From: Leisingera sp. SS27
GTDB taxonomy: Bacteria; Pseudomonadota; Alphaproteobacteria; Rhodobacterales; Rhodobacteraceae
Length of the DNA stretch: 64,000 nt
NCBI RefSeq assembly: GCF_028368855.1
Contig: NZ_JAQNCY010000004.1
Coordinates: 1 to 64,000 of the forward strand
Direction: 5' to 3'
Below are positions 1 through 64,000 of the stretch, one piece after another (within the stretch, counting starts at the first letter, position 1; each line of letters begins with the position of its first letter). A model generated the notes under the pieces. That model searched no databases. It was not told the origin of the DNA and saw only the letters and a program-made list of their open reading frames with translations. A program made the translations under genes and the position numbers.

Positions 1-560
1 CCAAAATGACCCAGTCTCTCCTGAGCGTCCAGCCGTCTCTCCAGCCCGTCCCCCGTCCGATCCCGCGTCGCCGCCGTCCCGCCCGGTGTCTCTCAGCTGC
101 GCCTCAGCGCCGCCGGTGAGGGGGCTTTTACGGATACCCCCGAACACCCGCAACCCAAAAAACGCAAAAAACCAAACTTTCCGAAAAGAAAAATCACAAA
201 TCAAACAATATCAATAGCTTACATGGACAAAAAGTCAGCACTCCTGACCAAAAACACAACGCCCGCCCAAACCCCGGACCGCCCAAACCGCACCAGAAAC
301 CCGCCATAAACCACTTACCCACAGACTCAACAAACATATCCACAAAAACAGAGAGAGGAATCGAAGTTTCAGAGCCGGCGCCCCCGACCCAAGCAGCCTC
401 CTGCAACACAAAAGAGGACCAGCGGGTGAGCCGCAATGCCGAGGGTCAGATCATCCTCCCTAAACTCCGGCCTGCCACAATGTGAAATTGAAAGGGGGTT
501 CGCAGCGAAGCCCACCCCATTAAAGAAAGCCCTGCGATCAAAGGAACCAGGCAACCGCCA
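1..560. other. Gene-free region, partly AT-rich
   Basis: No convincing gene is present. Bases 1-150 are GC-rich and rich in short CCGTCTC/CGCC words. From about 150 to 360 the composition turns abruptly AT- and A-rich, unlike the rest of the window. Two nine-base words one mismatch away from the DnaA box TTATCCACA lie at 315-323 (TTACCCACA) and 336-344 (ATATCCACA). The frames that stay open here lack ribosome binding sites and do not resemble any family I know. Confidence 0.5.
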
Positions 561-587
561 AAACAAAAGCGGCCCCGAAAGGGCCGC
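561..587 (-). terminator. Intrinsic terminator of the aldehyde dehydrogenase/CMD operon
   Basis: On the minus strand a perfect 7-bp stem (GCGGCCC/GGGCCGC, five-base loop) is followed directly by TTTTGTTT. It begins 26 bases past the stop codon of the CMD-family gene, so it should end that two-gene transcript. Confidence 0.85.
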
Positions 588-612
588 CCTTCAAACACAG
601 CAAACCGGCCAG

Positions 613-996
613 TCAGCCCTGCTCCTCCAGGACCTTGCGGGCAGCCCGGAAACATTCCAGGGCCTGAGGAACACCGCAATATATGCCAATCACATGAATG
701 ATGGCGCGGATCTCCTCCTTGGTAACGCCGTTATTGATGGCGCCGCGGCAGTGCAACTCCCATTCATGCATCTTGCCCAGCGCGCCAATCATCGAGAGGT
801 TCATCATTGAGCGGGTCTTGGCGTCGATCACGTCATCTCCCCAGCCGAAGCCCCAGCACCATGCGGTCATTGCTTCCTGAAAAGGACGGGTGAAGTCATC
901 CGCTGCAGCCAGGTTCTTTTCGACATATTCCGCGCCAAGGGTTGCCTTGCGCTGTTCCAGCCCTTTCAGGAACAGGTCTTCATCAAATGCACTCAT
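613..996 (-). CDS. Carboxymuconolactone decarboxylase (CMD) family protein
   Basis: The 127-residue product has the all-helical CMD fold sequence pattern of PcaC-like 4-carboxymuconolactone decarboxylases: WGDDVIDAKTRSM in the middle, then HCRGAINNGVTKEEI and HVIGIYCGVPQALE. It lacks the CxxC of the AhpD peroxidase branch, so a decarboxylase or hydrolase role is likelier than a redox one. It starts one base after the stop codon of the upstream aldehyde dehydrogenase and must be co-transcribed with it. No other protocatechuate genes are nearby, so the true substrate is unknown. GAGAGG lies just upstream of the ATG. Confidence 0.85.
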   Translation of the reverse strand: MSAFDEDLFLKGLEQRKATLGAEYVEKNLAAADDFTRPFQEAMTAWCWGFGWGDDVIDAKTRSMMNLSMIGALGKMHEWELHCRGAINNGVTKEEIRAIIHVIGIYCGVPQALECFRAARKVLEEQG

Positions 997-997
997 T

Positions 998-2452
998 TCA
1001 GCCTCTCAGTTTCATGGCAATGTTTTTGGTCTGCACGTAATTCCACAGCGCCTCGCGGCCCTTCTCGCGGCCATAGCCGGACTTACCGTAGCCGCCAAAA
1101 GGTGTTTCAACGCCGCCGGCGTACCATTCGTTCACAAAGACCTGACCTGCACGGATCTGGCGTGCCGATTGCGTGGCGCGGTCGAGGTCGCGAGTGAAGA
1201 CGCCACCGACCAGCCCGTATCCGGTGCTGTTGGCGATCCCGATCGCCTCGGCATCGGACTGGAACTTGAGAACTGAGAGCACGGGGCCGAAGATCTCCTC
1301 GCTGGCGATACTGTCGGACGGGGCAATGCCGGTTACAACCGTGGGTGACAGGAAAGCGCCTGCATTGCTGGCGGCGGTGCCGCCGGTTGCGATGGCGGCG
1401 CCATCCGCCTGAGCTTGCCGGACGATACCCAAGGCACGGTCGCGCTGGGTCATGGAAACCAAGGCGCCCATGTTAGCGCCGAACTCAGGCCGGTCGATGC
1501 CAGGTCCTACGCTGAGGCTTTGCGCCACGTTAACCGCGCGTTCAACCAGTTCATCATGGCGGCTTTCGTGCACAATCACCCGGCTCATGGCGCTGCAGAC
1601 CTGGCCTGCATTGAAAAATATGCCCCAGCGGATGTCATTCTCAAAGGCTTCGAGGTCGGCGTCCTCATGCACGATGGCAGCGGATTTGCCGCCAAGCTCG
1701 AGCACGCAAGGAACCACATTCTGTGCCGCTGCGGAGGCGATCCGGATGCCGGTGGGAACCGAACCTGTAAAGACAATCTGATTGACCTGCGGGTGGCCTG
1801 CCAAGGCGGCGCCAGCTTCATGCCCATAGCCGCAGAGCACGTTAACCGCACCGGCCGGAAACCCGGCGGCCTCGGCCGCACGTGCGAGCCAAGCGTTGGT
1901 AAGAGGCGTAAGTTCAGGTGTCTTGATCACGCAGGCATTGCCGGTGGCCAGCGCCGCAGACAGGGACCTTGCGGTCATTTCCACCGGGTAGTTCCAGGGG
2001 ATGATTTGGGCGGAGACCCCCATCGGCTCGTTCTCGGTCCAGTCGAAATAACCGCCGCCCAGCGGGATCGAGCGGCCCTCAACCGTGCTGGCCTGGTTAC
2101 CGTAGTATTCGAAATAGAGCGCGGCGCCTTCGATCTCCATCCGGGATTCCCAAAGCGGTTTGCCCTGTTCCAGGGTCAGGACGCGGGCAATCTCGTCGAT
2201 ATGGTCGAGCAGGTAGCGGCCCATGGCCTGCACCATGCGGCCCCGTGCAATCGGGCGCAGCGCTGAAAGCTCGCCGGACAGGTGCACACGGCGGGCCGCC
2301 TGGACGGCTCGGTCCACGTCCGCGGCATCGGCCAGCGCATGGCGGGCCAGCAGTTCACCATTGGCGGGGTTGGTGACATCAATCCACCCTGCCCCGCCGG
2401 GCGCCCAGGCGCCATCGATGTAGTTCAGCCATTCGGCATCAAGCTGTGTCAT
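998..2452 (-). CDS. NAD(P)-dependent aldehyde dehydrogenase
   Basis: A full-length (484 aa) member of the aldehyde dehydrogenase superfamily, oxidising an aldehyde to its acid in the cytoplasm. Visible catalytic residues are N154 (in PWNYP), K177, the general base E252 (in LELGGK) and the nucleophile C286 (in FNAGQVCSA); the EEIFGPV signature follows. An in-frame GTG-type extension of 29 residues is open upstream, but its sequence does not look like this family. The ATG at 2452 gives the usual N-terminus (MTQLDAEWLNYIDG) and has AGGGA upstream. It forms an operon with the CMD-family gene and is divergent from a class III aminotransferase, so an amine-to-aldehyde-to-acid route is possible. The substrate cannot be read from sequence. 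Confidence 0.9.
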   Translation of the reverse strand: MTQLDAEWLNYIDGAWAPGGAGWIDVTNPANGELLARHALADAADVDRAVQAARRVHLSGELSALRPIARGRMVQAMGRYLLDHIDEIARVLTLEQGKPLWESRMEIEGAALYFEYYGNQASTVEGRSIPLGGGYFDWTENEPMGVSAQIIPWNYPVEMTARSLSAALATGNACVIKTPELTPLTNAWLARAAEAAGFPAGAVNVLCGYGHEAGAALAGHPQVNQIVFTGSVPTGIRIASAAAQNVVPCVLELGGKSAAIVHEDADLEAFENDIRWGIFFNAGQVCSAMSRVIVHESRHDELVERAVNVAQSLSVGPGIDRPEFGANMGALVSMTQRDRALGIVRQAQADGAAIATGGTAASNAGAFLSPTVVTGIAPSDSIASEEIFGPVLSVLKFQSDAEAIGIANSTGYGLVGGVFTRDLDRATQSARQIRAGQVFVNEWYAGGVETPFGGYGKSGYGREKGREALWNYVQTKNIAMKLRG

Positions 2453-2854
2453 AGTCCGTTGGTTCCCTGCTGCGAGGTCGTGGTCTGCCGCTTTGCGCAT
2501 CCACTTCTGACGATGCAGGATGGAATGTTCCGGGTTCACTTCGCAAGAGGGATCGACCGCCAGGAGACCGGGGCGCTGACATCACCACTGCGGCGCTGCT
2601 GCATTTGGAGGCAGTCATCGATCCGCTACGGCTGTTGAATAAATGCAACCTTTCTACCCAAGCCAGCCCGCGGCTGGATCCGGCCGGACCAGAGCGCCGC
2701 AATAGCCGTTTTGCCGCGCACTCTGGTCCCGGTCCCGGCGTGCATCCCAACCGCGCGGGGCTGGGCGCTCCCGCAGCTGTGATCAAATAGATTTTGACTT
2801 TTTGGTCAAAAAATTTCCAACTTGGCCAAACCAGCCTCGACAGGAGCCAAATAC
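2453..2854. promoter_or_regulatory. Divergent promoter region, aldehyde dehydrogenase / aminotransferase
   Basis: This 400-bp stretch separates two divergent genes and holds no convincing gene. Its right end (2785-2835) is AT-rich and has the operator-like repeats listed separately. The left part is GC-rich with no clear promoter hexamers. Confidence 0.5.
2792..2830. promoter_or_regulatory. Operator-like repeats upstream of the class III aminotransferase
   Basis: A perfect inverted repeat TTTTGAC - six bases - GTCAAAA spans 2792-2811. In addition TTTGGTCAAA (2801-2810) and CTTGGCCAAA (2821-2830) are near-identical direct repeats 20 bp apart, about two helical turns. Both lie within 65 bp of the aminotransferase start. 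The core resembles the TTGACC-type operators of TetR- and GntR-family repressors, but no such regulator is adjacent. Confidence 0.5.
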
Positions 2855-4129
2855 ATGGAAAAGATCCTTACCCAGTCCGAGTGGATTGACCGCGCCAGGG
2901 CAGTGCTGCCCGCAGGCGGCTTCGGGAACTTCGATCCAGGCATTGTCATCCGCCAGGGCAAGGGCTCCCGTGTTTGGGATGAAGATGGCAAGGAGTACAT
3001 CGATTACTTGATTGGCTCCGGTCCGATGATGCTGGGCCACGGCCATCCTGAGGTGATAGAGGCAGTTCTGGAGCAACTGCCGAGGGGCATGACCTTCTTC
3101 GCCAGCAACGCACGCGGCATTGAACTGGCAGAGGAGATTTGCCGCGCAGTACCCTGTGCCGATCAGCTGCGATATGTCAGTACCGGCGGTGAAGCGGATA
3201 TGTATGCAATCCGGCTGGCGCGGGCGTTCACCGGGCGCACCAAGATCGTCAAGTTCGAGGGAGGCTACCATGGCATGTCGGCAGAAGCGCAGATGAGCCT
3301 GGCCCCTGTCAGGCGGGTGAATTTCCCGCAGGCCATTCCGGACAGCGCCGGCATCCCGCCGTCCGTTGCAGCAGAGGTTCTGGTCGCGCCTTTCAATGAC
3401 TTCGAATACATCAAGCAGCTGATGGCGGAGCACGGGCAAGAGATCGCGGCCATCATCGCCGAACCTTTGCAGCGTATCGTGCCGCCGCTGCCGGGCTTCC
3501 TACAGCTTTTGCGAGATGAAACCAAAGAGCACGGAAGCCTTTTGATCTTTGACGAAGTGGTCACCGGATTCCGCTCCACCTACGGCGGCGGTCAGGAACT
3601 GTACGGCGTGACGCCGGATCTGGCGACGCTGGGCAAGGTAATCGGCGGCGGCTTCCCGCTGGCCGCCATCGTGGGACGCGCCGAAATAATGCGGCATTTC
3701 GACAAGGCGGAAGTGGGCGCCGAAGGCTGGCTGATGCAGTTGGGCACGCTGTCAGGCAACCCGGTGGCCGCTGTTGCGGGCCTCAAGACCATGGAGATTC
3801 TGCGCCGCGAGGGTTCCTACGACCATCTGAACAGCACTGGCCAGCGGCTGATGCAGATGACAAGCGCAGCACTTGAAGAGGCCGGGGTGCCGTTTCAGAT
3901 CGTCGGCGAACCTGCGCTGTTCGAGGTCGTCTTCACTGGTGCCAAAGTGCGCGATTACCGGGACACCCAGGCCGGAAACGCTGAACGCACCAAGCGCTAT
4001 AACGAGGTGCTGCGCCAGGAGGGCATCTTCAAATCACCGGGCAAGACCTACCCCAGCCTGGCTCTGACAGAAGAGGATCTGGAACAGACCGAAGCAGCCA
4101 TCAGAAAGGCTGCCGCGGCTTTGGATTAA
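2855..4129 (+). CDS. Class III (glutamate-1-semialdehyde-type) aminotransferase
   Basis: A PLP-dependent class III aminotransferase of 424 residues. D233 (in IFDEVVTGFR) should contact the pyridine nitrogen, and K261 (in LGKVIGGGFP) should form the Schiff base. Overall it is closest in feel to glutamate-1-semialdehyde-mutase-like aminotransferases, but the window gives no haem-synthesis context, so it is more likely a catabolic or secondary transaminase. The ATG at 2855 follows CAGGAG at 2841-2846. An upstream in-frame TTG at 2822 lacks a binding site and was not used. It is divergent from the aldehyde dehydrogenase/CMD pair and convergent with a RidA gene. Confidence 0.88.
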   Translation: MEKILTQSEWIDRARAVLPAGGFGNFDPGIVIRQGKGSRVWDEDGKEYIDYLIGSGPMMLGHGHPEVIEAVLEQLPRGMTFFASNARGIELAEEICRAVPCADQLRYVSTGGEADMYAIRLARAFTGRTKIVKFEGGYHGMSAEAQMSLAPVRRVNFPQAIPDSAGIPPSVAAEVLVAPFNDFEYIKQLMAEHGQEIAAIIAEPLQRIVPPLPGFLQLLRDETKEHGSLLIFDEVVTGFRSTYGGGQELYGVTPDLATLGKVIGGGFPLAAIVGRAEIMRHFDKAEVGAEGWLMQLGTLSGNPVAAVAGLKTMEILRREGSYDHLNSTGQRLMQMTSAALEEAGVPFQIVGEPALFEVVFTGAKVRDYRDTQAGNAERTKRYNEVLRQEGIFKSPGKTYPSLALTEEDLEQTEAAIRKAAAALD

Positions 4130-4138
4130 CCCGTCAGC

Positions 4139-4167
4139 AAAAAAAGGCGGGCTGCCTGCCCGCCTTT
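4139..4167 (-). terminator. Bidirectional intrinsic terminator
   Basis: An 8-bp perfect stem (AGGCGGGC/GCCCGCCT) with a five-base loop lies between convergent genes. On the minus strand it is followed by seven Ts, a strong terminator for the RidA gene. On the plus strand only TTT follows. Confidence 0.85.
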
Positions 4168-4188
4168 CCCATACCAGCCAAGGCCAAC

Positions 4189-4539
4189 TTAGGCTCTGGC
4201 CGCGGTTACAATCAGTTCCACCAGGAAATCCTCCCGGGCCAGCTTCGCTTCGCCGCAGGCGCGTGCAGGGGCATGGCCCTCTGGCACCCAAGCATCCCAG
4301 ACCGCATTCATTTCAGCAAAGTGCTTCATGTCGGCAAGCCAGATCACGGTTTGCAGGATGCGGCTCTTGTCACTGCCCGCCTCTGCCAGCAGCGCGTCGA
4401 TCTTGTCCAGGCAATCCTGGGTCTGCTGCGCCACGCTGGCGCCTGCAGTTCCCACCTGCCCCGCGAGGTAGATGGTATCGCCATGGGTTACGATCTGGCT
4501 CATGCGCTGGGTGGTGTGGCTGCGGGTGATTTCAGACAT
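4189..4539 (-). CDS. RidA family enamine/imine deaminase
   Basis: The 116-residue product is a standard-length member of the RidA (YjgF/YER057c/UK114) family, trimeric cytoplasmic proteins that hydrolyse reactive enamines and imines made by PLP enzymes. The family's conserved arginine is seen in HAPARACGEAKLA and the acidic residue in FLVELIVTA. Its convergent neighbour is a PLP aminotransferase, which would suit a clean-up role, but the two genes are not in one operon. AAGGATAAAGAG precedes the ATG. Confidence 0.92.
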   Translation of the reverse strand: MSEITRSHTTQRMSQIVTHGDTIYLAGQVGTAGASVAQQTQDCLDKIDALLAEAGSDKSRILQTVIWLADMKHFAEMNAVWDAWVPEGHAPARACGEAKLAREDFLVELIVTAARA

Positions 4540-4584
4540 CTCTTTATCCTTGGAATAGCTGTTGCAGGGCTTACGCCGCCGTCT

Positions 4585-4929
4585 TCATTGGGACAGCTGC
4601 CATTTGCCTTCGGAGGGACAGAACTTGCGGCGGACTTGCTTGGCGGTCTGGTCATCCTTGACAAAGGCCTGATGCTGCAGAAGCACGCAATCGCCCTCCT
4701 TGCCCGCCACCTGCACGTTGCCGTGCGCGCCGCTGTCCGGGTTGGACCACTTTGCCCGCTTGCCGCCCTGCGCCTCGGCCAGCAGGGATTGCTCCGCCTG
4801 CCGCATAATATTGGTGTCCTGCGGCGTCAGCCCGGACTTGGCCAGAATACGGCTGAGAGGATTGGCAGCCGCGGGCGCGGCAACCAGTGCTGCCACGGCG
4901 GCAGCTGTCAGAATTCCGGAAAAACGCAT
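4585..4929 (-). CDS. Small exported protein, surface-antigen-like
   Basis: A 114-residue protein with a clear Sec signal peptide (MRFSGILTAAAVAALVAAPA, cleavage near AAA-NPL). The mature part contains WSNPDSGAHGNVQV, then two cysteines, then a C-terminal tryptophan. This order resembles the C-terminal domain of the 17-kDa / RT0821-Lpp0805 surface antigen family, without the lipobox and glycine-zipper part of those proteins. GGAG lies upstream of the ATG at 4929; a longer in-frame start at 4989 would bury the signal peptide and was rejected. The function is unknown. Confidence 0.75.
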   Translation of the reverse strand: MRFSGILTAAAVAALVAAPAAANPLSRILAKSGLTPQDTNIMRQAEQSLLAEAQGGKRAKWSNPDSGAHGNVQVAGKEGDCVLLQHQAFVKDDQTAKQVRRKFCPSEGKWQLSQ

Positions 4930-5042
4930 GTGAATACTCCTGCCTGAATGAAACCGGCCAACTTCCAGTAAGGCGCAACCGGCGGGCAATGTCCATGCGG
5001 CGGATCAGGCGAAGCTGACAGGGTCAGGGAAACCTGGTCGGA

Positions 5043-5942
5043 TCAGGAGAATTTGCGGAACAGCCGTGTCATATCAAACAGCTCATCCAGCCGGTCATAG
5101 CGGTCCTTGGTCTTGTCCCAGCTTTCTTCCTGAGTGGCGGCGATCATCGCCTCCAGCAGCATCATGGTGGAGATGTTGGAATCCCAGGCCGACGGAATTT
5201 CGACCCAGCAGTTAAAGGTGTGTTCGGCAACCGTGGCAATCGGGCTGGCCCATTGGTCAGTGATCAGCACGATTTTCACTCCGCGTTCCGAAGCCAGCTC
5301 CGCCAGTCTTTGCAGGTTAGTCTCATACCGGCGCACGTCAAACATCAGGAGCGTATCGCCCTCAACCATGTCCAGCACGTAGTGCGGCCAGGTCGCGGAT
5401 GAGGATGTCATATGGGTGACCCGCTGCCGGATCGCCTGGAAGTGGGTGAAGGCATAATCCGCCAGCGCCCGGGTGATGCGCCCGCCGACCACATAAAGCC
5501 GCCCTTCGGTGTTGGCGAGCTGATGCACGGCGGCGTCGAAATGGGCGGAGTCAATGTTGGAGAACGTCTGCTGAAGGTTGTCTGTCACAGCCTGTGCAAA
5601 TCTGTTCAGCAGGTGGCCTTCGGGCGCCTCTGAGGCCCAGTTGTCGCGCCGCTTGGTGGGACCCGAAACCTTGGCCTCCAGCTCCTTCAGCAGGGCCTGA
5701 TGAAACTGCGGATACCCTTTGAACCCCAGTTTCTGCACCATCCGGGCTACCGTCGGCGTGGACACTTCAGCATTCCCGGCAACGATGGTGATCGAGGCCA
5801 GTCCCGCCGCAGGATAGTTTTCCAGCAGCAGGTTCGCGAATTTCCGTTCGGATTGGGTGAGCGAGGAATAGCTCTCACGGATCAATTCGCGAACGGTGGC
5901 AGGAGGTTTCGACAAGGGCGCATTCCTGTTTTGAACAGACAC
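5043..5942 (-). CDS. RpiR family transcriptional regulator (HTH + SIS)
   Basis: A 299-residue regulator. Residues about 15-90 form the RpiR-type helix-turn-helix (ERKFANLLLENYP, then STPTVARMVQKLGFKGYPQF). About 130-270 is a sugar-isomerase (SIS) effector domain (VVGGRITRALADYAF). It is divergently transcribed from the amidohydrolase/TRAP/ligase operon, and a 34-bp palindrome lies in the short space between them. It is therefore the probable local regulator of that operon. RpiR proteins often sense phosphosugars, but members also control amine and amino acid catabolism, so the ligand is open. Confidence 0.92.
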   Translation of the reverse strand: MSVQNRNAPLSKPPATVRELIRESYSSLTQSERKFANLLLENYPAAGLASITIVAGNAEVSTPTVARMVQKLGFKGYPQFHQALLKELEAKVSGPTKRRDNWASEAPEGHLLNRFAQAVTDNLQQTFSNIDSAHFDAAVHQLANTEGRLYVVGGRITRALADYAFTHFQAIRQRVTHMTSSSATWPHYVLDMVEGDTLLMFDVRRYETNLQRLAELASERGVKIVLITDQWASPIATVAEHTFNCWVEIPSAWDSNISTMMLLEAMIAATQEESWDKTKDRYDRLDELFDMTRLFRKFS

Positions 5943-6000
5943 TTTCTAACCTGGAACCGGCCTGAAAAGAAAGTTTCAGGAAAACCTGTCCGGAACCGAT

Positions 6001-6034
6001 CATGAAAAGATATTGACACAAATATCTCTTCATG
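6001..6034. promoter_or_regulatory. 34-bp RpiR operator-like palindrome
   Basis: The arms CATGAAAAGATATT (6001-6014) and AATATCTCTTCATG (6021-6034) are reverse complements with a single mismatch, separated by six bases. The site lies in the 125-bp divergent region between the RpiR gene and its putative target operon, 34 bp before the chosen start codon at 6068. Its length, symmetry and place fit an operator for the adjacent dimeric regulator. TTGACA occurs at 6013-6018 within the site. Confidence 0.7.
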
Positions 6035-6067
6035 GAAACATTTTTCCAACTCACAGGGAGGCGGCGC

Positions 6068-6853
6068 ATGCACGAGAGTGATTCTCACACTCAGAAGGAC
6101 GCGGTGGAGGTGGTGAACCGTAACGGCACCAGCCCGGTCCTGCTTCTGTGCGAGCATGCCTCCAGCAACATCCCCGCCCGTTACGACGGGCTGGGCCTGC
6201 GCGAAGCCGACCGGCTGAGCCATGCCGCATGGGACCCGGGCGCGCGGGCCGTGGCCCTGCATATGTCCAAAGTGCTGGATGCCCCGCTGGTCGCCAGCAC
6301 CGTGTCGCGGCTGGTTTATGACTGCAATCGTCCGCCAGAGGCCGCCAGCGCCATGCCGGAGAAATCCGAACTGGTGGAAATTCCCGGCAACAAGGGACTG
6401 ACCGCGGAGCAGCGTCTGGAACGGGTGGAAACGGTCTATGATCCGTTCTGCGCAGCCGTTTCCGATTTGATAAAGGCCCGCAAAGAATCCGGGCGGCAGA
6501 CCGTGCTGGTCACAATGCACAGCTTCACACCGGTTTATTTCGGCAAGCAACGCGCGGTGGAGATCGGCATCCTGCATGACAACGACAGCAGGCTGGCGGA
6601 CGCGATGCTGGCAGAGGCCCCTGCCCTGCCGCACCGCCGGGTCGAGCGTAACGAACCCTATGGGCCGGCTGACGGCGTCACCCATTCATTGAAAATCCAC
6701 GGGCTGGCGCATGGGCTGGCCAACGTGATGATCGAGATCCGCAATGATCTGGTGGCAACACCAGAAAAAGAAGAGGCCATGGCAGAAGAAATGCTGACAT
6801 TGCTGCGCCCGGCCCTGGCCGCGCTGGCAGCGAAGGGAGGGCCAGATGCCTAG
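6068..6853 (+). CDS. N-formylglutamate amidohydrolase family protein
   Basis: A 261-residue member of the N-formylglutamate amidohydrolase (HutG2-type) family, zinc-dependent enzymes that cleave an amide bond on glutamate. Visible blocks are LLLCEHASSNIP near the N-terminus, HAAWDPGARAV, VTMHSFTPVY, ILHDNDSRLAD and NEPYGPADGVTHSL. The start at 6068 has AGGGAGG six bases upstream; an in-frame ATG at 6032 lacks a site and lies inside the palindrome. It is first in an operon with TRAP transport genes and a glutamine-synthetase-like ligase. No histidine-degradation genes are near, so I infer it may remove the glutamyl group from a gamma-glutamyl product rather than act in Hut. It overlaps the next gene by 8 bases. 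Confidence 0.85.
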   Translation: MHESDSHTQKDAVEVVNRNGTSPVLLLCEHASSNIPARYDGLGLREADRLSHAAWDPGARAVALHMSKVLDAPLVASTVSRLVYDCNRPPEAASAMPEKSELVEIPGNKGLTAEQRLERVETVYDPFCAAVSDLIKARKESGRQTVLVTMHSFTPVYFGKQRAVEIGILHDNDSRLADAMLAEAPALPHRRVERNEPYGPADGVTHSLKIHGLAHGLANVMIEIRNDLVATPEKEEAMAEEMLTLLRPALAALAAKGGPDA

Positions 6854-7442
6854 AATCATCCGGGCCTATGTCCGCGGCATCGACGCGATGAACCGCGCCA
6901 TTGGCCGCTTTGCCATGTATCTGATTTTCGCCCTCATCGGGGTGCTGCTGTGGTCCTCGGTGTCCAAGACGTTTTTCAACCCATCGCACTGGACGCTGGA
7001 GACCGCGCAGTTCGTGATGGTCGCCTATTACGTTCTGGGCGGCCCCTACTCCATGCAGCTCGGCTCAAATGTGCGAATGGATCTTTTTTATGGCGGCTGG
7101 TCGACCCGGACAAAGGCGATGGTCGATGCTTTCACCGTGCTTTTCCTGATCACTTATCTGGTGATCCTGATGTACGGCGCTCTCAGCTCAACCGCCTATT
7201 CACTGGGCTATTTCGGGCTGGAACCGCTGCAGTTCTTCTGGGACCTGCTGACGACGCTGGTGACCGAAGGTCCCACCGCTGCCGGCGAACAGCTCGGCTA
7301 TTTGGAGCGCAGCTCCACCGCCTGGCGGCCGTTCCTGTGGCCCGTCAAAACCATCCTTTGCTTCGGCGTATTCCTGATGCTGCTGCAATGCCTTGCCGAA
7401 CTGTTCCGGGATATCGGACGCCTGCGCGGAGTTGAAATCTGA
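6846..7442 (+). CDS. TRAP transporter small permease (DctQ-type)
   Basis: The 198-residue product has four predicted membrane segments (about residues 20-40, 60-80, 92-115, 158-180) and the DctQ family layout. It has an unusual insert between segments 3 and 4 (about 120-155), typical of the longer small subunits that partner 500-residue large permeases. It overlaps the upstream gene by 8 bases and the downstream large permease by one base (TGATG), so all are translated from one message. Confidence 0.88.
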   Translation: MPRIIRAYVRGIDAMNRAIGRFAMYLIFALIGVLLWSSVSKTFFNPSHWTLETAQFVMVAYYVLGGPYSMQLGSNVRMDLFYGGWSTRTKAMVDAFTVLFLITYLVILMYGALSSTAYSLGYFGLEPLQFFWDLLTTLVTEGPTAAGEQLGYLERSSTAWRPFLWPVKTILCFGVFLMLLQCLAELFRDIGRLRGVEI

Positions 7443-8944
7443 TGTCCTACGAATGGATCGCCATCGTGATGTTTGCCGGCATGATGCTCATGCTGATGAC
7501 CGGCCAGAGGGTATTTGGCGCCATCGGCTTTGTCGGCGCGGTTGCGGGCATGCTCCTGTGGGGCACCGGCGGGGTAGAGATCCCCTTCTCCGCCGCCATG
7601 AAGCTGATGAAGTGGTATCCCTTGCTGACACTGCCGATGTTCATCTTCATGGGCTACGTGCTGTCGGAGTCGAAAATCGCCGACGATCTCTACAGGATGT
7701 TCCACGTGTGGATGGGGCCGGTTAAGGGCGGTTTGGCCATCGGCACCATCGGCCTGATGGTTCTGATCTCAGCCATGAACGGCCTGTCAGTGGCCGGCAT
7801 GGCCATTGGCGCGACCATTGCGCTGCCGGAACTCTTACGCCGCGGCTATGACAAGATCCTGGTGACCGGCACCATCCAAGCGGGCTCCTCGCTGGGTATC
7901 CTGGTGCCGCCCTCGGTGGTGCTGGTGCTTTACGCAATGATTGCGCGCCAGCCGGTGGGGCAGCTGTGGCTGGCAGGGGTGATCCCGGGCCTGCTGATGG
8001 CAACCATGTTCATCATCTACATCTATGTCCGCGCCCGGATGCAGCCGAACCTCGGCCCCGCGATGCACCCGGAGGATCTGGCCGAGTATGAGCAGATTAC
8101 CGACCACCCGCTGCGCCTGAACTATATCGTTCTCGGTGCGCTGGTGCTGGTGCCGCTCTTGATACTAACCGGCGCGATGGAAACCAAATCCGCGCTTGGC
8201 GTGACACTGGCCCTTGGCTTTCTTTCTTTCCTCACCCGCAAGAACCCCATGTTCTACAAGGACGTGTTCATGAAGGAGAAGTACCGCCTGCTGTTCTCCG
8301 GCGTGCTGCCATTGGCGATCTTTGCCGCGATGATGGTGCCCTTCGTGAACGGCTGGACCTCGCTGGTGGAAAGCTCTGCCATCGGCGCCATGACCGCCTT
8401 CATCGCGGCGGTGCTGAAGGGGCGGATGACCAAAGAGGTGTTCGAAACGTCCGTGCGCTCAACGCTCGGCATCTCCTGCATGTTCATGTGGATCATCCTG
8501 GCGGCGCTGGCTTTTGGCGCGATCTTTGACGGTCTTGGTGCGGTCAAGGCGATTGAGGACCTGTTCACCACCAAACTGGGCCTTTCCCCTTGGATGATCC
8601 TGATCCTGATGCAGCTGAGCTTCATCGTGATGGGCACCTTCCTGGATGACACCGCGATGCTGGTGATCGTGGCACCGCTCTATGTGCCGCTGGTTGGGGC
8701 GCTTGGCTTTGATCTGATCTGGTACGGCGTGCTCTACACCATCACCACGCAGATCGCCTATATGACGCCGCCCTTCGGCTACAACCTGTTCCTGATGCGC
8801 GCAATGGCGCCGCCGGAGATCGGGCTGAAGGACATCTATGTCTCCATCATCCCCTTTGCCGCGGTGATGGTGCTGGCGCTCGCCCTGATCATGATGTTCC
8901 CGCAGATCGCCCTGTGGCTGCCGGAATATGTCTACGGAAAATAA
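7442..8944 (+). CDS. TRAP transporter large permease (DctM-type)
   Basis: The 500-residue multi-spanning protein of the DctM/TRAP large subunit family carries the substrate across the inner membrane using a sodium gradient. Family marks include the GVEIPFSAAMKLMKWYPLLTLPMFIFMG-region near the N-terminus, SGSS-like AGSSLGILVPPSVVLVLYAMI, and near the C-terminus DDTAMLVIVAPLYVPL and AYMTPPFGYNLFLMR. The longer-than-usual central part (about 190-300) is shared with the TakP/mannitol-chloroaromatic type of TRAP system. Substrate inference rests on the operon: an amine, amino alcohol or small acid. Confidence 0.92.
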   Translation: MSYEWIAIVMFAGMMLMLMTGQRVFGAIGFVGAVAGMLLWGTGGVEIPFSAAMKLMKWYPLLTLPMFIFMGYVLSESKIADDLYRMFHVWMGPVKGGLAIGTIGLMVLISAMNGLSVAGMAIGATIALPELLRRGYDKILVTGTIQAGSSLGILVPPSVVLVLYAMIARQPVGQLWLAGVIPGLLMATMFIIYIYVRARMQPNLGPAMHPEDLAEYEQITDHPLRLNYIVLGALVLVPLLILTGAMETKSALGVTLALGFLSFLTRKNPMFYKDVFMKEKYRLLFSGVLPLAIFAAMMVPFVNGWTSLVESSAIGAMTAFIAAVLKGRMTKEVFETSVRSTLGISCMFMWIILAALAFGAIFDGLGAVKAIEDLFTTKLGLSPWMILILMQLSFIVMGTFLDDTAMLVIVAPLYVPLVGALGFDLIWYGVLYTITTQIAYMTPPFGYNLFLMRAMAPPEIGLKDIYVSIIPFAAVMVLALALIMMFPQIALWLPEYVYGK

Positions 8945-8995
8945 CCAAGGAGAGTCCCGGCAAGGGGCCGGATGTTTCAACAAGGAGTGAGAATT

Positions 8996-10030
8996 ATGAC
9001 AACAAGACGTAAGTTTCTTCAGTCCGCCGGTGTTGGCGCCATGGCGGCGCCGCTGGCCACCCCGGCACTGGCCCAGTCCACTATCAAGTGGCGGATGCAG
9101 ACCTATGCAGGTGCCGCGCTGGCCGAGCATGTGGTAAAACCCGCCATCGACATGTTCAACAAGATCGCCGGCGACCGGATGCAGATAGAGCTTTACTACG
9201 CCGATCAGCTGGTTCCCACGGGCGAGCTGTTCCGCGCCATGCAGCGCGGAACCATCGATGCAGTGCAGTCGGATGATGACTCGATGGCTTCGCCCACCGA
9301 AGTAACCGTCTTTGGCGGCTATTTCCCCTTTGCTTCGCGCTACTCGCTGGACGTGCCGGTGCTGTTCAACCAGTACGGCCTGAACGAGATCTGGGACGCC
9401 GAATACTCCAAGGTCGGCGTCAAGCACATCTCGGCCGGCGCCTGGGACCCCTGCCACTTTGCCACCAAGGATCCGATCAATTCGCTGGCAGACCTGAAGG
9501 GCAAGCGCGTCTTCACTTTCCCGACCGCTGGCCGCTTCCTGGCGCAGTTCGGCGTGGTCCCGGTCACCCTGCCCTGGGAAGACATCGAGGTCGCGGTGCA
9601 GACCGGCGAGCTGGACGGCATCGCCTGGTCCGGCATCACCGAAGACTACACCGTCGGCTGGGCCGATGTGACCGACTACTTCCTGACCAACAACATCTCC
9701 GGTGCCTGGGCAGGGTCGTTCTTTGCCAACCAGGGCCGCTGGAACGAACTGCCGGAAGACCTGCAGACCCTGTTCCGCGTCTGCTGCGACCAGTCGCATT
9801 ATTACCGCCAGTGGTGGTACTGGGGCGGCGAAGCGTCCCTGCGCGTGAATGGCGACAAGATGAAGCTGACCACCATTCCCGACAATGAATGGCAGCAGGT
9901 CGAAGACGCAGCCGTGAAGTTCTGGGATGAAATCGCAGCCGAGTCCGAGACCAAGGCGAAGGTTGTGGAGATCTTCAAGAAGTATAACGCTGACATGCAG
10001 AAAGCCGGCCGGCCCTACCGCTACGGCTGA
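8996..10030 (+). CDS. TRAP transporter solute-binding protein (TakP/DctP-like), Tat-exported
   Basis: The 344-residue periplasmic binding protein has a twin-arginine leader (TRRKFLQSAG, cleavage near ALA-QS). It belongs to the DctP-like branch close to TakP, to judge by the length and blocks such as YYADQLVPTGELFRAMQRG and GELDGIAWSG. The start at 8996 follows AAGGAG; an earlier in-frame start at 8972 has no site and would bury the Tat motif. The protein is rich in Trp, Tyr and Phe in the C-terminal half (YYRQWWYWGG), which could line an aromatic cage for a cationic ligand. That last point is inference. Confidence 0.9.
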   Translation: MTTRRKFLQSAGVGAMAAPLATPALAQSTIKWRMQTYAGAALAEHVVKPAIDMFNKIAGDRMQIELYYADQLVPTGELFRAMQRGTIDAVQSDDDSMASPTEVTVFGGYFPFASRYSLDVPVLFNQYGLNEIWDAEYSKVGVKHISAGAWDPCHFATKDPINSLADLKGKRVFTFPTAGRFLAQFGVVPVTLPWEDIEVAVQTGELDGIAWSGITEDYTVGWADVTDYFLTNNISGAWAGSFFANQGRWNELPEDLQTLFRVCCDQSHYYRQWWYWGGEASLRVNGDKMKLTTIPDNEWQQVEDAAVKFWDEIAAESETKAKVVEIFKKYNADMQKAGRPYRYG

Positions 10031-10146
10031 GGCTTGCGCTGAAACACCGGGTTTGGCCTGCTCTGCTGCGGGCCAAACTCCTTACCCAAGGAATTTGCCA
10101 AAGCTTTTGAAGAAAAGTTTTGCGCGCAACAGACAAAGGGCCGCTC

Positions 10147-11499
10147 ATGCTCTCCTTCGACACTCTTAAGGACCAGGTTGCCGATGGCGCCGTTGACACC
10201 GTTCTGGTCTGCCTTGTGGACATGCAGGGCCGCCTGATGGGGAAGCGTTTCCACGCCAAGCATTTTGTGAATGGCGCCTGGGAGGAAACCCATTGCTGCA
10301 ACTATCTGCTGGCGACTGACCTCGCGATGGCGACACCTGACGGCTATGCCTCAACCAGCTGGGAACGGGGCTACGGCGACTATGTGATGAAGCCCGATCT
10401 TTCCACCCTGCGGCCGGTGCCGTGGCTGGAAGGCACCGTGATGGTGCTGTGCGATGTGCTGGATCACCACACCCACGAGGAAATTTCCCACTCCCCCCGC
10501 GCGATCCTGAAGAAACAGGTGAACCGTCTGAAGGCGATGGGGTACGACGCGATGTGCGCCACCGAGCTGGAGTTCTTCTTGTTTGCCAAAAGCTTTGACG
10601 AGATCCGCCGCTCGGGCTTCCGCGACTTGGAGCCGATCTCCGGTTACAACGAGGATTACAACATCCTGCAGACCACCCGCGAGGAGCATGTGATGCGCCC
10701 AATCCGCAACCACCTGTGGGATGCGGGCCTGCCGATCGAGAACTCCAAGGGTGAGGCGGAGACCGGCCAGGAGGAGCTGAACATCAAATACGCGGCGGCG
10801 ATGGACACGGCGGAGTTCCACACCATTGCCAAGCACGCGATCAAGGAGATTGCCGAGCAACAGGGCCACGCGGTGACCTTCCTGCCGAAGTGGAGCCACG
10901 ACAAGGTCGGCTCCTCCTCCCATGTGCATCAGTCGCTGTGGCAGGACGGCAAGCCCGCGTTCTATGACGAAACAGACGAACTGGGCATGTCGCCGCTGAT
11001 GAAGAATTACATGGCCGGTCTCTTGAAATACGCGCCCGACTACACCGCCTTCATGGCACCCTATATCAACAGCTACAAGCGCTTCATGAAGGGCACCTTC
11101 GCACCCACGCGGATCATCTGGTCGGTGGATAACCGCACCGCGGGCTACCGGCTGTGCGGTGACGGCACCAAGGCAATCCGCGTCGAATGCCGCATTCCGG
11201 GCTCCGACATGAACCCCTATCTGGCGATGGCAGGCATGCTGGCCGCCGGCATTGCGGGCATCGAGGAAGGGCTGGAGCTGCAGGCGCCTACCCGGGGGGA
11301 CGTCTACCAGGGCGACACCGGCATGATCCCGGGCACCCTGCGCGATGCGGCAGCCGCGCTGAATGGCTCGGTGATGCTCCGCAAGGCCCTTGGCGATGAT
11401 GTAGTGGATCACTACGTGCGCGCGGCGGAAGTGGAGATCGAGGATTTCGACCGGGTGGTGACCGACTACGAGATCGCTCGCGGGTTTGAGCGGGCGTAA
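10147..11499 (+). CDS. Glutamine-synthetase-like gamma-glutamyl ligase
   Basis: A 450-residue class I-type glutamine synthetase homologue with the ATP-grasp-like GS catalytic domain: the ELEFF metal ligands, GQEELNIKYA, the HDKVGSSSHVHQSLW phosphate/substrate loop, the KRFMKGTFAPTRIIWS loop and NRTAGYRL followed by RVECRIPGSDMNPYLA. It lacks the adenylylation-site region of housekeeping GlnA. Such proteins (PuuA, GlnA3/GlnA4, IpuC, GmaS relatives) join glutamate to an amine. The neighbours are an aldehyde dehydrogenase, an alcohol dehydrogenase, an amidohydrolase and a transporter. A gamma-glutamylated amino alcohol is the simplest reading. The ATG at 10147 was chosen over a TTG nine codons earlier. 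Confidence 0.88.
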   Translation: MLSFDTLKDQVADGAVDTVLVCLVDMQGRLMGKRFHAKHFVNGAWEETHCCNYLLATDLAMATPDGYASTSWERGYGDYVMKPDLSTLRPVPWLEGTVMVLCDVLDHHTHEEISHSPRAILKKQVNRLKAMGYDAMCATELEFFLFAKSFDEIRRSGFRDLEPISGYNEDYNILQTTREEHVMRPIRNHLWDAGLPIENSKGEAETGQEELNIKYAAAMDTAEFHTIAKHAIKEIAEQQGHAVTFLPKWSHDKVGSSSHVHQSLWQDGKPAFYDETDELGMSPLMKNYMAGLLKYAPDYTAFMAPYINSYKRFMKGTFAPTRIIWSVDNRTAGYRLCGDGTKAIRVECRIPGSDMNPYLAMAGMLAAGIAGIEEGLELQAPTRGDVYQGDTGMIPGTLRDAAAALNGSVMLRKALGDDVVDHYVRAAEVEIEDFDRVVTDYEIARGFERA

Positions 11500-11515
11500 T
11501 CCGGCTGCTGGCGGC

Positions 11516-11560
11516 TTGGGGCGCTGCCCCAAACCTCAGAGTATTTTCGGAAAGATGAAG
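11516..11560. repeat. Hairpin-containing intergenic repeat of a type common in roseobacters
   Basis: The space between the ligase and the aldehyde dehydrogenase holds a 7-bp stem (TTGGGGC/GCCCCAA, 11516-11532) followed by a tail containing GTATTTTCGGAAAGATGAAG. I recall closely similar hairpin-plus-GATGAAG elements scattered between genes in Rhodobacteraceae genomes. No T-run follows, so it is probably not a strong terminator and would let the operon read through. Confidence 0.55.
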
Positions 11561-11595
11561 AGGGCTTTGACCCTTTCTGAATGGAGTGAATGGCA

Positions 11596-12978
11596 ATGGG
11601 CCAGGTTTTGAAATGCATTTCACCGATCGACGGATCGGTCTTTGCGGAGCGCGAGGTGCTTTCGCGCGAGGACGCCTTTGCAGCGGCGGATCGGGCGCGG
11701 TCAGCGCAAGCAGCCTGGGCAGCCCGGCCGCTGCAGGAGCGCATTGATCTGGTGATGGCGGGCGTGGCTGCCGTCGGTGCGATGAACGACGATATCGTGC
11801 CGGAACTGGCGCATATGATGGGCCGGCCTGTGCGTTATGGCGGCGAATTCGGCGGCTTCAACGAGCGCGCAGGCCACATGGCGAAGATCGCCGCAGAGTC
11901 GCTGGCGGATATTGAGGTAGGCGAGGACGCAACCTTCAAGCGCTACATCAAGCGTATTCCGCATGGGGTGGTCTTTGTGGTGGCACCCTGGAACTACCCC
12001 TATATGACCGCGATCAACACCGTGGCGCCTGCGCTGATTGCCGGCAACACCGTGGTGCTGAAGCATGCGACCCAGACCCTGTTGGTTGGTGAGCGGATGG
12101 CGCAGGCTTTCCATTCCGCTGGCATTCCCGAAGACGTCTTCCAGAACGTATTCCTGGACCACGACACCACCTCGGAACTGATTGCCCGCAAGGCCTTCAA
12201 CTTCGTGAACTTCACCGGCTCGGTCGGCGGCGGCCAGGCGATGGAGCGCGCGGCGGCGGGCACCTTTACCGGCGTCGGCACCGAACTGGGCGGCAAGGAT
12301 CCGGGCTATGTGATGGAAAATGCCGACCTGGATGCGGCGGTAGACACACTGATTGACGGCGCCATGTTCAACTCCGGCCAATGCTGCTGCGGCATCGAGC
12401 GGATTTATGTGCATGAAAGCCTGTTTGATGCTTTCCTGGAGAAGGCCATTGACATCGTCAAAGGCTACAAACTGGGCAACCCGCTGGACCCGGAGACCAC
12501 CATCGGCCCGATGGCCAATGTGCGCTTTGCCAGCGAGGTGCGCGGCCAGATCGCCGAGGCCGTTGAGGCCGGCGCGGTGGCCCATATCGATACCTTCGCC
12601 GAGGATGACGGCGGCGCCTATCTGACACCGCAGATCCTGACCAACGTGACCCACGGCATGCGGGTTATGCGCGAAGAAAGCTTTGGGCCCGTCGTGGGCA
12701 TCATGAAGGTCTCCTCTGATGAGGAAGCCATCCGGCTGATGAACGACAGCGATTTCGGCCTGACCGCGTCGCTCTGGACCAAGGATGTGGAACGGGCACA
12801 AGCTGTCGGTGATCAAATCGAGACCGGCACCGTCTTCATGAACCGCGCCGATTACCTTGATCCGGGCCTGTGCTGGACCGGCTGCAAGGACACCGGGCGC
12901 GGCGGCGGCCTGTCGGTCATCGGGTATCACAATCTGACCCGTCCAAAATCCTATCACCTGAAGAAGGTCACTGGCTGA
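11596..12978 (+). CDS. Aldehyde dehydrogenase
   Basis: A 460-residue aldehyde dehydrogenase with PWNYPYM, the lysine in VVLKHA, GSVGGGQAM, the general base in TELGGKDPG and the nucleophile in NSGQCCCGIER, where three cysteines follow Gln. The end of the protein is slightly short compared with 480-500-residue members. It follows the ligase and precedes the iron alcohol dehydrogenase, so it probably oxidises the gamma-glutamyl aldehyde produced by the latter, as PuuC does for gamma-glutamyl-aminobutyraldehyde. GGAG lies nine bases before the ATG at 11596; the ATG at 11590 is too close to that site. Confidence 0.9.
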   Translation: MGQVLKCISPIDGSVFAEREVLSREDAFAAADRARSAQAAWAARPLQERIDLVMAGVAAVGAMNDDIVPELAHMMGRPVRYGGEFGGFNERAGHMAKIAAESLADIEVGEDATFKRYIKRIPHGVVFVVAPWNYPYMTAINTVAPALIAGNTVVLKHATQTLLVGERMAQAFHSAGIPEDVFQNVFLDHDTTSELIARKAFNFVNFTGSVGGGQAMERAAAGTFTGVGTELGGKDPGYVMENADLDAAVDTLIDGAMFNSGQCCCGIERIYVHESLFDAFLEKAIDIVKGYKLGNPLDPETTIGPMANVRFASEVRGQIAEAVEAGAVAHIDTFAEDDGGAYLTPQILTNVTHGMRVMREESFGPVVGIMKVSSDEEAIRLMNDSDFGLTASLWTKDVERAQAVGDQIETGTVFMNRADYLDPGLCWTGCKDTGRGGGLSVIGYHNLTRPKSYHLKKVTG

Positions 12979-13042
12979 CGGTCGGTCCCGCCCGTCCCGT
13001 TTCTCCTCCCGGGGCGGGCTACTTGCATCAAAGGAATACAAC

Positions 13043-14188
13043 ATGTCTCTCGTTGGAAACTGGTCATACCCGACCGCAATCAAGTTCGGCGCCGGCCGGA
13101 TCAAGGAACTGGCTGACGCCTGCGCTGCTGCTGGCATCACCAAGCCGCTGCTGGTCACCGACAAGGGGCTTGCGGATCTGCCGGTCACTCAAAGCACCCT
13201 CGATATCATGGAGGCTGCGGGCCTCGGCCGCGGTATTTTTTCGGACGTCGATCCAAACCCGAATGAGAAAAACCTGGACGCAGGCGTCGCCGCCTATAAG
13301 GCGGGCGGCCATGACGGTGTGATCGCCTTTGGCGGCGGCTCCGGCCTGGATCTGGGAAAGATGGTGGCCTTCATGGCCGGCCAGACCCGCCCGGTCTGGG
13401 ATTTTGAGGATATCGGCGACTGGTGGACCCGCGCAGATGCCGATGCTATCGCACCGATCATCGCAGTTCCGACCACCGCCGGCACGGGTTCCGAAGTGGG
13501 CCGCGCCAGCGTGATCACCGACAGCGTCACCCACCAGAAGAAAATCATCTTCCACCCCAAGGTGCTGCCGGCAGTGGTGATCTGCGATCCCGAGCTGACG
13601 GTGGGCATGCCCAAGTTCATCACCGCAGGCACCGGGCTGGATGCCTTTGCCCATTGTGTCGAGGCGTTCTCCTCGCCCCATTTCCATCCGATGTCCCAAG
13701 GCATTGCCCTGGAGGGAATGCGGCTGGTCAAGGACTACCTGCCGCGCGCCTATGCCGATGGCACCGATATCGAGGCCCGCGCCCAGATGATGAGCGCCGC
13801 CGCGATGGGCGCCACGGCGTTCCAGAAAGGCCTGGGTGCGATCCACGCGATGAGCCACCCCATCGGTGCACATTTCAATACCCACCACGGCACCACCAAT
13901 GCGGTTTGCATGCCAGCCGTACTGGAGTTCAATGCCCCTGCGATTGCGGACCGCTTCAAAATGGCCGCAGCTTATCTGGGCATTGACGGCGGTTTCGACG
14001 GCTTCCGCAGCTATGTGCAGGAGCTGAATGACAGCCTCAGTATTCCGCGCGGTCTGTCAGACCTGGGCGTCACCGACGCAGCGATCCCCGACCTGGTCAA
14101 GGGCGCCATCATCGACCCCTCCTGCGGCGGCAATCCCGTTGAGCTGACCGAGGAAAACCTCACCCAGCTGTTTAAGGCTGCGATGTAA
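13043..14188 (+). CDS. Iron-containing alcohol dehydrogenase
   Basis: A 381-residue group III (FucO/AdhB-like) alcohol dehydrogenase using NAD(P). The nucleotide-binding GGGSGLD is at residues 98-103. Predicted iron ligands D200, H204 (DAFAHCVEAF), H268 and H282 (AIHAMSHPIGAHFNTHHG) are all present. It is the last gene of the operon and is followed by a strong terminator. In this context it would oxidise a primary alcohol to an aldehyde for the preceding dehydrogenase. An AAAGGA site precedes the ATG. Confidence 0.92.
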   Translation: MSLVGNWSYPTAIKFGAGRIKELADACAAAGITKPLLVTDKGLADLPVTQSTLDIMEAAGLGRGIFSDVDPNPNEKNLDAGVAAYKAGGHDGVIAFGGGSGLDLGKMVAFMAGQTRPVWDFEDIGDWWTRADADAIAPIIAVPTTAGTGSEVGRASVITDSVTHQKKIIFHPKVLPAVVICDPELTVGMPKFITAGTGLDAFAHCVEAFSSPHFHPMSQGIALEGMRLVKDYLPRAYADGTDIEARAQMMSAAAMGATAFQKGLGAIHAMSHPIGAHFNTHHGTTNAVCMPAVLEFNAPAIADRFKMAAAYLGIDGGFDGFRSYVQELNDSLSIPRGLSDLGVTDAAIPDLVKGAIIDPSCGGNPVELTEENLTQLFKAAM

Positions 14189-14211
14189 TCAGCGGTAGTA
14201 TCCCAAGCTAC

Positions 14212-14248
14212 AGCGCTCTCCGCCCTGCGGGGTGCGCTTTTCTTTTTT
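14212..14248 (+). terminator. Intrinsic terminator after the alcohol dehydrogenase
   Basis: A 12-bp stem with one mismatch (14212-14223 with 14227-14238) and a CCT loop is followed by TTTCTTTTTT. It begins 24 bases after the stop codon and should end the seven-gene operon. Confidence 0.85.
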
Positions 14249-14256
14249 CGGCGACA

Positions 14257-14472
14257 TCAGCCGCTGACGTAGACCTCGTCCTTGGGGTAGTAAAAAATCT
14301 TCTGATTATGCAGTTGCCCCAGCAGTGCGTGGACCCGGCGCAGGGTTTCTGCATCAGCGCTGCCCGCCTCTGGATGTGTTTCCGACAAGGCATCCCTTGT
14401 GTGGCGCAAAGAGGTTTCGATCAGGTCCATATCCTCAACCGAAAGCTCGAACATGTCGTTGTACTTGGGCAT
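14257..14472 (-). CDS. Small hypothetical protein (71 aa)
   Basis: A 71-residue acidic, helical protein without signal or membrane segment (MPKYNDMFELSVEDMDLIE at the start, YYPKDEVYVSG at the end). AAAGGAG lies five bases before the ATG at 14472, and codon use matches its neighbours, so it looks real. I do not recognise a named family. It is convergent with the alcohol dehydrogenase and downstream of the LacI gene on the same strand. Confidence 0.7.
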   Translation of the reverse strand: MPKYNDMFELSVEDMDLIETSLRHTRDALSETHPEAGSADAETLRRVHALLGQLHNQKIFYYPKDEVYVSG

Positions 14473-14618
14473 CTGCACTCCTTTACCGGGCCAACCCGCG
14501 CAGAACTGGAACCATACTGGCAGGTTGCCCCGGAGATTCCGCCAAAGCTAGGAAAATCCACTTCCGGCGCGGCAAGAACGTTTACCTCTCCGCTGCGGCA
14601 GAAAGCTGCAGCGCCGGG

Positions 14619-15623
14619 CTAAAGCGTTTCCCCAAGGCTTATCGCCGGTGTCAGACGGTCAAAAACCAGCTCCTCCGCCTTGCCGGTTTCCCGTGACTTC
14701 AGGATGATCCGTGCCGCACGCTCTCCGATTTCATGGCGGCAGGCGTCCGTGGTCGCCAGTTGCAGCGGCAAGCCCTGCAGGATTTGCAGGTTGTTGAAGC
14801 CCGCCAATGCGATATCGCCGGGCACCGACAGTCCCGCGGCCAGGCAATGCATCAGCCCGCCCACGCTCATCACGTCGCTTGAATAGTAAATGCAATCCAG
14901 GTGAGGGTTGCGCGCCAGCATCTGTGACGTCAGCTGCCGACCTGTCTGGATCGAACTTTCTCCAGAATAGTGCTCCATATCGGAAAGTGTCACGTTCTGT
15001 GCCGCCAGCCCGTCCGTGAATCCTTCGAAGCGCTTCCGCGCCCGAAAATCCTGCGGCATCTTGGTGCCGATGAAGCCAATGCTCCTGTAGCCCCGTGCCA
15101 GGATCTGCTCCGCCATGCCGCCGCCGGCCTGCAGATGCGAGATGCCGACACAATGGCGTACCGGGTCACCGTCCACATCCATCACTTCAACCACCGGGCA
15201 ATCAGCCTGCTGCAGCATCCGCCGGGTAGCTTCCGTATGCTCAAGCCCGGCAACGATCAGCCCCGAGGGCCGCCAGCTGAGCATTTCGCGGATGACGCTT
15301 TCCTCTTCCTCCAGATCATAGCCCGACACCCCGACCACCGGCTTCAAGGGGCTTTCTTTCAGGACGGCGGAAATCCCGGAGAGAACCTCCGGGAAGACAA
15401 AGCTGTTGAGCGACGGCACAACCACTGCCACCAGATTGACCGACTGCGAGGAAAGGGAACCGGCAATCCGGTTTGGCACATAGCCGTGGGTCCTGGCGAT
15501 TTCCTCAATCTTTGCTTTGGTCTTGGCAGAAACATCCGGTGCCCCGCGCAAGGCACGGGACGCGGTCATTTCACTGACACCGGCCAGTTTGGCCACGTCT
15601 TTCAGAAGCAGTTTCTTGGTCAT
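14619..15623 (-). CDS. LacI/GntR-type transcriptional regulator
   Basis: A 334-residue LacI-family repressor. The helix-turn-helix at about residues 7-30 (KDVAKLAGVSEMTASRALRG) is followed by the hinge with SAKTKAKIEEIARTHGYVPN and a periplasmic-binding-like effector domain (VAVVVPSLNSFVFPEV to the C-terminus). It looks most like gluconate-type GntR members. It is divergent from a GAPDH gene with two operator-like sites between, so it probably controls that gene and itself in response to a sugar acid or phosphosugar. Confidence 0.92.
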   Translation of the reverse strand: MTKKLLLKDVAKLAGVSEMTASRALRGAPDVSAKTKAKIEEIARTHGYVPNRIAGSLSSQSVNLVAVVVPSLNSFVFPEVLSGISAVLKESPLKPVVGVSGYDLEEEESVIREMLSWRPSGLIVAGLEHTEATRRMLQQADCPVVEVMDVDGDPVRHCVGISHLQAGGGMAEQILARGYRSIGFIGTKMPQDFRARKRFEGFTDGLAAQNVTLSDMEHYSGESSIQTGRQLTSQMLARNPHLDCIYYSSDVMSVGGLMHCLAAGLSVPGDIALAGFNNLQILQGLPLQLATTDACRHEIGERAARIILKSRETGKAEELVFDRLTPAISLGETL

Positions 15624-15693
15624 ACCCTATGCTCCTGCAGATCGCAGGCCGCCGCAAGGGCACCGCAACTGCGTGAGGGGTTGATTTTTTACT

Positions 15694-15734
15694 CCGTTAT
15701 CGCTATCGGTATCGACACCGTTATCGATACCGGG
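15694..15734. promoter_or_regulatory. Tandem LacI-type operators
   Basis: Two 16-bp sites with the central CG typical of LacI-family operators lie 25 bp apart centre to centre: CCGTTATCGCTATCGG (15694-15709, 12 of 16 positions symmetric) and CCGTTATCGATACCGG (15719-15734, 14 of 16 symmetric). They sit between the divergent LacI and GAPDH genes, 33 bp before the GAPDH start codon. Confidence 0.72.
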
Positions 15735-15766
15735 GCAAGCTCCGGTGCAACAGCCGGAGATCAGAG

Positions 15767-16795
15767 ATGACACTGAAGATTGCAATCAACGGATTCGGGC
15801 GCATCGGCCGCGGCGTGCTGCGAGCGCTGCTGGAAGGCGGCGCCAAGGATATCGAGGTGGTTGCCATCAACGATCTGTCACCGCCGGACACCCTGGTGCA
15901 TCTTCTGAAATACGACAGCGTGCACGGGCGCCTGAAAACACCGGTTTTCCTGACAGATGACCTGATCTGCGTGGGCCATCACAGCATCCGGCTGAGCGCG
16001 ATCCGCAACCCTGAGGAGCTGCCTTGGCAGGATGTGGACATCGCCTATGAATGCACGGGCCTGTTCACCGCCCGCGGCGACGCCGCACGGCATCTGAAAA
16101 ACGGCTCCAAGCGGGTGCTGATCTCTGCCCCCGGCAAGGACGCTGACCGGACTGTGGTCTATGGCGTCAACCACATGGACCTGACAGCGGAGGACGTGAT
16201 TGTCTCCAACGCCTCCTGCACCACCAATTGCCTGGCACCGTTGGCCAAGGTGCTGGACGAGGCCTTTGGCATCAAAACCGGCTACATGACCACAATCCAC
16301 GCCTATACCGGCGACCAGCCGACCCATGACACCAGCCACAAGGACCTCTACCGCGCCCGCGCGGCTTCGCTGTCGATGATTCCCACGTCTACCGGGGCGG
16401 CACGTGCCATTTCGGAAGTGCTGCCGCATCTGAAGGGCCGGTTGGAAGGCTCTGCGATCCGTGTGCCCACTGCCAATGTTTCCGTTGTGGATCTGAGCTT
16501 TGTGCCGGAACGCCCTGCCACGGTTGATGCGGTCAATGCGGCGGTGCGGGCCGCGGCTGAAAATGGGCTGGAGGGTATCCTGTCCTTTGAGGAAGACCCG
16601 CTTGTCTCTGTCGACTTCAATCACGACCCGCATTCCAGCTGCTTTGCGGCAGCGCAAACCGCTGTCACCGCCGAAGGGCTGGTGCGGGTGGTCAGCTGGT
16701 ATGACAACGAATGGGGCTTCTCCAACCGCATGGTGGACACTGGCCGCCGCATAGGTGCGGTAATGAAGACCGCAGAGGTGGCGCTGGCCAGCTGA
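15767..16795 (+). CDS. gap: Glyceraldehyde-3-phosphate dehydrogenase (type I)
   Basis: The 342-residue protein has the GAPDH N-terminal NAD fold (NGFGRIGRGVLRA), catalytic C151 in SNASCTTNCLAP and H178 in IHAYTGDQ. It interconverts glyceraldehyde-3-phosphate and 1,3-bisphosphoglycerate; an erythrose-4-phosphate dehydrogenase role cannot be excluded. It stands alone, without pgk or other glycolytic genes, and its promoter carries LacI-type operators, which suggests an inducible second GAPDH. Slight length excess over the usual 330-335 is spread over loops. GGAG precedes the ATG. Confidence 0.93.
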   Translation: MTLKIAINGFGRIGRGVLRALLEGGAKDIEVVAINDLSPPDTLVHLLKYDSVHGRLKTPVFLTDDLICVGHHSIRLSAIRNPEELPWQDVDIAYECTGLFTARGDAARHLKNGSKRVLISAPGKDADRTVVYGVNHMDLTAEDVIVSNASCTTNCLAPLAKVLDEAFGIKTGYMTTIHAYTGDQPTHDTSHKDLYRARAASLSMIPTSTGAARAISEVLPHLKGRLEGSAIRVPTANVSVVDLSFVPERPATVDAVNAAVRAAAENGLEGILSFEEDPLVSVDFNHDPHSSCFAAAQTAVTAEGLVRVVSWYDNEWGFSNRMVDTGRRIGAVMKTAEVALAS

Positions 16796-16800
16796 CGGGT

Positions 16801-16875
16801 TCCTCCCGCCCGTCCCCGGCCCGAAGGGCCTCCTCCCGTTGGGCCCGGCGCCGCGCATAAGCGCGGCGCTGCTGC
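16801..16875. repeat. Intergenic palindromic repeat, copy 1
   Basis: This GC-rich stretch after gap has the words CTCCCGCCCGT, TTGGGCC and a 9-bp hairpin GCGCCGCGC/GCGCGGCGC (16848-16869). The same words and hairpin type recur after rpe, paa, the class IV aminotransferase and the TIGR02186 gene. It may also act as the gap terminator, but no T-run follows. Confidence 0.5.
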
Positions 16876-17031
16876 GTTTGCGGCAAGGCATTTCGCACCT
16901 CAACAAGGCCAGGCTGCAAAAAAGCTGACTCCAGGATGCGCTAAATCAATCTACAGTCCTTGTATGGCTGGCATGACCTGCTGAATTGCGCCAGAACAGG
17001 CGCAAGACATGATCAGCTACAGGAGACCGGC

Positions 17032-18099
17032 GTGACACTCACCCGTGAAACCATCCTTGAGGCACTCAAGACCATCACCGATCCCGTCAGCGGCAGTGAC
17101 ATAGTTAGCGCAGGCATTGCCCGCGCGGTAACCGTTGAGGGCAGCACCGTCCGCTTCGTTCTGGAAATCGATCCCGGCAAGTCCGAGAGCTACGGGCCCG
17201 TGCGCGACAAGGCCGACGCGGCCGTGGCGGCGCTGCCGGGGGTGGACAGAGTCTCTGCCATGCTGACCGCCCATTCGGAGAATGCTCCGCCGGACCTGAA
17301 GCCCAAGAAGGCCGCCCAGCCGCAGCAGGCGCCGCAGAAGGTGCCCGGCGTGACACGAATCCTCGCCGTGGCCTCGGGCAAGGGCGGGGTTGGGAAATCC
17401 ACCGTTTCCGCCAATATCGCTTGCGCGCTGGCAATGCAGGGGCGCAGGGTCGGCCTGCTCGACGCCGACGTTTACGGCCCGTCGCAGCCCAAGATGCTGG
17501 GCGTCAGCGGCCGCCCGGCCAGCCCCGACGGCAAGACCATCCTGCCCCTGCGCAACCACGGTGTCACCATGATGTCGATGGGGCTGATGACCGGAGAAGA
17601 TCAGGCAGTTATCTGGCGCGGACCGATGCTGATGGGCGCGCTGCAGCAGATGCTTCTGCAGGTGCAATGGGGCGAACTGGACGTGCTGATCGTCGACCTG
17701 CCCCCGGGCACCGGCGACGTGCAGATGACGCTGGCCCAGAAAACCCATGTGGACGGTGCAATCGTGGTCTCCACTCCGCAGGATGTGGCGCTGATCGACG
17801 CGCGCAAGGGCATCGACATGTTTTGCAAGATGAACGTGCCGGTGTTGGGAATGATCGAAAACATGTCAACGCACATCTGCTCCAACTGCGGGCATGAAGA
17901 GCATGTCTTCGGCCATGGCGGCGTAGCGCAGGAGGCGCAAAAACTGAACGTGCCACTGCTGGGTGAGGTCCCGCTGCATCTGGACGTGCGGCTGGCCGGC
18001 GACAACGGCACCCCGATCGTGGCAGCCATGCCTGGCAGCGACCAGGCAGAGGTGTTCCTGGATATTGCCACCCAGCTGGTCGACGCAGGCGCCGCCTGA
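17032..18099 (+). CDS. mrp: Mrp/ApbC-type iron-sulfur cluster carrier ATPase
   Basis: The 355-residue protein has an N-terminal MIP18/DUF59 domain (about 1-85), an Ala/Pro/Gln linker and a P-loop NTPase of the Mrp/NBP35 family (SGKGGVGKSTVSANIA, DADVYGPSQPKMLG, DLPPGTGDVQ). The cluster-binding CxxC is seen in HICSNCGHEEHVFG. It delivers Fe-S clusters to apo-enzymes in the cytoplasm. The GTG at 17032 has AGGAG six bases upstream and gives the normal N-terminus; a 24-codon upstream extension from 16960 does not. It is likely monocistronic. Confidence 0.93.
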   Translation: MTLTRETILEALKTITDPVSGSDIVSAGIARAVTVEGSTVRFVLEIDPGKSESYGPVRDKADAAVAALPGVDRVSAMLTAHSENAPPDLKPKKAAQPQQAPQKVPGVTRILAVASGKGGVGKSTVSANIACALAMQGRRVGLLDADVYGPSQPKMLGVSGRPASPDGKTILPLRNHGVTMMSMGLMTGEDQAVIWRGPMLMGALQQMLLQVQWGELDVLIVDLPPGTGDVQMTLAQKTHVDGAIVVSTPQDVALIDARKGIDMFCKMNVPVLGMIENMSTHICSNCGHEEHVFGHGGVAQEAQKLNVPLLGEVPLHLDVRLAGDNGTPIVAAMPGSDQAEVFLDIATQLVDAGAA

Positions 18100-18188
18100 C
18101 CCCTGCCAGCCACGGATCAAGGGCCCTAAGGCCGCGTGCAACACCGTTTGCCTTCGAGGCGGGAATGGCAGGCCTCACTAATAAGTTG

Positions 18189-18322
18189 GCGCTTCAGGGC
18201 AAACCTGCCCCTGAAGCGCATCTCAGCAGGCCCTTAGGCCCGCCGCGCAGCGGCGCCACGCCCAACTGTGACGCACATTCTATGAATGTGCTGGAACAGG
18301 CGGGAGCACCTGCCCGCCGGAT
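18189..18322. repeat. Hairpins and palindromic repeat copy 2 between convergent genes
   Basis: An 11-bp perfect stem (GCGCTTCAGGG at 18189-18199 with its complement at 18209-18219) lies between mrp and the hexapeptide transferase. It is followed by an element sharing GCGCCACGCCCAAC (around 18253) exactly with the copy near 50366. A third hairpin (GCACATTC/GAATGTGC) follows. None has a T-run. Confidence 0.5.
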
Positions 18323-18936
18323 CAGGAATACTTTTCCAGGAATTCTTCTGCCCGCAATATGCGGAAGTCCGGCAGTGCGGTCCGCAAGGCTGCGTGGCTC
18401 CAGTCCCACCAGGCGAGCTCCATCATCTGCTCAGCGACCGCCTCAGGGTACCGCCGGCGGATCACCTTGGCGGTATTGCCGCCAACGATAGTGTAGGGTG
18501 AAACATCCTTGGTCACAACCGATCCAGCCGCCACAACCGCGCCATGACCGATAGTGACTTCGGGCTTGATTAAGGCCCCATGGCCGATCCAGGTGTCATG
18601 ACCGATACGCGCAGTCCGCCCGGCACGTTGGACGAACCACTCCGCATCATCCTCTGCATCATCCCAATAGCAGGCCGAGCGATAGAGGAAATGATGCAGC
18701 GACGCCTTCTCCATCGGGTGGTCTGAGGCGCCGATCCGCGCGAAGCTGGCAATATTGGCGAATCTGCCGATCTCCGCATTGGCAATGTCACAGCTCCGGT
18801 CGCAATAGCTGTAGTTTCCGACCTTTGAGTTTGCGACGCGGGTGCCGGCCCCGATTTCCACATAGGCACCGAAGCGGCTGCCTGTGATCGTGCAGTCCGG
18901 GTGGATGAACGGCTCTTCAGCCTGCAACCGGGCCAT
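18322..18936 (-). CDS. Hexapeptide-repeat transferase of phosphonate gene clusters
   Basis: A 204-residue left-handed beta-helix acetyltransferase. Hexapeptide repeats run from about residue 10 to 75 (ITGSRFGAYVEIGAGTRVANSKVG) and resume at 110-150 (IGHDTWIGHGALIKPEVTIGHGAVVAAGSVV), with a helical insert between. The catalytic-type histidine is in ASDHPMEK. It matches my memory of the family of transferase-hexapeptide proteins linked to phosphonate metabolism (TIGR03308), and it is the last gene of the phnCDEE operon here. The acceptor is unknown; acetylation of an aminoalkylphosphonate is plausible. GAGGAGG precedes the ATG. Confidence 0.85.
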   Translation of the reverse strand: MARLQAEEPFIHPDCTITGSRFGAYVEIGAGTRVANSKVGNYSYCDRSCDIANAEIGRFANIASFARIGASDHPMEKASLHHFLYRSACYWDDAEDDAEWFVQRAGRTARIGHDTWIGHGALIKPEVTIGHGAVVAAGSVVTKDVSPYTIVGGNTAKVIRRRYPEAVAEQMMELAWWDWSHAALRTALPDFRILRAEEFLEKYS

Positions 18937-18967
18937 TGTCAGTCCTCCTCAAGATGCCGGGGCAAGG

Positions 18968-20341
18968 TCAGGGCAGCAGAAAGGCCCCGCCCTCTTCCGG
19001 CCGTCGCGGCCTGCGCTTGGCCTTGCCGCCCTCGCCCTTGATCAGGCGGCGGCGCAGCCAGCCGGAGAACCAGTCCATCAGCATCACCATCAGGATGATC
19101 AGGGTGATGTAATAGGCCACCTCCTCCCAGTCCTTCTGGGTGATGATCGCCTGTGTCAGCAACAGGCCGATGCCGCCACCGGTGATCGCGCCGATGATGG
19201 TGGCTGACCGGGTGTTCGACTCGAGGAAATACAGAAGCTGGCTCAGCAGAACCGGCGTGATCTGCGGGATCACTCCAAAACGGTAGCGCTGCACCGGCTT
19301 GGCCCCGGTGGAGGCCACGCCCTCGATCTGCTTCTGGTCTACGTTCTCCAGCGCCTCGGAGAAAATCTTGCCGAAGGTGCCTGTATCCGTCACCAGGATC
19401 GCCAGCGCGCCGGTCAGCGGACCGGGGCCAAAAGCCCGCGCCAGAACAACCGTCCAGATCAGCGAGTCGACGCCGCGCACGAAATCGAACAGGCGGCGCA
19501 TGGCGAACCGAATGCTGCGCAGGGGCATGAAGTTGCGCGTGGCGGCAAAGGCCAGCGGCAGCGCGATGATGCCTGCACCAATGGTGCCCAGAAAAGCCAT
19601 CAGCAGTGTTTCAGCAATCGCCCAGGCCACATCCTGATGGCGCCACATCTTGTTGGTCCAGAACTCTCGGAAGATCGCAACACCCTCGCCGGCGGCGGCC
19701 CGCTGAAGCAGTTCCCCTGCCCCCAGGCCGTAATACGGGCTGTCGAGCGTAAAGAAGAACAGCTCCCACCCTGCGAAATAGCGGAACACCTCGGCCCTGT
19801 TGCGAGTCACGGTCAGGCGGCCGGCCTTCGTGGTAACGGCCAGGCGGTTCTTGGAAACGCTGATCCACTCCGGCACTTCCCCCGGTGGCAGCTCTGCCTG
19901 CACCCCTGCGCTGCGGTTCGGGGCAGCACGCACTGTGCCATAACCGGGAATGGCGTATTCGATGGCCTCGGAGCCAAAAGTGACGCTGTGCCCGTTCTCC
20001 AGATCAATCACGGTGGTCTCGCCCAGGGCAACCCAATCCGGCGCCATGCCGTCGGGATAAGCACCCTTGCGTTCGCCTTCGATGGCCACCGTCACCTCAC
20101 CGCTGCGGTTGTCGCGGGTGACGTGGGTCTTGTAGCTGTAGCTGTCGCTCACCAATGTCCTGGCGTTGTCCAGGCTGGCACGCTCCCACAGCCCGGCCAT
20201 ATCGAAGGCCACAAACACGTAAGCCAGGTAGGCCAGCACTGCAGCGGGCAGCGCGAAATTCATCAGCCTCTTCTTCCGGAACAGCCGCGAAATGTCAGAC
20301 TTCAGGTCTGCGGGCGTCAGAGTAGTGTCAAAAGTGGTCAT
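18968..20341 (-). CDS. phnE: Phosphonate ABC transporter permease PhnE (long second copy)
   Basis: The 457-residue protein has one N-terminal membrane segment (about 28-48) and a large insert (about 50-200) that is predicted soluble and beta-rich. After that come the usual PhnE membrane domain (about 215-430) and the coupling-helix region (SEALENVDQKQIEGVASTGA). Normal PhnE is about 260-290 residues, so the insert of about 150 residues is extra and probably faces the periplasm. The C-terminus is basic. Its ATG overlaps the stop of the preceding phnE (ATGA), so they are translationally coupled. Confidence 0.88.
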   Translation of the reverse strand: MTTFDTTLTPADLKSDISRLFRKKRLMNFALPAAVLAYLAYVFVAFDMAGLWERASLDNARTLVSDSYSYKTHVTRDNRSGEVTVAIEGERKGAYPDGMAPDWVALGETTVIDLENGHSVTFGSEAIEYAIPGYGTVRAAPNRSAGVQAELPPGEVPEWISVSKNRLAVTTKAGRLTVTRNRAEVFRYFAGWELFFFTLDSPYYGLGAGELLQRAAAGEGVAIFREFWTNKMWRHQDVAWAIAETLLMAFLGTIGAGIIALPLAFAATRNFMPLRSIRFAMRRLFDFVRGVDSLIWTVVLARAFGPGPLTGALAILVTDTGTFGKIFSEALENVDQKQIEGVASTGAKPVQRYRFGVIPQITPVLLSQLLYFLESNTRSATIIGAITGGGIGLLLTQAIITQKDWEEVAYYITLIILMVMLMDWFSGWLRRRLIKGEGGKAKRRPRRPEEGGAFLLP

Positions 20342-21207
20342 GCCTTCGCTCCATGGGTCAGATGGTCACGCAAGAGGCCGGACAACTGGTCAACGGCCAC
20401 GATGGTGACAAAGAGAAGGAGGAAAATGGCAGCAGCCTCGTCGTAGCGGCCCTGCCCCCAGGACATGGCGTTCTTCAACTCGTAGCCAATACCGCCCGCA
20501 CCGACAAAGCCGAGAATGGCAGAAGCGCGGATGTTGATTTCAAACCGGAGCAGCGCGTAGCTGATGTAATTCGGGCCAACCTGCGGGATCACCCCCAGCG
20601 TCATCCGCTGCGCCCAGGTGGCACCGACGGAGGTCAGGCCCTCAACGGGTTTCAACGAGGCGTTTTCGTTCACTTCGGAAAACAGCTTGCCCAGCGCGCC
20701 CGCGGTGTGGATGGCGATGGCAATCATGGCTGGCACCGGCCCGCCGCCCAGCACAAAGATCAGCATCAGAGCAATAACGATTTCCGGAATAGCACGGCAG
20801 ACATCGCTGACACGCCGGAACAGCGGGATCAGTGCGGGCCAAGGCGCCATGCCGTGCGTCGCCATAAGCGACAGAAGGGTTCCAAACACCGCGCCAACAA
20901 GGGTTGAGGCCGCGGCAATGTTCAGCGTCTCCACCAGCGCCGGAAAGAAATCCACCAGATGCCCCGGCAGTTGGGCGGCCTTCTCGGCTGCTTCCGCCAG
21001 AACTTCGGCAGGATAATCGAAGATGCGGGTGAACCCGTCGGCAAAAGAGCCTGCATTGCGGGCATTCGCGGTGCGGAATCCGGCCGCCATCAGCGCCACA
21101 AAAACCGCCAGAAGGATGCCGCCATAGAGCCGCTTGCGCTGGGTATGGGCAATGTAGTGCTGCCGGATGTCCTCGATGCCCGGCCGGGCGGCTGTCAAAT
21201 CTGCCAT
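20338..21207 (-). CDS. phnE: Phosphonate ABC transporter permease PhnE (first copy)
   Basis: The 289-residue inner-membrane permease has the BPD_transp_1 domain (about 85-280) and the coupling helix SEVNENASLKPVEGLTSVGAT. It pairs with the longer PhnE copy to form the channel energised by PhnC. The ATG at 21207 is favoured over an earlier in-frame start at 21297 because the extension is not family-like. It is a cytoplasmic-membrane component for uptake of phosphonates or phosphate esters. Confidence 0.9.
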   Translation of the reverse strand: MADLTAARPGIEDIRQHYIAHTQRKRLYGGILLAVFVALMAAGFRTANARNAGSFADGFTRIFDYPAEVLAEAAEKAAQLPGHLVDFFPALVETLNIAAASTLVGAVFGTLLSLMATHGMAPWPALIPLFRRVSDVCRAIPEIVIALMLIFVLGGGPVPAMIAIAIHTAGALGKLFSEVNENASLKPVEGLTSVGATWAQRMTLGVIPQVGPNYISYALLRFEINIRASAILGFVGAGGIGYELKNAMSWGQGRYDEAAAIFLLLFVTIVAVDQLSGLLRDHLTHGAKA

Positions 21208-21321
21208 TTGGGATCCTGATCTTCTGGGGATGGGTGATACTGGGCCCATCCAGGAAATTGCGGGGTTCCAAGACCGGCCCGGAACCCCGCAGAGCACAAT
21301 TAAATACGTGCTGGGCTGAAA

Positions 21322-22224
21322 TTACTGGGACTTCAGCTTGCGGGCCTCGATGATCACCTCATAGGCTTCATGAGTGATCGGGTCGAAGCTCTTGGCTTCA
21401 CCTGCCGCAACACCATAGAAGCAATCACGGTCGGTCTCGCTGAGGTTGTCCATCAGCGCGGTCATCTTGGCTTTTACTTCTGCCGGCAGCGCTTTACGCA
21501 AAACCACCGGGCCTTCCGGGATCGGGGCGGATTTCCAGATCTCCACCATGTCGTTCATATCGACAAGGCCGGCATCCACGGCGCGGCGCAGGGCGCCGGA
21601 CTGGTAGCCATCTTCCCACTCGCCCAGGCCGTCGGCCCAGGTCACACCGCCATCCACGTCGCCATTGGCGACCGCAACGATGGTCTGTTCATGGCCGCCG
21701 GTGAACTTCACTTCACCGAAGTAGTCGCCGGAGTCCATGGAGGCATTGATCTTGCTCGGGATCTCGATCGACGGGATCAGGTAGCCCGAGGTGGAGTTCG
21801 GATCGCCGAAGCCAAAGGTCTTGCCTTTCAGGCCTTCCAGCGAGGTGATGCCGCTGTCCTTGCGGGCAAAACCAACCGAGTAATAGCCGTAGCCGCCGTC
21901 GGTATTGACCTTGACCAGAACCGGCTCCACCGCTTCGGGGTCGGTCAGGTAGGTCTTGGCATAGCCGGAGGCACCCAGCCAAGCCATGTCGATGGTGCCG
22001 CCCAGCAGGCCCTGGATCACGCCGTTGTAGTCGGCCGGCGCGAACAGCTTGGTTTCGACACCAAGCTCCTGCTCGGTGTAGGCGCGCAGGCATTCGTTGT
22101 TGTTCAAACGGTCTTGGGCATTCTCACCGCCGATGATCCCGATGCGGAATTCGGTGATGTCTTCGGCCGCAACAGGAGCGGTCAGCGCAGTGGTTGCCAT
22201 AACGGCAGCAATCAGTTTCTTCAT
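21322..22224 (-). CDS. phnD: Phosphonate ABC transporter substrate-binding protein PhnD
   Basis: A 300-residue periplasmic binding protein with a Sec signal (MKKLIAAVMATTALTAPVAA). The family's ligand loop region is visible in GDPNSTSGYLIPS, and the order of blocks (LFAPADYNGVIQGLLGG, DMAWLGASGYAK) matches PhnD/PtxB-type proteins. GGAGAG precedes the ATG. It lies between phnC and phnE in the usual order. The substrate may be 2-aminoethylphosphonate or phosphate/phosphonate esters; sequence alone does not decide. Confidence 0.92.
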   Translation of the reverse strand: MKKLIAAVMATTALTAPVAAEDITEFRIGIIGGENAQDRLNNNECLRAYTEQELGVETKLFAPADYNGVIQGLLGGTIDMAWLGASGYAKTYLTDPEAVEPVLVKVNTDGGYGYYSVGFARKDSGITSLEGLKGKTFGFGDPNSTSGYLIPSIEIPSKINASMDSGDYFGEVKFTGGHEQTIVAVANGDVDGGVTWADGLGEWEDGYQSGALRRAVDAGLVDMNDMVEIWKSAPIPEGPVVLRKALPAEVKAKMTALMDNLSETDRDCFYGVAAGEAKSFDPITHEAYEVIIEARKLKSQ

Positions 22225-22289
22225 CTCATGTCTCTCCGGTTGGGTCCCGGCAGAGCAGCCCGCCGGGTCGATGCATTCAGGGTCACGGG

Positions 22290-23108
22290 TTACTCAGCGG
22301 GAATGGCAGCGCGCATCGCATCCGCCTGTTCCAGCGTTTCAATCTCGGTCGAGGTGGCGGCCTCGGAGAATTCCTCTCCGGCGCCGTAGATCTCGCGGGC
22401 CACGCCTGTTGTCAGCTGCTCCGGCAGCCCGTCAAAGACAATGCGCCCGTCGCGCATGCCGACAACCCGGTCGCAATAGCGGCGCGCGGTGTCCAGCGTG
22501 TGCAGGTTGGCAATGACAGTACGCCCGTCTTCCTCGTGAATGCGGCGCAGCGCCTCCATCACGGTCTGGGCGTTCATCGGGTCGAGCGAGGCAATCGGCT
22601 CATCCGCCAGAATGATTTTCGGGTCCTGCATCAGCGCTCTGGCAATCGCCACCCGCTGCTGCTGGCCGCCTGAAAGCGCTTCAGCCCGCTTGGCCGCATG
22701 TTCGGCAATGCCAAGGCGGTCGAGGATGTCGATCGCCTTGTGAATATCCGCCATTGGATAGAGGTTGAACAGCGTCGCCATCGCATTGCGGCGGTTCAAT
22801 GTGCCGTGCAGAACGTTGGACACCACATCCATCCGCGGCACCAGGTTGAACTGCTGGAAAATCATCGCGCAATCGGACTGCCAGGCGCGCTTGTCCTTGC
22901 CTTTCAGCCCCGTTATCTCGCACCCCTCGAACAGGATGCGGCCGCCGCTGGCATCCTCCAGCCGGTTCAGCATTCGCAACAGAGTGGATTTGCCCGCACC
23001 AGAGCGGCCGATGATGCCGATCATGCAGGGCTTGTCGATGTCCAGCGTGGCGGTATCCACCGCAATCTTGCCGCCGAACCGTTTGGTCAGTTTGTCTATG
23101 CGCAGCAC
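22290..23108 (-). CDS. phnC: Phosphonate ABC transporter ATP-binding protein PhnC
   Basis: The 272-residue ABC ATPase has Walker [13 protein letters not shown]-loop FQQFNLV, signature [16 protein letters not shown] and Walker [14 protein letters not shown]. It starts with GTG at 23108, seven bases after AAGGGAG. It is the first gene of the phn operon, divergent from rpe. A Pho-box-like sequence lies about 65 bp upstream. The C-terminal 30 residues beyond the ATPase core are acidic. Confidence 0.93.
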
Positions 23109-23173
23109 CGGGGCGCTCCCTTGTCATTCGGGAGTTGCCTACCGGCCCAGCTCAAAGCTCTTGTGTCACTGCC

Positions 23174-23191
23174 GTGAAAGTTTTGTAACGC
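23174..23191 (-). promoter_or_regulatory. Pho-box-like site upstream of phnC
   Basis: Read on the minus strand, this 18-mer is GCGTTACAAAACTTTCAC. It matches the PhoB box form CTGTCATAAAACTGTCAT at 12 of 18 positions, including the central AAAAC-T run. It lies about 65 bp before the phnC start codon, a normal place for PhoB activation. Confidence 0.45.
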
Positions 23192-23322
23192 GTTCCGGCG
23201 CAACCTCCAGGCACTCCCTGAGGCAAAACCGGGCAACAGCATAATCTGCCCTGTGCACAGCAGGCCGGACAGTCTATACGGCCTGCGACTCCTCTTTTCC
23301 CTTTGCAAAAGGAAGCCGCCAG

Positions 23323-24012
23323 ATGTCCTTTGACCGCAATATCAAGATCGCGCCCTCTATCCTGTCCGCCGATTTCGCCAACTTCGGCCAGGAGATCCAG
23401 GCTATCGAAGCCCAAGGCGCAGACTGGGTGCATGTGGATGTGATGGACGGGCATTTCGTGCCGAACCTCACCTTCGGGCCGCAGGCGGTGAAGGCATTCC
23501 GCCCGCATGTGAAGACGGTGATGGATGTGCACCTGATGATCGCACCGGTCGATCCCTACATCGACGCTTATGCCGACGCCGGTGCCGACGTGCTGACCGC
23601 CCATATCGAGGCAGGCCCGCACATCCACCGCACCCTGCAAGCAATCCGTGCTGCCGGCATGAAGGCAGGCGTGGCGTTGAACCCCGGCACACCGGCCGAA
23701 GCGGTGGAGCACCTGCTGGACCTGACTGATCTGGTCTGCGTTATGACTGTGAACCCGGGCTTCGGCGGCCAGAAGTTCCTCGACATGACCGCCAAGATCC
23801 GCCGCCTGCGGTCGATGATCGGTGACCGTCCGGTGCATATCGAAATCGACGGCGGCGTTGACCCGACCACCGCGCCGCTGGTGGCCGAAGCCGGCGCCGA
23901 CGTGCTGGTCGCAGGGTCCGCGGTGTTCAAGGGCGGGTCCGTGGACAAGCCGGAGGTCTACGGCGAGAACATCCGCAAGATCCGTTCCGCCACCGAAGGT
24001 ACTTGGACGTAA
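23323..24012 (+). CDS. rpe: Ribulose-phosphate 3-epimerase
   Basis: The 229-residue TIM-barrel enzyme interconverts ribulose-5-phosphate and xylulose-5-phosphate. Visible family marks are APSILSADFANFG, the metal-binding HVDVMDGHFVPNLTFG, DVHLMI, the VNPGFGGQKF phosphate loop and EIDGGV. All expected metal ligands are present. An AAGGAAG site precedes the ATG. It is monocistronic, divergent from the phn operon. Confidence 0.95.
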   Translation: MSFDRNIKIAPSILSADFANFGQEIQAIEAQGADWVHVDVMDGHFVPNLTFGPQAVKAFRPHVKTVMDVHLMIAPVDPYIDAYADAGADVLTAHIEAGPHIHRTLQAIRAAGMKAGVALNPGTPAEAVEHLLDLTDLVCVMTVNPGFGGQKFLDMTAKIRRLRSMIGDRPVHIEIDGGVDPTTAPLVAEAGADVLVAGSAVFKGGSVDKPEVYGENIRKIRSATEGTWT

Positions 24013-24042
24013 GCGGCGAAAACTCCCGTCAATCGCCGGGCA

Positions 24043-24190
24043 CATCAAAGATGCGCCGCTCTTGTTGGGCCAAGCGCCGCGCGTTCCGCGCGGCGCTTTC
24101 TCGTGATAGGTCAGCGGTTGCGTGTCCAGACCGGCAAAGCCGGGCCGCGCCCTGACGGCCCTCGACGGGCCGGAAGGGCGCCCGCCCGCC
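24043..24190. repeat. Intergenic palindromic repeat copy 3, with rpe terminator-like hairpin
   Basis: CATC-AAA-GATG hairpin (24043-24053) is followed by GCGC, TTGGGCC and a 12-bp perfect stem (AAGCGCCGCGCG, 24072-24083, with 24087-24098) with loop TTC. TTTC follows, so it may terminate rpe. Further GC-rich inverted words (GGCCCTCGACGGGCC) fill the rest up to the FadB-type gene. Confidence 0.55.
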
Positions 24191-24193
24191 TGC

Positions 24194-26284
24194 TCAGCCG
24201 CCCTTGTTCAGTGAATCGAAGGTTTTGCCTTCTGCCACCAGCTGCGCCAGCAGCGGCGCGGGCTGCCAGAAGAAATCATCCTCTGCCGCATATGACCGGA
24301 TATCGGCCAGGATGCCATCCAGCCCCTGCAGGTCGGCCCATTTCAGCGGCCCGCCCCAAAACCGCGGGAAGCCGTAGCCGAACAGCATCACCATATCCAC
24401 GTCCAGCGGACGGCGGGCGATGCCCTCCCCCACGACCTTGGCGGCCTCATTGACCATGGCGCACATGTAACGGCGCAGCACCTCGGCGTCCGAGAACGCC
24501 TGCGGGGAAACACCCTGCTGTTCCTGATCCTTGGCAATCAGTTCCGCAACCTTCGGGTTCGGCACGCCGCCGCGCTTGCCCGCTTCGTAGACATAGAACC
24601 CCTTGCCGGTCTTCTGGCCGAAGTCACCGCCCTCGCAGAGCATCTCGTAGAAGCGCGGCACCCGCTCGCGCGGATCCCTCGTGGGTGCACGGCGCTTGCG
24701 GGCCGCCCAGTTGATGTCCAGCCCCGCCAGATCGCCCATCGCAAACGGCCCCATCGGAAAGCCGAACCCGGTCACCGCCTTGTCCACCTGATAGGGCGAG
24801 GCGCCGTCCAGCACCACATATTCCGCCGCCTTGCGATAGGCGTTCATGATCCGGTTGCCGATAAACCCGTCGCAAATGCCGGAGCGCACCGCCACCTTCT
24901 TCAGCCGCTTGCCGAGTGCAAAGCCGGTCGCCAGAACTTCCGGAGCGGTCTTTTCCGCTACCACGACCTCCAGCAGCTTCATCACATGCGCGGGCGAGAA
25001 AAAATGCAACCCGATCACGTCCTGCGGGCGGGAGGTTGCCGCGGCGATTTCATCCACGTCCAGATAAGAGGTGTTGGTCGCCAGCACCGTCCCCGGCTTG
25101 CAATGCGCATCCAGCTTGCCAAAGACCTCGCGCTTAACGCCCATGTCCTCGAACACGGCCTCGACCACCAGATCCACCTGTCCGAGTGCTGCATAATCCG
25201 TGGCTACGGTCAGCGCCCCGCCGGTCAGCTGATTATATTGCGCCTGTGTGATCTTACCCCGCTTCAGGGCACCCTGCAGATTGCCCTCAATCCGGCCGCG
25301 CGCGGCGGCAACACCTTCCTCCGTCATCTCGATCAGGACCACCGGAAGCCCGGCCAGCAGGGCCGCGGTGGCAATACCCGCGCCCATCGTGCCGCCGCCG
25401 ATCACCCCCATTGAGGATACGTCACGGGGTTCAACTCCTTCCAGCTCCGGCAGCTTGCTGACTGCGCGTTCGGAGAAGAAGGCATGAATCAGCCCCTGCC
25501 GCTGGTCCGACTCCATCAGTTCCGTGAACAGCGCGCGCTCACGCTTCAGACCGGCTTCAAAGCTCTCTGCTTCAACTGCCGCCTGCACCGCGCGCACAGC
25601 CGTTGCCGGAGACAGCTGGCCGCGGCCTTTCTTCAGCGTCGCTTCATAAATGGCATCAAAATCCACGGCTTCCGGCGCAGGCATTTCCCCAACAGCCCGG
25701 CGCGGGGCGTCCGCATCCAGCAGTTCCTGCGCAAAAGCGAGGCCAATCTCGCGCGGCTCGCCCTCCTCTATTCGGTCGATGATGCCCTTGTCCAGCGCCT
25801 CAGCCGCACCGATGTGGCGGCCGGTGGTAATCATCTCCAGCGCCGCCTCAGCCCCTGTCAGCCGCGGCAGCCGCTGGGTGCCGCCCGCGCCGGGCAGGAT
25901 GCCCAGGTTGACCTCCGGCAGTCCCATCCTGGCCGAAGGCACCGCAATCCGGTAATGCGAGGACAAGGCCACCTCGAGCCCGCCGCCCAGCGCAGTGCCA
26001 TGCATGGCGGAAACCACAATCAGCGGCGAGGCCTCAATCCGGCTGCACAAGCCCGGCAAATAAGGCTCCTGCGGCGGCTTGCCGAATTCCCGGATATCGG
26101 CACCCGCGAAATAGGTCTTGCCCTCACCGAAGATCAGCACCGCCTTGGCGCCCTCGCCTTCAGCACGCTCGATCCCGGCCAGCAACCCTTTGCGCACATC
26201 AATGCCCAGCGCATTCACAGGCGGGTTCTGCGCCTTCAGGACGGCAATATCACCGACGCGCTCGTATGCAATGGCTTCACTCAT
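24194..26284 (-). CDS. Bifunctional enoyl-CoA hydratase / 3-hydroxyacyl-CoA dehydrogenase
   Basis: The 696-residue FadB/FadJ-type enzyme of fatty-acid beta-oxidation resembles the peroxisomal multifunctional form. The N-terminal crotonase domain has E104 (ALGGGLEVAL) and E124 (GLPEVNLGILPGAGG), the acid/base pair. The NAD-binding loop GGGTMGAG is near 296-303. Catalytic H427 (GLHFFSPAHVM) and E439 are in the dehydrogenase domain, which is followed by the C-terminal repeat. No thiolase lies beside it, so the FadA partner must be elsewhere or be the paa thiolase. AGAGGAAG precedes the ATG. Confidence 0.93.
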   Translation of the reverse strand: MSEAIAYERVGDIAVLKAQNPPVNALGIDVRKGLLAGIERAEGEGAKAVLIFGEGKTYFAGADIREFGKPPQEPYLPGLCSRIEASPLIVVSAMHGTALGGGLEVALSSHYRIAVPSARMGLPEVNLGILPGAGGTQRLPRLTGAEAALEMITTGRHIGAAEALDKGIIDRIEEGEPREIGLAFAQELLDADAPRRAVGEMPAPEAVDFDAIYEATLKKGRGQLSPATAVRAVQAAVEAESFEAGLKRERALFTELMESDQRQGLIHAFFSERAVSKLPELEGVEPRDVSSMGVIGGGTMGAGIATAALLAGLPVVLIEMTEEGVAAARGRIEGNLQGALKRGKITQAQYNQLTGGALTVATDYAALGQVDLVVEAVFEDMGVKREVFGKLDAHCKPGTVLATNTSYLDVDEIAAATSRPQDVIGLHFFSPAHVMKLLEVVVAEKTAPEVLATGFALGKRLKKVAVRSGICDGFIGNRIMNAYRKAAEYVVLDGASPYQVDKAVTGFGFPMGPFAMGDLAGLDINWAARKRRAPTRDPRERVPRFYEMLCEGGDFGQKTGKGFYVYEAGKRGGVPNPKVAELIAKDQEQQGVSPQAFSDAEVLRRYMCAMVNEAAKVVGEGIARRPLDVDMVMLFGYGFPRFWGGPLKWADLQGLDGILADIRSYAAEDDFFWQPAPLLAQLVAEGKTFDSLNKGG

Positions 26285-26896
26285 CCGGTCTTCCTCTCTC
26301 TCCCGCGGCGGCAGTGCCTGCGCCCGGTTCCCAATAGATTAGGCACAGCACCCGGACCGGCGCCAAGCCCCAATGGCCGCCGACGGCCAGGAAACCCCGC
26401 GTCGCGGCGTTCTAGTGTCCGGCGGCCGGTTACGCTGATTGTTGCGTAACAGAATCTTGGCAAAATGAAAACTTTTTGAAACATATTATCCCGCAGGCCA
26501 GCCTGCCGCCGCCGCGCGCCCGGTTGCTCTGCATTCGCCTTGCCCGCCTATTCTCTGCCCGGCTTGTTCAACTCGGCTGCCGCAACGCATGTTCGACCCG
26601 CAAGTTCCGGCGTGCCCCCGCCCCCAAGGCAACCCGGCAGCCGCGGCATAGGGTTGTTCACGGGTCTGTCCTGGCGTTCGGCATATACCAAACCCCACGC
26701 AGCTGATCACTGCCGAGGCCGACAAGAGTTTTGCGGCCCCGACGCTCGTACTGGCACTGCCAAACGGTTCAATATATGAACCGTTGGTTTATTTAATTGA
26801 CAGCCAGGCCTTCTATCTGTCATTCAAACCGCATCCCGGGACTGCCACCCCGGGAAGACCGACCGGACAGTTCAAACAGGGAGCTTCAATCGGCGC
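26285..26896. other. 612-bp region without a gene, holding divergent promoters
   Basis: Between the FadB-type gene and the IclR gene no frame has a binding site plus family-like sequence. The part near 26440-26485 is AT-rich and may hold the promoter of the FadB-type gene. The IclR operator-like palindrome is at 26763-26785. The middle (26490-26750) is GC-rich and unexplained. Confidence 0.5.
26763..26785. promoter_or_regulatory. Perfect 23-bp palindrome upstream of the IclR gene
   Basis: The arm AACGGTTCA (26763-26771) is exactly inverted at 26777-26785 (TGAACCGTT) around the centre ATATA. IclR-family operators commonly have GTTC/GAAC-type half sites. The palindrome lies about 110 bp before the IclR start codon and is AT-flanked, so it is a good candidate autoregulatory operator. 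Confidence 0.7.
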
Positions 26897-27676
26897 ATGG
26901 GAACCGTATCCAAAGCCTTGTCACTGCTGGCATATTTCAATCACGGCCGCACCGGGATCGGGCTCAGCGACCTCACACGCTTGTCCGGCATGAATAAGGC
27001 AACCGTTTACCGGCTGATGAACGAACTTCAGGAATCAGGCTTTGTAGAACAGACGGGCAGCGACCGTTCTTACCGGCTGGGCCCCCAGGTTCTGCGTCTT
27101 GCAGCCCTGCGCGAGGCCGCGGTGCCGATCCTCTCCGTTTCCCGCCAGGTGCTGCGTGAACTGAGCGATGAGACCGGTGAAACCACCCATCTGTCGCTTT
27201 TGCAAGGAAGCCAGCTCAATTCGCTGTCTCACGCCTATTCTCCGCGCAACGCCACCAGGGTTATGATGGAGGACGCCAAGGTGCTGACGTTCCACGGCAC
27301 CAGCTCCGGCATGGCAGTTCTGGCTTTTGCGGAACCGGACTTCGCCGAGGCCATACTGTCCCAGCCGCTGGAGGCCCGCACCCCGGAGACACTCACTGAC
27401 CCGGAGAAAATCCGCGCTCAGCTGGACGGCATCCGCAAAAGCGGCATTGCCGTGTCCGTCGGCGGCTTTGAAGAAGACGTTCATTCCCACGCGGTTCCAA
27501 TATTTGATCCGGACCGCAAGGTGATCGGCGCCCTGGCGGTGGCCGCCCCCGCCTCCCGCATGACAGCAGAACAGAAACAACTGATCCCAGCCGCCCTGCG
27601 CCGCGCAGGCGCCACCCTCACCTACCGCATCGGAGGGTCCGCTCCAGCGGGCTTCCCGCAGGACGAAACCGCCTGA
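26897..27676 (+). CDS. IclR family transcriptional regulator
   Basis: A 259-residue regulator. The winged helix-turn-helix is at about 1-60 (LSDLTRLSGMNKATVYRLMNEL, given in part), and the IclR effector-binding GAF-like domain runs from about 75 to 250 (TGETTHLSLLQG, FHGTSSGMAVLAF, VGGFEEDVHSHAVPIFD). It lies 43 bp before a class III transaminase on the same strand and probably controls it. The ATG at 26897 gives a short N-terminus starting almost at the HTH. Confidence 0.92.
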   Translation: MGTVSKALSLLAYFNHGRTGIGLSDLTRLSGMNKATVYRLMNELQESGFVEQTGSDRSYRLGPQVLRLAALREAAVPILSVSRQVLRELSDETGETTHLSLLQGSQLNSLSHAYSPRNATRVMMEDAKVLTFHGTSSGMAVLAFAEPDFAEAILSQPLEARTPETLTDPEKIRAQLDGIRKSGIAVSVGGFEEDVHSHAVPIFDPDRKVIGALAVAAPASRMTAEQKQLIPAALRRAGATLTYRIGGSAPAGFPQDETA

Positions 27677-27719
27677 CCTCTTCACCGGCCCAAACCAGGC
27701 CGCATCCAGGAGCTACCTC

Positions 27720-29075
27720 ATGAAAGACTCCAATTTCCTGAAAGAGCACAACGCCAAATCCCTCTGGCACCCCATGGCACACCCGGGCGACAGCCTGGCC
27801 AACCCGCCTGCCATCATCACCTCGGCTCAGGGGGTGAAGATCACAGACATCGACGGGCATGAAGTTGTCGATGCTGTCGGCGGCCTGTGGAACGTGAACC
27901 TCGGCTTTTCCTGCCAGCCTGTAAAGGATGCCATCGCGGCGCAGCTTGATGTGCTGCCATACTATTCCACCTTCCGCGGCACCACCAACGACCAGGTGAT
28001 CCAGCTGGCCGAGGAGCTGCGCAAGTTCTTTGCACCCGACGGGCTCACCCGCGCCTTCTTCACGTCCGGCGGCTCGGATTCGGTGGAAAGCGCCCTGCGG
28101 CTCGCACGCCAGTACCACAAGATCCGCGGCGAGGAAGGCCGCACCAAGTTCCTGAGCCTCAAGAAGGGCTACCACGGCACCCACATGGGCGGGGCTTCAG
28201 TGAATGGCAACGCAAACTTCCGAACCCAGTACGAACCGCTGCTGCCGGGCTGCTTCCACATCCCGGCGCCTTACACCTACCGCAACCCCTTTAACGAGAC
28301 CGATCCGGAACGCCTGGCCCGGCTCTGCCTGCAGGCTCTGGAGGACGAGATCGCCTTTCAGGGCGCAGGCACTATCGCCGCTTTCATCATGGAGCCGGTC
28401 CTGGGGGCCGGCGGGGTGATCCCGCCGCACGCCAGCTTCATGCCCGGGGTGCGCGAGATCTGCTCCAGAAACGGCATCCTGCTGATTGCGGATGAGGTGA
28501 TCGCCGCCTTCGGCCGCACCGGATCGTGGAGCGGCTCGCGCCACTGGGGCGTGCAGCCGGACATGATGGCCACCGCCAAGGCGATCACCAACGGCTACTT
28601 CCCCTTTGGCGCGGTGATGATTGCAGACCACATGACCGAAACTTTCGAGAAGGACACCAGCGGCAAGGCGGCCATCGGCCACGGCTACACCTACTCCGGC
28701 CACCCGGTCGGCGCGGCTGCCGCCCTAGCCTGCCTTCAAGAGACCCTACGCCTGAACGTGACGGAAAACGCAGCCGCCCGCGGCACCCAGATCCACCAGG
28801 GCCTGCTGGCGCTGCAGCAGAAATACGAGCTGATCGGCGACGTCCGTGGCGGCCACGGCCTGATGTGCGCGCTCGAGCTGGTGTCCGACCGCACCACCAA
28901 GGCGGCCGTGGACAAGAAGACCATCGGCAAACTGCAGGAAGCGGCCTATGACGCAGGCGCCATGGTGCGGGTCTCCGGCCCCAACATCATCCTGTCGCCG
29001 CCGCTGGTGCTGAGCGAGGCGGAGGCCAGCACCATCCTCTCTGCCCTTGATGCAGGCTTTGCAGCGGTGAGCTGA
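27720..29075 (+). CDS. Class III omega-transaminase (omega-amino acid:pyruvate type)
   Basis: The 451-residue PLP enzyme begins with the LWHPMAHP motif typical of beta-alanine- and taurine-pyruvate-type transaminases. Further marks are FFTSGGSDSVESALRLAR, the Asp in LLIADEVIAAFGRTG and the Schiff-base Lys in TAKAITNGYFPFGA. It would move an amino group from a terminal amine (beta-alanine, taurine, GABA or a polyamine) to pyruvate. It follows the IclR gene; no taurine transport or sulfoacetaldehyde genes are near, so the substrate is not settled. CAGGAG precedes the ATG. Confidence 0.88.
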   Translation: MKDSNFLKEHNAKSLWHPMAHPGDSLANPPAIITSAQGVKITDIDGHEVVDAVGGLWNVNLGFSCQPVKDAIAAQLDVLPYYSTFRGTTNDQVIQLAEELRKFFAPDGLTRAFFTSGGSDSVESALRLARQYHKIRGEEGRTKFLSLKKGYHGTHMGGASVNGNANFRTQYEPLLPGCFHIPAPYTYRNPFNETDPERLARLCLQALEDEIAFQGAGTIAAFIMEPVLGAGGVIPPHASFMPGVREICSRNGILLIADEVIAAFGRTGSWSGSRHWGVQPDMMATAKAITNGYFPFGAVMIADHMTETFEKDTSGKAAIGHGYTYSGHPVGAAAALACLQETLRLNVTENAAARGTQIHQGLLALQQKYELIGDVRGGHGLMCALELVSDRTTKAAVDKKTIGKLQEAAYDAGAMVRVSGPNIILSPPLVLSEAEASTILSALDAGFAAVS

Positions 29076-29136
29076 CATCAGCGCCGGATCCCCTTGCGCC
29101 CGGGCCGCCAGGCCCGGGCGCCACCAGGTGCCATGG

Positions 29137-29164
29137 CGGGCCCGAAGCACAGGCTTCGGGCCCG
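29137..29164 (+). terminator. Strong hairpin after the omega-transaminase
   Basis: A 12-bp perfect stem (CGGGCCCGAAGC at 29137-29148 with its complement at 29153-29164) has a four-base loop and lies between convergent genes. Only TT follows on the plus strand, so termination may be weak. The flanking GC-rich words resemble the dispersed intergenic repeats. Confidence 0.5.
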
Positions 29165-29219
29165 TTCGCATCCTGTCTGCCGGCGCATTGGAAAGGCGGT
29201 TGAAGATTTGGCCGGGGCT

Positions 29220-29783
29220 TCAGAGAGAGGAGTATTGCAGCACGTCGTTGGCGTATTCGGATTCGCTGATCCTGAAACTTGTCAGCCCGGCATGTTCAAA
29301 CCCGTTGCGCAGATAGAAGGAGATTGCGCGGGAGTTCTCGGAATTGCTGCTGAGCCAAGGAGCGTCCCAGCCGTTTGACCGGCAGAGTTGAAGCCCGGCC
29401 TGCAGCAGGCAGATTCCGATGCCGCGCCCATGGTGCCGCGGCTGAACGTAAAGCGTGGAAATCTCAGTGCACGAACACCCTCCAACCGGGCTGGGCCGCC
29501 CGTGCGTGACGCGGATATAGCCGTCGATGCCATCCCGGTTCTGTGAAACCAGCAGGCGCTCTGCAGGGTTTTGCAGGGCCTCGGCGAAACGTGCAGGCGT
29601 ATAATGCGCCAGCACATAGTCCGCGAAATGCCCGCTGATTCCATTGCGCAAGTAGGTGCTGGACCAGACCTCGACCGATAGGGCCGCAAGGCTGGAGCAG
29701 TCATTCATTCCGGCAGGGCGGATCGCGGCGGGGATTGATGGACAGGTCATGAATGCCGTTGGGAATAGAAAATCAGGCGTCAT
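29220..29783 (-). CDS. GNAT family N-acetyltransferase
   Basis: The 187-residue protein has the GNAT core: ISTLYVQPRHHGRGIGICLLQAG contains the acetyl-CoA pyrophosphate loop (R/Q-x-x-G-x-G) and the C-terminal NSRAISFYLRNGFEHAG motif. The acceptor is not known. The start is uncertain, since neither the ATG at 29783 nor that at 29750 has a clear binding site. It is divergent from the sulfatase gene with a 93-bp gap. Confidence 0.8.
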   Translation of the reverse strand: MTPDFLFPTAFMTCPSIPAAIRPAGMNDCSSLAALSVEVWSSTYLRNGISGHFADYVLAHYTPARFAEALQNPAERLLVSQNRDGIDGYIRVTHGRPSPVGGCSCTEISTLYVQPRHHGRGIGICLLQAGLQLCRSNGWDAPWLSSNSENSRAISFYLRNGFEHAGLTSFRISESEYANDVLQYSSL

Positions 29784-29876
29784 AGTTCAGGCTGATACAG
29801 GGCCCGTCAAGAAGATCCCCTCGCCAAAATTGCTTCACTTGTTTATTAATACTGCAGCACTGAGCGGGAGGCGCCG

Positions 29877-31502
29877 ATGAACATCCTCTATATCATGTTC
29901 GACCAGCTGCGGTTCGACTATCTGAGCTGCGCCGGCCATCCGCATTTGCAGACGCCGCACATCGACGGGCTGGCCGCCAGGGGCGTGAGGTTTACCCGCG
30001 CCTATGTGCAGTCGCCAACCTGCGGCTCCTCGCGGATGTCGAGCTATACCGGGCGTTACCCCTCCAGCCACGGGGTGCAGTTCAACAGTTATCCCTTGCG
30101 GGTGGGCGAGTGGACCATGGGCGATCATTTGCGCAAAGCGGGCATGAGCTGCCACCTGATCGGCAAGACGCACATGGTTGCGGATGCAGACGGGATGCAG
30201 CGGCTGGGGCTGGCACCGGACAGTGTGATTGGCGTGCGCCAGTCGGAATGCGGCTTTGACCCTTGGGTGCGCGATGACGGGCTGTGGGCAGAGGGGCCGG
30301 ACGGCTTCTACGACAGCAAGCGCAGCCCTTACAACGAGTACCTAAAGGAAAGAGGCTATCCGGGGGAAAACCCGTGGAACGACTTTGCCAATGCCGGGAT
30401 AGACGGGAATGACATCGCCTCCGGCTGGTTCATGATCAATGCGGACAAGCCCGCCAATATCGCCGAGGAAGACAGCGAAACGCCCTGGCTGACCACTCAG
30501 GCGATGGCCTTCATCGCGCAGGCAGAGGGCCCGTGGTGCGCGCACCTGAGCTATATCAAGCCGCATTGGCCCTACATCGTGCCCGCGCCCTACCACGATA
30601 TGTACGGGAAGGAGCATGTGCTGCCAGTCGTGCGCTCGGAAGGGGAGCGCGAGGACACGCACCCCGTGTTCGGCGGTATGATGAATAACCAGATCGGCAA
30701 AACCTTCAGCCGCGACGAAGTGCGGGCAAAGGTGATCCCCGCCTATATGGGGCTGATCAAGCAGGCCGATGACCAGATAGGGCGGCTGTTCAACTGGCTG
30801 GAGGAAACTGGCCGGATGCAGGACACAATGATTGTGGTGACATCGGATCACGGCGATTATCTGGGCGATCACTGGCTGGGCGAAAAGAACCTGTTCCACG
30901 AGCCCTCGATCAAGGTCCCGCTGATCATCTATGACCCGCGCCCGGAGGCCGATGCCACCCGCGGCACCACCTGCGATGAGCTGGTTGAAGCAATCGACCT
31001 TCTGCCAACCTTCCTGGAGGCGGCTGGTGGTGAACCTGCGCCGCATATCCTGGAGGGGCGCTCACTGACGCCCTTCTTGCGCGGTGAAAGCCCGGACTGG
31101 CGGGATTTTGCCATTGCTGAGTTCGACTATTCCACCATGCCGCTTAGCGAGAAGCTGGGCCTGGAGCCGAGGGATGCACGGCTGTTCATGGTCACCGACA
31201 AGCGCTGGAAATTCATGCACGCAGAGGGCGGGCTCAGGCCGATGCTGTTCGACATGGAAAATGATCCGGATGAACTGGTGGATCTCGCAAAGGACGGCGC
31301 TCACCAGGCGATCATCGACCTGATGTATGACCGGTTGCTGGAATGGGGCCTCAGGATGTCGCAGCGGATCACCCTTTCGGATACTCAGATCAAAGCGCGC
31401 CGCGGCAAGTCCGGGCGCAAGGGTATCCTGCTGGGGGTCTACGAGGCTGATGATGTGGCGCCTGAATTGACAGAACGATACCGCGGACAAGTACCGCAGT
31501 AA
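29877..31502 (+). CDS. Sulfatase-family hydrolase (alkaline phosphatase superfamily)
   Basis: The 541-residue protein has the type I sulfatase / phosphonate monoester hydrolase layout: metal ligand D9 in MFDQ, the nucleophile region C49-G-S-S-R53, a lysine/histidine in LIGKTH, SYIKPHWPY, and SDHGDYLGDHWLGEKN near 320-345. The formylglycine motif is CxSxR instead of the usual CxPxR. No signal peptide is seen, so it is cytoplasmic. It may hydrolyse a sulfate ester, choline-sulfate-like compound or phosphonate/phosphate diester. GGGAGG precedes the ATG. Confidence 0.85.
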   Translation: MNILYIMFDQLRFDYLSCAGHPHLQTPHIDGLAARGVRFTRAYVQSPTCGSSRMSSYTGRYPSSHGVQFNSYPLRVGEWTMGDHLRKAGMSCHLIGKTHMVADADGMQRLGLAPDSVIGVRQSECGFDPWVRDDGLWAEGPDGFYDSKRSPYNEYLKERGYPGENPWNDFANAGIDGNDIASGWFMINADKPANIAEEDSETPWLTTQAMAFIAQAEGPWCAHLSYIKPHWPYIVPAPYHDMYGKEHVLPVVRSEGEREDTHPVFGGMMNNQIGKTFSRDEVRAKVIPAYMGLIKQADDQIGRLFNWLEETGRMQDTMIVVTSDHGDYLGDHWLGEKNLFHEPSIKVPLIIYDPRPEADATRGTTCDELVEAIDLLPTFLEAAGGEPAPHILEGRSLTPFLRGESPDWRDFAIAEFDYSTMPLSEKLGLEPRDARLFMVTDKRWKFMHAEGGLRPMLFDMENDPDELVDLAKDGAHQAIIDLMYDRLLEWGLRMSQRITLSDTQIKARRGKSGRKGILLGVYEADDVAPELTERYRGQVPQ

Positions 31503-31583
31503 CTACCCGGACCTTTATTTAGCGTGCATGCTTCAGGGAGCCCCGCGGGATGGGGGCGCCCCCCTGCCCGGACAGCTCCGCAC

Positions 31584-31680
31584 TAACTCGTTACAAGTTT
31601 CCATCAAGATCGAATTTTTCGTTACAAATTGCTTGCCGCGAATCATCTTCCGGCTTATCACCGACCCAACGGTCGGCTTT
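31584..31680. promoter_or_regulatory. paa operon leader: repeats and hairpin
   Basis: TCGTTACAA occurs twice (31588-31596 and 31619-31627), 31 bp apart, and the first copy overlaps the palindrome TAAC-TC-GTTA (31584-31593). Downstream, CCGACC-CAAC-GGTCGG (31661-31676) is followed by CTTTTCC, an attenuator-like hairpin 33 bp before the thiolase start. Operators for a PaaR/PaaX-type regulator would be expected here, but no such gene is in the window. Confidence 0.45.
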
Positions 31681-31712
31681 TCCTGCCGCCGCCACAGGAG
31701 ACGCGAACACCC

Positions 31713-32915
31713 ATGGATGCTTTCATCTGCGATGCCACCCGCACCCCGATCGGCCGCTATGGCGGCGCGCTGAGCCAGGTGCGCACTGATGATCTTGCCG
31801 CCCTCCCGATTGCCGCGCTCGCCGCGCGCAACCCGGACGTGGACTGGGGCAGCCTGGACGACGTGATCTTTGGCGATGCCAACCAGGCCGGCGAAAGCAA
31901 CCGCAACGTGGCCCGTATGGCGGCGTTGCTGGCGGGCTTGCCGACCTCCGTGCCTGGCACCACCATCAACCGGCTTTGCGCCTCCGGCATGGATGCGGTC
32001 GGGATGGCCTCGCGCGGGATCAAGGCGGGCGATTATGACATGGCCATTGCCGGCGGCGTCGAGAGCATGTCCCGCGCCCCCTTTGTGATGCCCAAGGCCG
32101 CCTCTGCCTTCACCCGCGCCAACGCGGTCTATGACACCACTATCGGCTGGCGCTTTGTGAACAAGAAGATGCAGGAAATGTACGGCACCGACTCGATGCC
32201 GCAGACCGCAGACAACGTGGCCGAAGACTACGGCGTCTCCCGCGAAGATCAGGACGCATTCGCCGCCCGCAGCCAGGCCCGCTGGGCTGCCGCGCATGAG
32301 GGTGGCATTTTCCTGGACGAGATTACCCCGGTCACCATCCCCCAGCGCAAGGGCGATGATCTGGTTGTGGACACCGACGAACACCCCCGCCCCGGCACCT
32401 CGGCGGAGAAGCTGTCAGGCCTCAAGGGCGTCAACGGCCCGGACAAGACCGTCACCGCAGGCAATGCCTCCGGCGTGAACGACGGTGCTGCGGCGATCCT
32501 GATGGCAAATGAGGCCGCGGCCGCGAAAAACGGCCTGAAACCAATGGCCCGCATCGTCGGCATGGCCGCCGCAGGGGTCGAGCCGCGCATCATGGGCATC
32601 GGCCCGGTTCCCGCCACCCGCAAGGTTCTGGCCCGCACTGGCCTGACCATCGACCAGATGGACGTGATCGAGCTGAACGAGGCATTCGCCTCGCAAGGCC
32701 TTGCGACACTGCGCGAACTTGGCGTCGCGGACGATGCGCCCCATGTTAATCCCAACGGCGGTGCAATTGCACTGGGCCACCCGCTCGGCATGTCCGGGGC
32801 GCGGCTGGTGCTGACCGCCGCCTACCAATTGCAGCGCACCGGCGGGCGGTACGCCCTGTGCACCATGTGCGTCGGCGTCGGACAGGGCACCGCCCTGATC
32901 CTCGAACGCGTGTAA
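31713..32915 (+). CDS. paaJ: 3-oxoadipyl-CoA / acetyl-CoA thiolase
   Basis: The 400-residue thiolase has acyl-acceptor C89 (INRLCASGMDAV), the general-base histidine in GGAIALGHPLG and C386 (CTMCVGVGQG). The family includes PcaF, PaaJ and PhaA. Placement directly before paaA, 24 bp apart, favours the phenylacetate thiolase that releases acetyl-CoA and succinyl-CoA. The ATG at 31713 gives the standard N-terminus (MDAFICDATRTPIG); an 84-base upstream extension is not family-like. Confidence 0.88.
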   Translation: MDAFICDATRTPIGRYGGALSQVRTDDLAALPIAALAARNPDVDWGSLDDVIFGDANQAGESNRNVARMAALLAGLPTSVPGTTINRLCASGMDAVGMASRGIKAGDYDMAIAGGVESMSRAPFVMPKAASAFTRANAVYDTTIGWRFVNKKMQEMYGTDSMPQTADNVAEDYGVSREDQDAFAARSQARWAAAHEGGIFLDEITPVTIPQRKGDDLVVDTDEHPRPGTSAEKLSGLKGVNGPDKTVTAGNASGVNDGAAAILMANEAAAAKNGLKPMARIVGMAAAGVEPRIMGIGPVPATRKVLARTGLTIDQMDVIELNEAFASQGLATLRELGVADDAPHVNPNGGAIALGHPLGMSGARLVLTAAYQLQRTGGRYALCTMCVGVGQGTALILERV

Positions 32916-32939
32916 CGAACTCTAGGGGAGGTCCCAGAC

Positions 32940-33917
32940 ATGTATGCTCAGATGATCAAATCCGAAGCGACCCAGGACGATCCGGAAAAGCTGGCCGCCT
33001 TCCAGGCCCGCATTGACGCGGGCGAGAAGATCGAACCCAAGGACTGGATGCCCGAAGGCTACCGCAAAACGCTGATCCGCCAGATCGGCCAGCACGCGCA
33101 TTCGGAAATCGTTGGCCAGCTGCCCGAGGGCAACTGGATCACCCGCGCGCCGACGCTGGAGCGCAAGGCGATCCTGCTGGCCAAAGTGCAGGATGAGGCG
33201 GGCCATGGCCTGTACCTCTATTGTGCGGCGGAGACCCTGGGCGTCTCCCGCGACGAAATTACCGAGATGCTGCTGGACGGCCGCATGAAGTACTCGTCGA
33301 TCTTCAACTACCCGACGCTGAACTGGGCCGACATCGGCGCGGTCGGCTGGCTGGTGGATGGCGCCGCGATCATGAACCAGGTGCCGCTGCAGCGGACCTC
33401 CTTCGGCCCCTACTCCCGCGCGATGATCCGCATCTGCAAGGAGGAAAGCTTCCACCAGCGCCAGGGCTATGACGCGATCCGCAAGATGGCGGAGGGCACC
33501 CCGGAGCAGAAGAAGATGGCGCAGGATGCGCTGAACCGCCTCTGGTACCCGTCTCTGATGATGTTCGGCCCCTCCGACAAGGACTCGGTCCATTCCGCCC
33601 AGTCGATGGCCTGGAAGATCAAGATGAACACCAACGACGAGTTGCGTCAGAAGTTTGTCGACCAGACCGTTCCGCAGGCCGAATACCTGGGCCTGACCAT
33701 CCCCGATCCGGACCTGAAATGGAACGAGGAGCGCGGCCACTACGACTACACCGACCCGGACTGGAGCGAGTTCTTCGAAGTGATCAAAGGCAACGGCCCC
33801 TGCAACGTGGACCGCCTCGCCGCCCGCAACAAAGCCTGGGACGACGGCGCCTGGGTCCGCGACGGCCTGCTTGCCCACGCCAAGAAAAAAGCCGCGCGCC
33901 AGCACGCCGCCGAGTAA
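32940..33917 (+). CDS. paaA: 1,2-phenylacetyl-CoA epoxidase subunit PaaA
   Basis: The 325-residue catalytic subunit of the diiron epoxidase converts phenylacetyl-CoA to the ring-1,2-epoxide. The ferritin-like helices show [13 protein letters not shown], the ligand pair in [12 protein letters not shown] and [13 protein letters not shown] stop of normal family length and AGGGGAGG before the ATG support the call. It is the second gene of the paa operon and works with PaaB, PaaC and PaaE. Confidence 0.96.
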
Positions 33918-33979
33918 CCCCAAGAATTCCGGCGCTCCGCCTGCCGCGCAGCGCCCCCTCAGCCAGGAGGATTTGAGAC

Positions 33980-34264
33980 ATGAAAAACGAATGGCCCCTC
34001 TGGGAAATCTTCATCCGCGGCCAGCACGGGATGAGCCACCGCCACGTCGGCTCCCTGCATGCGCCCGACGCCGAAATGGCGATCAAGAACGCCCGCGACG
34101 TTTATACCCGCCGCAACGAAGGCGTGTCGATCTGGGTGGTTGAAGCGAACCACATCGCCGCTTCCTCGCCCAGCGACAAGGGCCCGCTTTATGAGCCGTC
34201 GGAAAGCAAGGTTTACCGCCACCCGACCTTCTTCGACATCCCCGAAGAAGTGGGGGCGATGTAA
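33980..34264 (+). CDS. paaB: 1,2-phenylacetyl-CoA epoxidase subunit PaaB
   Basis: The 94-residue small subunit has the typical start WPLWEIFIRGQHGMSHRHVG and the block NARDVYTRRNEGVSIWVV. PaaB bridges PaaAC units and has no metal site. CCAGGAGG lies upstream, and the stop overlaps the paaC start by one base (TAATG). Confidence 0.96.
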   Translation: MKNEWPLWEIFIRGQHGMSHRHVGSLHAPDAEMAIKNARDVYTRRNEGVSIWVVEANHIAASSPSDKGPLYEPSESKVYRHPTFFDIPEEVGAM

Positions 34265-35025
34265 TGGCCCGCGAAGACGCATTTTTTCAGTTCCTGCTGC
34301 GGATGGGGGACAACACCCTGATCCTCGGCCACCGGGTCAGCGAATGGTGCGGCCACGCCCCGGTGCTGGAAGAGGACATCGCGTTGGCCAATACCGCGCT
34401 GGACCTGATCGGCCAGACCCAGATGTGGCTCGGCCTCGCCGGTGAAGTGCAGGGGATGGGCAAGTCCGCTGACGACATCGCCTTCCTGCGCGACGCCTGG
34501 GACTTCCGCAACGTGCTCTTGTGCGAGGTGCCCAACGGCGACTTCGGACGCACCCTGATGCGCCAGTTCCTGTTCGACGCCTGGCATTCGATCCAGCTGG
34601 GCCGCCTGATGAAATCCTCGGACGAGCGGGTCGCCGCGATTGCCGAGAAGGCTTCGAAAGAGGTGGCCTATCACCTGGAGCGCTCCGCCGACACCGTAGT
34701 GGGCCTGGGTGACGGCACCGAGGAAAGCCACCGCAGGATGCAGGAGGCGCTGGACTATCTGTGGCCCTACGTGGGCGAGATGTTCCAGTCCGACGAGGCC
34801 GACGCCGAAATGGTGAAAGCGGGCATCGCCCCCGACCCGGCGTCCCTGCGCGAAGAGTACGACGCGCTGATCTCCCGCATCCTGGGCGACGCGACGCTGA
34901 CCATTCCGGAGAGCCGCTTTGCCCAAAAGGGCGGGCGCACCGGTGCGATGCACACCGAGCACCTGGGCCACCTGCTGACCCAGATGCAATGGCTGCAGCG
35001 CGCCTATCCCGGCGCCAAGTGGTAA
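34264..35025 (+). CDS. paaC: 1,2-phenylacetyl-CoA epoxidase subunit PaaC
   Basis: The 253-residue structural ferritin-like subunit binds PaaA. It has the family blocks LRMGDNTLILGHRVSEWCG, LANTALDLIGQTQMW and RQFLFDAWHS, and ends with ESRFAQKGGRTGAMHTEHLG. Translational coupling to paaB is clear from the one-base overlap. Confidence 0.96.
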   Translation: MAREDAFFQFLLRMGDNTLILGHRVSEWCGHAPVLEEDIALANTALDLIGQTQMWLGLAGEVQGMGKSADDIAFLRDAWDFRNVLLCEVPNGDFGRTLMRQFLFDAWHSIQLGRLMKSSDERVAAIAEKASKEVAYHLERSADTVVGLGDGTEESHRRMQEALDYLWPYVGEMFQSDEADAEMVKAGIAPDPASLREEYDALISRILGDATLTIPESRFAQKGGRTGAMHTEHLGHLLTQMQWLQRAYPGAKW

Positions 35026-35125
35026 CGCCACGGCCAAAGAACTGAGGGCACCCCCGGCTTCAGGCGGGGGGTGAGGCCCGCTTCCGTGAAAGAGGCCGGG
35101 CGGAACAGCCAATGAGGGTAACCGC

Positions 35126-35599
35126 ATGAGCCAAGTGACGACTCAGCCAAGCACCACCCGGATCTGGGAGTGGCTCGACGCCGTGCCCGATCCGGAGATC
35201 CCGGTGATCTCGCTGGTGGATCTCGGCATCATCCGAGATGTCGCCTGGGAGGGTGGCACCCTGGTGGTCACCGTCACCCCGACCTATTCCGGCTGCCCGG
35301 CCACCTCGGTGATCGCTATGGATATTGAGACCGCCCTGCGCGACCGCGGCATCACTGATCTGCGGCTCAAAACGCAGATCTCCCCCGCCTGGACCACCGA
35401 CTGGCTGACGGAGAAGGGCCGCGTCAAGCTGGAGGAATACGGCATTGCCCCGCCCCAGCCCGCTGGCGGCCCCGAAAAATGCCCGCGCTGCGGCAGCAAA
35501 GATGTCACCCGTGTGAGCCAGTTCGGCTCCACTCCCTGCAAGGCCCACTGGCGCTGCCAGGACTGCCTGGAACCCTTTGATTATTTCAAGTGCATCTGA
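35126..35599 (+). CDS. paaD: PaaD, epoxidase maturation protein (MIP18/DUF59 type)
   Basis: The 157-residue protein has an N-terminal MIP18 family domain (PDPEIPVISLVDLGIIRDV) and a C-terminal Cys-rich zinc-ribbon-like part (CPRCGSKDV, then FGSTPCKAHWRCQDCLEPFDYFKC). PaaD is thought to help assemble the Fe-S or diiron centres of the epoxidase. It lies 100 bp after paaC; that gap contains short inverted words (CACCCCC/GGGGGTG) but no gene. Confidence 0.94.
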   Translation: MSQVTTQPSTTRIWEWLDAVPDPEIPVISLVDLGIIRDVAWEGGTLVVTVTPTYSGCPATSVIAMDIETALRDRGITDLRLKTQISPAWTTDWLTEKGRVKLEEYGIAPPQPAGGPEKCPRCGSKDVTRVSQFGSTPCKAHWRCQDCLEPFDYFKCI

Positions 35600-35609
35600 G
35601 GAGACCCTG

Positions 35610-36683
35610 ATGGCGCGCTTTCACGACCTAGAAGTCACCGACGTCCGCAAGACCATCCGCGATGCGGTGGTGGTTACCCTGAAGCCCGCGGGTGGCGCGG
35701 CTGAGGAATTCGATTTCACCCAGGGCCAGTACCTGACCTTCCGCCGCGACTTCGACGGCGAGGAGCTGCGCCGCAGCTACTCGATCTGCGCCGGTAAGGA
35801 CGAAGGCATCCTGCAGGTCGGCATCAAGCGTGTTGACGGCGGCGCATTCTCGACCTGGGCCAATACTGAACTGAAGGCGGGCGATACCCTTCAAGCGATG
35901 CCGCCGATGGGCACCTTCTTCACCCCGCTCGATGGGGCGGCAGAAAAGCACTACCTGGGCTTTGCCGGCGGCTCCGGCATCACACCGGTGCTGTCGATCC
36001 TCAAGACAACGCTGGACGCCGAACCCAAGTCATCCTTCACGCTGGTCTATGCCAACAAGGGCGTGAACACGATCATGTTCCGCGAGGAACTGGAGGACCT
36101 GAAAAACCTCTACATGGGCCGCTTCAATGTGATCCATGTGCTGGAAAGCGACGCCCAGGAAATCGACCTGTTCACCGGCCTGGTGACGGAGGAGAAATGC
36201 GCCCAGCTGTTCGAACACTGGATCGATATCCAGTCCGTCGACACTGCCTTCATCTGCGGTCCGGAGCCGATGATGCTGGGCATCGCCAGCGCCCTGCGCA
36301 CCGCCGGTCTGAGCGATAGCCAGATCAAGTTCGAACTCTTCGCCTCTGCCCAGCCGGGCCGCGCCAAGCGCAAGGCCGCCGCAACGGATGCGGCCAGCAG
36401 CGCCAATCAGACCAAGGCTGCGATCACCCTGGACGGCGCCACTCAGACCATCGAGATGGGCAAGGACACGACCCTGCTGGACGCCGCGCTGGAAAACGCA
36501 ATGGACGCGCCTTATGCCTGCAAAGCCGGGGTCTGCTCCACCTGCCGCTGCAAGGTGCTGGAGGGCGAGGTCGAAATGGTCGCCAACCATGCGCTGGAGG
36601 ATTACGAGGTCGAAAAAGGTTATGTGCTCTCGTGCCAGGCCTATCCGGTGACCGATAACGTCGTGGTCGACTACGACCAGTAA
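35610..36683 (+). CDS. paaE: 1,2-phenylacetyl-CoA epoxidase reductase PaaE
   Basis: The 357-residue electron-transfer subunit has an FAD/NAD(P)H reductase module (RRSYSICAG, FAGGSGITPVLSIL, CGPEPMM) and a C-terminal plant-type [2Fe-2S] ferredoxin domain (CKAGVCSTCRCKVLEG and LSCQAYP give the four cysteines). The ATG at 35610 has GAGGAG upstream and lies 10 bases after paaD; an earlier in-frame start inside paaD was rejected. Confidence 0.95.
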   Translation: MARFHDLEVTDVRKTIRDAVVVTLKPAGGAAEEFDFTQGQYLTFRRDFDGEELRRSYSICAGKDEGILQVGIKRVDGGAFSTWANTELKAGDTLQAMPPMGTFFTPLDGAAEKHYLGFAGGSGITPVLSILKTTLDAEPKSSFTLVYANKGVNTIMFREELEDLKNLYMGRFNVIHVLESDAQEIDLFTGLVTEEKCAQLFEHWIDIQSVDTAFICGPEPMMLGIASALRTAGLSDSQIKFELFASAQPGRAKRKAAATDAASSANQTKAAITLDGATQTIEMGKDTTLLDAALENAMDAPYACKAGVCSTCRCKVLEGEVEMVANHALEDYEVEKGYVLSCQAYPVTDNVVVDYDQ

Positions 36684-36707
36684 CGCCTGCCCGAGGGAGG
36701 AAAGATC

Positions 36708-37469
36708 ATGACTGACGAGATGAGCATCGCAAGCTATCTGGCCCAGGGCGGCGTGCTGTCCAACCCGTCCAACGTGCCGCCGCGCTACCGCGCCGAACTG
36801 ATGAAGACGATGGCGACCTTCGTCGACAGCGAGCTGGCGGGGGCCGCGGGCTTTGCCGACATCATCAACGAAGGCCCGGGCATCAAGGCGCGCATCGCCG
36901 CCGCCAAAATCGTGCTGGAAAAATCCGACAGCGCCGAGAAGGTGCTGCGCATCATGGGCGATTTCGGCGCCGATACAGAACGTTATGCCGACCACCACCC
37001 CTGGACCGCGCGGCTGGAACGCGGCGCCGACATCGGCCAGACCCGCAGCAAACATGACATGCGGCTGGCGGTCTTCAACTACCCGCTGGAAGGCTGGGCG
37101 GATGCAGTGGTGATGAACCTTCTGATGGGGACAGCTGTCGCCGTGCAGCTGGATGAGCTGAGCCATGTTTCCTACCAGCCGCTTGCTGAAGCCTTCCGCG
37201 CCATCCAGCCTATCGAAGCGCATCACGCCGAACTGGCGGAGGAAGGGCTGATGGTGCTGGTGGAGGCGCAAGGCACCGATGCCCTGCAGGAGCTGACAAA
37301 CTACTGGTGGCCGCGGGTTGCTGCCAGCTTCGGCTCGGAGACCTCGCAAAAGTTCGAAGGCCTCAAGTCCATGGGCCTGCGCCGCACCCCGAATGCAGAA
37401 CTGAAGGCGCGCTGGGAACAGTCCGCCTCTGCAGTTCTGGCCAGAGCCGGACTGAAACCCGCCGCCTGA
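36708..37469 (+). CDS. PaaA/PaaC-like ferritin-fold protein, extra member of the paa operon
   Basis: The 253-residue protein resembles the PaaA/PaaC family (PF05138). Aligned by eye to PaaA, SELAG (E42) matches SEIVG. E71-K-S-D74 takes the place of the E-x-x-H pair. E150 and E170-A-H-H173 supply the second half. The diiron-type ligand set is thus largely kept, with Asp where PaaA has His. It starts 24 bp after paaE with GGGAGG upstream, so it belongs to the operon. It is not one of the five classical subunits. It may be a chaperone, a regulator or a second oxygenase component. Confidence 0.82.
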   Translation: MTDEMSIASYLAQGGVLSNPSNVPPRYRAELMKTMATFVDSELAGAAGFADIINEGPGIKARIAAAKIVLEKSDSAEKVLRIMGDFGADTERYADHHPWTARLERGADIGQTRSKHDMRLAVFNYPLEGWADAVVMNLLMGTAVAVQLDELSHVSYQPLAEAFRAIQPIEAHHAELAEEGLMVLVEAQGTDALQELTNYWWPRVAASFGSETSQKFEGLKSMGLRRTPNAELKARWEQSASAVLARAGLKPAA

Positions 37470-37560
37470 CCTCTGGCGGAGGAGCTCCCGCCCGGGCTTC
37501 CGAGCATCATAGATGCGCAGGCCGGTTGGGCCGGGCGCGCCTGACGGCGCGCTGAACGTG
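37470..37560. repeat. Intergenic palindromic repeat, copy 4
   Basis: After the paa operon come CTCCCGCCCGGG, the hairpin GCATC-ATA-GATGC (37504-37516), GCGCAGGCC, TTGGGCC and GCGCGCC/GGCGCGC words. The hairpin and following GCGC are shared with the copies near 24043 and 50386. It may also serve as the end of the paa transcript. Confidence 0.55.
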
Positions 37561-37668
37561 CCGCACTGTCAGGCTGTGCATCTCCACAGGGAAATGGTGC
37601 AGCACTGCGGAATGGCATCCAGAACATCTATCCCCCATCTTTGCTCCAGCACACAGATGGAGGCAGCA

Positions 37669-38163
37669 ATGAGCACCGGAACACCCCCTCTTCCCGCAGG
37701 CACCCGCATCGGCCATGTCCACCTCAAGGTTTCCGATCTGGAGCGGTCGATTGCCTTCTACAGCGGCGTGCTGGGCTTTGACCTGACCCAGCGGCTGGGC
37801 AGTTCCGCCGCCTTCCTGTCGGCGGGCGGCTATCACCACCACATCGGGCTCAACACCTGGCAGTCGCGCGGCGGCCCTGCCCCGGCACCCAGCATGACCG
37901 GCCTCTACCACACCGCCATCCTGCTGCCGGACCGCAAGAGCCTGACTGCGGTGCTGCGCCGTGTTCTGGACGCCGGCATTGTTTTGGAGGGCGCAGCCGA
38001 CCACGGTGTCTCCGAGGCCATCTACCTGCGCGACCCGGATGGCAACGGGGTGGAACTCTACCGCGACCGGCCGGAACCGGAGTGGCCGCGGGCGGAGGAC
38101 GGCAGCCTGGACATGGGAACCGAAGCGCTGGACCTGGATGCGATGCTCGCAGAGGTTGAGTAG
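37669..38163 (+). CDS. VOC (glyoxalase/extradiol dioxygenase-fold) protein
   Basis: The 164-residue protein has a vicinal-oxygen-chelate fold. Candidate metal ligands are His in IGHVHLKVSD, His in TGLYHTAILLPD and Glu in GNGVELYRDRP. The N-terminal half resembles CatE-like catechol-2,3-dioxygenase relatives, but the length (164) fits a single-module protein. GGAGG precedes the ATG at 37669. A longer in-frame frame from 37513 covers the intergenic repeat and was rejected. The function is unknown; a ring-cleavage link to the paa operon is only suggested by position. Confidence 0.82.
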   Translation: MSTGTPPLPAGTRIGHVHLKVSDLERSIAFYSGVLGFDLTQRLGSSAAFLSAGGYHHHIGLNTWQSRGGPAPAPSMTGLYHTAILLPDRKSLTAVLRRVLDAGIVLEGAADHGVSEAIYLRDPDGNGVELYRDRPEPEWPRAEDGSLDMGTEALDLDAMLAEVE

Positions 38164-38182
38164 GTCAGTCATTCTGTCCGAA

Positions 38183-38219
38183 TGTTTCGCGCGCGAAACA
38201 ATTGGTCAGATATGCTGAC
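38183..38219. promoter_or_regulatory. Perfect 18-bp palindrome plus second inverted repeat
   Basis: TGTTTCGCGCGCGAAACA (38183-38200) is a perfect palindrome. Five bases later GTCAG-ATATG-CTGAC (38205-38219) is a second perfect inverted repeat. They lie in the 223-bp gap before the class IV aminotransferase, about 170-205 bp before its start codon. The family of the cognate regulator is not known. Confidence 0.5.
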
Positions 38220-38386
38220 TTAATGGACGTGACGTCAATATCCGGACAGCAATTGTTCAGCCCCCTGAAATTAAAAAGAAAACACGCTTATCCCAAGCCG
38301 CTTCACCGGCTTGGACGAGCTCTGTCAGGTCTGGACCTCTGACCTTTCCCTGCCTACCCTTGCGGCAAGCAGAAGGAGGCTGAACC

Positions 38387-39250
38387 ATGGCTGTGGGCCG
38401 CACAATCCGCACTTTCTTCAACGGCAGCTGGCAGAACGGCAACACCGCTGTGATGCGGGCTGCGGACCATGCGATGTGGCTGGGCTCCTCCGTGTTTGAC
38501 GGCGCGCGCTTCTTTGACGGCAGAACTCCGGACCTGGATCTGCACTGCGCCCGCACCAACGCATCAGCCGAAGCACTGATGATGACGCCGACCCTTTCTC
38601 CGGCGCAGATGGCGGAGATCATCCGTGACGGGCTGGCGGGGTTTGCTCCCGGCGCCGCGGTTTACATCCGGCCGATGTACTGGGCCGCCGATGGCGACGA
38701 GACGCTGATCGCACCCAAAGCGGACAGCACTGAATTCGCCGTGTGTCTGGAAGAAATTCCGATGGCAGCCCCTGAAGCCTCAGCCACGCTGACCCGCACC
38801 CGCTTCCGCCGTCCGGTGCTGGAAAGCGCGGTGGTGAACGCCAAGGCGGGCTGCCTTTACCCCAACAACGCCCGGATGCTGCGGGAGGCGCGCAGCAAGG
38901 GCTTCAGCAACGCACTGGTGCTGGACGCAATGGGAAATGTGGCTGAAACCGCCACCACCAATGTCTTCATGGTCCGGGACGGCGAGGTCTTCACCCCGAT
39001 CCCCAACGGCACCTTTCTGGCGGGCATCACCCGTGCCCGGCACATCAGCAATCTGCGCGCCGATGGCATGACCGTGCATGAATGCGTGCTGGGATATCGG
39101 GATTTTGAGGAAGCCGACGAGATTTTCCTCTCCGGCAACATGAGCAAGGTGACACCTGTCACGGCGTTTGATGACTGCCGCTATCAGGCGGGACCGGTCG
39201 CCAAACGGGTTCGCGACCTCTACTGGGATTGGGCTGCCAGCCAAGGGTAA
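38387..39250 (+). CDS. Class IV aminotransferase (branched-chain amino acid aminotransferase-like)
   Basis: The 287-residue fold-type IV PLP enzyme belongs to the IlvE/D-amino-acid transaminase/ADC lyase group. The Schiff-base lysine is in VVNAKAGCLYPNNARML, and the PLP phosphate region is in AETATTNVFMV and FLAGITRARH. The branched-chain type is favoured by overall length and FDGARFFDG near the start. AGAAGGAGG lies well placed before the ATG. It stands alone, with its own promoter region. Confidence 0.87.
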   Translation: MAVGRTIRTFFNGSWQNGNTAVMRAADHAMWLGSSVFDGARFFDGRTPDLDLHCARTNASAEALMMTPTLSPAQMAEIIRDGLAGFAPGAAVYIRPMYWAADGDETLIAPKADSTEFAVCLEEIPMAAPEASATLTRTRFRRPVLESAVVNAKAGCLYPNNARMLREARSKGFSNALVLDAMGNVAETATTNVFMVRDGEVFTPIPNGTFLAGITRARHISNLRADGMTVHECVLGYRDFEEADEIFLSGNMSKVTPVTAFDDCRYQAGPVAKRVRDLYWDWAASQG

Positions 39251-39259
39251 GCCCTTCGG

Positions 39260-39370
39260 CCGGCACTGCCTGCAAGGGCTCCCGCCCGTTCCGGAGTTTC
39301 TTCCAGAACCCGCTGCGCGGTGCCGCGCCGTGCATTTGCGCGGCGCCCGGCCCAAATCCGCCAAGGATAA
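39260..39370. repeat. Intergenic palindromic repeat, copy 5
   Basis: GGGCTCCCGCCCGTTCC, a GGAGTTTCTTCC word and GCGCGG-GCC-type inverted words up to GCGCGGCGCCCGGCCC fill the gap after the class IV aminotransferase. The order of words (CTCCCGCCCG, then GCCGCGC...GCGCGGC) repeats that of copies 1 and 4. The rest of the gap up to 39540 holds nothing I can call. Confidence 0.45.
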
Positions 39371-39540
39371 TCCGGCACCGCCGGAGCACCCTACGTGTGC
39401 GGGAGCGCTGCCCTGGCCCGGCACGCCCGAAGACGCAGAAGTCTAGGGCCAGAAATACGCAGCGTTGACGGCTCTTTGGCTCTATTGCCTGATCGTGCCG
39501 CTTGCGCCATGATCCGCGGTGCAACAACGAGAGAGCGAAG

Positions 39541-39996
39541 ATGCGCAAATTTCTTGTGGTCCTGGACGACAGCCGCGAATGCCTGAACGCCATGCGCTTT
39601 GCCGCGATGCGGGCGGCGCACACCGGCGCCGGCGTCACCATCCTGTCGGTCATCCCCCCGGATGAGTTCAACCACTGGATCGGCGTCGGCGAAGTGATGC
39701 GCGAGGAAGCCCGCGAGCGTATCCACGCCCATTTCGAGGTTTTCGCCAAATGGATGCGCGACCGCCAGAACGTTGACCCCGAACTGGTGATCCGCGAGGG
39801 TGAGCCGGTACCGGAAATCCTCGACTTTATCGAGGGGGATCCGGAAATCGGCGTTCTGGTGCTGGGCGCCGGCACCGGCCGCAAGGGACCGGGGCCGCTG
39901 GTCACACAGCTCACCAAGAACTCCGGTGCACTGCCGGTGCCGATGACCATCGTGCCCGGCGACCTCAGCAAGGAAAAGCTGGAAGCGATCACCTGA
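39541..39996 (+). CDS. Universal stress protein (UspA family)
   Basis: A 151-residue single Usp domain. It starts MRKFLVVLDDS and has the ATP-binding type glycine motif LGAGTGRKGPGPLV near the C-terminus, ending in the LPVPMTIVPG strand. Usp proteins bind nucleotide and help survive stress in the cytoplasm. The ATG at 39541 follows GAGAGCGAAG. The next gene (broken isomerase) starts 21 bp later, so they may be co-transcribed. Confidence 0.9.
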   Translation: MRKFLVVLDDSRECLNAMRFAAMRAAHTGAGVTILSVIPPDEFNHWIGVGEVMREEARERIHAHFEVFAKWMRDRQNVDPELVIREGEPVPEILDFIEGDPEIGVLVLGAGTGRKGPGPLVTQLTKNSGALPVPMTIVPGDLSKEKLEAIT

Positions 39997-40017
39997 TCAA
40001 GGGGCAAGAAAGAGGCG

Positions 40018-40616
40018 ATGACTGGCAGGATCACATTCTGGTTCGAATTCGCCTCCACTTACTCCTATCTCAGGTGATGCGGATCGGCGAACTTGCCGCC
40101 GCCCGCGGCATTGCCGTTACCTGGAAACCGTTTCTGCTCGGTCCGGTTTTTGCCGCTCAGGGCTGGGACACCTCGCCTTTCAACATCTATCCAGCCAAGG
40201 GCCGCTACATGTGGCGCGACATGGAACGGATCTGCGCGGCCCGCGGCCTGCCCTTCTGCCGCCCTGCGGTGTTCCCGCAGAACGGGCTGATGGCTGCGCG
40301 TCTGGCATTGGCGGCGGCGGAAGAAAACCGGTTGGACACCTTCACCAAGGCGGTATTCCAGGCACAGTTCGGCGCAGGAGAAGATATTGCGGATGAAAGT
40401 GTTTTGCGGGACTGTCTCGGCATGGCTGGCCTTGACCTCGGCCTGATGCAGCGGGCGCAGGCACCGGACATCAAGTCGGCTCTGCGGGCGCAGACAGACG
40501 AGGCAATAGCCGCAGGCATATTCGGTGCGCCCAGCTTTACCAGCGGGACGGAGCTGTTCTGGGGCGATGACCGGCTGGAGCAGGCTTTGGACCATGCCGT
40601 GGCCGGCGCAATTTAG
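40018..40616 (+). pseudogene. DsbA-fold 2-hydroxychromene-2-carboxylate isomerase-like gene, frameshifted
   Basis: The first part, from ATG 40018, reads MTGRITFWFEFASTYSYLR and then hits a stop at 40075-40077. In the next frame the reading continues as VMRIGELAAARGIAVTW and runs to 40616. The two parts join as a normal thioredoxin-fold isomerase/GST-kappa protein (FEFASTYSYL, then WKPFLLGP, NGLMAARLALAA, IFGAPSF) if one base is restored near 40072 (CTCAG-GTGATG read as CTCAGNGTGATG). It is either a one-base deletion or a sequencing error. The rest is intact, about 199 residues, so the loss looks recent. It lies between uspA and nfuA. Confidence 0.82.
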
Positions 40617-40685
40617 AATCGTTCCAAATCTTGACTTGGCGCGCCGCAGAGCGCATATCGGGGGCACGCTTAACGGAGACCCGAC

Positions 40686-41252
40686 ATGTTCATTCAGACT
40701 GAATCCACGCCAAACCCGGCGACGCTGAAATTCCTGCCGGGCCAGACCGTTCTGGAGGTGGGCACCGCCGACTTCCCCAGCGCAGACGCTGCCGGAAAAT
40801 CGCCTCTGGCCTCCCGCATCTTTGCGGTTGAGGGCGTGACCGGAGTGTTCTTCGGCAACGACTTTGTCACCGTGACCAAAGCGGACGGCGTCGAATGGGA
40901 CCACATCAAGCCTGCTATTCTGGGCGCGGTGATGGAGCACTATCAGTCCGGACAGCCGGTGATGGCGGACGGCTCTGAAAGCCCCGCTTCGGGCCATGCT
41001 GAACACACCGGCGAGGACGCGGAGATCGTCAACCAGATCAAGGAACTGCTGGACAGCCGGGTGCGCCCGGCAGTGGCCCAGGACGGCGGCGACATTACCT
41101 TCCACGGTTTTGACCGCGGCGTCGTTTACCTGCACATGCAGGGCGCCTGCGCCGGCTGCCCGTCCTCGACGCTGACTTTGAAGATGGGCATCGAGAACCT
41201 GCTGCGCCACTACATCCCGGAAGTCACTGAAGTGCGCCCGGTTGCTGTCTGA
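40686..41252 (+). CDS. NfuA/NFU1-type iron-sulfur cluster scaffold protein
   Basis: The 188-residue protein has an N-terminal Nfu domain (MFIQTESTPNPATLKFLPG) and a C-terminal NifU domain with the cluster ligands C155 and C158 (GACAGCPSS). It carries Fe-S clusters to target proteins and is the alphaproteobacterial relative of mitochondrial NFU1. GGAGA precedes the ATG. The following tsaB and rimI genes are close enough (21 bp, then overlap) to be co-transcribed. Confidence 0.94.
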   Translation: MFIQTESTPNPATLKFLPGQTVLEVGTADFPSADAAGKSPLASRIFAVEGVTGVFFGNDFVTVTKADGVEWDHIKPAILGAVMEHYQSGQPVMADGSESPASGHAEHTGEDAEIVNQIKELLDSRVRPAVAQDGGDITFHGFDRGVVYLHMQGACAGCPSSTLTLKMGIENLLRHYIPEVTEVRPVAV

Positions 41253-41273
41253 CCGCGCGCGAAAGGACAACTG

Positions 41274-41870
41274 ATGGCTTCCGAACCGCTGGTTCTGGGA
41301 TTTGACACATCGGCCGCGCATTGCGCGGCCGCTTTGCTGCGCGGTGATGCAGTGCTGGCCTCCCGGCTGGAGGAAATGCCGCGCGGTCAGGCCGAACGGC
41401 TGATGCCGCTCTTGGAGGAGGTGCTGGCCGAGGGAGGTGCCACGTGGGCCGATCTTGATGCCATTGGCGTGGGTATTGGCCCCGGCAATTTCACCGGCAT
41501 CCGCATTGCGGTCTCTGCCGCCCGCGGGCTGGCACTGGGGCTGGAGATTCCGGCCGTGGGCGTCGACGGGTTTGAGGCCCGCACCGCTGAGGGGTCTTTG
41601 CCCGCCGTGCCTGCACCGCGCGATCAGGTCTATGCCGCCCTGCCCGGGGAGGCACCGCGTCTGATGCTGCGCCAGGAGGCCGAAGACGCCGCCCGCGGTG
41701 CCGGGCTGGCGTTTGCGCCTGAGGCGAGCCCGGCAGGGATTGCCGAAGCGATTGCGCGCATCGCAGCAAAGCAGTTTGAAACCGTGACGGAGCCGCCCGC
41801 ACCGCTGTACCTGCGCGCAGCGGACGCGGCACCGTCCAGCGACGTGCCGCCGGCACTGATTGATGAGTAA
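41274..41870 (+). CDS. tsaB: tRNA threonylcarbamoyladenosine biosynthesis protein TsaB
   Basis: The 198-residue ASKHA-fold protein has the start LVLGFDTSAAHCAAALL and GVGIGPGNFTGIRIAVSAARGLAL. TsaB forms the complex with TsaD and TsaE that makes t6A37 in tRNA. AAAGGA precedes the ATG. Its end overlaps the start of the next gene by 8 bases, which is the usual arrangement with rimI. Confidence 0.93.
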   Translation: MASEPLVLGFDTSAAHCAAALLRGDAVLASRLEEMPRGQAERLMPLLEEVLAEGGATWADLDAIGVGIGPGNFTGIRIAVSAARGLALGLEIPAVGVDGFEARTAEGSLPAVPAPRDQVYAALPGEAPRLMLRQEAEDAARGAGLAFAPEASPAGIAEAIARIAAKQFETVTEPPAPLYLRAADAAPSSDVPPALIDE

Positions 41871-42288
41871 TTCCCTGACACCGGCACAGATGGCCGCCAC
41901 ACATGCCGCGGCCTTCACCCGATCGCGGCCCTGGTCGGCGCTGGAGTTTGCCGCCCTCCTGGACAGCCCTCTGGTCCTTTTCGCCGGAGATGCGCGCTGC
42001 TTTGCCCTGATACGGGTGATCGCGGAGGAGGCAGAACTGCTGACCATTGCCACAGATCCGGCCTATCAGCGGCAGGGGCTGGCCCGCGCCTGCATGGCAG
42101 ATTGGGAATCACTGGCCCGCGCACGCGGTGCTGCAGAGGTGTTTCTGGAGGTGGCCGCCGACAACACCCCCGCGCAGGCGCTGTACCACGCCTGCGGATT
42201 CGCGGAATGCGGGCGCCGGACGGGCTATTACCGCCGCAAAGACGCCAATCCGGCGGACGCAATCCTGATGAGAAAAGCTTTACGCTAG
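41863..42288 (+). CDS. rimI: Ribosomal-protein alanine N-acetyltransferase RimI-like
   Basis: A 141-residue GNAT protein with the acetyl-CoA loop ATDPAYQRQGLARACM and the C-terminal NTPAQALYHACGFAECGRR motif. The tsaB-rimI pairing strongly supports RimI, which acetylates the N-terminus of ribosomal protein S18 and similar substrates. The ATG at 41863 lies inside the end of tsaB; a TTG just before it was not used. Confidence 0.9.
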   Translation: MSNSLTPAQMAATHAAAFTRSRPWSALEFAALLDSPLVLFAGDARCFALIRVIAEEAELLTIATDPAYQRQGLARACMADWESLARARGAAEVFLEVAADNTPAQALYHACGFAECGRRTGYYRRKDANPADAILMRKALR

Positions 42289-42315
42289 GCCAGTTGCGCG
42301 GATTTCGCACCAAAT

Positions 42316-42334
42316 GGTCAAAAAGCGGTTGACC
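42316..42334. promoter_or_regulatory. Inverted repeat upstream of the BMP transporter operon
   Basis: GGTCAA (42316-42321) and TTGACC (42329-42334) are exact inverted copies, seven bases apart, about 110 bp before the start codon at 42445. The core TGGTCAA also occurs in the site at 2803-2809. It could be a repressor operator for the nucleoside transporter. Confidence 0.35.
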
Positions 42335-42444
42335 CCCTCCCTGCCCTGCAGGCTAAATTGCCGCACCCTCTAAGGCCTGAACGGGGCCGGGCAGCGGAAA
42401 ATCCCCGCTGCATCTAACAAATAATGACAGTGGGAGTTAACCTG

Positions 42445-43440
42445 ATGACCCTGATGAAACCGCTGATGGGCGCAGCCGCGACGCTGGCCCTGACCGCAGG
42501 CGCCGCTTTGGCGGAACCGGCCCTGATCTTCGACCTGGGCGGCAAGTTCGACAAGAGCTTCAATGAGGCTGCGCATGGCGGCGCCCAACGATGGGCCGAG
42601 GAGACCGGCGAAAGCTACCGCGAGATCGAACTGCAGTCCGAAGCCCAGCGCGAGCAGGCGCTGCGCCGTTTTGCCGAGGCTGGCGCCAACCCGATCGTAA
42701 TGGTCGGCTTTGCCTTTGCCGACGCCCTGGGCCAGGTGGCCGCCGATTATCCGGACACCAAGTTCACCATTATCGACATGGTGGTTGAAGGCGACAACGT
42801 GCGCTCGGTTGTCTTTAACGAACACGAAGGCTCTTATCTGGTCGGCATGATGGCCGCAATGGCGTCCAAATCGAACACCGTGGGCTTTATCGGCGGCATG
42901 GACATCCCGCTGATCCGCAAGTTTGCCTGCGGCTACGCCGAGGGCGTCAAGGCAGCCAACCCGGACGCCACCGTGATCGCCAACATGACCGGCACCACCC
43001 CGGCGGCATGGAACGACCCGGTCAAAGGGTCTGAGCTGACCAAGGCGCAGATCAGCCAAGGTGCTGACGTGGTCTATGCCGCGGCTGGCGGCACCGGTGT
43101 CGGTGTGCTGCAGACCGCCGCAGACGAAGGCATCCTGTCGATCGGCGTCGACAGCAACCAGAACCACCTGCATCCGGGCAAAGTGCTGACCTCTATGACC
43201 AAGAAGGTCGGCAACGCGGTTTTCGAGGCGTTCAGCGATGGCGCCGAAATGGAAACCGGCTTCTCTGTCATGGGCCTGGCCAACGGCGGTGTCGGCTATG
43301 CCATGGATGAGCATAACGCGCCGCTGGTCTCTGCCGAGATGCAGGCCGCTGTGGACGATGCAGCAGCCAAAATCGCCTCCGGCGAGATCAAGGTGCATGA
43401 CTACATGTCCGACGACAGCTGCCCTGCGCTGAGCTTCTAA
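42445..43440 (+). CDS. BMP family nucleoside-binding lipoprotein-like ABC transporter substrate-binding protein
   Basis: The 331-residue periplasmic protein has an N-terminal Sec signal (MTLMKPLMGAAATLALTAGA), without a lipobox cysteine at the cleavage site. The mature part has the Med/PnrA-like BMP family blocks: DLGGKFDKSFNEAAHGG, GFAFADALGQVA, GFIGGMDIPLIRKF and DVVYAAAGGTGVGVLQTA. Such proteins bind purine or pyrimidine nucleosides for ABC uptake. GGGAG lies nine bases before the ATG at 42445; the ATG at 42424 has no site. Confidence 0.9.
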   Translation: MTLMKPLMGAAATLALTAGAALAEPALIFDLGGKFDKSFNEAAHGGAQRWAEETGESYREIELQSEAQREQALRRFAEAGANPIVMVGFAFADALGQVAADYPDTKFTIIDMVVEGDNVRSVVFNEHEGSYLVGMMAAMASKSNTVGFIGGMDIPLIRKFACGYAEGVKAANPDATVIANMTGTTPAAWNDPVKGSELTKAQISQGADVVYAAAGGTGVGVLQTAADEGILSIGVDSNQNHLHPGKVLTSMTKKVGNAVFEAFSDGAEMETGFSVMGLANGGVGYAMDEHNAPLVSAEMQAAVDDAAAKIASGEIKVHDYMSDDSCPALSF

Positions 43441-43457
43441 GAAGAAAGCCCCAGGCC

Positions 43458-43811
43458 ATGACGGATTCACTTCATACTCTGTTTGCGGCCTGGGGCGACC
43501 CATCGCCCGACGCGCGCGCCGCAAAGACGGACGCGGCCATCGGGCCAGACTTCTACTATTCCGATCCCAACACCCCCGTCCCGATCACCACACGCGGCGC
43601 CTATTTGGATTATATCGCGCAGTTCAGCGCGATGATGCCGGGCGCCTCGGCCAAGGTGATTGCCGTTTCGGAACACCACGGGCACGCACGCGCCACCGTG
43701 GATTTCGAGAAAGACGGCCAGCGCATGGTGCGCGGACAGTATTTTGCCGACCTTAAGGACGGCAAGGTGGTGCGGCTGATCGGATTTACAGGTATGGGAG
43801 AGCCCGATTGA
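43458..43811 (+). CDS. NTF2-like / SnoaL-like small protein in the transporter operon
   Basis: The 117-residue protein has the pattern of a cone-shaped NTF2-like fold (YYSDPNTPVPITTRGAYLDYIAQF then YFADLKDGKVVRLIGFTGMG). It has no signal peptide. It lies between the binding protein and the ATPase, overlapping the ATPase start by four bases (TTGA), so it must be made with the transporter. NTF2-like proteins include ketosteroid isomerases, dehydratases and ligand-binding proteins. The role here is unknown; handling of the imported ligand is possible. Confidence 0.82.
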   Translation: MTDSLHTLFAAWGDPSPDARAAKTDAAIGPDFYYSDPNTPVPITTRGAYLDYIAQFSAMMPGASAKVIAVSEHHGHARATVDFEKDGQRMVRGQYFADLKDGKVVRLIGFTGMGEPD

Positions 43812-45337
43812 CCGCCCCCGCCATCGAACTCAAAGGCATTTCCAAGGCTTTTGGCCCGGTCCAGGCAAACAAGGACATCTCCATCAGCGTCGCGCCCGGC
43901 ACCATTCACGGGATCATCGGTGAAAACGGTGCAGGCAAGTCGACGCTGATGTCGATCCTCTACGGCTTCTACAAGGCCGATTCAGGCGAGATCTGGATCA
44001 AAGGCAAGAAAACCGCGATCCCGGACAGCCAGGCCGCCATTGCCGCGGGCATCGGCATGGTGTTCCAGCATTTCAAACTGGTGGAGAATTTCACCGTGCT
44101 GGAAAACATTGTTCTGGGAGCCGAAGACAGCGGCATGCTGATGCCCTCACTGCGCCGCGCCCGCAAGGAGCTGAAGGCGCTGGAGGAGGAATACGAGCTG
44201 TTCGTCGATCCCGACGCCCGCATCGATGAAATCGGCGTTGGCATGCAGCAGCGTGTGGAAATTCTCAAGGCGCTTTACCGCAAGGCCGAGATCCTGATCC
44301 TGGATGAGCCGACCGGGGTGCTGACCCCAGCCGAGGCCGACCAGCTGTTCCGCATCCTCGACCGGCTGCGCGCGGAAGGGAAGACCATCATCCTGATCAC
44401 CCACAAGCTGCGGGAGATCATGGAATACACCGACACGGTGTCCGTCATGCGCCGCGGCCAGATGACCGCCACCGTCAAGACTGCCGACTCCAGTCCGGAG
44501 CATCTGGCGGAGCTGATGGTGGGCCGCAAGGTCCTGCTGCGTGTCGACAAGGTGCCTGCTCAGCCTGGTGCCCCGATCCTTGAAATCGAGAACCTGCGGG
44601 TGGTGGACAGCGCCGGCGTCGAGCGCGTTAAGGGCATCGACCTGACCGTGCGTGCGGGTGAAATCCTTGGCATCGCGGGCGTAGCCGGCAACGGCCAGTC
44701 GGAACTGATGGAAGTTCTGGGCGGCATGCGTCCTGGCACCGGCAGCATCAAGCTGCATGGCACTCCGCTGCCGCTGCAGGGTCATGGTTCCGATGCCGCC
44801 GCACGGCGCGATGCCCATATCGGCCATGTGCCGGAGGACCGCCAGCGCGAGGGCCTGATCATGGACTTCCACGCTTGGGAAAACGTGGCCTTCGGGTATC
44901 ACCGCGACGCGGCCTATCAGAACGGCGTTTTGATGAACAACGCGGCGCTGCGCGCCGATACCGAAGCCAAGATGGAGAAATTCGACGTTCGCCCGCCCGA
45001 TCCCTGGCTGGCGGCCAAGAACTTCTCCGGCGGCAATCAGCAGAAGATCGTCGTCGCGCGCGAGATCGAGCGCAACCCGGACCTGTTGCTGGTCGGCCAG
45101 CCGACCCGTGGCGTCGACATCGGCGCCATTGAATTCATTCACAAGCAAATCGTCGAGCTGCGCGACCAAGGCAAAGCGATCCTGCTGGTCTCGGTCGAGC
45201 TGGAGGAGATCCTGTCGCTCGCGGACCGGGTTGCGGTGATGTTTGACGGTCAGATCATGGGCGAACGCCCGGCCGATCAGACCGATGAGAAAGAGCTGGG
45301 CCTGATGATGGCCGGTGTCGCGGGGGAGGCCGCGTAA
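43808..45337 (+). CDS. Nucleoside ABC transporter ATP-binding protein (double ATPase)
   Basis: The 509-residue protein has two ABC domains. The first has Walker A GENGAGKSTLMSIL and Walker B ILILDEPTGVLTP with signature-like GVGMQQRVEILKAL. The second has a degenerate Walker A region (GVAGNGQSELMEVL) and signature FSGGNQQKIVVAREI with LLVGQPTRGVDI. This sugar/nucleoside-type arrangement (RbsA, NupA/YufO) matches the BMP partner. It starts with TTG at 43808 overlapping the preceding stop. Confidence 0.92.
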   Translation: MTAPAIELKGISKAFGPVQANKDISISVAPGTIHGIIGENGAGKSTLMSILYGFYKADSGEIWIKGKKTAIPDSQAAIAAGIGMVFQHFKLVENFTVLENIVLGAEDSGMLMPSLRRARKELKALEEEYELFVDPDARIDEIGVGMQQRVEILKALYRKAEILILDEPTGVLTPAEADQLFRILDRLRAEGKTIILITHKLREIMEYTDTVSVMRRGQMTATVKTADSSPEHLAELMVGRKVLLRVDKVPAQPGAPILEIENLRVVDSAGVERVKGIDLTVRAGEILGIAGVAGNGQSELMEVLGGMRPGTGSIKLHGTPLPLQGHGSDAAARRDAHIGHVPEDRQREGLIMDFHAWENVAFGYHRDAAYQNGVLMNNAALRADTEAKMEKFDVRPPDPWLAAKNFSGGNQQKIVVAREIERNPDLLLVGQPTRGVDIGAIEFIHKQIVELRDQGKAILLVSVELEEILSLADRVAVMFDGQIMGERPADQTDEKELGLMMAGVAGEAA

Positions 45338-46432
45338 ATGGACAAGATGCCGAAATGGGCCGATGTGGTCCTGATCCCGCTGATCAGCCTTCTGCTGGCC
45401 GCTATCCTGTCAGCCCTGGTGATCCTCGGGATCGGCGAAGACCCGGTGGCCGCGGTCAAGCTGATGGTTGATGGCGCCCTGGGTTCCACCTATGGCTGGG
45501 GCTACACGCTCTATTACGCTACCAATTTCATGTTCACCGGCCTTGCGGTGGCAATCGCGGCCCATGCGGGCCTGTTCAACATCGGCGGCGAAGGCCAGGC
45601 GATGCTGGGCGGGCTTGGCGTGGCGCTGGTCTGTCTGCTGATCCCCTGGCCGCACTGGACGCTGGCGCTGGTCTTTGCGGCGCTTGGCGCGGGCCTGTTC
45701 GGTGCGGCCTGGGCCGCAATCCCGGCCTATCTGCAGGCCAAGCGCGGCAGCCATATCGTGATCACCACCATCATGTTCAACTTCATCGCCGCTGCGGTGC
45801 TGAACTACGTGCTGGTGAACCTGCTGCGCCCCGAAGGATCAATGGATCCGGCCACTGAACGCTTCCCGGAGGCTGTGCATCTGCCCTCCCTGCATGAGCT
45901 GCTGGCACCGATCGGGATCGAGTTCTCAAAATCCGCACCCGCCAACGTCAGTCTTCTGGTGGCTGTCGGCGCCTGCCTGTTTGTCTGGCTGCTGATCTGG
46001 CGCACGCCGCTGGGCTTTGAAATCCGCAGTCTAGGCAAATCGGAACCCGGTGCGCGCTATGCCGGCATTTCTTCGGTCCGCACCATCATGATCGCGATGC
46101 TGATCTCCGGCGCGCTGGCAGGAATGATGGCAGTGAACAACGTGATGGGCGAAGCGGAACGGCTGGTGCTGAACGCCACCGAAGGCGCCGGTTTCATCGG
46201 CATCGCTGTAGCGCTGATGGGGCGCAACCACCCGTTCGGCGTGTTCCTGGCGGCGATCCTCTTTGGCTTCCTCTACCAGGGCGGCGCCGAGCTGGCGCTC
46301 TGGACCTCGATCCCGCGTGAGCTGATCGTGGTGATCCAGGCGCTGGTGATCCTATTCACCGGCGCGCTCGACAACATGGTGCGGATGCCGCTGGAGCGGA
46401 TCTTCCTGGCGATGCGGAAAGGGCAGAACTGA
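45338..46432 (+). CDS. Nucleoside ABC transporter permease, subunit 1
   Basis: A 364-residue permease of the BPD_transp_2 family with about nine membrane segments. HAGLFNIGGEGQAMLGGLG and IVITTIMFNFIAAAVLNY are typical of YufP/NupB-like permeases. It starts immediately after the ATPase stop codon. It pairs with the next permease to form the channel. Confidence 0.92.
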   Translation: MDKMPKWADVVLIPLISLLLAAILSALVILGIGEDPVAAVKLMVDGALGSTYGWGYTLYYATNFMFTGLAVAIAAHAGLFNIGGEGQAMLGGLGVALVCLLIPWPHWTLALVFAALGAGLFGAAWAAIPAYLQAKRGSHIVITTIMFNFIAAAVLNYVLVNLLRPEGSMDPATERFPEAVHLPSLHELLAPIGIEFSKSAPANVSLLVAVGACLFVWLLIWRTPLGFEIRSLGKSEPGARYAGISSVRTIMIAMLISGALAGMMAVNNVMGEAERLVLNATEGAGFIGIAVALMGRNHPFGVFLAAILFGFLYQGGAELALWTSIPRELIVVIQALVILFTGALDNMVRMPLERIFLAMRKGQN

Positions 46433-47397
46433 TGGATTTCCTCACGATCATTCAGCTTCTGGATTCGACCGTCCGCCTGGCCACGCCGCTGCTGCTGGCC
46501 TGCCTTGCGGGGCTGTTCTCAGAGCGCGCGGGCATCTTCGACATCGGCCTTGAGGGCAAGATGCTGATGGCGGCTTTCTTCTCCGCCGCCGTCGCTGCCG
46601 TCACCGGCAATGTCTGGCTGGGTCTGCTGGCTGGCATCGGCTCGTCTCTGCTGCTGGCGGCATTGCACGGCGTGGCCTCCATCACCTTCCGCGGCAACCA
46701 GCTGATCTCCGGCGTGGCGATCAACTTCCTGGCCGCGGGCATGACGGTGCTGATCGCCCAGGACTGGTTCCAGCAGGGCGGCCGCACACCGTCGCTGATC
46801 GGCGGCGGACGCTTCACACCGTTTGATCTGCCCTTTGCCGAAAGCCTGTCCGGCGTTCCGGTGCTGGGCCCGGTCTATTCCGAACTGCTCTCCGGCCATT
46901 CGATCCTGGTCTACATCGCCTTCCTGGCGGTGCCGGCCACCTGGTGGGTGCTGTTCCGCACCCGGTTCGGCCTGCGCCTGCGCGCGGTCGGTGAAAATCC
47001 AGCTGCCGTGGACACTGCCGGCGTCTCGGTTGTCGGTCTGCGTTATGCAGCGGTTCTGATCTGCGGCCTGTTGTGCGGCATTGCCGGCGCCTATCTGGCC
47101 ACGGCGCTGCAGGCGGGTTTCGTCAAGGACATGACCGCAGGCCGCGGCTTCATCGCCCTGGCGGCGTTGATCTTTGCCAAGTGGCGGCCCTGGCACGCCA
47201 TGGGCGCCTGCCTGCTGTTCGGCCTCCTGCAAGCGATTGCGCTGCGGTTCCAGAACATCGAACTGGGCGGCATCACCATCCCGGTGCAGGCGATGGACGC
47301 GCTGCCGTACGTGCTGACGGTGGTCATCCTGGCCGGTTTCGTCGGCAAGGCGATCCCGCCCCGGGCCGGCGGAGAACCCTATGTGAAAGAGCGCTGA
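46432..47397 (+). CDS. Nucleoside ABC transporter permease, subunit 2
   Basis: A 321-residue permease of the same superfamily (YufQ/NupC-like), with LFSERAGIFDIGLEGKMLMA and FRGNQLISGVAINFLAAG. Its start overlaps the preceding stop by one base. A strong terminator follows, ending the operon. Confidence 0.92.
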   Translation: MDFLTIIQLLDSTVRLATPLLLACLAGLFSERAGIFDIGLEGKMLMAAFFSAAVAAVTGNVWLGLLAGIGSSLLLAALHGVASITFRGNQLISGVAINFLAAGMTVLIAQDWFQQGGRTPSLIGGGRFTPFDLPFAESLSGVPVLGPVYSELLSGHSILVYIAFLAVPATWWVLFRTRFGLRLRAVGENPAAVDTAGVSVVGLRYAAVLICGLLCGIAGAYLATALQAGFVKDMTAGRGFIALAALIFAKWRPWHAMGACLLFGLLQAIALRFQNIELGGITIPVQAMDALPYVLTVVILAGFVGKAIPPRAGGEPYVKER

Positions 47398-47418
47398 GCA
47401 CAGCGCCAGTACCAACAA

Positions 47419-47450
47419 AACGCCCGGCTCCGCGCCGGGCGTTTTCTTTT
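47419..47450 (+). terminator. Intrinsic terminator of the BMP transporter operon
   Basis: A 10-bp perfect stem (AACGCCCGGC at 47419-47428 and its complement at 47434-47443) is followed by TTCTTTT. It lies 22 bases after the last stop codon of the operon. Confidence 0.88.
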
Positions 47451-47578
47451 CCCGCCCTTCTCCTGCAGGCACGGGAAGCCTACGCCCATAGGTCCAGATC
47501 GCGGCTCTCTGTCGGTCCTGAGCGCCGCGGTGCTGCCCGGCCGGTTGACCGCGCGCACCGCAGTTGCTGTAAGGCAGC

Positions 47579-48502
47579 ATGCACATTTTCCTCCCCATCG
47601 CCGAAGTCTCGGTCAACGTTCTGCTGCTCTTGGGCATCGGCGGCGCCGTGGGAGTTCTGTCGGGCATGTTCGGTGTGGGCGGCGGCTTCCTGATCACGCC
47701 GCTCCTGTTTCTGATCGGTATACCGCCGGGGGTTGCGGTTGCCACCTCTGCCAACCAGGTGGTGGCCTCGTCCGTGTCCGGGCTGATGGCGCATTTCCGG
47801 CGCCGCACGGTGGACCTCAAGATGGGTTACGTCCTGCTGGGCGGCGGCCTTCTGGGTGCGGCATTGGGCATGGCGGTTTTCAACTACCTCAAGCAGCTGG
47901 GCCAGGTCGATCTGGCGGTCCAGCTCTGTTACGTGCTGTTCCTCGGTGTAATCGGCGCACTGATGTTTGTCGAAAGCGTCAATGCAATCCGCAAGGCCCG
48001 GCAGGCGGGCGGCGCCCCCGCGTACAGACGGCGCCAGCGGTCCTGGGTGCATGCCCTGCCTTACAAGATGCGGTTCAAAGCGTCCGGGCTCTATATCTCT
48101 GTGATCCCGCCCGCACTGGTCGGCTTTGGCGTCGGCATCCTCTCGGCAATCATGGGCGTCGGCGGCGGGTTCATCATGGTGCCTGCAATGATCTACATCC
48201 TAGGTATGCCGACCAAGGTGGTGATCGGCACCTCCCTGTTCCAGATCATCTTTGTCGCCGGCTTCACCACGGTGATGCACGCCACAACCAACTACACCGT
48301 TGACGTTGTGCTGGCCGTGTTCCTGCTGATTGGCGGCGTTGCCGGTGCCCAGCTCGGCACCGTGATCGGCGCCAGGCTCAAAGCAGAACAGCTCCGGGTG
48401 CTTCTGGCCATGCTGGTTCTGTCGGTATCAGTCAAAATCGGGTTCGAGCTTCTGCTGGAACCGGCCGACCTGTTTTCCCTGACCGTGCTGAACCTGCCCT
48501 GA
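47579..48502 (+). CDS. TauE/SafE family permease, copy 1
   Basis: The 307-residue inner-membrane protein has the two repeated GMFGVGGGF / IMGVGGGFIMVPAM motifs of the TauE/SafE (DUF81) family and eight or so membrane segments. Members export sulfite, sulfonates or other anions. It is a tandem paralog of the next gene: the same length, no gaps by eye and roughly four of five residues identical in the first 80. AAGG precedes the ATG. Confidence 0.9.
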   Translation: MHIFLPIAEVSVNVLLLLGIGGAVGVLSGMFGVGGGFLITPLLFLIGIPPGVAVATSANQVVASSVSGLMAHFRRRTVDLKMGYVLLGGGLLGAALGMAVFNYLKQLGQVDLAVQLCYVLFLGVIGALMFVESVNAIRKARQAGGAPAYRRRQRSWVHALPYKMRFKASGLYISVIPPALVGFGVGILSAIMGVGGGFIMVPAMIYILGMPTKVVIGTSLFQIIFVAGFTTVMHATTNYTVDVVLAVFLLIGGVAGAQLGTVIGARLKAEQLRVLLAMLVLSVSVKIGFELLLEPADLFSLTVLNLP

Positions 48503-48626
48503 TGCAGGCAAATGCGGCATGGGCTCAGGCTGCAATAAGTCCAGTTTGCAACTGCAAATCAGTCCTGCACGCTGCAGAGCGGCATAGATCATTGATTTTT
48601 GATATGACTGCGGTCTAACAAAGAAC

Positions 48627-49550
48627 ATGCAGATATACCTTCCCATAGCTGAGGTCTCAGTGAATGCCTTCCTTCTCCTGGGCCTTGGGGGAATGGTCGG
48701 GGTTCTCTCGGGCATGTTCGGAGTTGGCGGCGGCTTCCTGATGACGCCGCTTTTGTTCTTCATCGGTATCCCGCCCGCGGTGGCTGTGGCCACCGAGGCG
48801 AACCAGATCGTCGCCTCTTCCTTCTCCGGCGTGCTGGCGCATTTCCGAAGGCGGACGGTCGATATCAAGATGGGTCTGGTGCTGCAGGCCGGCGGTCTGA
48901 TGGGCGCGGCGCTCGGGGTGGTGGTGTTCAACTACCTCAAGGCGCTCGGCCAGGTCGACCTGCTGGTCAAGCTCTGCTACGTCGTTTTCCTGGGCGTGGT
49001 CGGCGGGCTGATGTTCATCGAAAGCCTGAATGCGATCCGCAAGTCCAAGAAGGCGGGCGGCGCCGCGCCCGCAGCCCGGCGCCAGCGCGGCTGGGTGCAT
49101 GCGCTGCCGTTCAAGATGCGGTTCCGCACCTCGGGCCTCTACATCTCGGTGATCCCGCCCGTTCTGGTTGGCGTCTGCGTTGGTATCCTGGCCGCGATCA
49201 TGGGTGTCGGCGGCGGTTTCATCATGGTGCCTGCGATGATTTATATCCTCGGCATGCCAACCAAGGTGGTTGTCGGCACCTCGCTGTTCCAGATCATCCT
49301 GGTCACCGGCTTCACCACCATGCTGCATGCCACAACCAACTATACGGTGGACATCGTGCTGGCGGTTCTCCTGCTTGTCGGCGGTGTTATCGGCGCCCAG
49401 ATCGGCACCCGCATCGGTGTCTATCTCAAGGCAGAACAGCTGCGCATCCTGCTGGCGCTGATGGTCATCGCGGTCTGCGTAAAGCTGGGCCTCGACCTTC
49501 TGCTGCAACCGGCTGAGCTGTTCTCGCTTGGCGAAGCGGGAGGCCACTGA
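48627..49550 (+). CDS. TauE/SafE family permease, copy 2
   Basis: A 307-residue paralog of copy 1, sharing IAEVSVN, GMFGVGGGF, AHFRRRTVD and the whole MVPAMIYILGMPTKVV block. The small differences are spread through the protein, so the duplication is not very recent. It has no clear binding site; CAAAGAAC precedes the ATG. It lies two bases before the TIGR02186 gene, so these two act together. Confidence 0.9.
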   Translation: MQIYLPIAEVSVNAFLLLGLGGMVGVLSGMFGVGGGFLMTPLLFFIGIPPAVAVATEANQIVASSFSGVLAHFRRRTVDIKMGLVLQAGGLMGAALGVVVFNYLKALGQVDLLVKLCYVVFLGVVGGLMFIESLNAIRKSKKAGGAAPAARRQRGWVHALPFKMRFRTSGLYISVIPPVLVGVCVGILAAIMGVGGGFIMVPAMIYILGMPTKVVVGTSLFQIILVTGFTTMLHATTNYTVDIVLAVLLLVGGVIGAQIGTRIGVYLKAEQLRILLALMVIAVCVKLGLDLLLQPAELFSLGEAGGH

Positions 49551-49552
49551 TC

Positions 49553-50338
49553 ATGCGCAAACTGCTGCTTTCTGCCCTAACGGCCGCCGCCCTGGCGCTG
49601 CTGCCGCAATCCGCAGCCCAAGCCGCCAAGGAAGAGGTCGTTCTGGGTCTCAGCCAGGACCGGGTGGCCATCACCGCAACCTTTGACGGTTCGGAAATCC
49701 TGATCTTCGGCGCGGTCAAGCGCGAGGCCCCGATCCCCACCGACGAGCCGCTGGAAGTCATCGTCGCCGTGTCAGGACCGGCCCCGTCCGTGATGGTGCG
49801 CCGCAAGGAAAAGAAACTTGGCATCTGGGTCAACGTCGACAGCGTGCTGGTCGACTCGGCGCCCGCATTCTATGCCGTCGCCACCAGCGCGCCCTTTGCC
49901 CAGGTGCTGAACGACACCGAAGACCTGCGTTACCGGGTGTCGATCAAACGTGCGATCCGGTCGGTAGGTGCCGCCATGCATATCCGCGGCGCCCAGGCTT
50001 TTGCCGATGCGGTGGTGCGGATCCGGGAGAAAAACGGACTGTATTCGCTGCGGGAGAACACCGTTGCGGTGGATCAGCAGACCCTGTTCCGCACGGCAAT
50101 CGCCATGCCTGCCGATCTGACCGAAGGCGACTACCAGACCCGCATCTTCCTGACCCGGGGCGGCGAAGTGGTGTCGAGCTATGAGACCACCATCGACGTC
50201 CGCAAGGTCGGGCTGGAACGGTTCCTCTTTTCGCTCTCGCGCGAGCAGCCGTTCCTTTACGGCCTGATGTCACTGGCCATTGCGATTGCCGCCGGCTGGA
50301 GCGCATCTGCGGCCTTCAGCCTGCTCAGGAACCGGTAG
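49553..50338 (+). CDS. TIGR02186 family membrane-anchored protein
   Basis: The 261-residue protein has an N-terminal signal (MRKLLLSALTAAALALLP, cleavage near AQA-AK), a large periplasmic domain and one C-terminal membrane segment (about 238-257). It matches my memory of the alphaproteobacterial TIGR02186 family, which often follows a TauE/SafE permease. It probably supports that permease from the periplasmic side; the exact role is unknown. GGGAGG precedes the ATG. Confidence 0.85.
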   Translation: MRKLLLSALTAAALALLPQSAAQAAKEEVVLGLSQDRVAITATFDGSEILIFGAVKREAPIPTDEPLEVIVAVSGPAPSVMVRRKEKKLGIWVNVDSVLVDSAPAFYAVATSAPFAQVLNDTEDLRYRVSIKRAIRSVGAAMHIRGAQAFADAVVRIREKNGLYSLRENTVAVDQQTLFRTAIAMPADLTEGDYQTRIFLTRGGEVVSSYETTIDVRKVGLERFLFSLSREQPFLYGLMSLAIAIAAGWSASAAFSLLRNR

Positions 50339-50339
50339 G

Positions 50340-50418
50340 AAGGCGCGCTGCGCGCCAGCGCAGCGCCACGCCCAACGGGAGCGGTGCATCTCAGATGCGC
50401 CGGCGACGGGCGGGAGTG
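50340..50418. repeat. Intergenic palindromic repeat, copy 6
   Basis: GGCGCGCTGCGCGCC, GCGCCACGCCCAACGGGAG and the hairpin GCATC-TCA-GATGC (50386-50398) followed by GCGC and CGGGCGGGAG lie between convergent genes. The 14-mer GCGCCACGCCCAAC is identical to one near 18253. The inverted CTCCCG/CGGGAG words frame the element. Confidence 0.6.
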
Positions 50419-50419
50419 C

Positions 50420-51157
50420 TCAGCCGCGGCCGATATAGGGCATCTTGGTGGCCATCACCGTCATGAACTGCACATTGGCCTCCAGCGGCAGATTGGCCAT
50501 GTGGAGCACTGACTTCGCTGCATCCTCAACCGCAAAGCTCTGCATTGGCTCAGCTTCGGGATTCGCCTCGGCGTGCCGCCGGCTCAGGTCCTCCACCATT
50601 GGGGTCCGGGTATTGCCGATGTCGATCTGGCCGCAGGCGATGTCAAATGGGCGGCCGTCCAGCGACAGGCTCTTGGTAAGCCCGGTAATGGCCGCCTTGG
50701 TTGCGGCATAAGGCGCCGAATGCGGCCGCGGCACATGTGCGGCGATGGATCCGTTGTTGATGATCCGGCCGCCCTGCGGCGCCTGATGGCGCATCTGGCG
50801 GAAAGCCGCACGAGCCGCCAGGTACATGCCTGTCAGGTTCACGTTCACCGACGCGAACCAGTCCTTCAGAGGGATCTCGTCAATGGTGCCGGGCGGGGTG
50901 AAGATGCCCGCATTGTTGAACAGAACGTCCAGCCGTCCTGCCGCCATGGCAAAGCTGTTCACCGCATGGTCCACCGCCGCAGGATCAGTTACATCGGCGG
51001 GCAGGACATGGGCATTGGCATGACCCGCCGCCGCCTCTTCAAGCTTTTCAGCCCGGCGCGCGGCCAGCCCGACCTGCCAGTCCTCCGCCAGAAACAGTTC
51101 CGCAACCGCCCGTCCGATACCGGAGCTGGCGCCAGTGATCAGGATTGACTTGCTCAT
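50420..51157 (-). CDS. Short-chain dehydrogenase/reductase
   Basis: A 245-residue classical SDR with the cofactor loop TGASSGIGRAV, the NNAG motif (LFNNAGIF), catalytic Ser in NNGSIAAH and YxxxK in YAATKAAITG. Arg residues after the first strand (AARRAE) suggest NADP preference. The ATG overlaps the stop of the helicase gene (ATGA), so expression is coupled. The substrate is unknown. Confidence 0.9.
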   Translation of the reverse strand: MSKSILITGASSGIGRAVAELFLAEDWQVGLAARRAEKLEEAAAGHANAHVLPADVTDPAAVDHAVNSFAMAAGRLDVLFNNAGIFTPPGTIDEIPLKDWFASVNVNLTGMYLAARAAFRQMRHQAPQGGRIINNGSIAAHVPRPHSAPYAATKAAITGLTKSLSLDGRPFDIACGQIDIGNTRTPMVEDLSRRHAEANPEAEPMQSFAVEDAAKSVLHMANLPLEANVQFMTVMATKMPYIGRG

Positions 51158-52692
51158 GCCGGGGTTTCCTCCTGTGCTTCCAGTGTCAGCGCCGCGGCAG
51201 GCACCGCCTTCAAGTCATCCACCGGCAGGGGACCGGTGGGCTTGGCCAGGCGGTTCCTGACCACCCATATCAGACGCACCTGCGCCCGGGTGATCGCCAC
51301 ATAGGCCAGCCGTTTCCACAATGGCTGGCCCGCCTCCACCCGCCCCATGCGGGCGGCAGCATAGATATCGGGCGCAAAGACCTGCGCAGTTTCCCACTGC
51401 GAGCCTTGCGCCTTGTGAATAGTCACTGCCGCCCCATGCAGAAACGTGGCCCCCATGCGGGCGGCAAACGGAATGAAGGGCTCTTCCTCATCCGGCTTCT
51501 CAATTTTCACGATCGAGGCAGCCGAAACCTGCGGATCCTCCGCCCCCATCACATGCAGGCGCGAAAACCCGGGCTTGCGGCCCGGGCCGAGGTAGATCAC
51601 CTGCGCCCCTTTGATCAGCCCGCGGGCCTCCAGGTCCAGACGCTTCTTGCGGTGTTTCGCCGGCAATTCGATACCGTCGCAGATCAGCGGTTCGCCGGCG
51701 ATCAGCTCATCCTCCGGCGCGCCATGCACGCTGCGGAAAGCGTTGATCAGGCGGATGCGGGTATTGTTGCGCCAGACCAGCACTGGCGAGCGGGCCATCA
51801 GGTCGACCTCTACCCGCTGCCCCCAGACCACCCGGTCGTCGCGGCGCGCGGTGTCCTCGATCATCCGCTCGAAATCCTCGAACCCCAGCTGCGGGTCGGC
51901 CAGCGCGTGCGCCAGATCCAGAATCGGGTTGCCGGCCTCCTGCCGGTGGATCCGGTTCAGGATCAGCCGGCGCGGCTCCGGCAGCGCGTCAAACACCATC
52001 GACCCCGACTGGTTCACCGGCGCCAGCTGCGCCGGATCGCCGAACAGGACAAGGTTCGGGAAGATCTCCTTCAGGTCTTCGAACTGGCGGTCATCCAGCA
52101 TCGAGGCCTCATCGACAAAACCGATGTCCAAGGGCTCCTCGCGCCGTTTCCAGCCAGTGATGAAGTCAGAGCCGCGCAAGCCTGCTGCGGCCAGTGCCCC
52201 GGGGATTGATTTGTTCTTTTCATAAAAAGCCGCAGCGCGGGCCAAAGCCTCCTCTGTCAGCCCTTCGATTTCGGGCTGGTCGCCCTGCCCCGCCAGCCAT
52301 TCGGCGATCTTCTCAAACTCCGGATCATAGACAGGGGTATAGAGAATGCGGTGAATTGTGGTCGCAGGCACCCCGCGCAGGCGCAGCACGCTGGCGGCCT
52401 TGTTGGTCGGCGCCAGGATCGCCAGGGTGCGGCGGTCTTCGCCCTTCTTGCGGCTCTCGTAGTCGCCAGAGACAACCTCGACACCTGATTGCTCCAGCGC
52501 CTTGTAAAGCTCCGCCAGCAGCAGCGTCTTGCCAGAGCCCGCCTTGCCGATCACCGCCATCACCCCGGCGTCGCCGCGGGGCGGATGCAAGAGCCCGTCA
52601 TCAAGGTCCACTCCTGCCTGGCGCAGGAGCTCGGTCACGCTGTCATAAGCGGTGGCCTGATCATCAGAAAACTGTACGGGCAGAGCTGTCAT
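51154..52692 (-). CDS. RecD-like/UvrD-like SF1 helicase (short form)
   Basis: The 512-residue protein has the superfamily 1 helicase motifs: Walker A IGKAGSGKTLLL, motif Ia APTNKAASVLR, motif II FVDEASMLD, motif III LFGDPAQLAPV, motif V TIHKAQGSQW and motif VI YVAITRAQVRLIW. It lacks the N-terminal domains of RecD and looks like the short RecD2/Dda-type helicases that act on 5' single-strand ends. It is downstream of luxI (63-bp gap) and overlaps the SDR gene. A DNA repair or recombination role is likely. Confidence 0.88.
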   Translation of the reverse strand: MTALPVQFSDDQATAYDSVTELLRQAGVDLDDGLLHPPRGDAGVMAVIGKAGSGKTLLLAELYKALEQSGVEVVSGDYESRKKGEDRRTLAILAPTNKAASVLRLRGVPATTIHRILYTPVYDPEFEKIAEWLAGQGDQPEIEGLTEEALARAAAFYEKNKSIPGALAAAGLRGSDFITGWKRREEPLDIGFVDEASMLDDRQFEDLKEIFPNLVLFGDPAQLAPVNQSGSMVFDALPEPRRLILNRIHRQEAGNPILDLAHALADPQLGFEDFERMIEDTARRDDRVVWGQRVEVDLMARSPVLVWRNNTRIRLINAFRSVHGAPEDELIAGEPLICDGIELPAKHRKKRLDLEARGLIKGAQVIYLGPGRKPGFSRLHVMGAEDPQVSAASIVKIEKPDEEEPFIPFAARMGATFLHGAAVTIHKAQGSQWETAQVFAPDIYAAARMGRVEAGQPLWKRLAYVAITRAQVRLIWVVRNRLAKPTGPLPVDDLKAVPAAALTLEAQEETPA

Positions 52693-52755
52693 GGCGCGAC
52701 CCTACAGCCGCGGGGCCGGGTCCGCCAGAGGTACCGGCCCCGGTTTTCACATCTG

Positions 52756-53397
52756 TCAGGCTGTAAGCGCCAAGGGCATCACGGGTGTTGCCCCGCCAAA
52801 GGAACGGTCGAACCAGAGCTGCGAAAGCTCCGGCGCGATGCCCGCCTTGGCGGCCACGTTCAAGTAGACTTCAGGCGCGTATTCCCACAGGCCCAGGCAG
52901 ATGCGGTTCCGCCCTTCACCCTGGGTGCCGATCACCTCCGGGCTGAAACCCAGGCTGCGGTAGATCCGGACCATGCGGCGGTCGAAGACGCCGGCGAAAT
53001 GCGCCACTGAGAAGTTTCGCATGATCTCAACCCCGCCCAGTGTCAGCGCGCCTGCCACGTTGCTGCCTGCATCGCGCGACAGGCAGAACCGGGTGCATTC
53101 CCAGATCAGCGGGCTGCAGATCGGCACCCCGCCCGCCAGATCCAGAAACACGTCATTGACCATCACCGGTCCGGTGGTCGGCAGGAACCGCATGGAGCCG
53201 CCATGGCTTCCATCGGGCATTTCCCAGATCACATACAGCGGGTCGAGCGCGTCATACTGATCCCGCTCCTCACCGTGCAAATCGACCTGCACGTCCCAGC
53301 CCAGCCGGGTCTTGAACTGGTCCGCCCGGTCCCGGAACATCGAGTGCGCCAGGAAAGCGTGGTTGTGAAGATCGCGGCCGTAGATAAAGCGAAGCAT
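52756..53397 (-). CDS. Acyl-homoserine-lactone synthase (LuxI family)
   Basis: The 213-residue autoinducer synthase keeps the LuxI family's invariant residues: R24, F28, W34, D46, D49, R70, F84, E100 and R103 (in GSMRFLPT, DVFLDLAGG and WECTRFCL). It makes an N-acyl-homoserine lactone from S-adenosylmethionine and acyl-ACP; the chain length cannot be read. It lies 93 bp downstream of the luxR gene on the same strand. Confidence 0.93.
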   Translation of the reverse strand: MLRFIYGRDLHNHAFLAHSMFRDRADQFKTRLGWDVQVDLHGEERDQYDALDPLYVIWEMPDGSHGGSMRFLPTTGPVMVNDVFLDLAGGVPICSPLIWECTRFCLSRDAGSNVAGALTLGGVEIMRNFSVAHFAGVFDRRMVRIYRSLGFSPEVIGTQGEGRNRICLGLWEYAPEVYLNVAAKAGIAPELSQLWFDRSFGGATPVMPLALTA

Positions 53398-53490
53398 GAT
53401 TTAGTCCCCTTCTGGTTGAACAGTGGGAACAGGGTACGGCCAGAACCGGCAATCTCAGAGTGTATTTGCGGTAGCCTTCGCAACCCGCCG

Positions 53491-54210
53491 TTAAATCACA
53501 ATAAATCCAAGCGACATGGCACGGGCAATTGCATGGGTCGTGTTGATTGCCCCCAGCTTGAACCGCGCGCTTTCGATATAGACGCGCAGCGTATGCTCGG
53601 AAATCGACAAGGTCTTCGCCACCTGCGCCCGGCTGTATCCGATCGCCAGCAAGGTCAGCGCATCCACTTCGCGCGGCGACAGTGGCTGGGCCTGATCCGG
53701 GCTGCGGTCGGGTTCGAATTCCAGCGCCTTGCGGTTGAAATAATGCGCCATCAGGATCATGTCGCGGCTGTAGCGCTCGGTCAGCTTCTCCCAGGTCTCG
53801 TCGTCGCAGTTGTGGCTGACAGTGAAAACTGCAAACTGACCGTTAGGACCGCGAACCGGGATAGAATACCCCTGGTTGCCGACACCATGCTCCAGCGCAT
53901 CCTTCAGAAACTCCCGCGCCGGTTTCGGCGACCAGTCCAGCCGCTTCCAGTCGACAGGATGAAACCGCTGATAGCAGCCGGCCACAACCGGATCGACACG
54001 GACATAGGCCTTTTCCTGATACCGCTCGACCCAGGTTTGCGGATAGGTGCCGAAGTAATAGTGGTCGCCGGCGCTGTCGACCCAGTGGTACATGGCGTGA
54101 TCAACACCGAACACAGTACAGACCTGCTCAATGATCTGCTGCAGGCCATCGAGGCTGCCAGTGGCGTCCAGCGCCTCCAGAATACGGTCAAGTTCTGCTT
54201 TGCCTGCCAT
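53491..54210 (-). CDS. LuxR family quorum-sensing regulator
   Basis: The 239-residue protein has an N-terminal autoinducer-binding domain with the canonical residues W60, Y64, D73, P74, W88 and a glycine at 111 or 114. A C-terminal LuxR HTH (LSPREVDALTLLAIGYS, then ISEHTLRVYIESARFKL) follows. The ATG at 54210 was preferred over an in-frame TTG at 54270. It most probably responds to the signal made by the adjacent LuxI and controls luxI and other genes. Confidence 0.92.
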   Translation of the reverse strand: MAGKAELDRILEALDATGSLDGLQQIIEQVCTVFGVDHAMYHWVDSAGDHYYFGTYPQTWVERYQEKAYVRVDPVVAGCYQRFHPVDWKRLDWSPKPAREFLKDALEHGVGNQGYSIPVRGPNGQFAVFTVSHNCDDETWEKLTERYSRDMILMAHYFNRKALEFEPDRSPDQAQPLSPREVDALTLLAIGYSRAQVAKTLSISEHTLRVYIESARFKLGAINTTHAIARAMSLGFIVI

Positions 54211-54480
54211 CAATTTCCGCCCAAATCCACCGAAGTTAGGTTTGAATGCCGCCGCCTCCGCTTCAGGCAAGGAATATAACTCCGGCCTATTTCTTTGCAG
54301 CGGCTAACTTACCGCAGTCAACGGCATTTCTGACTTTGTTCCCAAAATTGGCGGTCTGGCGCCGTTCATAGGTGTCCTGGGACAACCTTATGCCACCTAT
54401 GGTTTATCCTACATACCTTTTTCGGCACAGCCACCTATATCTCCCGTGAGCAACCAGCGGCTAAACATCTGAAAAGATCA
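54211..54480. promoter_or_regulatory. luxR upstream region with repeated CACCTAT motifs
   Basis: CATAGGTG (54367-54374) is exactly inverted at 54394-54401 (CACCTATG). A third CCACCTAT follows at 54431-54438. Within the first pair lies a 12-base palindrome TGTCCTGGGACA (54373-54384). These sites are 160-230 bp before luxR. No gene is present. The motifs could bind LuxR or another regulator. Confidence 0.4.
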
Positions 54481-54528
54481 AATTAAAAATAGAATTTCCC
54501 GCGAAACGCAGATGCGATTCGCGGGAAA
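54478..54528 (-). terminator. Strong intrinsic terminator of ccr
   Basis: An 11-bp perfect stem (TTTCCCGCGAA at 54495-54505 with 54518-54528) has a further short stem inside its loop. On the minus strand it is followed by TTCTATTTTTAATTT. It lies 35 bases after the ccr stop codon and separates ccr from luxR. Confidence 0.85.
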
Positions 54529-54563
54529 CACAGTTTTCATCACCCTTATGAACCAGTCCGCCC

Positions 54564-55844
54564 TCAGGCGTCGAGCACATCCTGCAGGGTGCGCAGGCCG
54601 GTTTTCGGCGCTTGCACCAGCACCGACATGTTGCCCGGCAGATGCTCGTTGCGCAGCATCTTCATGTGCGCTTCCGGCAGGTCATTCCAGGTGAACACTT
54701 CCGACATGCAGGGGTCCAGACGGCGCTCGACCATCAGTTTGTTGGCAGCCGCGGCCTGCTTGAGGTGGGCAAAGTGCGAGCCCTGCAGGCGCTTCTGGTG
54801 CATCCACATGTAGCGCACGTCGAAGGTCAGGTTGTAGCCGGTGGTGCCGGCGCAGATCACGACCATGCCGCCCTTCTTCACCACAAAGGTGGAGACCGGG
54901 AAGGTGCTTTCGCCCGGGTGCTCGAACACCATATCAACGTTCACACCCTTGCCGGTGATGTCCCAGATCGCCTTGCCGAATTTGCGGGCCTCTTTAAACC
55001 ACTCGGCGTATTCCGGGGTGTTTACGGTGGGCAGCTGGCCCCAGCAGTTGAAATCCTTGCGGTTCAGAACGCCCTTGGCGCCCAGCCCCATGACAAAGTC
55101 GCGCTTGCTCTCGTCCGAGATCACGCCGATGGCGTTGGCGCCGGCGGTATTGATCAGCTGGATCGCATAGGAGCCGAGACCGCCCGAAGCACCCCAGACC
55201 AGCACGTTCTGGCCCGGCTTCAGATCGTGCGGCTCATGGCCGAACAGCATCCGGTAGGCGGTGGCCAGGGTCAGCGTATAGCAGGCGCTTTCCTCCCAGG
55301 TCAGGTGCTTGGGGCGCGGCATCAGCTGCTGGGCCTGCACATTGGTGAACTGAGCGAAGGATCCGTCCGGCGTCTCATAGCCCCAGATCCGCTGACTGGG
55401 AGAGTACATCGGGTCGCCGCCGTTGCATTCCTCGTCGTCGCCGTCGTCCTGGTTGCAGTGGATGACAACCTCGTCGCCGACTTTCCAGCGGGTGACCTTG
55501 GAGCCGACGGCCCAGACGATACCCGAGGCATCAGAGCCGGCAATGTGATAGGGAGCCTTGTGGCCGTCAAACGGCGAGATCGGCTTGCCCAGCGAGGCCC
55601 AGACGCCGTTGTAGTTGACGCCAGCCGCCATCACCAGAACCAGCACCTCGTTGCTGTCCAGTTCCGGCACATCGACCACTTCCTGCACCATCGCGGTGTT
55701 CGGCTCGCCATGGCGCTCCTTGCGGATGGCCCATGCGTACATCTTCTTGGGCACAAAGCCCATCGGAGGAATTTCCCCCAGTTCATAGAGATCTTTCTCG
55801 GGCGCCTCGTACGACATGACGTCAGTCTGGGTATCCAATGCCAT
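54564..55844 (-). CDS. ccr: Crotonyl-CoA carboxylase/reductase
   Basis: The 426-residue medium-chain reductase carboxylates and reduces crotonyl-CoA to (2S)-ethylmalonyl-CoA with NADPH, the key step of the ethylmalonyl-CoA pathway. Visible marks are HIAGSDASGIVWAVG, GDEVVIHCNQDDGDDEECNGGDPM, VLVWGASGGLGSYAIQL and the C-terminal MSVLVQAPKTGLRTLQDVLD. AAAGGAGG lies upstream of the ATG at 55844. A 94-codon open extension upstream is not family-like and was rejected. Confidence 0.95.
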   Translation of the reverse strand: MALDTQTDVMSYEAPEKDLYELGEIPPMGFVPKKMYAWAIRKERHGEPNTAMVQEVVDVPELDSNEVLVLVMAAGVNYNGVWASLGKPISPFDGHKAPYHIAGSDASGIVWAVGSKVTRWKVGDEVVIHCNQDDGDDEECNGGDPMYSPSQRIWGYETPDGSFAQFTNVQAQQLMPRPKHLTWEESACYTLTLATAYRMLFGHEPHDLKPGQNVLVWGASGGLGSYAIQLINTAGANAIGVISDESKRDFVMGLGAKGVLNRKDFNCWGQLPTVNTPEYAEWFKEARKFGKAIWDITGKGVNVDMVFEHPGESTFPVSTFVVKKGGMVVICAGTTGYNLTFDVRYMWMHQKRLQGSHFAHLKQAAAANKLMVERRLDPCMSEVFTWNDLPEAHMKMLRNEHLPGNMSVLVQAPKTGLRTLQDVLDA

Positions 55845-55956
55845 GATAGCCTCCTTTGCATCCTGTTCTTTGCCGCGGTGCAGAATCGCAGCGGTTACCT
55901 GATGGATAGGATCGGGGAGGTAATATTGCAACCACTTTTGCGCTGTTTGGGTAATT

Positions 55957-57405
55957 TTATGACCCAGCGGATGCAGCATCACCTTTTGCGGGTGCAGAAA
56001 AATCACTGCTTCTGCCGGGCAAACCGCTGTCCTCAGGCAGCAGATGACGGATCGAGTTGGCGTAAAACTCCAGCAGATCCTGGCGGACAGCCAGAGGTGC
56101 AACCCGTCCGCCCGCTTCGGTAACAAGCCCGCGCCGCAACAGCTGGGTCAGACCCGCCTCAGCGGCATAGGACAGATTGTCCCGCGGTATATGGACATGC
56201 GCCAGCGGCATTGCGGCAACCAGATCTTCCAGCCGGTGCTCAATCGCCGCCCGGCTGAGCGGCCCGTGCCGCAGCAGGATGGCAGAAATCATCGGCACCG
56301 GCAGAACAGGAACAATGCCGCTGATCCGCTGCATCAGTTCCCTCGCCAGCGGTTTGGTAATGTCGCCCTCGCGCCCGGCGCCGAACCCGGCGAGGCTGAG
56401 AGGACGGCCGAAATTCACCGCCGCATAGCCTGCGCGGCGGTAGCGGCCGGTCATCCACAGCCACAACTGCCGCAAGAGCCGCAATGCGACCAGCCCGATC
56501 CGGGCCTTGAACCGCCGGTCGCCCGCCTTGGCTGCAGAGGTCAGGATCTTGTCCTCCAGCACCCGGTCATAGTTCAGCGCCACCGGCACAAAGACCACGT
56601 CGCGGTGGTCCGGATCGTAGCCTTCAACGATGTATTTCAGCAGCCCCAGCCTGGGCTGGGCCAGGGCACCATCAAGGCTAAGGCCGCCTTCCGGAAACAT
56701 AGCCTGGGTGGAGCCGCCGCGGGTGGCAAGACGCACATAGGCCGCCAGAACCTTGCGGTAGAGGTCATTGCGCGAGCGGCGGCGGATGAAATAGGCGCCC
56801 ATTGCCCGGATCAGCCGGCTGAGCGGCCAGACCCGCGCCCACTCCCCCACCGCATATGACAGCGCCGAGCGGTCGGCGGCCAGATAGGTAACCAGCACGT
56901 AGTCCATGTTGGAGCGGTGGTTCATCACAAAGACCACGGTGGCATTAGGGTCAATCGCGCGCAGCGCCTCCTCGTCCTGATGGCCCAGCCGCACGCGGTA
57001 GACTGCGTTGGACAGGAACCGCGCCGCCCGGATCGCGAGACCGAAATAGGCAAAAGCGGAAAACCCCGGCACGATTTCCCGCGCATAGCGGCGCACCTGC
57101 TCAAACGCCACGTTTTCCGGGATGCCCTCAGCCTCAGCATGATCCGCCGCGGCCTGCGCCACCTGAGGGTCGTGGATCAGCCGCTGGATCATGTCGTGGC
57201 GCCGCGCCAGCTTGAAGGGCTCAATCGGGCGTTCCAGCCGTTTGTTCAGCCGGGCCACCGCCCGTTCCAGACGCCGCCGGAAGAACCAGCGCACAGAGGG
57301 GAACAGGAAATGCGACGCAAAGGTCACCGCGGCAAAACCCACGATCAGCACAAAGAGCCACAGCGGCAGTTCCACGGTTTGCGTCATGATTGAACAGTTG
57401 CCCAT
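55957..57405 (-). CDS. Glycerol-3-phosphate acyltransferase-like protein (PlsB/PlsC type)
   Basis: The 482-residue protein has an N-terminal membrane segment (about 12-35), then the acyltransferase block with H-x4-D (NHRSNMDYVL, residue near 162), a GAYFIRR motif and FPEGGLSLDG. It acylates a glycerophosphate or lysophospholipid at the membrane. The C-terminal 200 residues, including AVNFGRPLSLAGF and AAVRQ-type segments, resemble PlsB-like enzymes of alphaproteobacteria. AAAGG precedes the ATG at 57405. It shares a strand with ccr, 112 bp upstream of its start. Confidence 0.87.
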   Translation of the reverse strand: MGNCSIMTQTVELPLWLFVLIVGFAAVTFASHFLFPSVRWFFRRRLERAVARLNKRLERPIEPFKLARRHDMIQRLIHDPQVAQAAADHAEAEGIPENVAFEQVRRYAREIVPGFSAFAYFGLAIRAARFLSNAVYRVRLGHQDEEALRAIDPNATVVFVMNHRSNMDYVLVTYLAADRSALSYAVGEWARVWPLSRLIRAMGAYFIRRRSRNDLYRKVLAAYVRLATRGGSTQAMFPEGGLSLDGALAQPRLGLLKYIVEGYDPDHRDVVFVPVALNYDRVLEDKILTSAAKAGDRRFKARIGLVALRLLRQLWLWMTGRYRRAGYAAVNFGRPLSLAGFGAGREGDITKPLARELMQRISGIVPVLPVPMISAILLRHGPLSRAAIEHRLEDLVAAMPLAHVHIPRDNLSYAAEAGLTQLLRRGLVTEAGGRVAPLAVRQDLLEFYANSIRHLLPEDSGLPGRSSDFSAPAKGDAASAGS

Positions 57406-57556
57406 GGCAGCAGCCTTTACAAGCGCGAAGCCATTCCGGTTTCCTGCTACGGGAGAGGAATTGCCGCAACGCAGCGAATTGACATGGGTTTAAAATTGCA
57501 GTTTACATCTGTTTGACGAAATAAAATTACCTGCACACTGACTCGCGAGGCCCGAC

Positions 57557-59524
57557 ATGCCGCAGATGCAAAAAGACCGCCCCTGGCTGATCCGCACCTA
57601 TGCCGGCCATTCCACGGCATCGGCATCCAACGCGCTTTACCGCGCCAACCTGGCCAAGGGGCAGACCGGCCTCTCGGTCGCCTTCGACCTGCCGACCCAG
57701 ACCGGCTATGACAGCGACCATGTGCTGGCCCGCGGCGAAGTCGGCAAGGTTGGCGTGCCTGTCTGCCACCTGGGTGACATGCGGACCCTGTTCAACGAGA
57801 TCCCGCTGGAGCAGATGAACACCTCGATGACCATCAACGCCACCGCCCCCTGGCTGCTGGCGCTGTACATTGCGGTGGCTGAGGAACAGGGCGCGGATGT
57901 CTCGAAACTGCAGGGCACTGTGCAGAACGACCTGATCAAGGAATACCTCAGCCGCGGCACCTATGTCTGCCCGCCCAAACCCAGCCTCAAGATGATCGCG
58001 GATGTGGCGGAGTACTGCTACACTAACGTGCCCAAGTGGAACCCGATGAACATCTGTTCCTACCACCTGCAAGAGGCCGGCGCGACGCCGGAACAGGAGC
58101 TGGCCTTTGCCCTGGCCACCGCCCAGGCGGTGCTGGATGAGCTGAAGCCGCGCATTGCGCCGGAGGACTTCCCGGCGATGGTGGGCCGCATCTCCTTCTT
58201 TGTGAATGCGGGCATCCGGTTCGTCACCGAGATGTGCAAGATGCGCGCCTTTGTCGATCTGTGGGACGAGATCTGCGAAAAACGCTATGGCGTTGCCGAC
58301 CCCAAGTTCCGCCGCTTCCGCTATGGCGTGCAGGTGAACTCGCTTGGGCTGACCGAACAGCAGCCGGAAAACAACGTCTACCGCATCCTGATCGAGATGC
58401 TGGCGGTGACGCTGTCCAAGAAGGCCCGCGCCCGCGCGGTGCAGCTGCCTGCCTGGAACGAGGCACTTGGCCTGCCCCGCCCTTGGGACCAGCAATGGTC
58501 GATGCGGATGCAGCAGATCCTGGCCTATGAGACCGATTTGCTGGAGTACGGCGACCTGTTCGATGGCAACCCTGCAGTCGACGCCAAGGTGGAGGAGCTG
58601 AAGGAAGGCGCGCGCGCCGAGCTTGTCAACCTGGAATCCATGGGCGGCGCGGTGGCGTCGATTGAATATATGAAGGGCCGTCTGGTCGACTCCAATGCCG
58701 AACGCCTGAACCGGATCGAACGCAATGAAACCGTTGTAGTAGGCGTCAACAAATGGACCGAGGGCGAGCCTTCGCCGCTCCAGACCGAGGACGGCGGCAT
58801 CATGGTTGTTGATCCTGCAGTTGAGCAGGAACAGATCGCACGGCTGAACGCCTGGCGCGGCGAACGTGACGCTGCCGCAGTGGAAAAGGCACTGGCAGCC
58901 CTGCGTGCTGCAGCGCAAAGCGGCACCAACGTCATGGAACCGTCGATTGCCGCGGCAAAGGCCGGTGTCACAACCGGTGAATGGGCCGAAGAGATGCGCA
59001 AGGTCTACGGCACTTACCGCGGCCCGACGGGCGTGTCCGCCTCTGTCTCCAACAAGACAGAAGGGCTGGATGACCTGCGCGATGCGGTCAACGCTGTCAG
59101 CGACGTGCTGGGCCGCCGGATCAAGTTCGTTGTCGGCAAGCCGGGTCTGGACGGCCACTCCAACGGCGCCGAACAGATCGCCTTCCGCGCCCGGGATTGC
59201 GGCATGGACATCACCTATGACGGGATCCGCATGACCCCGGCTGAGCTGGTAGAAGCAGCACAGAAGGACGACGCACATGTTGTTGGCCTGTCGATCCTGT
59301 CGGGCAGCCACCTGCCGCTGGTAGAGGAAATGATGCAGCGCATGCGCGATGCCGGGCTGGAGCACATTCCTGTGGTGGTCGGCGGCATCATCCCTGACGA
59401 AGACGCTCAAAAACTGAAATTGATGGGTGTGGCCCGTGTCTACACCCCCAAGGATTTCGAGCTTAATTCAATCATGAGCGACATTGTCGACCTGGCAAAG
59501 CCACCGCAAATTGCAGCGAATTAG
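57557..59524 (+). CDS. ecm: Ethylmalonyl-CoA mutase (coenzyme B12-dependent)
   Basis: The 655-residue single-chain mutase converts ethylmalonyl-CoA to methylsuccinyl-CoA, two steps after Ccr. It has a TIM-barrel substrate domain (RTYAGHSTASASNALYRANL, FDLPTQTGYDSDH) and a C-terminal cobalamin domain with the base-off ligand motif D532-G-H534-S-N-G537. Absence of the usual methylmalonyl-CoA mutase N-terminal extension and the family-typical PTQTGYDSD support Ecm over MCM. It is divergent from the acyltransferase; a strong terminator follows. Confidence 0.95.
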   Translation: MPQMQKDRPWLIRTYAGHSTASASNALYRANLAKGQTGLSVAFDLPTQTGYDSDHVLARGEVGKVGVPVCHLGDMRTLFNEIPLEQMNTSMTINATAPWLLALYIAVAEEQGADVSKLQGTVQNDLIKEYLSRGTYVCPPKPSLKMIADVAEYCYTNVPKWNPMNICSYHLQEAGATPEQELAFALATAQAVLDELKPRIAPEDFPAMVGRISFFVNAGIRFVTEMCKMRAFVDLWDEICEKRYGVADPKFRRFRYGVQVNSLGLTEQQPENNVYRILIEMLAVTLSKKARARAVQLPAWNEALGLPRPWDQQWSMRMQQILAYETDLLEYGDLFDGNPAVDAKVEELKEGARAELVNLESMGGAVASIEYMKGRLVDSNAERLNRIERNETVVVGVNKWTEGEPSPLQTEDGGIMVVDPAVEQEQIARLNAWRGERDAAAVEKALAALRAAAQSGTNVMEPSIAAAKAGVTTGEWAEEMRKVYGTYRGPTGVSASVSNKTEGLDDLRDAVNAVSDVLGRRIKFVVGKPGLDGHSNGAEQIAFRARDCGMDITYDGIRMTPAELVEAAQKDDAHVVGLSILSGSHLPLVEEMMQRMRDAGLEHIPVVVGGIIPDEDAQKLKLMGVARVYTPKDFELNSIMSDIVDLAKPPQIAAN

Positions 59525-59595
59525 CCTATAACAGGCGAATTCCTGCAAATACCCGAAAAAGATGCTGAAACGCGTCTGGCAATTGGGTCATAAGG

Positions 59596-59629
59596 AATGA
59601 CATACCGGATTTTCCGGTATGTCATTTTT
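59596..59629 (+). terminator. Terminator hairpin between ecm and the H-NS-like gene
   Basis: A perfect 14-bp stem (AATGACATACCGGA at 59596-59609 with 59613-59626) has a TTT loop and is followed by TTTA. It ends only five bases before the GGAG binding site of the next gene. It should end the ecm transcript, but could also act as an attenuator of the gene that follows. Confidence 0.8.
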
Positions 59630-59643
59630 ATATGGAGTTCAAA

Positions 59644-59961
59644 ATGACCTTCGACCTTTCGGCAATGAGCAGAAAAGAACTTCTCCAGCTGCAAAGCGAC
59701 GTTGAAAAGGCATTGCAAGAGGCAGAACTGCGCGAGCGTCAGGAAGCCCTGAAAGCCGCCGAAGAAGCCGCCGCCAAATACGGATTTTCGCTGGATGAAA
59801 TCGCCAATGCGTCACGCCAGGGCGCCAAGAAGACCAAGGCGGCGCCAAAATACCGCAACCCCAGCAACCCCGAGGAAACCTGGACCGGCCGTGGCCGTAA
59901 GCCGCATTGGGTGCATGCCGCGCTGACTGCGGGCATGGATATTTCCGACCTGGAAATCTGA
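59644..59961 (+). CDS. H-NS family histone-like nucleoid protein (HvrA-like)
   Basis: A 105-residue protein with an N-terminal coiled coil (about 8-55; [20 protein letters not shown]) and the C-terminal H-NS DNA-binding motif ([22 protein letters not shown]). It resembles the alphaproteobacterial HvrA/Spb branch, which silences AT-rich or light-regulated genes. GGAG lies six bases before the ATG at 59644; an ATG at 59632 is part of that site. It is 20 bp from deoD. Confidence 0.9.
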
Positions 59962-59981
59962 GCCTCAAGCGGAGCGAAACC

Positions 59982-60686
59982 ATGACCATTCATATCGGCG
60001 CCGCGCCCGGCGAAATAGCCGAAACCGTGCTGATGCCCGGCGACCCCTATCGCGCGAAATGGGCCGCCGAAACCTTTTTGCAGGACGCCAAACTGGTCAA
60101 CGAAGTGCGCGGGATGCTGGGCTATACCGGCACCTGGAACGGCCATCGCGTCACCATCCAGGGCAGCGGCATGGGCATGCCCTCGCTGTCGATCTACGCC
60201 AATGAGCTGATCCGCGACTACGGTGCGAAGACATTGATCCGTATTGGTTCCTGCGGCGGAATGCAGGACAAGGTGAAAGTGCGCGACTTAATCCTGGCAA
60301 TGACCGCCAGTACCGTGAACAGCCCTTCCAGCGGTATTTTCCGCGAACTGAACTATGCCCCCTGCGCTGATTGGGGCCTGCTGCAGGCGGCGGCCCAAGC
60401 CGCATCCAAACGCGGCTCAGCCACTCATATCGGCGGCATCTACTCTTCAGACGTGTTTTATGACGAACGCCCGGACCTGAACGAGCAGATGGTGCGCCAT
60501 GGAATCCTGGGCGTCGAGATGGAAGCGGCGGAACTCTACACGCTGGCTGCCCGCCACGGCTGCCGCGCGCTGGCGGTGCTGACCGTGTCTGACCATCTTG
60601 GCACCGGCGAGGCGCTGCCGTCCGACCAGCGGGAGCGAAGCTTTGGGGATATGGTTGAAATAGCGCTGGAGGCAGCATTTAGCTGA
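59982..60686 (+). CDS. deoD: Purine-nucleoside phosphorylase (DeoD type)
   Basis: The 234-residue enzyme has the DeoD-type marks: [38 protein letters not shown] and [12 protein letters not shown], with the catalytic Asp in VSDHLGTGE. It splits purine nucleosides with phosphate. The ATG at 59982 has GGAG upstream and follows the H-NS-like gene by 20 bp. The nucleoside transporter at 42445-47397 may supply its substrate. Confidence 0.94.
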
Positions 60687-60717
60687 CGCCACGTAATTCT
60701 ATTTTTTCAGCAAAACC

Positions 60718-60750
60718 AAGGGCAGCAGTTTTCCTGCTGCCCTTTTCATT
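60718..60750 (+). terminator. Intrinsic terminator after deoD
   Basis: An 11-bp perfect stem (AAGGGCAGCAG at 60718-60728 with its complement at 60734-60744) has loop TTTTC and is followed by TTCATTTTG. It ends the H-NS/deoD transcript 31 bases after the stop. Confidence 0.88.
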
Positions 60751-60836
60751 TTGAACTCAACGGATTTCCCGATTCCTGCAGGTTCCAGCCCGCAGAAATT
60801 CAGCAACCCCATCCGAAAATACACAATCCGGATGTT

Positions 60837-61694
60837 TCAGCCGCGCCCGTGGCTGCGGTCGTACCCATTGGGCGGCGGGCTCTGCCAATTTCCCATCGCT
60901 CCCTCAGCCGGGGCAAAGACCTCGACCAGCAGCGGATAACAGGCGGCGGAATCGCTGGAATGCTCTGCTGAACAGTCCCCGCCCGGGCAGGCGCTGAGGC
61001 TGCCCAACAGGTCGATCTCGGCAAAGAACTCCAGATAATCGCCGGGCCGCACCGGACTTGCCTTCATGAAGTACTGGCCGGTGTCGCGGGTGAAGCCCGT
61101 GCACATGAATACATTCAGCACATCATGCACATGCGGCTCCGCCTCTGCCGGAGAAACGCCCAGATGATCTGCCAGTGCCCGGGTCAGGTTGGAGTGGCAG
61201 CAGTGGTGGTACTGGCTGCCTGCCAGCAGGTTGCCGGTATAGGGATCACAGCGGGTGCCGATCACGTCATGCACCGATCCGCCGAATTCATCCAAGCCGT
61301 ACCAGCCCAAGCTGTCCGCCACGATGGTTGCCATCGGACGCAGATGCGGAAAGCTGGTCCACATCCGCTCTCCAGTGGTGATATGGGTGCCATGAAGGGC
61401 GCGGGTCTTGCCGGAATAGAACCGCTCGCTCAGATCGCTCCTGTTCCAGAGGTTCAGATCGCCCACCTGCGGCCCCTCGATTGAGGTGATCCGGAAATAA
61501 TGCCCGGCCGGCACTTCGAAACAGGCCGCATCGCGGGGCGGCACCCGCACCTCGGCGGTCTTCACTGCACCATCCCGCGCCCGGCTGTAGAGCTCCAGGT
61601 CCGGCAATGGCAGGGTCTCATTCGGGTAGCAAATCACCGGCTTGACTGCGCGTCGAGCCTCTGCGTCGGCGGGGGCAGCGGGGGGGCTGGACAT
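60837..61694 (-). CDS. DUF1989 (urea carboxylase-associated) family protein
   Basis: The 285-residue protein belongs to the DUF1989 family, often named urea carboxylase-associated. Marks are GDLNLWNRSDLSERFYSGKTR, GTRCDPYTGNLLAG, the histidine/cysteine pair in YHHCCHSNLTRAL and CPGGDCS. These residues suggest a metal site. Urea carboxylase or allophanate hydrolase genes are not near, so its role here cannot be assigned. It is convergent with deoD. Confidence 0.85.
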   Translation of the reverse strand: MSSPPAAPADAEARRAVKPVICYPNETLPLPDLELYSRARDGAVKTAEVRVPPRDAACFEVPAGHYFRITSIEGPQVGDLNLWNRSDLSERFYSGKTRALHGTHITTGERMWTSFPHLRPMATIVADSLGWYGLDEFGGSVHDVIGTRCDPYTGNLLAGSQYHHCCHSNLTRALADHLGVSPAEAEPHVHDVLNVFMCTGFTRDTGQYFMKASPVRPGDYLEFFAEIDLLGSLSACPGGDCSAEHSSDSAACYPLLVEVFAPAEGAMGNWQSPPPNGYDRSHGRG

Positions 61695-61799
61695 GGGGGC
61701 AAACCTTCCTGTTCGTTTGCCCCATCAAGACCGCATCCCCGCCCCAGCGCAAGCCCATAGCACAGGCAACCCGTTCACGGATCATCCCGGCCAGCAGTC

Positions 61800-61994
61800 T
61801 CAGCCCAGACGACGGGGGTTGCGGCAAATTCGGGGGGCGGCATCACCGGGTTCAACAGCCCCGCAATAGTTGCAACGCCAGTGGCCTTGGGATTTCACCT
61901 GGCGCCAGCGGCAGTTGCGGGTCAGTTTCATGGCGCCCTGGCGCCACAGGAAGTAGCAGAAGACACCAACAGCAAGCAGGACAACAATTACCAT
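61800..61994 (-). CDS. Small membrane protein with a zinc-ribbon-like tail (64 aa)
   Basis: The first 17 residues form a membrane segment (VIVVLLAVGVFCYFLW). The C-terminal part has CNYCGAVEPGD and a later Cys, a possible zinc site, next to several basic residues. The ribosome binding site is weak (ACAGG). I do not recognise a named family. Confidence is moderate, since codon use and layout are plausible but unproven. Confidence 0.55.
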   Translation of the reverse strand: MVIVVLLAVGVFCYFLWRQGAMKLTRNCRWRQVKSQGHWRCNYCGAVEPGDAAPRICRNPRRLG

Positions 61995-62061
61995 GCGGCC
62001 TGTCTAACGCTGCCCAGCCAGCCCTTCAAACGCAAACCGCCACACTGCGGAGCGCCTCGGA

Positions 62062-62223
62062 TCAGGCTGCCTGGCAATATTCGAACAGCTGATCCGGACG
62101 CGGTTCCTGAGCCGCTGGCGCAGGCGTTTCCGGAGTGTAATAGGCAAATGCCTGCTCCAGCGCCTCCAGTGCGGCGCGGGCGGCCTTGGCTTGCTGCTCT
62201 TCCAGGGTTTCAACGGGTTTCAT
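62062..62223 (-). CDS. Small hypothetical protein (53 aa)
   Basis: A 53-residue Ala/Glu/Pro-rich protein: a helix (EEQQAKAARAALEALEQAFAYY) followed by a proline-rich stretch and a C-terminal FEYCQAA. AAGGAG lies 9 bases before the ATG at 62223, which makes the gene believable. A longer in-frame frame to 62355 overlaps the ZIP-like gene's end and has no site. The function is unknown. Confidence 0.6.
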   Translation of the reverse strand: MKPVETLEEQQAKAARAALEALEQAFAYYTPETPAPAAQEPRPDQLFEYCQAA

Positions 62224-62351
62224 CGGGCGGTCTCCTTGCTTGCGGCACCATCCTCCCTTGGTTTGTAAGTTACCCGCTGGCGCCACCCGGCGCACCGGAT
62301 GTTTTTGCAGGCTTGCCATGCAGTTACTGCAATCCAACACCCCGCCCCTTC

Positions 62352-63062
62352 TCAACCGATCAGCAAATCCCCCGCCAGCCCCAGCGCAAATCCCGCAACC
62401 GCCCCCATCGCAGGTGCGCTGCTGCGGCTGCTGTGCGCCTTGGGGGCGATATCCTGAAACAGCAGGTACAGGATACCGCCGGCGGCAAAGATCATGATCG
62501 CCCCCAACACCGAATGGGCCTGTGCAAGCCAGACCAGCCCCGCCAGCGCGCAGGCTGGCCCCAAAGCGGCCAGCCCAAGGAACAGCAGCAGAACATGCCA
62601 GGGCGGACTATCACCGCTCCAAACCTCGCGGAAGGCAGCAAAGCCCTCAGGCAGGTTCTGCAAGAAGATCATCAGCGCCAGCAGCTTGGCGGTAGCCGCA
62701 TCTGCCACCAGCATTGCCCCCAGCGCCATCGCCTCAGGCAGGTAGTCAAGCAGCATCGCCAGCAGAAGGGCACCGCTGCCGCCGTGACGCTGCAGCACCG
62801 TATCAGTGAGGTAGAAAACCAACCCTCCGGCAGCGAACAGGCTTACCGCCCAAACGGCTGGCAGCACCTCTGCCGCCTCCGGCACCAGAACCAGTGCCAC
62901 AGCTGACGCCAGCGCCCCGCCGCCAAAAGCTGCGATACTGTGCAGAACCCGGTCGCGCAGCACCGGGTTGCTGATGTGCTCGCACCAGGCCAGCAGGCCG
63001 CCCAGCGGCATTGCGAGACCGGCCAGCCCAGCCAGGAGGAAGGCATAGATATGCGGTTGCAT
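62352..63062 (-). CDS. ZIP family-like membrane protein lacking canonical metal histidines
   Basis: The 236-residue protein has about eight membrane segments and resembles ZIP/GufA divalent cation transporters. The segments that usually carry HNxPEG and H-x-x-PE are LLDYLPEAMALG and FLQNLPEGFAAF here, so both characteristic histidines are missing. Membrane transport is likely; metal selectivity may differ or be lost. It is one gene with no close operon partner. Confidence 0.78.
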   Translation of the reverse strand: MQPHIYAFLLAGLAGLAMPLGGLLAWCEHISNPVLRDRVLHSIAAFGGGALASAVALVLVPEAAEVLPAVWAVSLFAAGGLVFYLTDTVLQRHGGSGALLLAMLLDYLPEAMALGAMLVADAATAKLLALMIFLQNLPEGFAAFREVWSGDSPPWHVLLLFLGLAALGPACALAGLVWLAQAHSVLGAIMIFAAGGILYLLFQDIAPKAHSSRSSAPAMGAVAGFALGLAGDLLIG

Positions 63063-63107
63063 TGCAGCAGCTTAGGGCGGCTGGCGAAGCCGCTCAACCT
63101 GTTTGGA

Positions 63108-63377
63108 TCAGCTGTTGATGCAGGAGGTTGCCTGCGCCGCCTGCGCCGCTGTCACATTTGGCCCCGGCTGCACATTGCGCAACACTGTAGCGCCAGCGCC
63201 ATGGCCTAGGAACTCGGTGCTGATCCGGACCTCTCCGGTGATCCCAGCAGCCTCAATGCAGCCGGGGATCCTAGCATCAGTCGCCGCCAGTTGGCCGCCG
63301 ATCCGGTCGTTGTCCGCTGCAGTCATGCAGCCTGCCAGCAGGGTAAGCGCGCCCGCGGCACATCCAAGAAGTCTCAT
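63108..63377 (-). CDS. Small lipoprotein, paralog 1
   Basis: An 89-residue protein with a lipoprotein signal (ALTLLAGC lipobox, cysteine near residue 17). The mature part ends with the block STEFLGHGAGATVLRNVQPGP then AAQAAQATSC. The same ending pattern (TEY/F, VQ/EPGP, A-Q-A-A-x-A-x-x-C) is in the paralog at 63516. The ATG at 63377 gives the standard short signal. The function is unknown; location is the inner face of the outer membrane or the inner membrane. Confidence 0.75.
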   Translation of the reverse strand: MRLLGCAAGALTLLAGCMTAADNDRIGGQLAATDARIPGCIEAAGITGEVRISTEFLGHGAGATVLRNVQPGPNVTAAQAAQATSCINS

Positions 63378-63515
63378 GCCCCAAAACCCTATGCCTGTCA
63401 AAACTCACCCCCGGTTTCGCAGGAAAACCGGGGGGTTTCAATTCCGCTGCCGCGGGGTGGCGCAGCTTCGCCGACACTCCGGCACTTTGCCTTGGGATTG
63501 CGGCCCAAACGGCTA

Positions 63516-63776
63516 TCAGGTCTTCATGCAAGCATTCGCTTTCGCGGCCTGCGCTTCGCTTACACCCGGTCCCGGTTCAAACACCTGCACAACCGTTCCT
63601 CCGGAGTACTCGGTTGCAACCGAATAAGGTCCGCTGATACCCGCAGCTTTTGCACATTGCGGCCGCTTGCTGTTCAGGGCTTTCCATTCTGAATTAACAC
63701 TGCTGTTCCCTCCGGAAGACACGCAGGCCGTCAAGGAACCTGTGGCCAAAAGCAAGGCAAAAGCCTTAATCGTCAT
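63516..63776 (-). CDS. Small lipoprotein, paralog 2
   Basis: An 86-residue lipoprotein: lipobox SLTAC after MTIKAFALLLATG, then a serine/glycine-rich linker and two conserved Cys residues (RPQCAKAAGISG and the terminal ANACMKT). AGGAG lies well placed before the ATG at 63776. It is clearly related to the gene at 63108 in its last 60 residues. They are 138 bases apart on the same strand, so this is a local duplication. Confidence 0.8.
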   Translation of the reverse strand: MTIKAFALLLATGSLTACVSSGGNSSVNSEWKALNSKRPQCAKAAGISGPYSVATEYSGGTVVQVFEPGPGVSEAQAAKANACMKT

Positions 63777-63810
63777 AATTTTTCTCCTATTTGAAATTGT
63801 CATTAAATAG

Positions 63811-63843
63811 AAAGCACCCCGCGAGCCTTGCGGCAGCGGGGTG
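63811..63843 (-). terminator. Intrinsic terminator after sdhB
   Basis: An 8-bp stem (CACCCCGC at 63815-63822 with GCGGGGTG at 63836-63843) has a 13-base loop and, on the minus strand, is followed by TTTCTATTT. It lies 25 bases after the sdhB stop codon. Confidence 0.7.
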
Positions 63844-63867
63844 TGTTGCGTTTATCCAGTATTCGGT

Positions 63868-64000
63868 TCAGACCGTGCGCTCGACCATCATCTTCTTGAT
63901 ATGCGCAATCGCCTTGGCCGGGTTCAGGCCCTTGGGGCAGGTCTTGGCGCAGTTCATGATGGTGTGGCAACGGTAGAGCTTGAACGGGTCTTCCAGCTGG
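63868..64000 (-). CDS. sdhB: Succinate dehydrogenase iron-sulfur subunit, C-terminal end (partial)
   Basis: Only the last 43 residues are in the window. They include [20 protein letters not shown], the cysteine set binding the [4Fe-4S] and [3Fe-4S] clusters, and the usual [10 protein letters not shown] end. The 5' part lies beyond the right edge. SdhB links SdhA to the membrane quinone site in complex II. Confidence 0.93.

Follow-up and report, generated by a model that had tools for sequence, protein, structure and literature searches.

A probable ethanolamine uptake and breakdown (Eto) operon in Leisingera sp. SS27

Described ethanolamine systems and the layout of the SS27 locus

The closest described counterpart of the locus analyzed here is the EtoVWX/ETAGA/GAADDH/GETADH/GGAH operon of Phaeobacter sp. 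MED193 (Westermann et al., 2023; PMC10132767), in which, going by the legend of its Figure 5, the same eight genes follow in the same order, RpiR regulator included (MED193_10021-10056). The proteins listed there with increased levels on phosphorylethanolamine include five of the seven operon proteins, the two permeases being the exceptions, and Phaeobacter EtoX binds ethanolamine with a Kd of 7.9 uM; EtoX levels also went up in the no-phosphorus control and hence do not respond to phosphorylethanolamine specifically, and the hydrolase and dehydrogenase steps are based on annotation and protein levels, according to the sections on this operon (PMC10132767). In the same source the pathway of Chromohalobacter salexigens and Agrobacterium is termed demonstrated, while another terms that of C. 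salexigens predicted in silico (PMC6529630). The C. salexigens cluster around Csal_0678, in a distant genus, contains the same set of enzyme families (PF00120/PF00465/PF00171/PF05013; Table 2 of PMC9397018), the PF05013 member being tabulated as a gamma-glutamylglycine amidohydrolase. For the GlnA4 pathway of Streptomyces coelicolor the same sequence of steps has been proposed, with an enzyme of the FGase family in the last one; the cluster described in the legend of Figure 2 has a short-chain dehydrogenase, a glutamine amidotransferase and a putative ethanolamine transporter, and no TRAP genes (PMC6529630). Ethanolamine from phospholipid headgroups is described as a widespread marine nutrient, and the pathway as a link between phosphorus, nitrogen and carbon use (PMC10132767).

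The SS27 locus lies in a window of 64 kb, the whole stretch of DNA that was analyzed, and very probably represents the Eto operon for ethanolamine uptake and breakdown known from marine Roseobacter bacteria (probability roughly 0.93); gene content, orthology and conserved residues carry this assignment, and the enzyme activities are predicted from them. Compared with the published gene list of Phaeobacter sp. MED193, no difference in gene content was found. The eight genes are as follows.

5043..5942, minus strand: RpiR-family regulator, divergent (Pfam HTH_6 60 bits, SIS 74 bits), counterpart of MED193_10021
6068..6853, plus strand: FGase-type hydrolase, predicted gamma-glutamylglycine amidohydrolase, GGAH (PF05013, 143 bits)
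6846..7442, plus strand: EtoV, TRAP small permease (DctQ, 53 bits)
7442..8944, plus strand: EtoW, TRAP large permease (DctM, 210 bits)
8972..10030, plus strand: EtoX, predicted TRAP ethanolamine-binding protein (DctP, 75 bits; 85% identity to 4uab)
10147..11499, plus strand: GS-like ligase, predicted ethanolamine gamma-glutamylase, ETAGA (Gln-synt_C, 325 bits)
11590..12978, plus strand: aldehyde dehydrogenase, predicted gamma-glutamylacetaldehydeamide dehydrogenase, GAADDH (Aldedh, 381 bits)
13043..14188, plus strand: iron-containing alcohol dehydrogenase, predicted gamma-glutamylethanolamide dehydrogenase, GETADH (Fe-ADH, 163 and 146 bits)

All parts that an earlier note on this DNA had named (RpiR regulator, amidohydrolase-like enzyme, TRAP transporter, GS-like ligase, aldehyde dehydrogenase and iron alcohol dehydrogenase) scored above their cut-offs in a Pfam scan of the eight genes. 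At the finer resolution of NCBIfam, no model reached its cut-off for the aldehyde dehydrogenase among the best 25 of 45 matched, and the best match of the iron alcohol dehydrogenase, at 362 bits, stayed under a cut-off of 500. The operon consists of the seven plus-strand genes, from the hydrolase through the three TRAP genes, the ligase and the two dehydrogenases to a terminator; the regulator, which the earlier note had counted as part of it, is divergent and lies outside the operon transcript. Its description as tightly packed holds for the front of the operon, with overlaps among the first three plus-strand genes and a 27-bp spacer ahead of etoX, but not throughout: 116 bp separate etoX from the ligase gene, taking 10147 as the ligase start, 90 bp separate the ligase gene from the aldehyde dehydrogenase gene, and 64 bp lie between the two dehydrogenase genes. 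The most likely start codon of the hydrolase is ATG 6068, which is preceded by AGGGAGG, and not 6032.

In the proposed pathway, EtoXVW would import ethanolamine, which the GS-like ligase would join, with ATP, to the gamma-carboxyl of glutamate; the iron alcohol dehydrogenase would convert the alcohol of the resulting gamma-glutamylethanolamide to the aldehyde, the aldehyde dehydrogenase would oxidize the glutamylated aldehyde to gamma-glutamylglycine, and the FGase-type hydrolase would cleave the latter into glycine and glutamate. Since this last step would split off glutamate, glutamate would be recycled and no free ethanolamine aldehyde formed. The Eut pathway (EutBC ammonia-lyase) was rejected for SS27: EutB (PF06751) was absent from its genome, of estimated completeness 100%, in a search that, as a control, detected PF06751 in one of 14 genomes, E. 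coli.

The evidence supports amino-alcohol uptake, gamma-glutamylation, oxidation from alcohol through aldehyde to acid, and deglutamylation by a formylglutamate-type hydrolase, as the earlier note had predicted from the DNA. The pathway was largely right but its claimed novelty fails, because the same operon, substrate and PF05013 last enzyme have been published: the supposedly unknown amino alcohol is in print as ethanolamine (PMC10132767), and the supposedly undescribed hydrolase role is in print as a PF05013 gamma-glutamylglycine amidohydrolase (PMC9397018; proposed in PMC6529630). Neither the substrate nor the unusual last enzyme is new, and SS27 holds a further copy of a known operon.

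Binding protein, ligase and hydrolase

EtoX is 85% identical over 318 aa to Csal_0678, a TRAP protein holding ethanolamine in PDB 4UAB. The entry 4xf5, whose ligand we take to be (S)-2-amino-1-propanol, has the same sequence as 4uab, and other small amino alcohols may therefore bind a protein of the EtoX type. When EtoX was aligned to other TRAP proteins, its Phe181 fell where carboxylate-binding proteins carry an Arg, the residue described as carboxylate-binding in TRAP binding proteins (PMC4646407). In an alignment of 65 EtoX rows (63 relatives plus two copies of the SS27 sequence; L017, one of 64 relatives, is absent) this position is Phe in 56 rows and Tyr in nine, and Glu224 is kept in all 65; assuming an offset of 3 between the two numberings, it is probably equivalent to Glu220 in the ethanolamine platform of Csal_0678. 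A binding protein that takes only dicarboxylates, named in the earlier note as evidence against its reading, is thus not what the residues suggest: the carboxylate-binding Arg is absent, and the protein has 85% identity to an ethanolamine binder. Relatives of EtoX (E<=1e-60) occur in 108 of the 198 genomes of the family, SS27's own counted.

The same chemistry could in principle serve a homologous amino alcohol such as 2-amino-1-propanol or 3-amino-1-propanol as the physiological substrate. Besides the shared sequence of 4xf5 and 4uab, this would be in keeping with nine of the 65 EtoX rows that are only 64-66% identical to SS27 EtoX and differ at several aromatic positions, so that the ligand may vary within the EtoX family. 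SS27 EtoX itself, however, is of the near type and not among these rows, and both the 7.9 uM ethanolamine affinity of Phaeobacter EtoX and the five operon proteins raised on phosphorylethanolamine speak for ethanolamine (PMC10132767); we consider an aminopropanol substrate improbable in SS27.

The operon ligase is 98% identical to a Leisingera counterpart, 73% to PDB 5dm3, 57% to 11zs, and only 28% to E. coli GlnA and PuuA; against the methylamine ligase 9qur it scored 145 bits, vs. 784 bits against 5dm3. In a tree of 15 GS sequences, among them GlnA and PuuA, the SS27 ligase, 5dm3 and 11zs formed a tight clade with 100/100 support, apart from GlnA and PuuA; long branches separate the paralogs in this tree, and for this reason only the tight clade was used. 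All three members read GTFAP at the GYEAP motif, with Phe in place of Glu, and the NLYDL motif is missing from the SS27 ligase; the GYEAP Glu is a catalytic residue of GlnA, numbered E327. Grouping with housekeeping GlnA, another observation that the earlier note had named as evidence against its reading, was therefore not found: the clade is separate and the GYEAP Glu is absent. Assignments as GlnA (NCBIfam 254 bits, cut-off 429), as PuuA (GGputSyn 195 bits, cut-off 650) and as GmaS or type III GS (gln_synth_III 232 bits, cut-off 470) were all rejected.

The E. coli Puu pathway glutamylates, oxidizes and deglutamylates in the same manner as Eto, and PuuD, its last enzyme, belongs to a family other than that of the FGase-type hydrolase. 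Glutamylation logic and the Gln-synt_C family in common, together with the 195-bit match to the gamma-glutamylputrescine synthetase model, might suggest an operon for putrescine or another polyamine; yet the distance to that model's cut-off, the 28% identity to PuuA and the separate clade, the absence of any PuuD-like member from the eight scanned genes, the alcohol dehydrogenase, for which putrescine has no need, and a binding protein of the ethanolamine type make this very improbable.

The Eto reading of the hydrolase draws on its match to PDB 2odf (Atu2144) at 264 bits. Identity with the N-formylglutamate deformylase HutG was rejected (NCBIfam hutG 21 bits, cut-off 279), and the SS27 genome has two further FGase genes that match PF05013 far better, at 250 and 234 bits. 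It also encodes another GS, with 27% identity to the operon ligase, which pairs with E. coli GlnA. An ordinary glutamine synthetase beside histidine degradation, to which the best NCBIfam model of the ligase (GlnA) and the weak HutG match of the hydrolase might point, can be dismissed as next to impossible, with both scores far under their cut-offs, a GlnA-type GS and two better FGase genes elsewhere in the genome, and a ligase that has lost the GYEAP Glu and the NLYDL motif.

Transcription signals and a candidate operator

Four non-coding features were located within and around the operon.

6001..6034, no strand assigned: inverted repeat, 13/14 pairs, spanning the -35-like TTGACA (6013-6018)
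6033..6048, no strand assigned: candidate RpiR operator TGGAAACATTTTTCCA, 7/8 pairs, overlying the expected -10 and 14 bases downstream of TTGACA
10049..10080, plus strand: 13-bp hairpin directly 3' of etoX (-24.4 kcal/mol, z -4.9, 0/200 shuffles as stable)
14212..14250, plus strand: intrinsic terminator, hairpin 14212-14238 followed by a T-rich tail

The one strong terminator that the earlier note had placed at the operon end is borne out by a good hairpin (-18.8 kcal/mol, z -3.3, 2/200 shuffles equally stable) with its T-rich tail; a simple terminator scan of 4000-15500 returned 10 candidates vs. 10.1 in shuffles, which is no excess. A simple scan of the same interval detected no consensus promoter upstream of the operon, and Rfam had no match anywhere in the window. 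The hairpin behind etoX is a possible stabilizer of an mRNA 3' end or a possible attenuator.

RpiR regulators have a sugar-phosphate-binding fold. The divergent SS27 member would most likely repress the operon through a palindrome over the promoter, and repression would be lifted once ethanolamine or a glutamylated intermediate appears; site, sign and signal are all putative. The first choice of operator, the 6001-6034 repeat, was dropped, and the palindrome at 6033-6048 was preferred because the repeat recurs in its 13/14-pair form in only eight of 64 relatives, all Leisingera, and the position of the palindrome is fixed in more rows (identical offset in 28 of the 31 group-A rows). For the SS27 palindrome, a fraction of 0.065 of shuffles was equally good; across relatives, 26 of 65 rows reached or fell under the 5% level of mononucleotide shuffles (12/31 in group A, 14/34 in group B). 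Mean paired bases were 6.39 downstream of TTGACA vs. 5.32 upstream in group A, and 6.44 vs. 6.07 in group B, where the upstream sequence sufficed in only 15 of 34 rows. With up to two mismatches TGGAAACATTTTTCCA has its sole site in the SS27 genome here, but this uniqueness means little because the reversed control pattern also matched once. As a whole, the palindrome is a weak, unproven candidate for the RpiR operator, which gives the SS27 locus a testable operator guess.

Conservation in relatives and sister operons

The order RpiR, FGase-type hydrolase, three TRAP genes, GS and aldehyde dehydrogenase is kept in 64 of 80 relatives, so that the arrangement is not due to chance; as a caveat, these 80 rank highest among 526, which over-represents close relatives. 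Of these 64 loci, 51 are exact, 11 have one extra gene, and two (L034, L071), which end about where the iron alcohol dehydrogenase gene would begin, have no detected Fe-ADH. The RidA-like and aminotransferase genes flanking the SS27 operon adjoin it in 13 of the 80 relatives (seven at >=85% identity) and were left out as operon-linked candidates.

Ten of the 80 relatives have sister operons, which lack any detected TRAP or RpiR gene. Here a gene for a phosphatase of the inositol-monophosphatase family precedes a second-type hydrolase gene, and in four of the ten the two are separated by a Na/Pi-cotransporter-PhoU gene. Upstream of the phosphatase gene, where neighbors were scanned in eight of the ten, a DeoR regulator stands directly adjacent in four (L026, L033, L056, L069) and a sulfatase/phosphodiesterase-family gene nearby in three (L026, L052, L056); other genes take this place in L006, L028 and L076. 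One speculative and rather doubtful reading would regard the pathway enzymes as a fixed core with differing uptake modules: the sister operons would take up intact phosphorylethanolamine or its glycerol ester, free the phosphate intracellularly and pass the ethanolamine on to this core, and in SS27 RpiR would read the pathway through the promoter palindrome. A further Pho-independent route for phosphorylated headgroups is stated to exist (PMC10132767), and the sister operons are a candidate for it.

The Eto operon and its published counterparts

The gene families named in the earlier note, a divergent RpiR gene followed by seven plus-strand genes, were recovered by ORF calling and Pfam, and their order is identical to that of MED193_10021-10056, listed in PMC10132767 as RpiR, GGAH, EtoV, EtoW, EtoX, ETAGA, GAADDH and GETADH. 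In Table 2 of that paper GGAH, EtoX, ETAGA, GAADDH and GETADH are raised on phosphorylethanolamine, and neither of the two permeases is seen among the table lines examined; EtoX, which is raised in the no-phosphorus control too, binds ethanolamine with a Kd of 7.9 ± 1.9 µM (PMC10132767). For Chromohalobacter salexigens, PF00120, PF00465, PF00171 and PF05013 are tabulated, with the PF05013 entry given as gamma-glutamylglycine/formylglutamate amidohydrolase (PMC9397018). The same steps are proposed for Streptomyces in PMC6529630, which treats the C. salexigens pathway as predicted in silico, whereas PMC10132767 treats it as demonstrated. Because of these papers, however well each individual enzyme assay stands, the pathway, its substrate and the hydrolase role are already described; the earlier note, to which substrate and hydrolase role appeared undescribed, is true and well read as an observation, and the system is known.

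Binding protein and enzymes

Among solved structures, 4uab/4xf5 are by far the best relatives of the window EtoX (648 bits, the next reaching 67; 85% identity over 318 residues). 4UAB is Csal_0678 of C. salexigens with ethanolamine bound, and its Glu220 contacts both the amine and the hydroxyl of the ligand (PMC12410723); the Arg through which TRAP proteins are tied to carboxylates is missing from Csal_0678 (PMC4646407). By alignment, Glu224 of the window is probably the counterpart of Glu220 (chain position 217, with an assumed offset of 3), and it is kept in 65/65 aligned EtoX rows, two being the window's own sequence. The carboxylate-Arg position is occupied by Phe181 in the window, and across the 65 rows by Phe (56) or Tyr (9). 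Nine otherwise similar operons (L019, L038, L061, L063, L070, L071, L072, L074, L077) carry a divergent EtoX (64-66%) with several aromatic positions altered; the ligand of these proteins may differ from that of the window type.

The window ligase is 98% identical to the ligases of Leisingera strains, 73% to 5dm3, a C. salexigens protein, and 57% to 11zs, whereas GlnA and PuuA of E. coli each share 28%; a 15-sequence tree places it with both PDB entries in a 100/100 clade. In the alignment the Glu of the GYEAP motif, catalytic in GlnA, is replaced by Phe in the window ligase, and the GlnA motif NLYDL, which carries the adenylylated Tyr, is absent from it. The hydrolase passes PF05013 and fails the HutG model, and the sole solved relative found at E<=0.001 is 2odf (Atu2144, presumably an Agrobacterium protein, judging from its name). 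The window's genome (4.8 Mb, 30 contigs) has four PF05013 genes, two scoring much higher than the operon hydrolase, and no EutB match.

Intergenic elements

The preferred hydrolase start is 6068, with AGGGAGG just upstream, and a good terminator lies 3' of the last operon gene. Three intergenic spacers lie downstream of etoX (116 bp), the ligase gene (90 bp) and the aldehyde dehydrogenase gene (64 bp); the first two contain:

10049-10080, plus strand: very stable hairpin directly 3' of etoX (z -4.9)
11539-11560, plus strand: 22-bp motif GAGTATTTnnGGAAAGATGAAg, a dispersed repeat with one copy here, in the spacer that separates the ligase gene from the aldehyde dehydrogenase gene

The hairpin perhaps sets the level of binding-protein mRNA. 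With <=2 mismatches, GAGTATTTnnGGAAAGATGAAg occurs at 40 places in the window's own genome, against 0 for the reversed control; 21 copies were aligned. By eye, it often lies behind a GC-rich hairpin or forms a facing pair. In 6 of 80 relatives (L001, L003, L004, L005, L011, L072) the spacer between these two enzyme genes, ligase and aldehyde dehydrogenase, holds an exact match, and a literature search found no paper on the motif.

Upstream of the operon, the region separating the RpiR gene from the hydrolase gene contains TTGACA in all 65 rows, taken from 64 loci plus the window. The best palindrome begins 14 bases after it in 28/31 rows with a near RpiR, and 13 bases after it in 27/34 rows with a distant RpiR. 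This palindrome is a candidate RpiR site, and suggestive only, because only 26/65 rows, the window (0.065) not among them, score at or under the 5% level when compared with mononucleotide shuffles, the rows share ancestry, and in the distant-RpiR group an upstream control nearly equals the palindrome. The window form (<=2 mismatches) has one genomic site, as does the reversed control pattern; the regulator's site is a weak lead.

Distribution and sister operons

EtoX relatives at E<=1e-60, which take in divergent ones of 60-68% identity, occur in 108/198 of the family's genomes, a figure that includes the genome of the window. Among the 80 fetched loci (best of 526), the exact window order is found in 51, and in 11 it is interrupted after etoX, ahead of the ligase gene, by a Na/Pi-cotransporter-PhoU-like gene; in 2 more no iron alcohol dehydrogenase was detected at the end of the stretch. 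Six have ligase, aldehyde dehydrogenase and alcohol dehydrogenase only, the ligase lying <=5 kb from the locus start in five of these. Two genes adjoin the operon in the window:

2822-4129, plus strand: class-III aminotransferase, near but under glutamate-1-semialdehyde aminomutase cut-offs; in 7/80 relatives
4189-4539, minus strand: RidA-like gene (named by eye); in 13/80 relatives

The remaining ten loci (L026, L028, L033, L055, L006, L031, L052, L056, L069, L076) gave no match for TRAP or RpiR genes and carry an upstream module of the phosphatase type: the same enzyme core is joined by a second FGase type and, in place of the TRAP genes, an inositol-monophosphatase-family gene, with a Na/Pi-cotransporter-PhoU gene in four (L026, L028, L033, L055) and aldehyde dehydrogenase not detected in L052. 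Families in the variant loci come from Pfam scans of selected genes (L028 and L006 for inositol monophosphatase; L028 and L042 for Na_Pi_cotrans and PhoU; four loci for DeoR; three for sulfatase/phosphodiesterase), the other loci being assigned by tblastn likeness to those. The L069 locus additionally includes ABC transporter genes; in L006, OpuAC/ABC, choline-kinase, dimethylglycine-dehydrogenase-like and AraC genes are present. These sister operons, a modest lead, are candidate phosphorylethanolamine operons with putative uptake of phosphorylated headgroups. The two forms of the operon, TRAP (L005) and phosphatase (L006), coexist in a single Leisingera daeponensis assembly, on two contigs.
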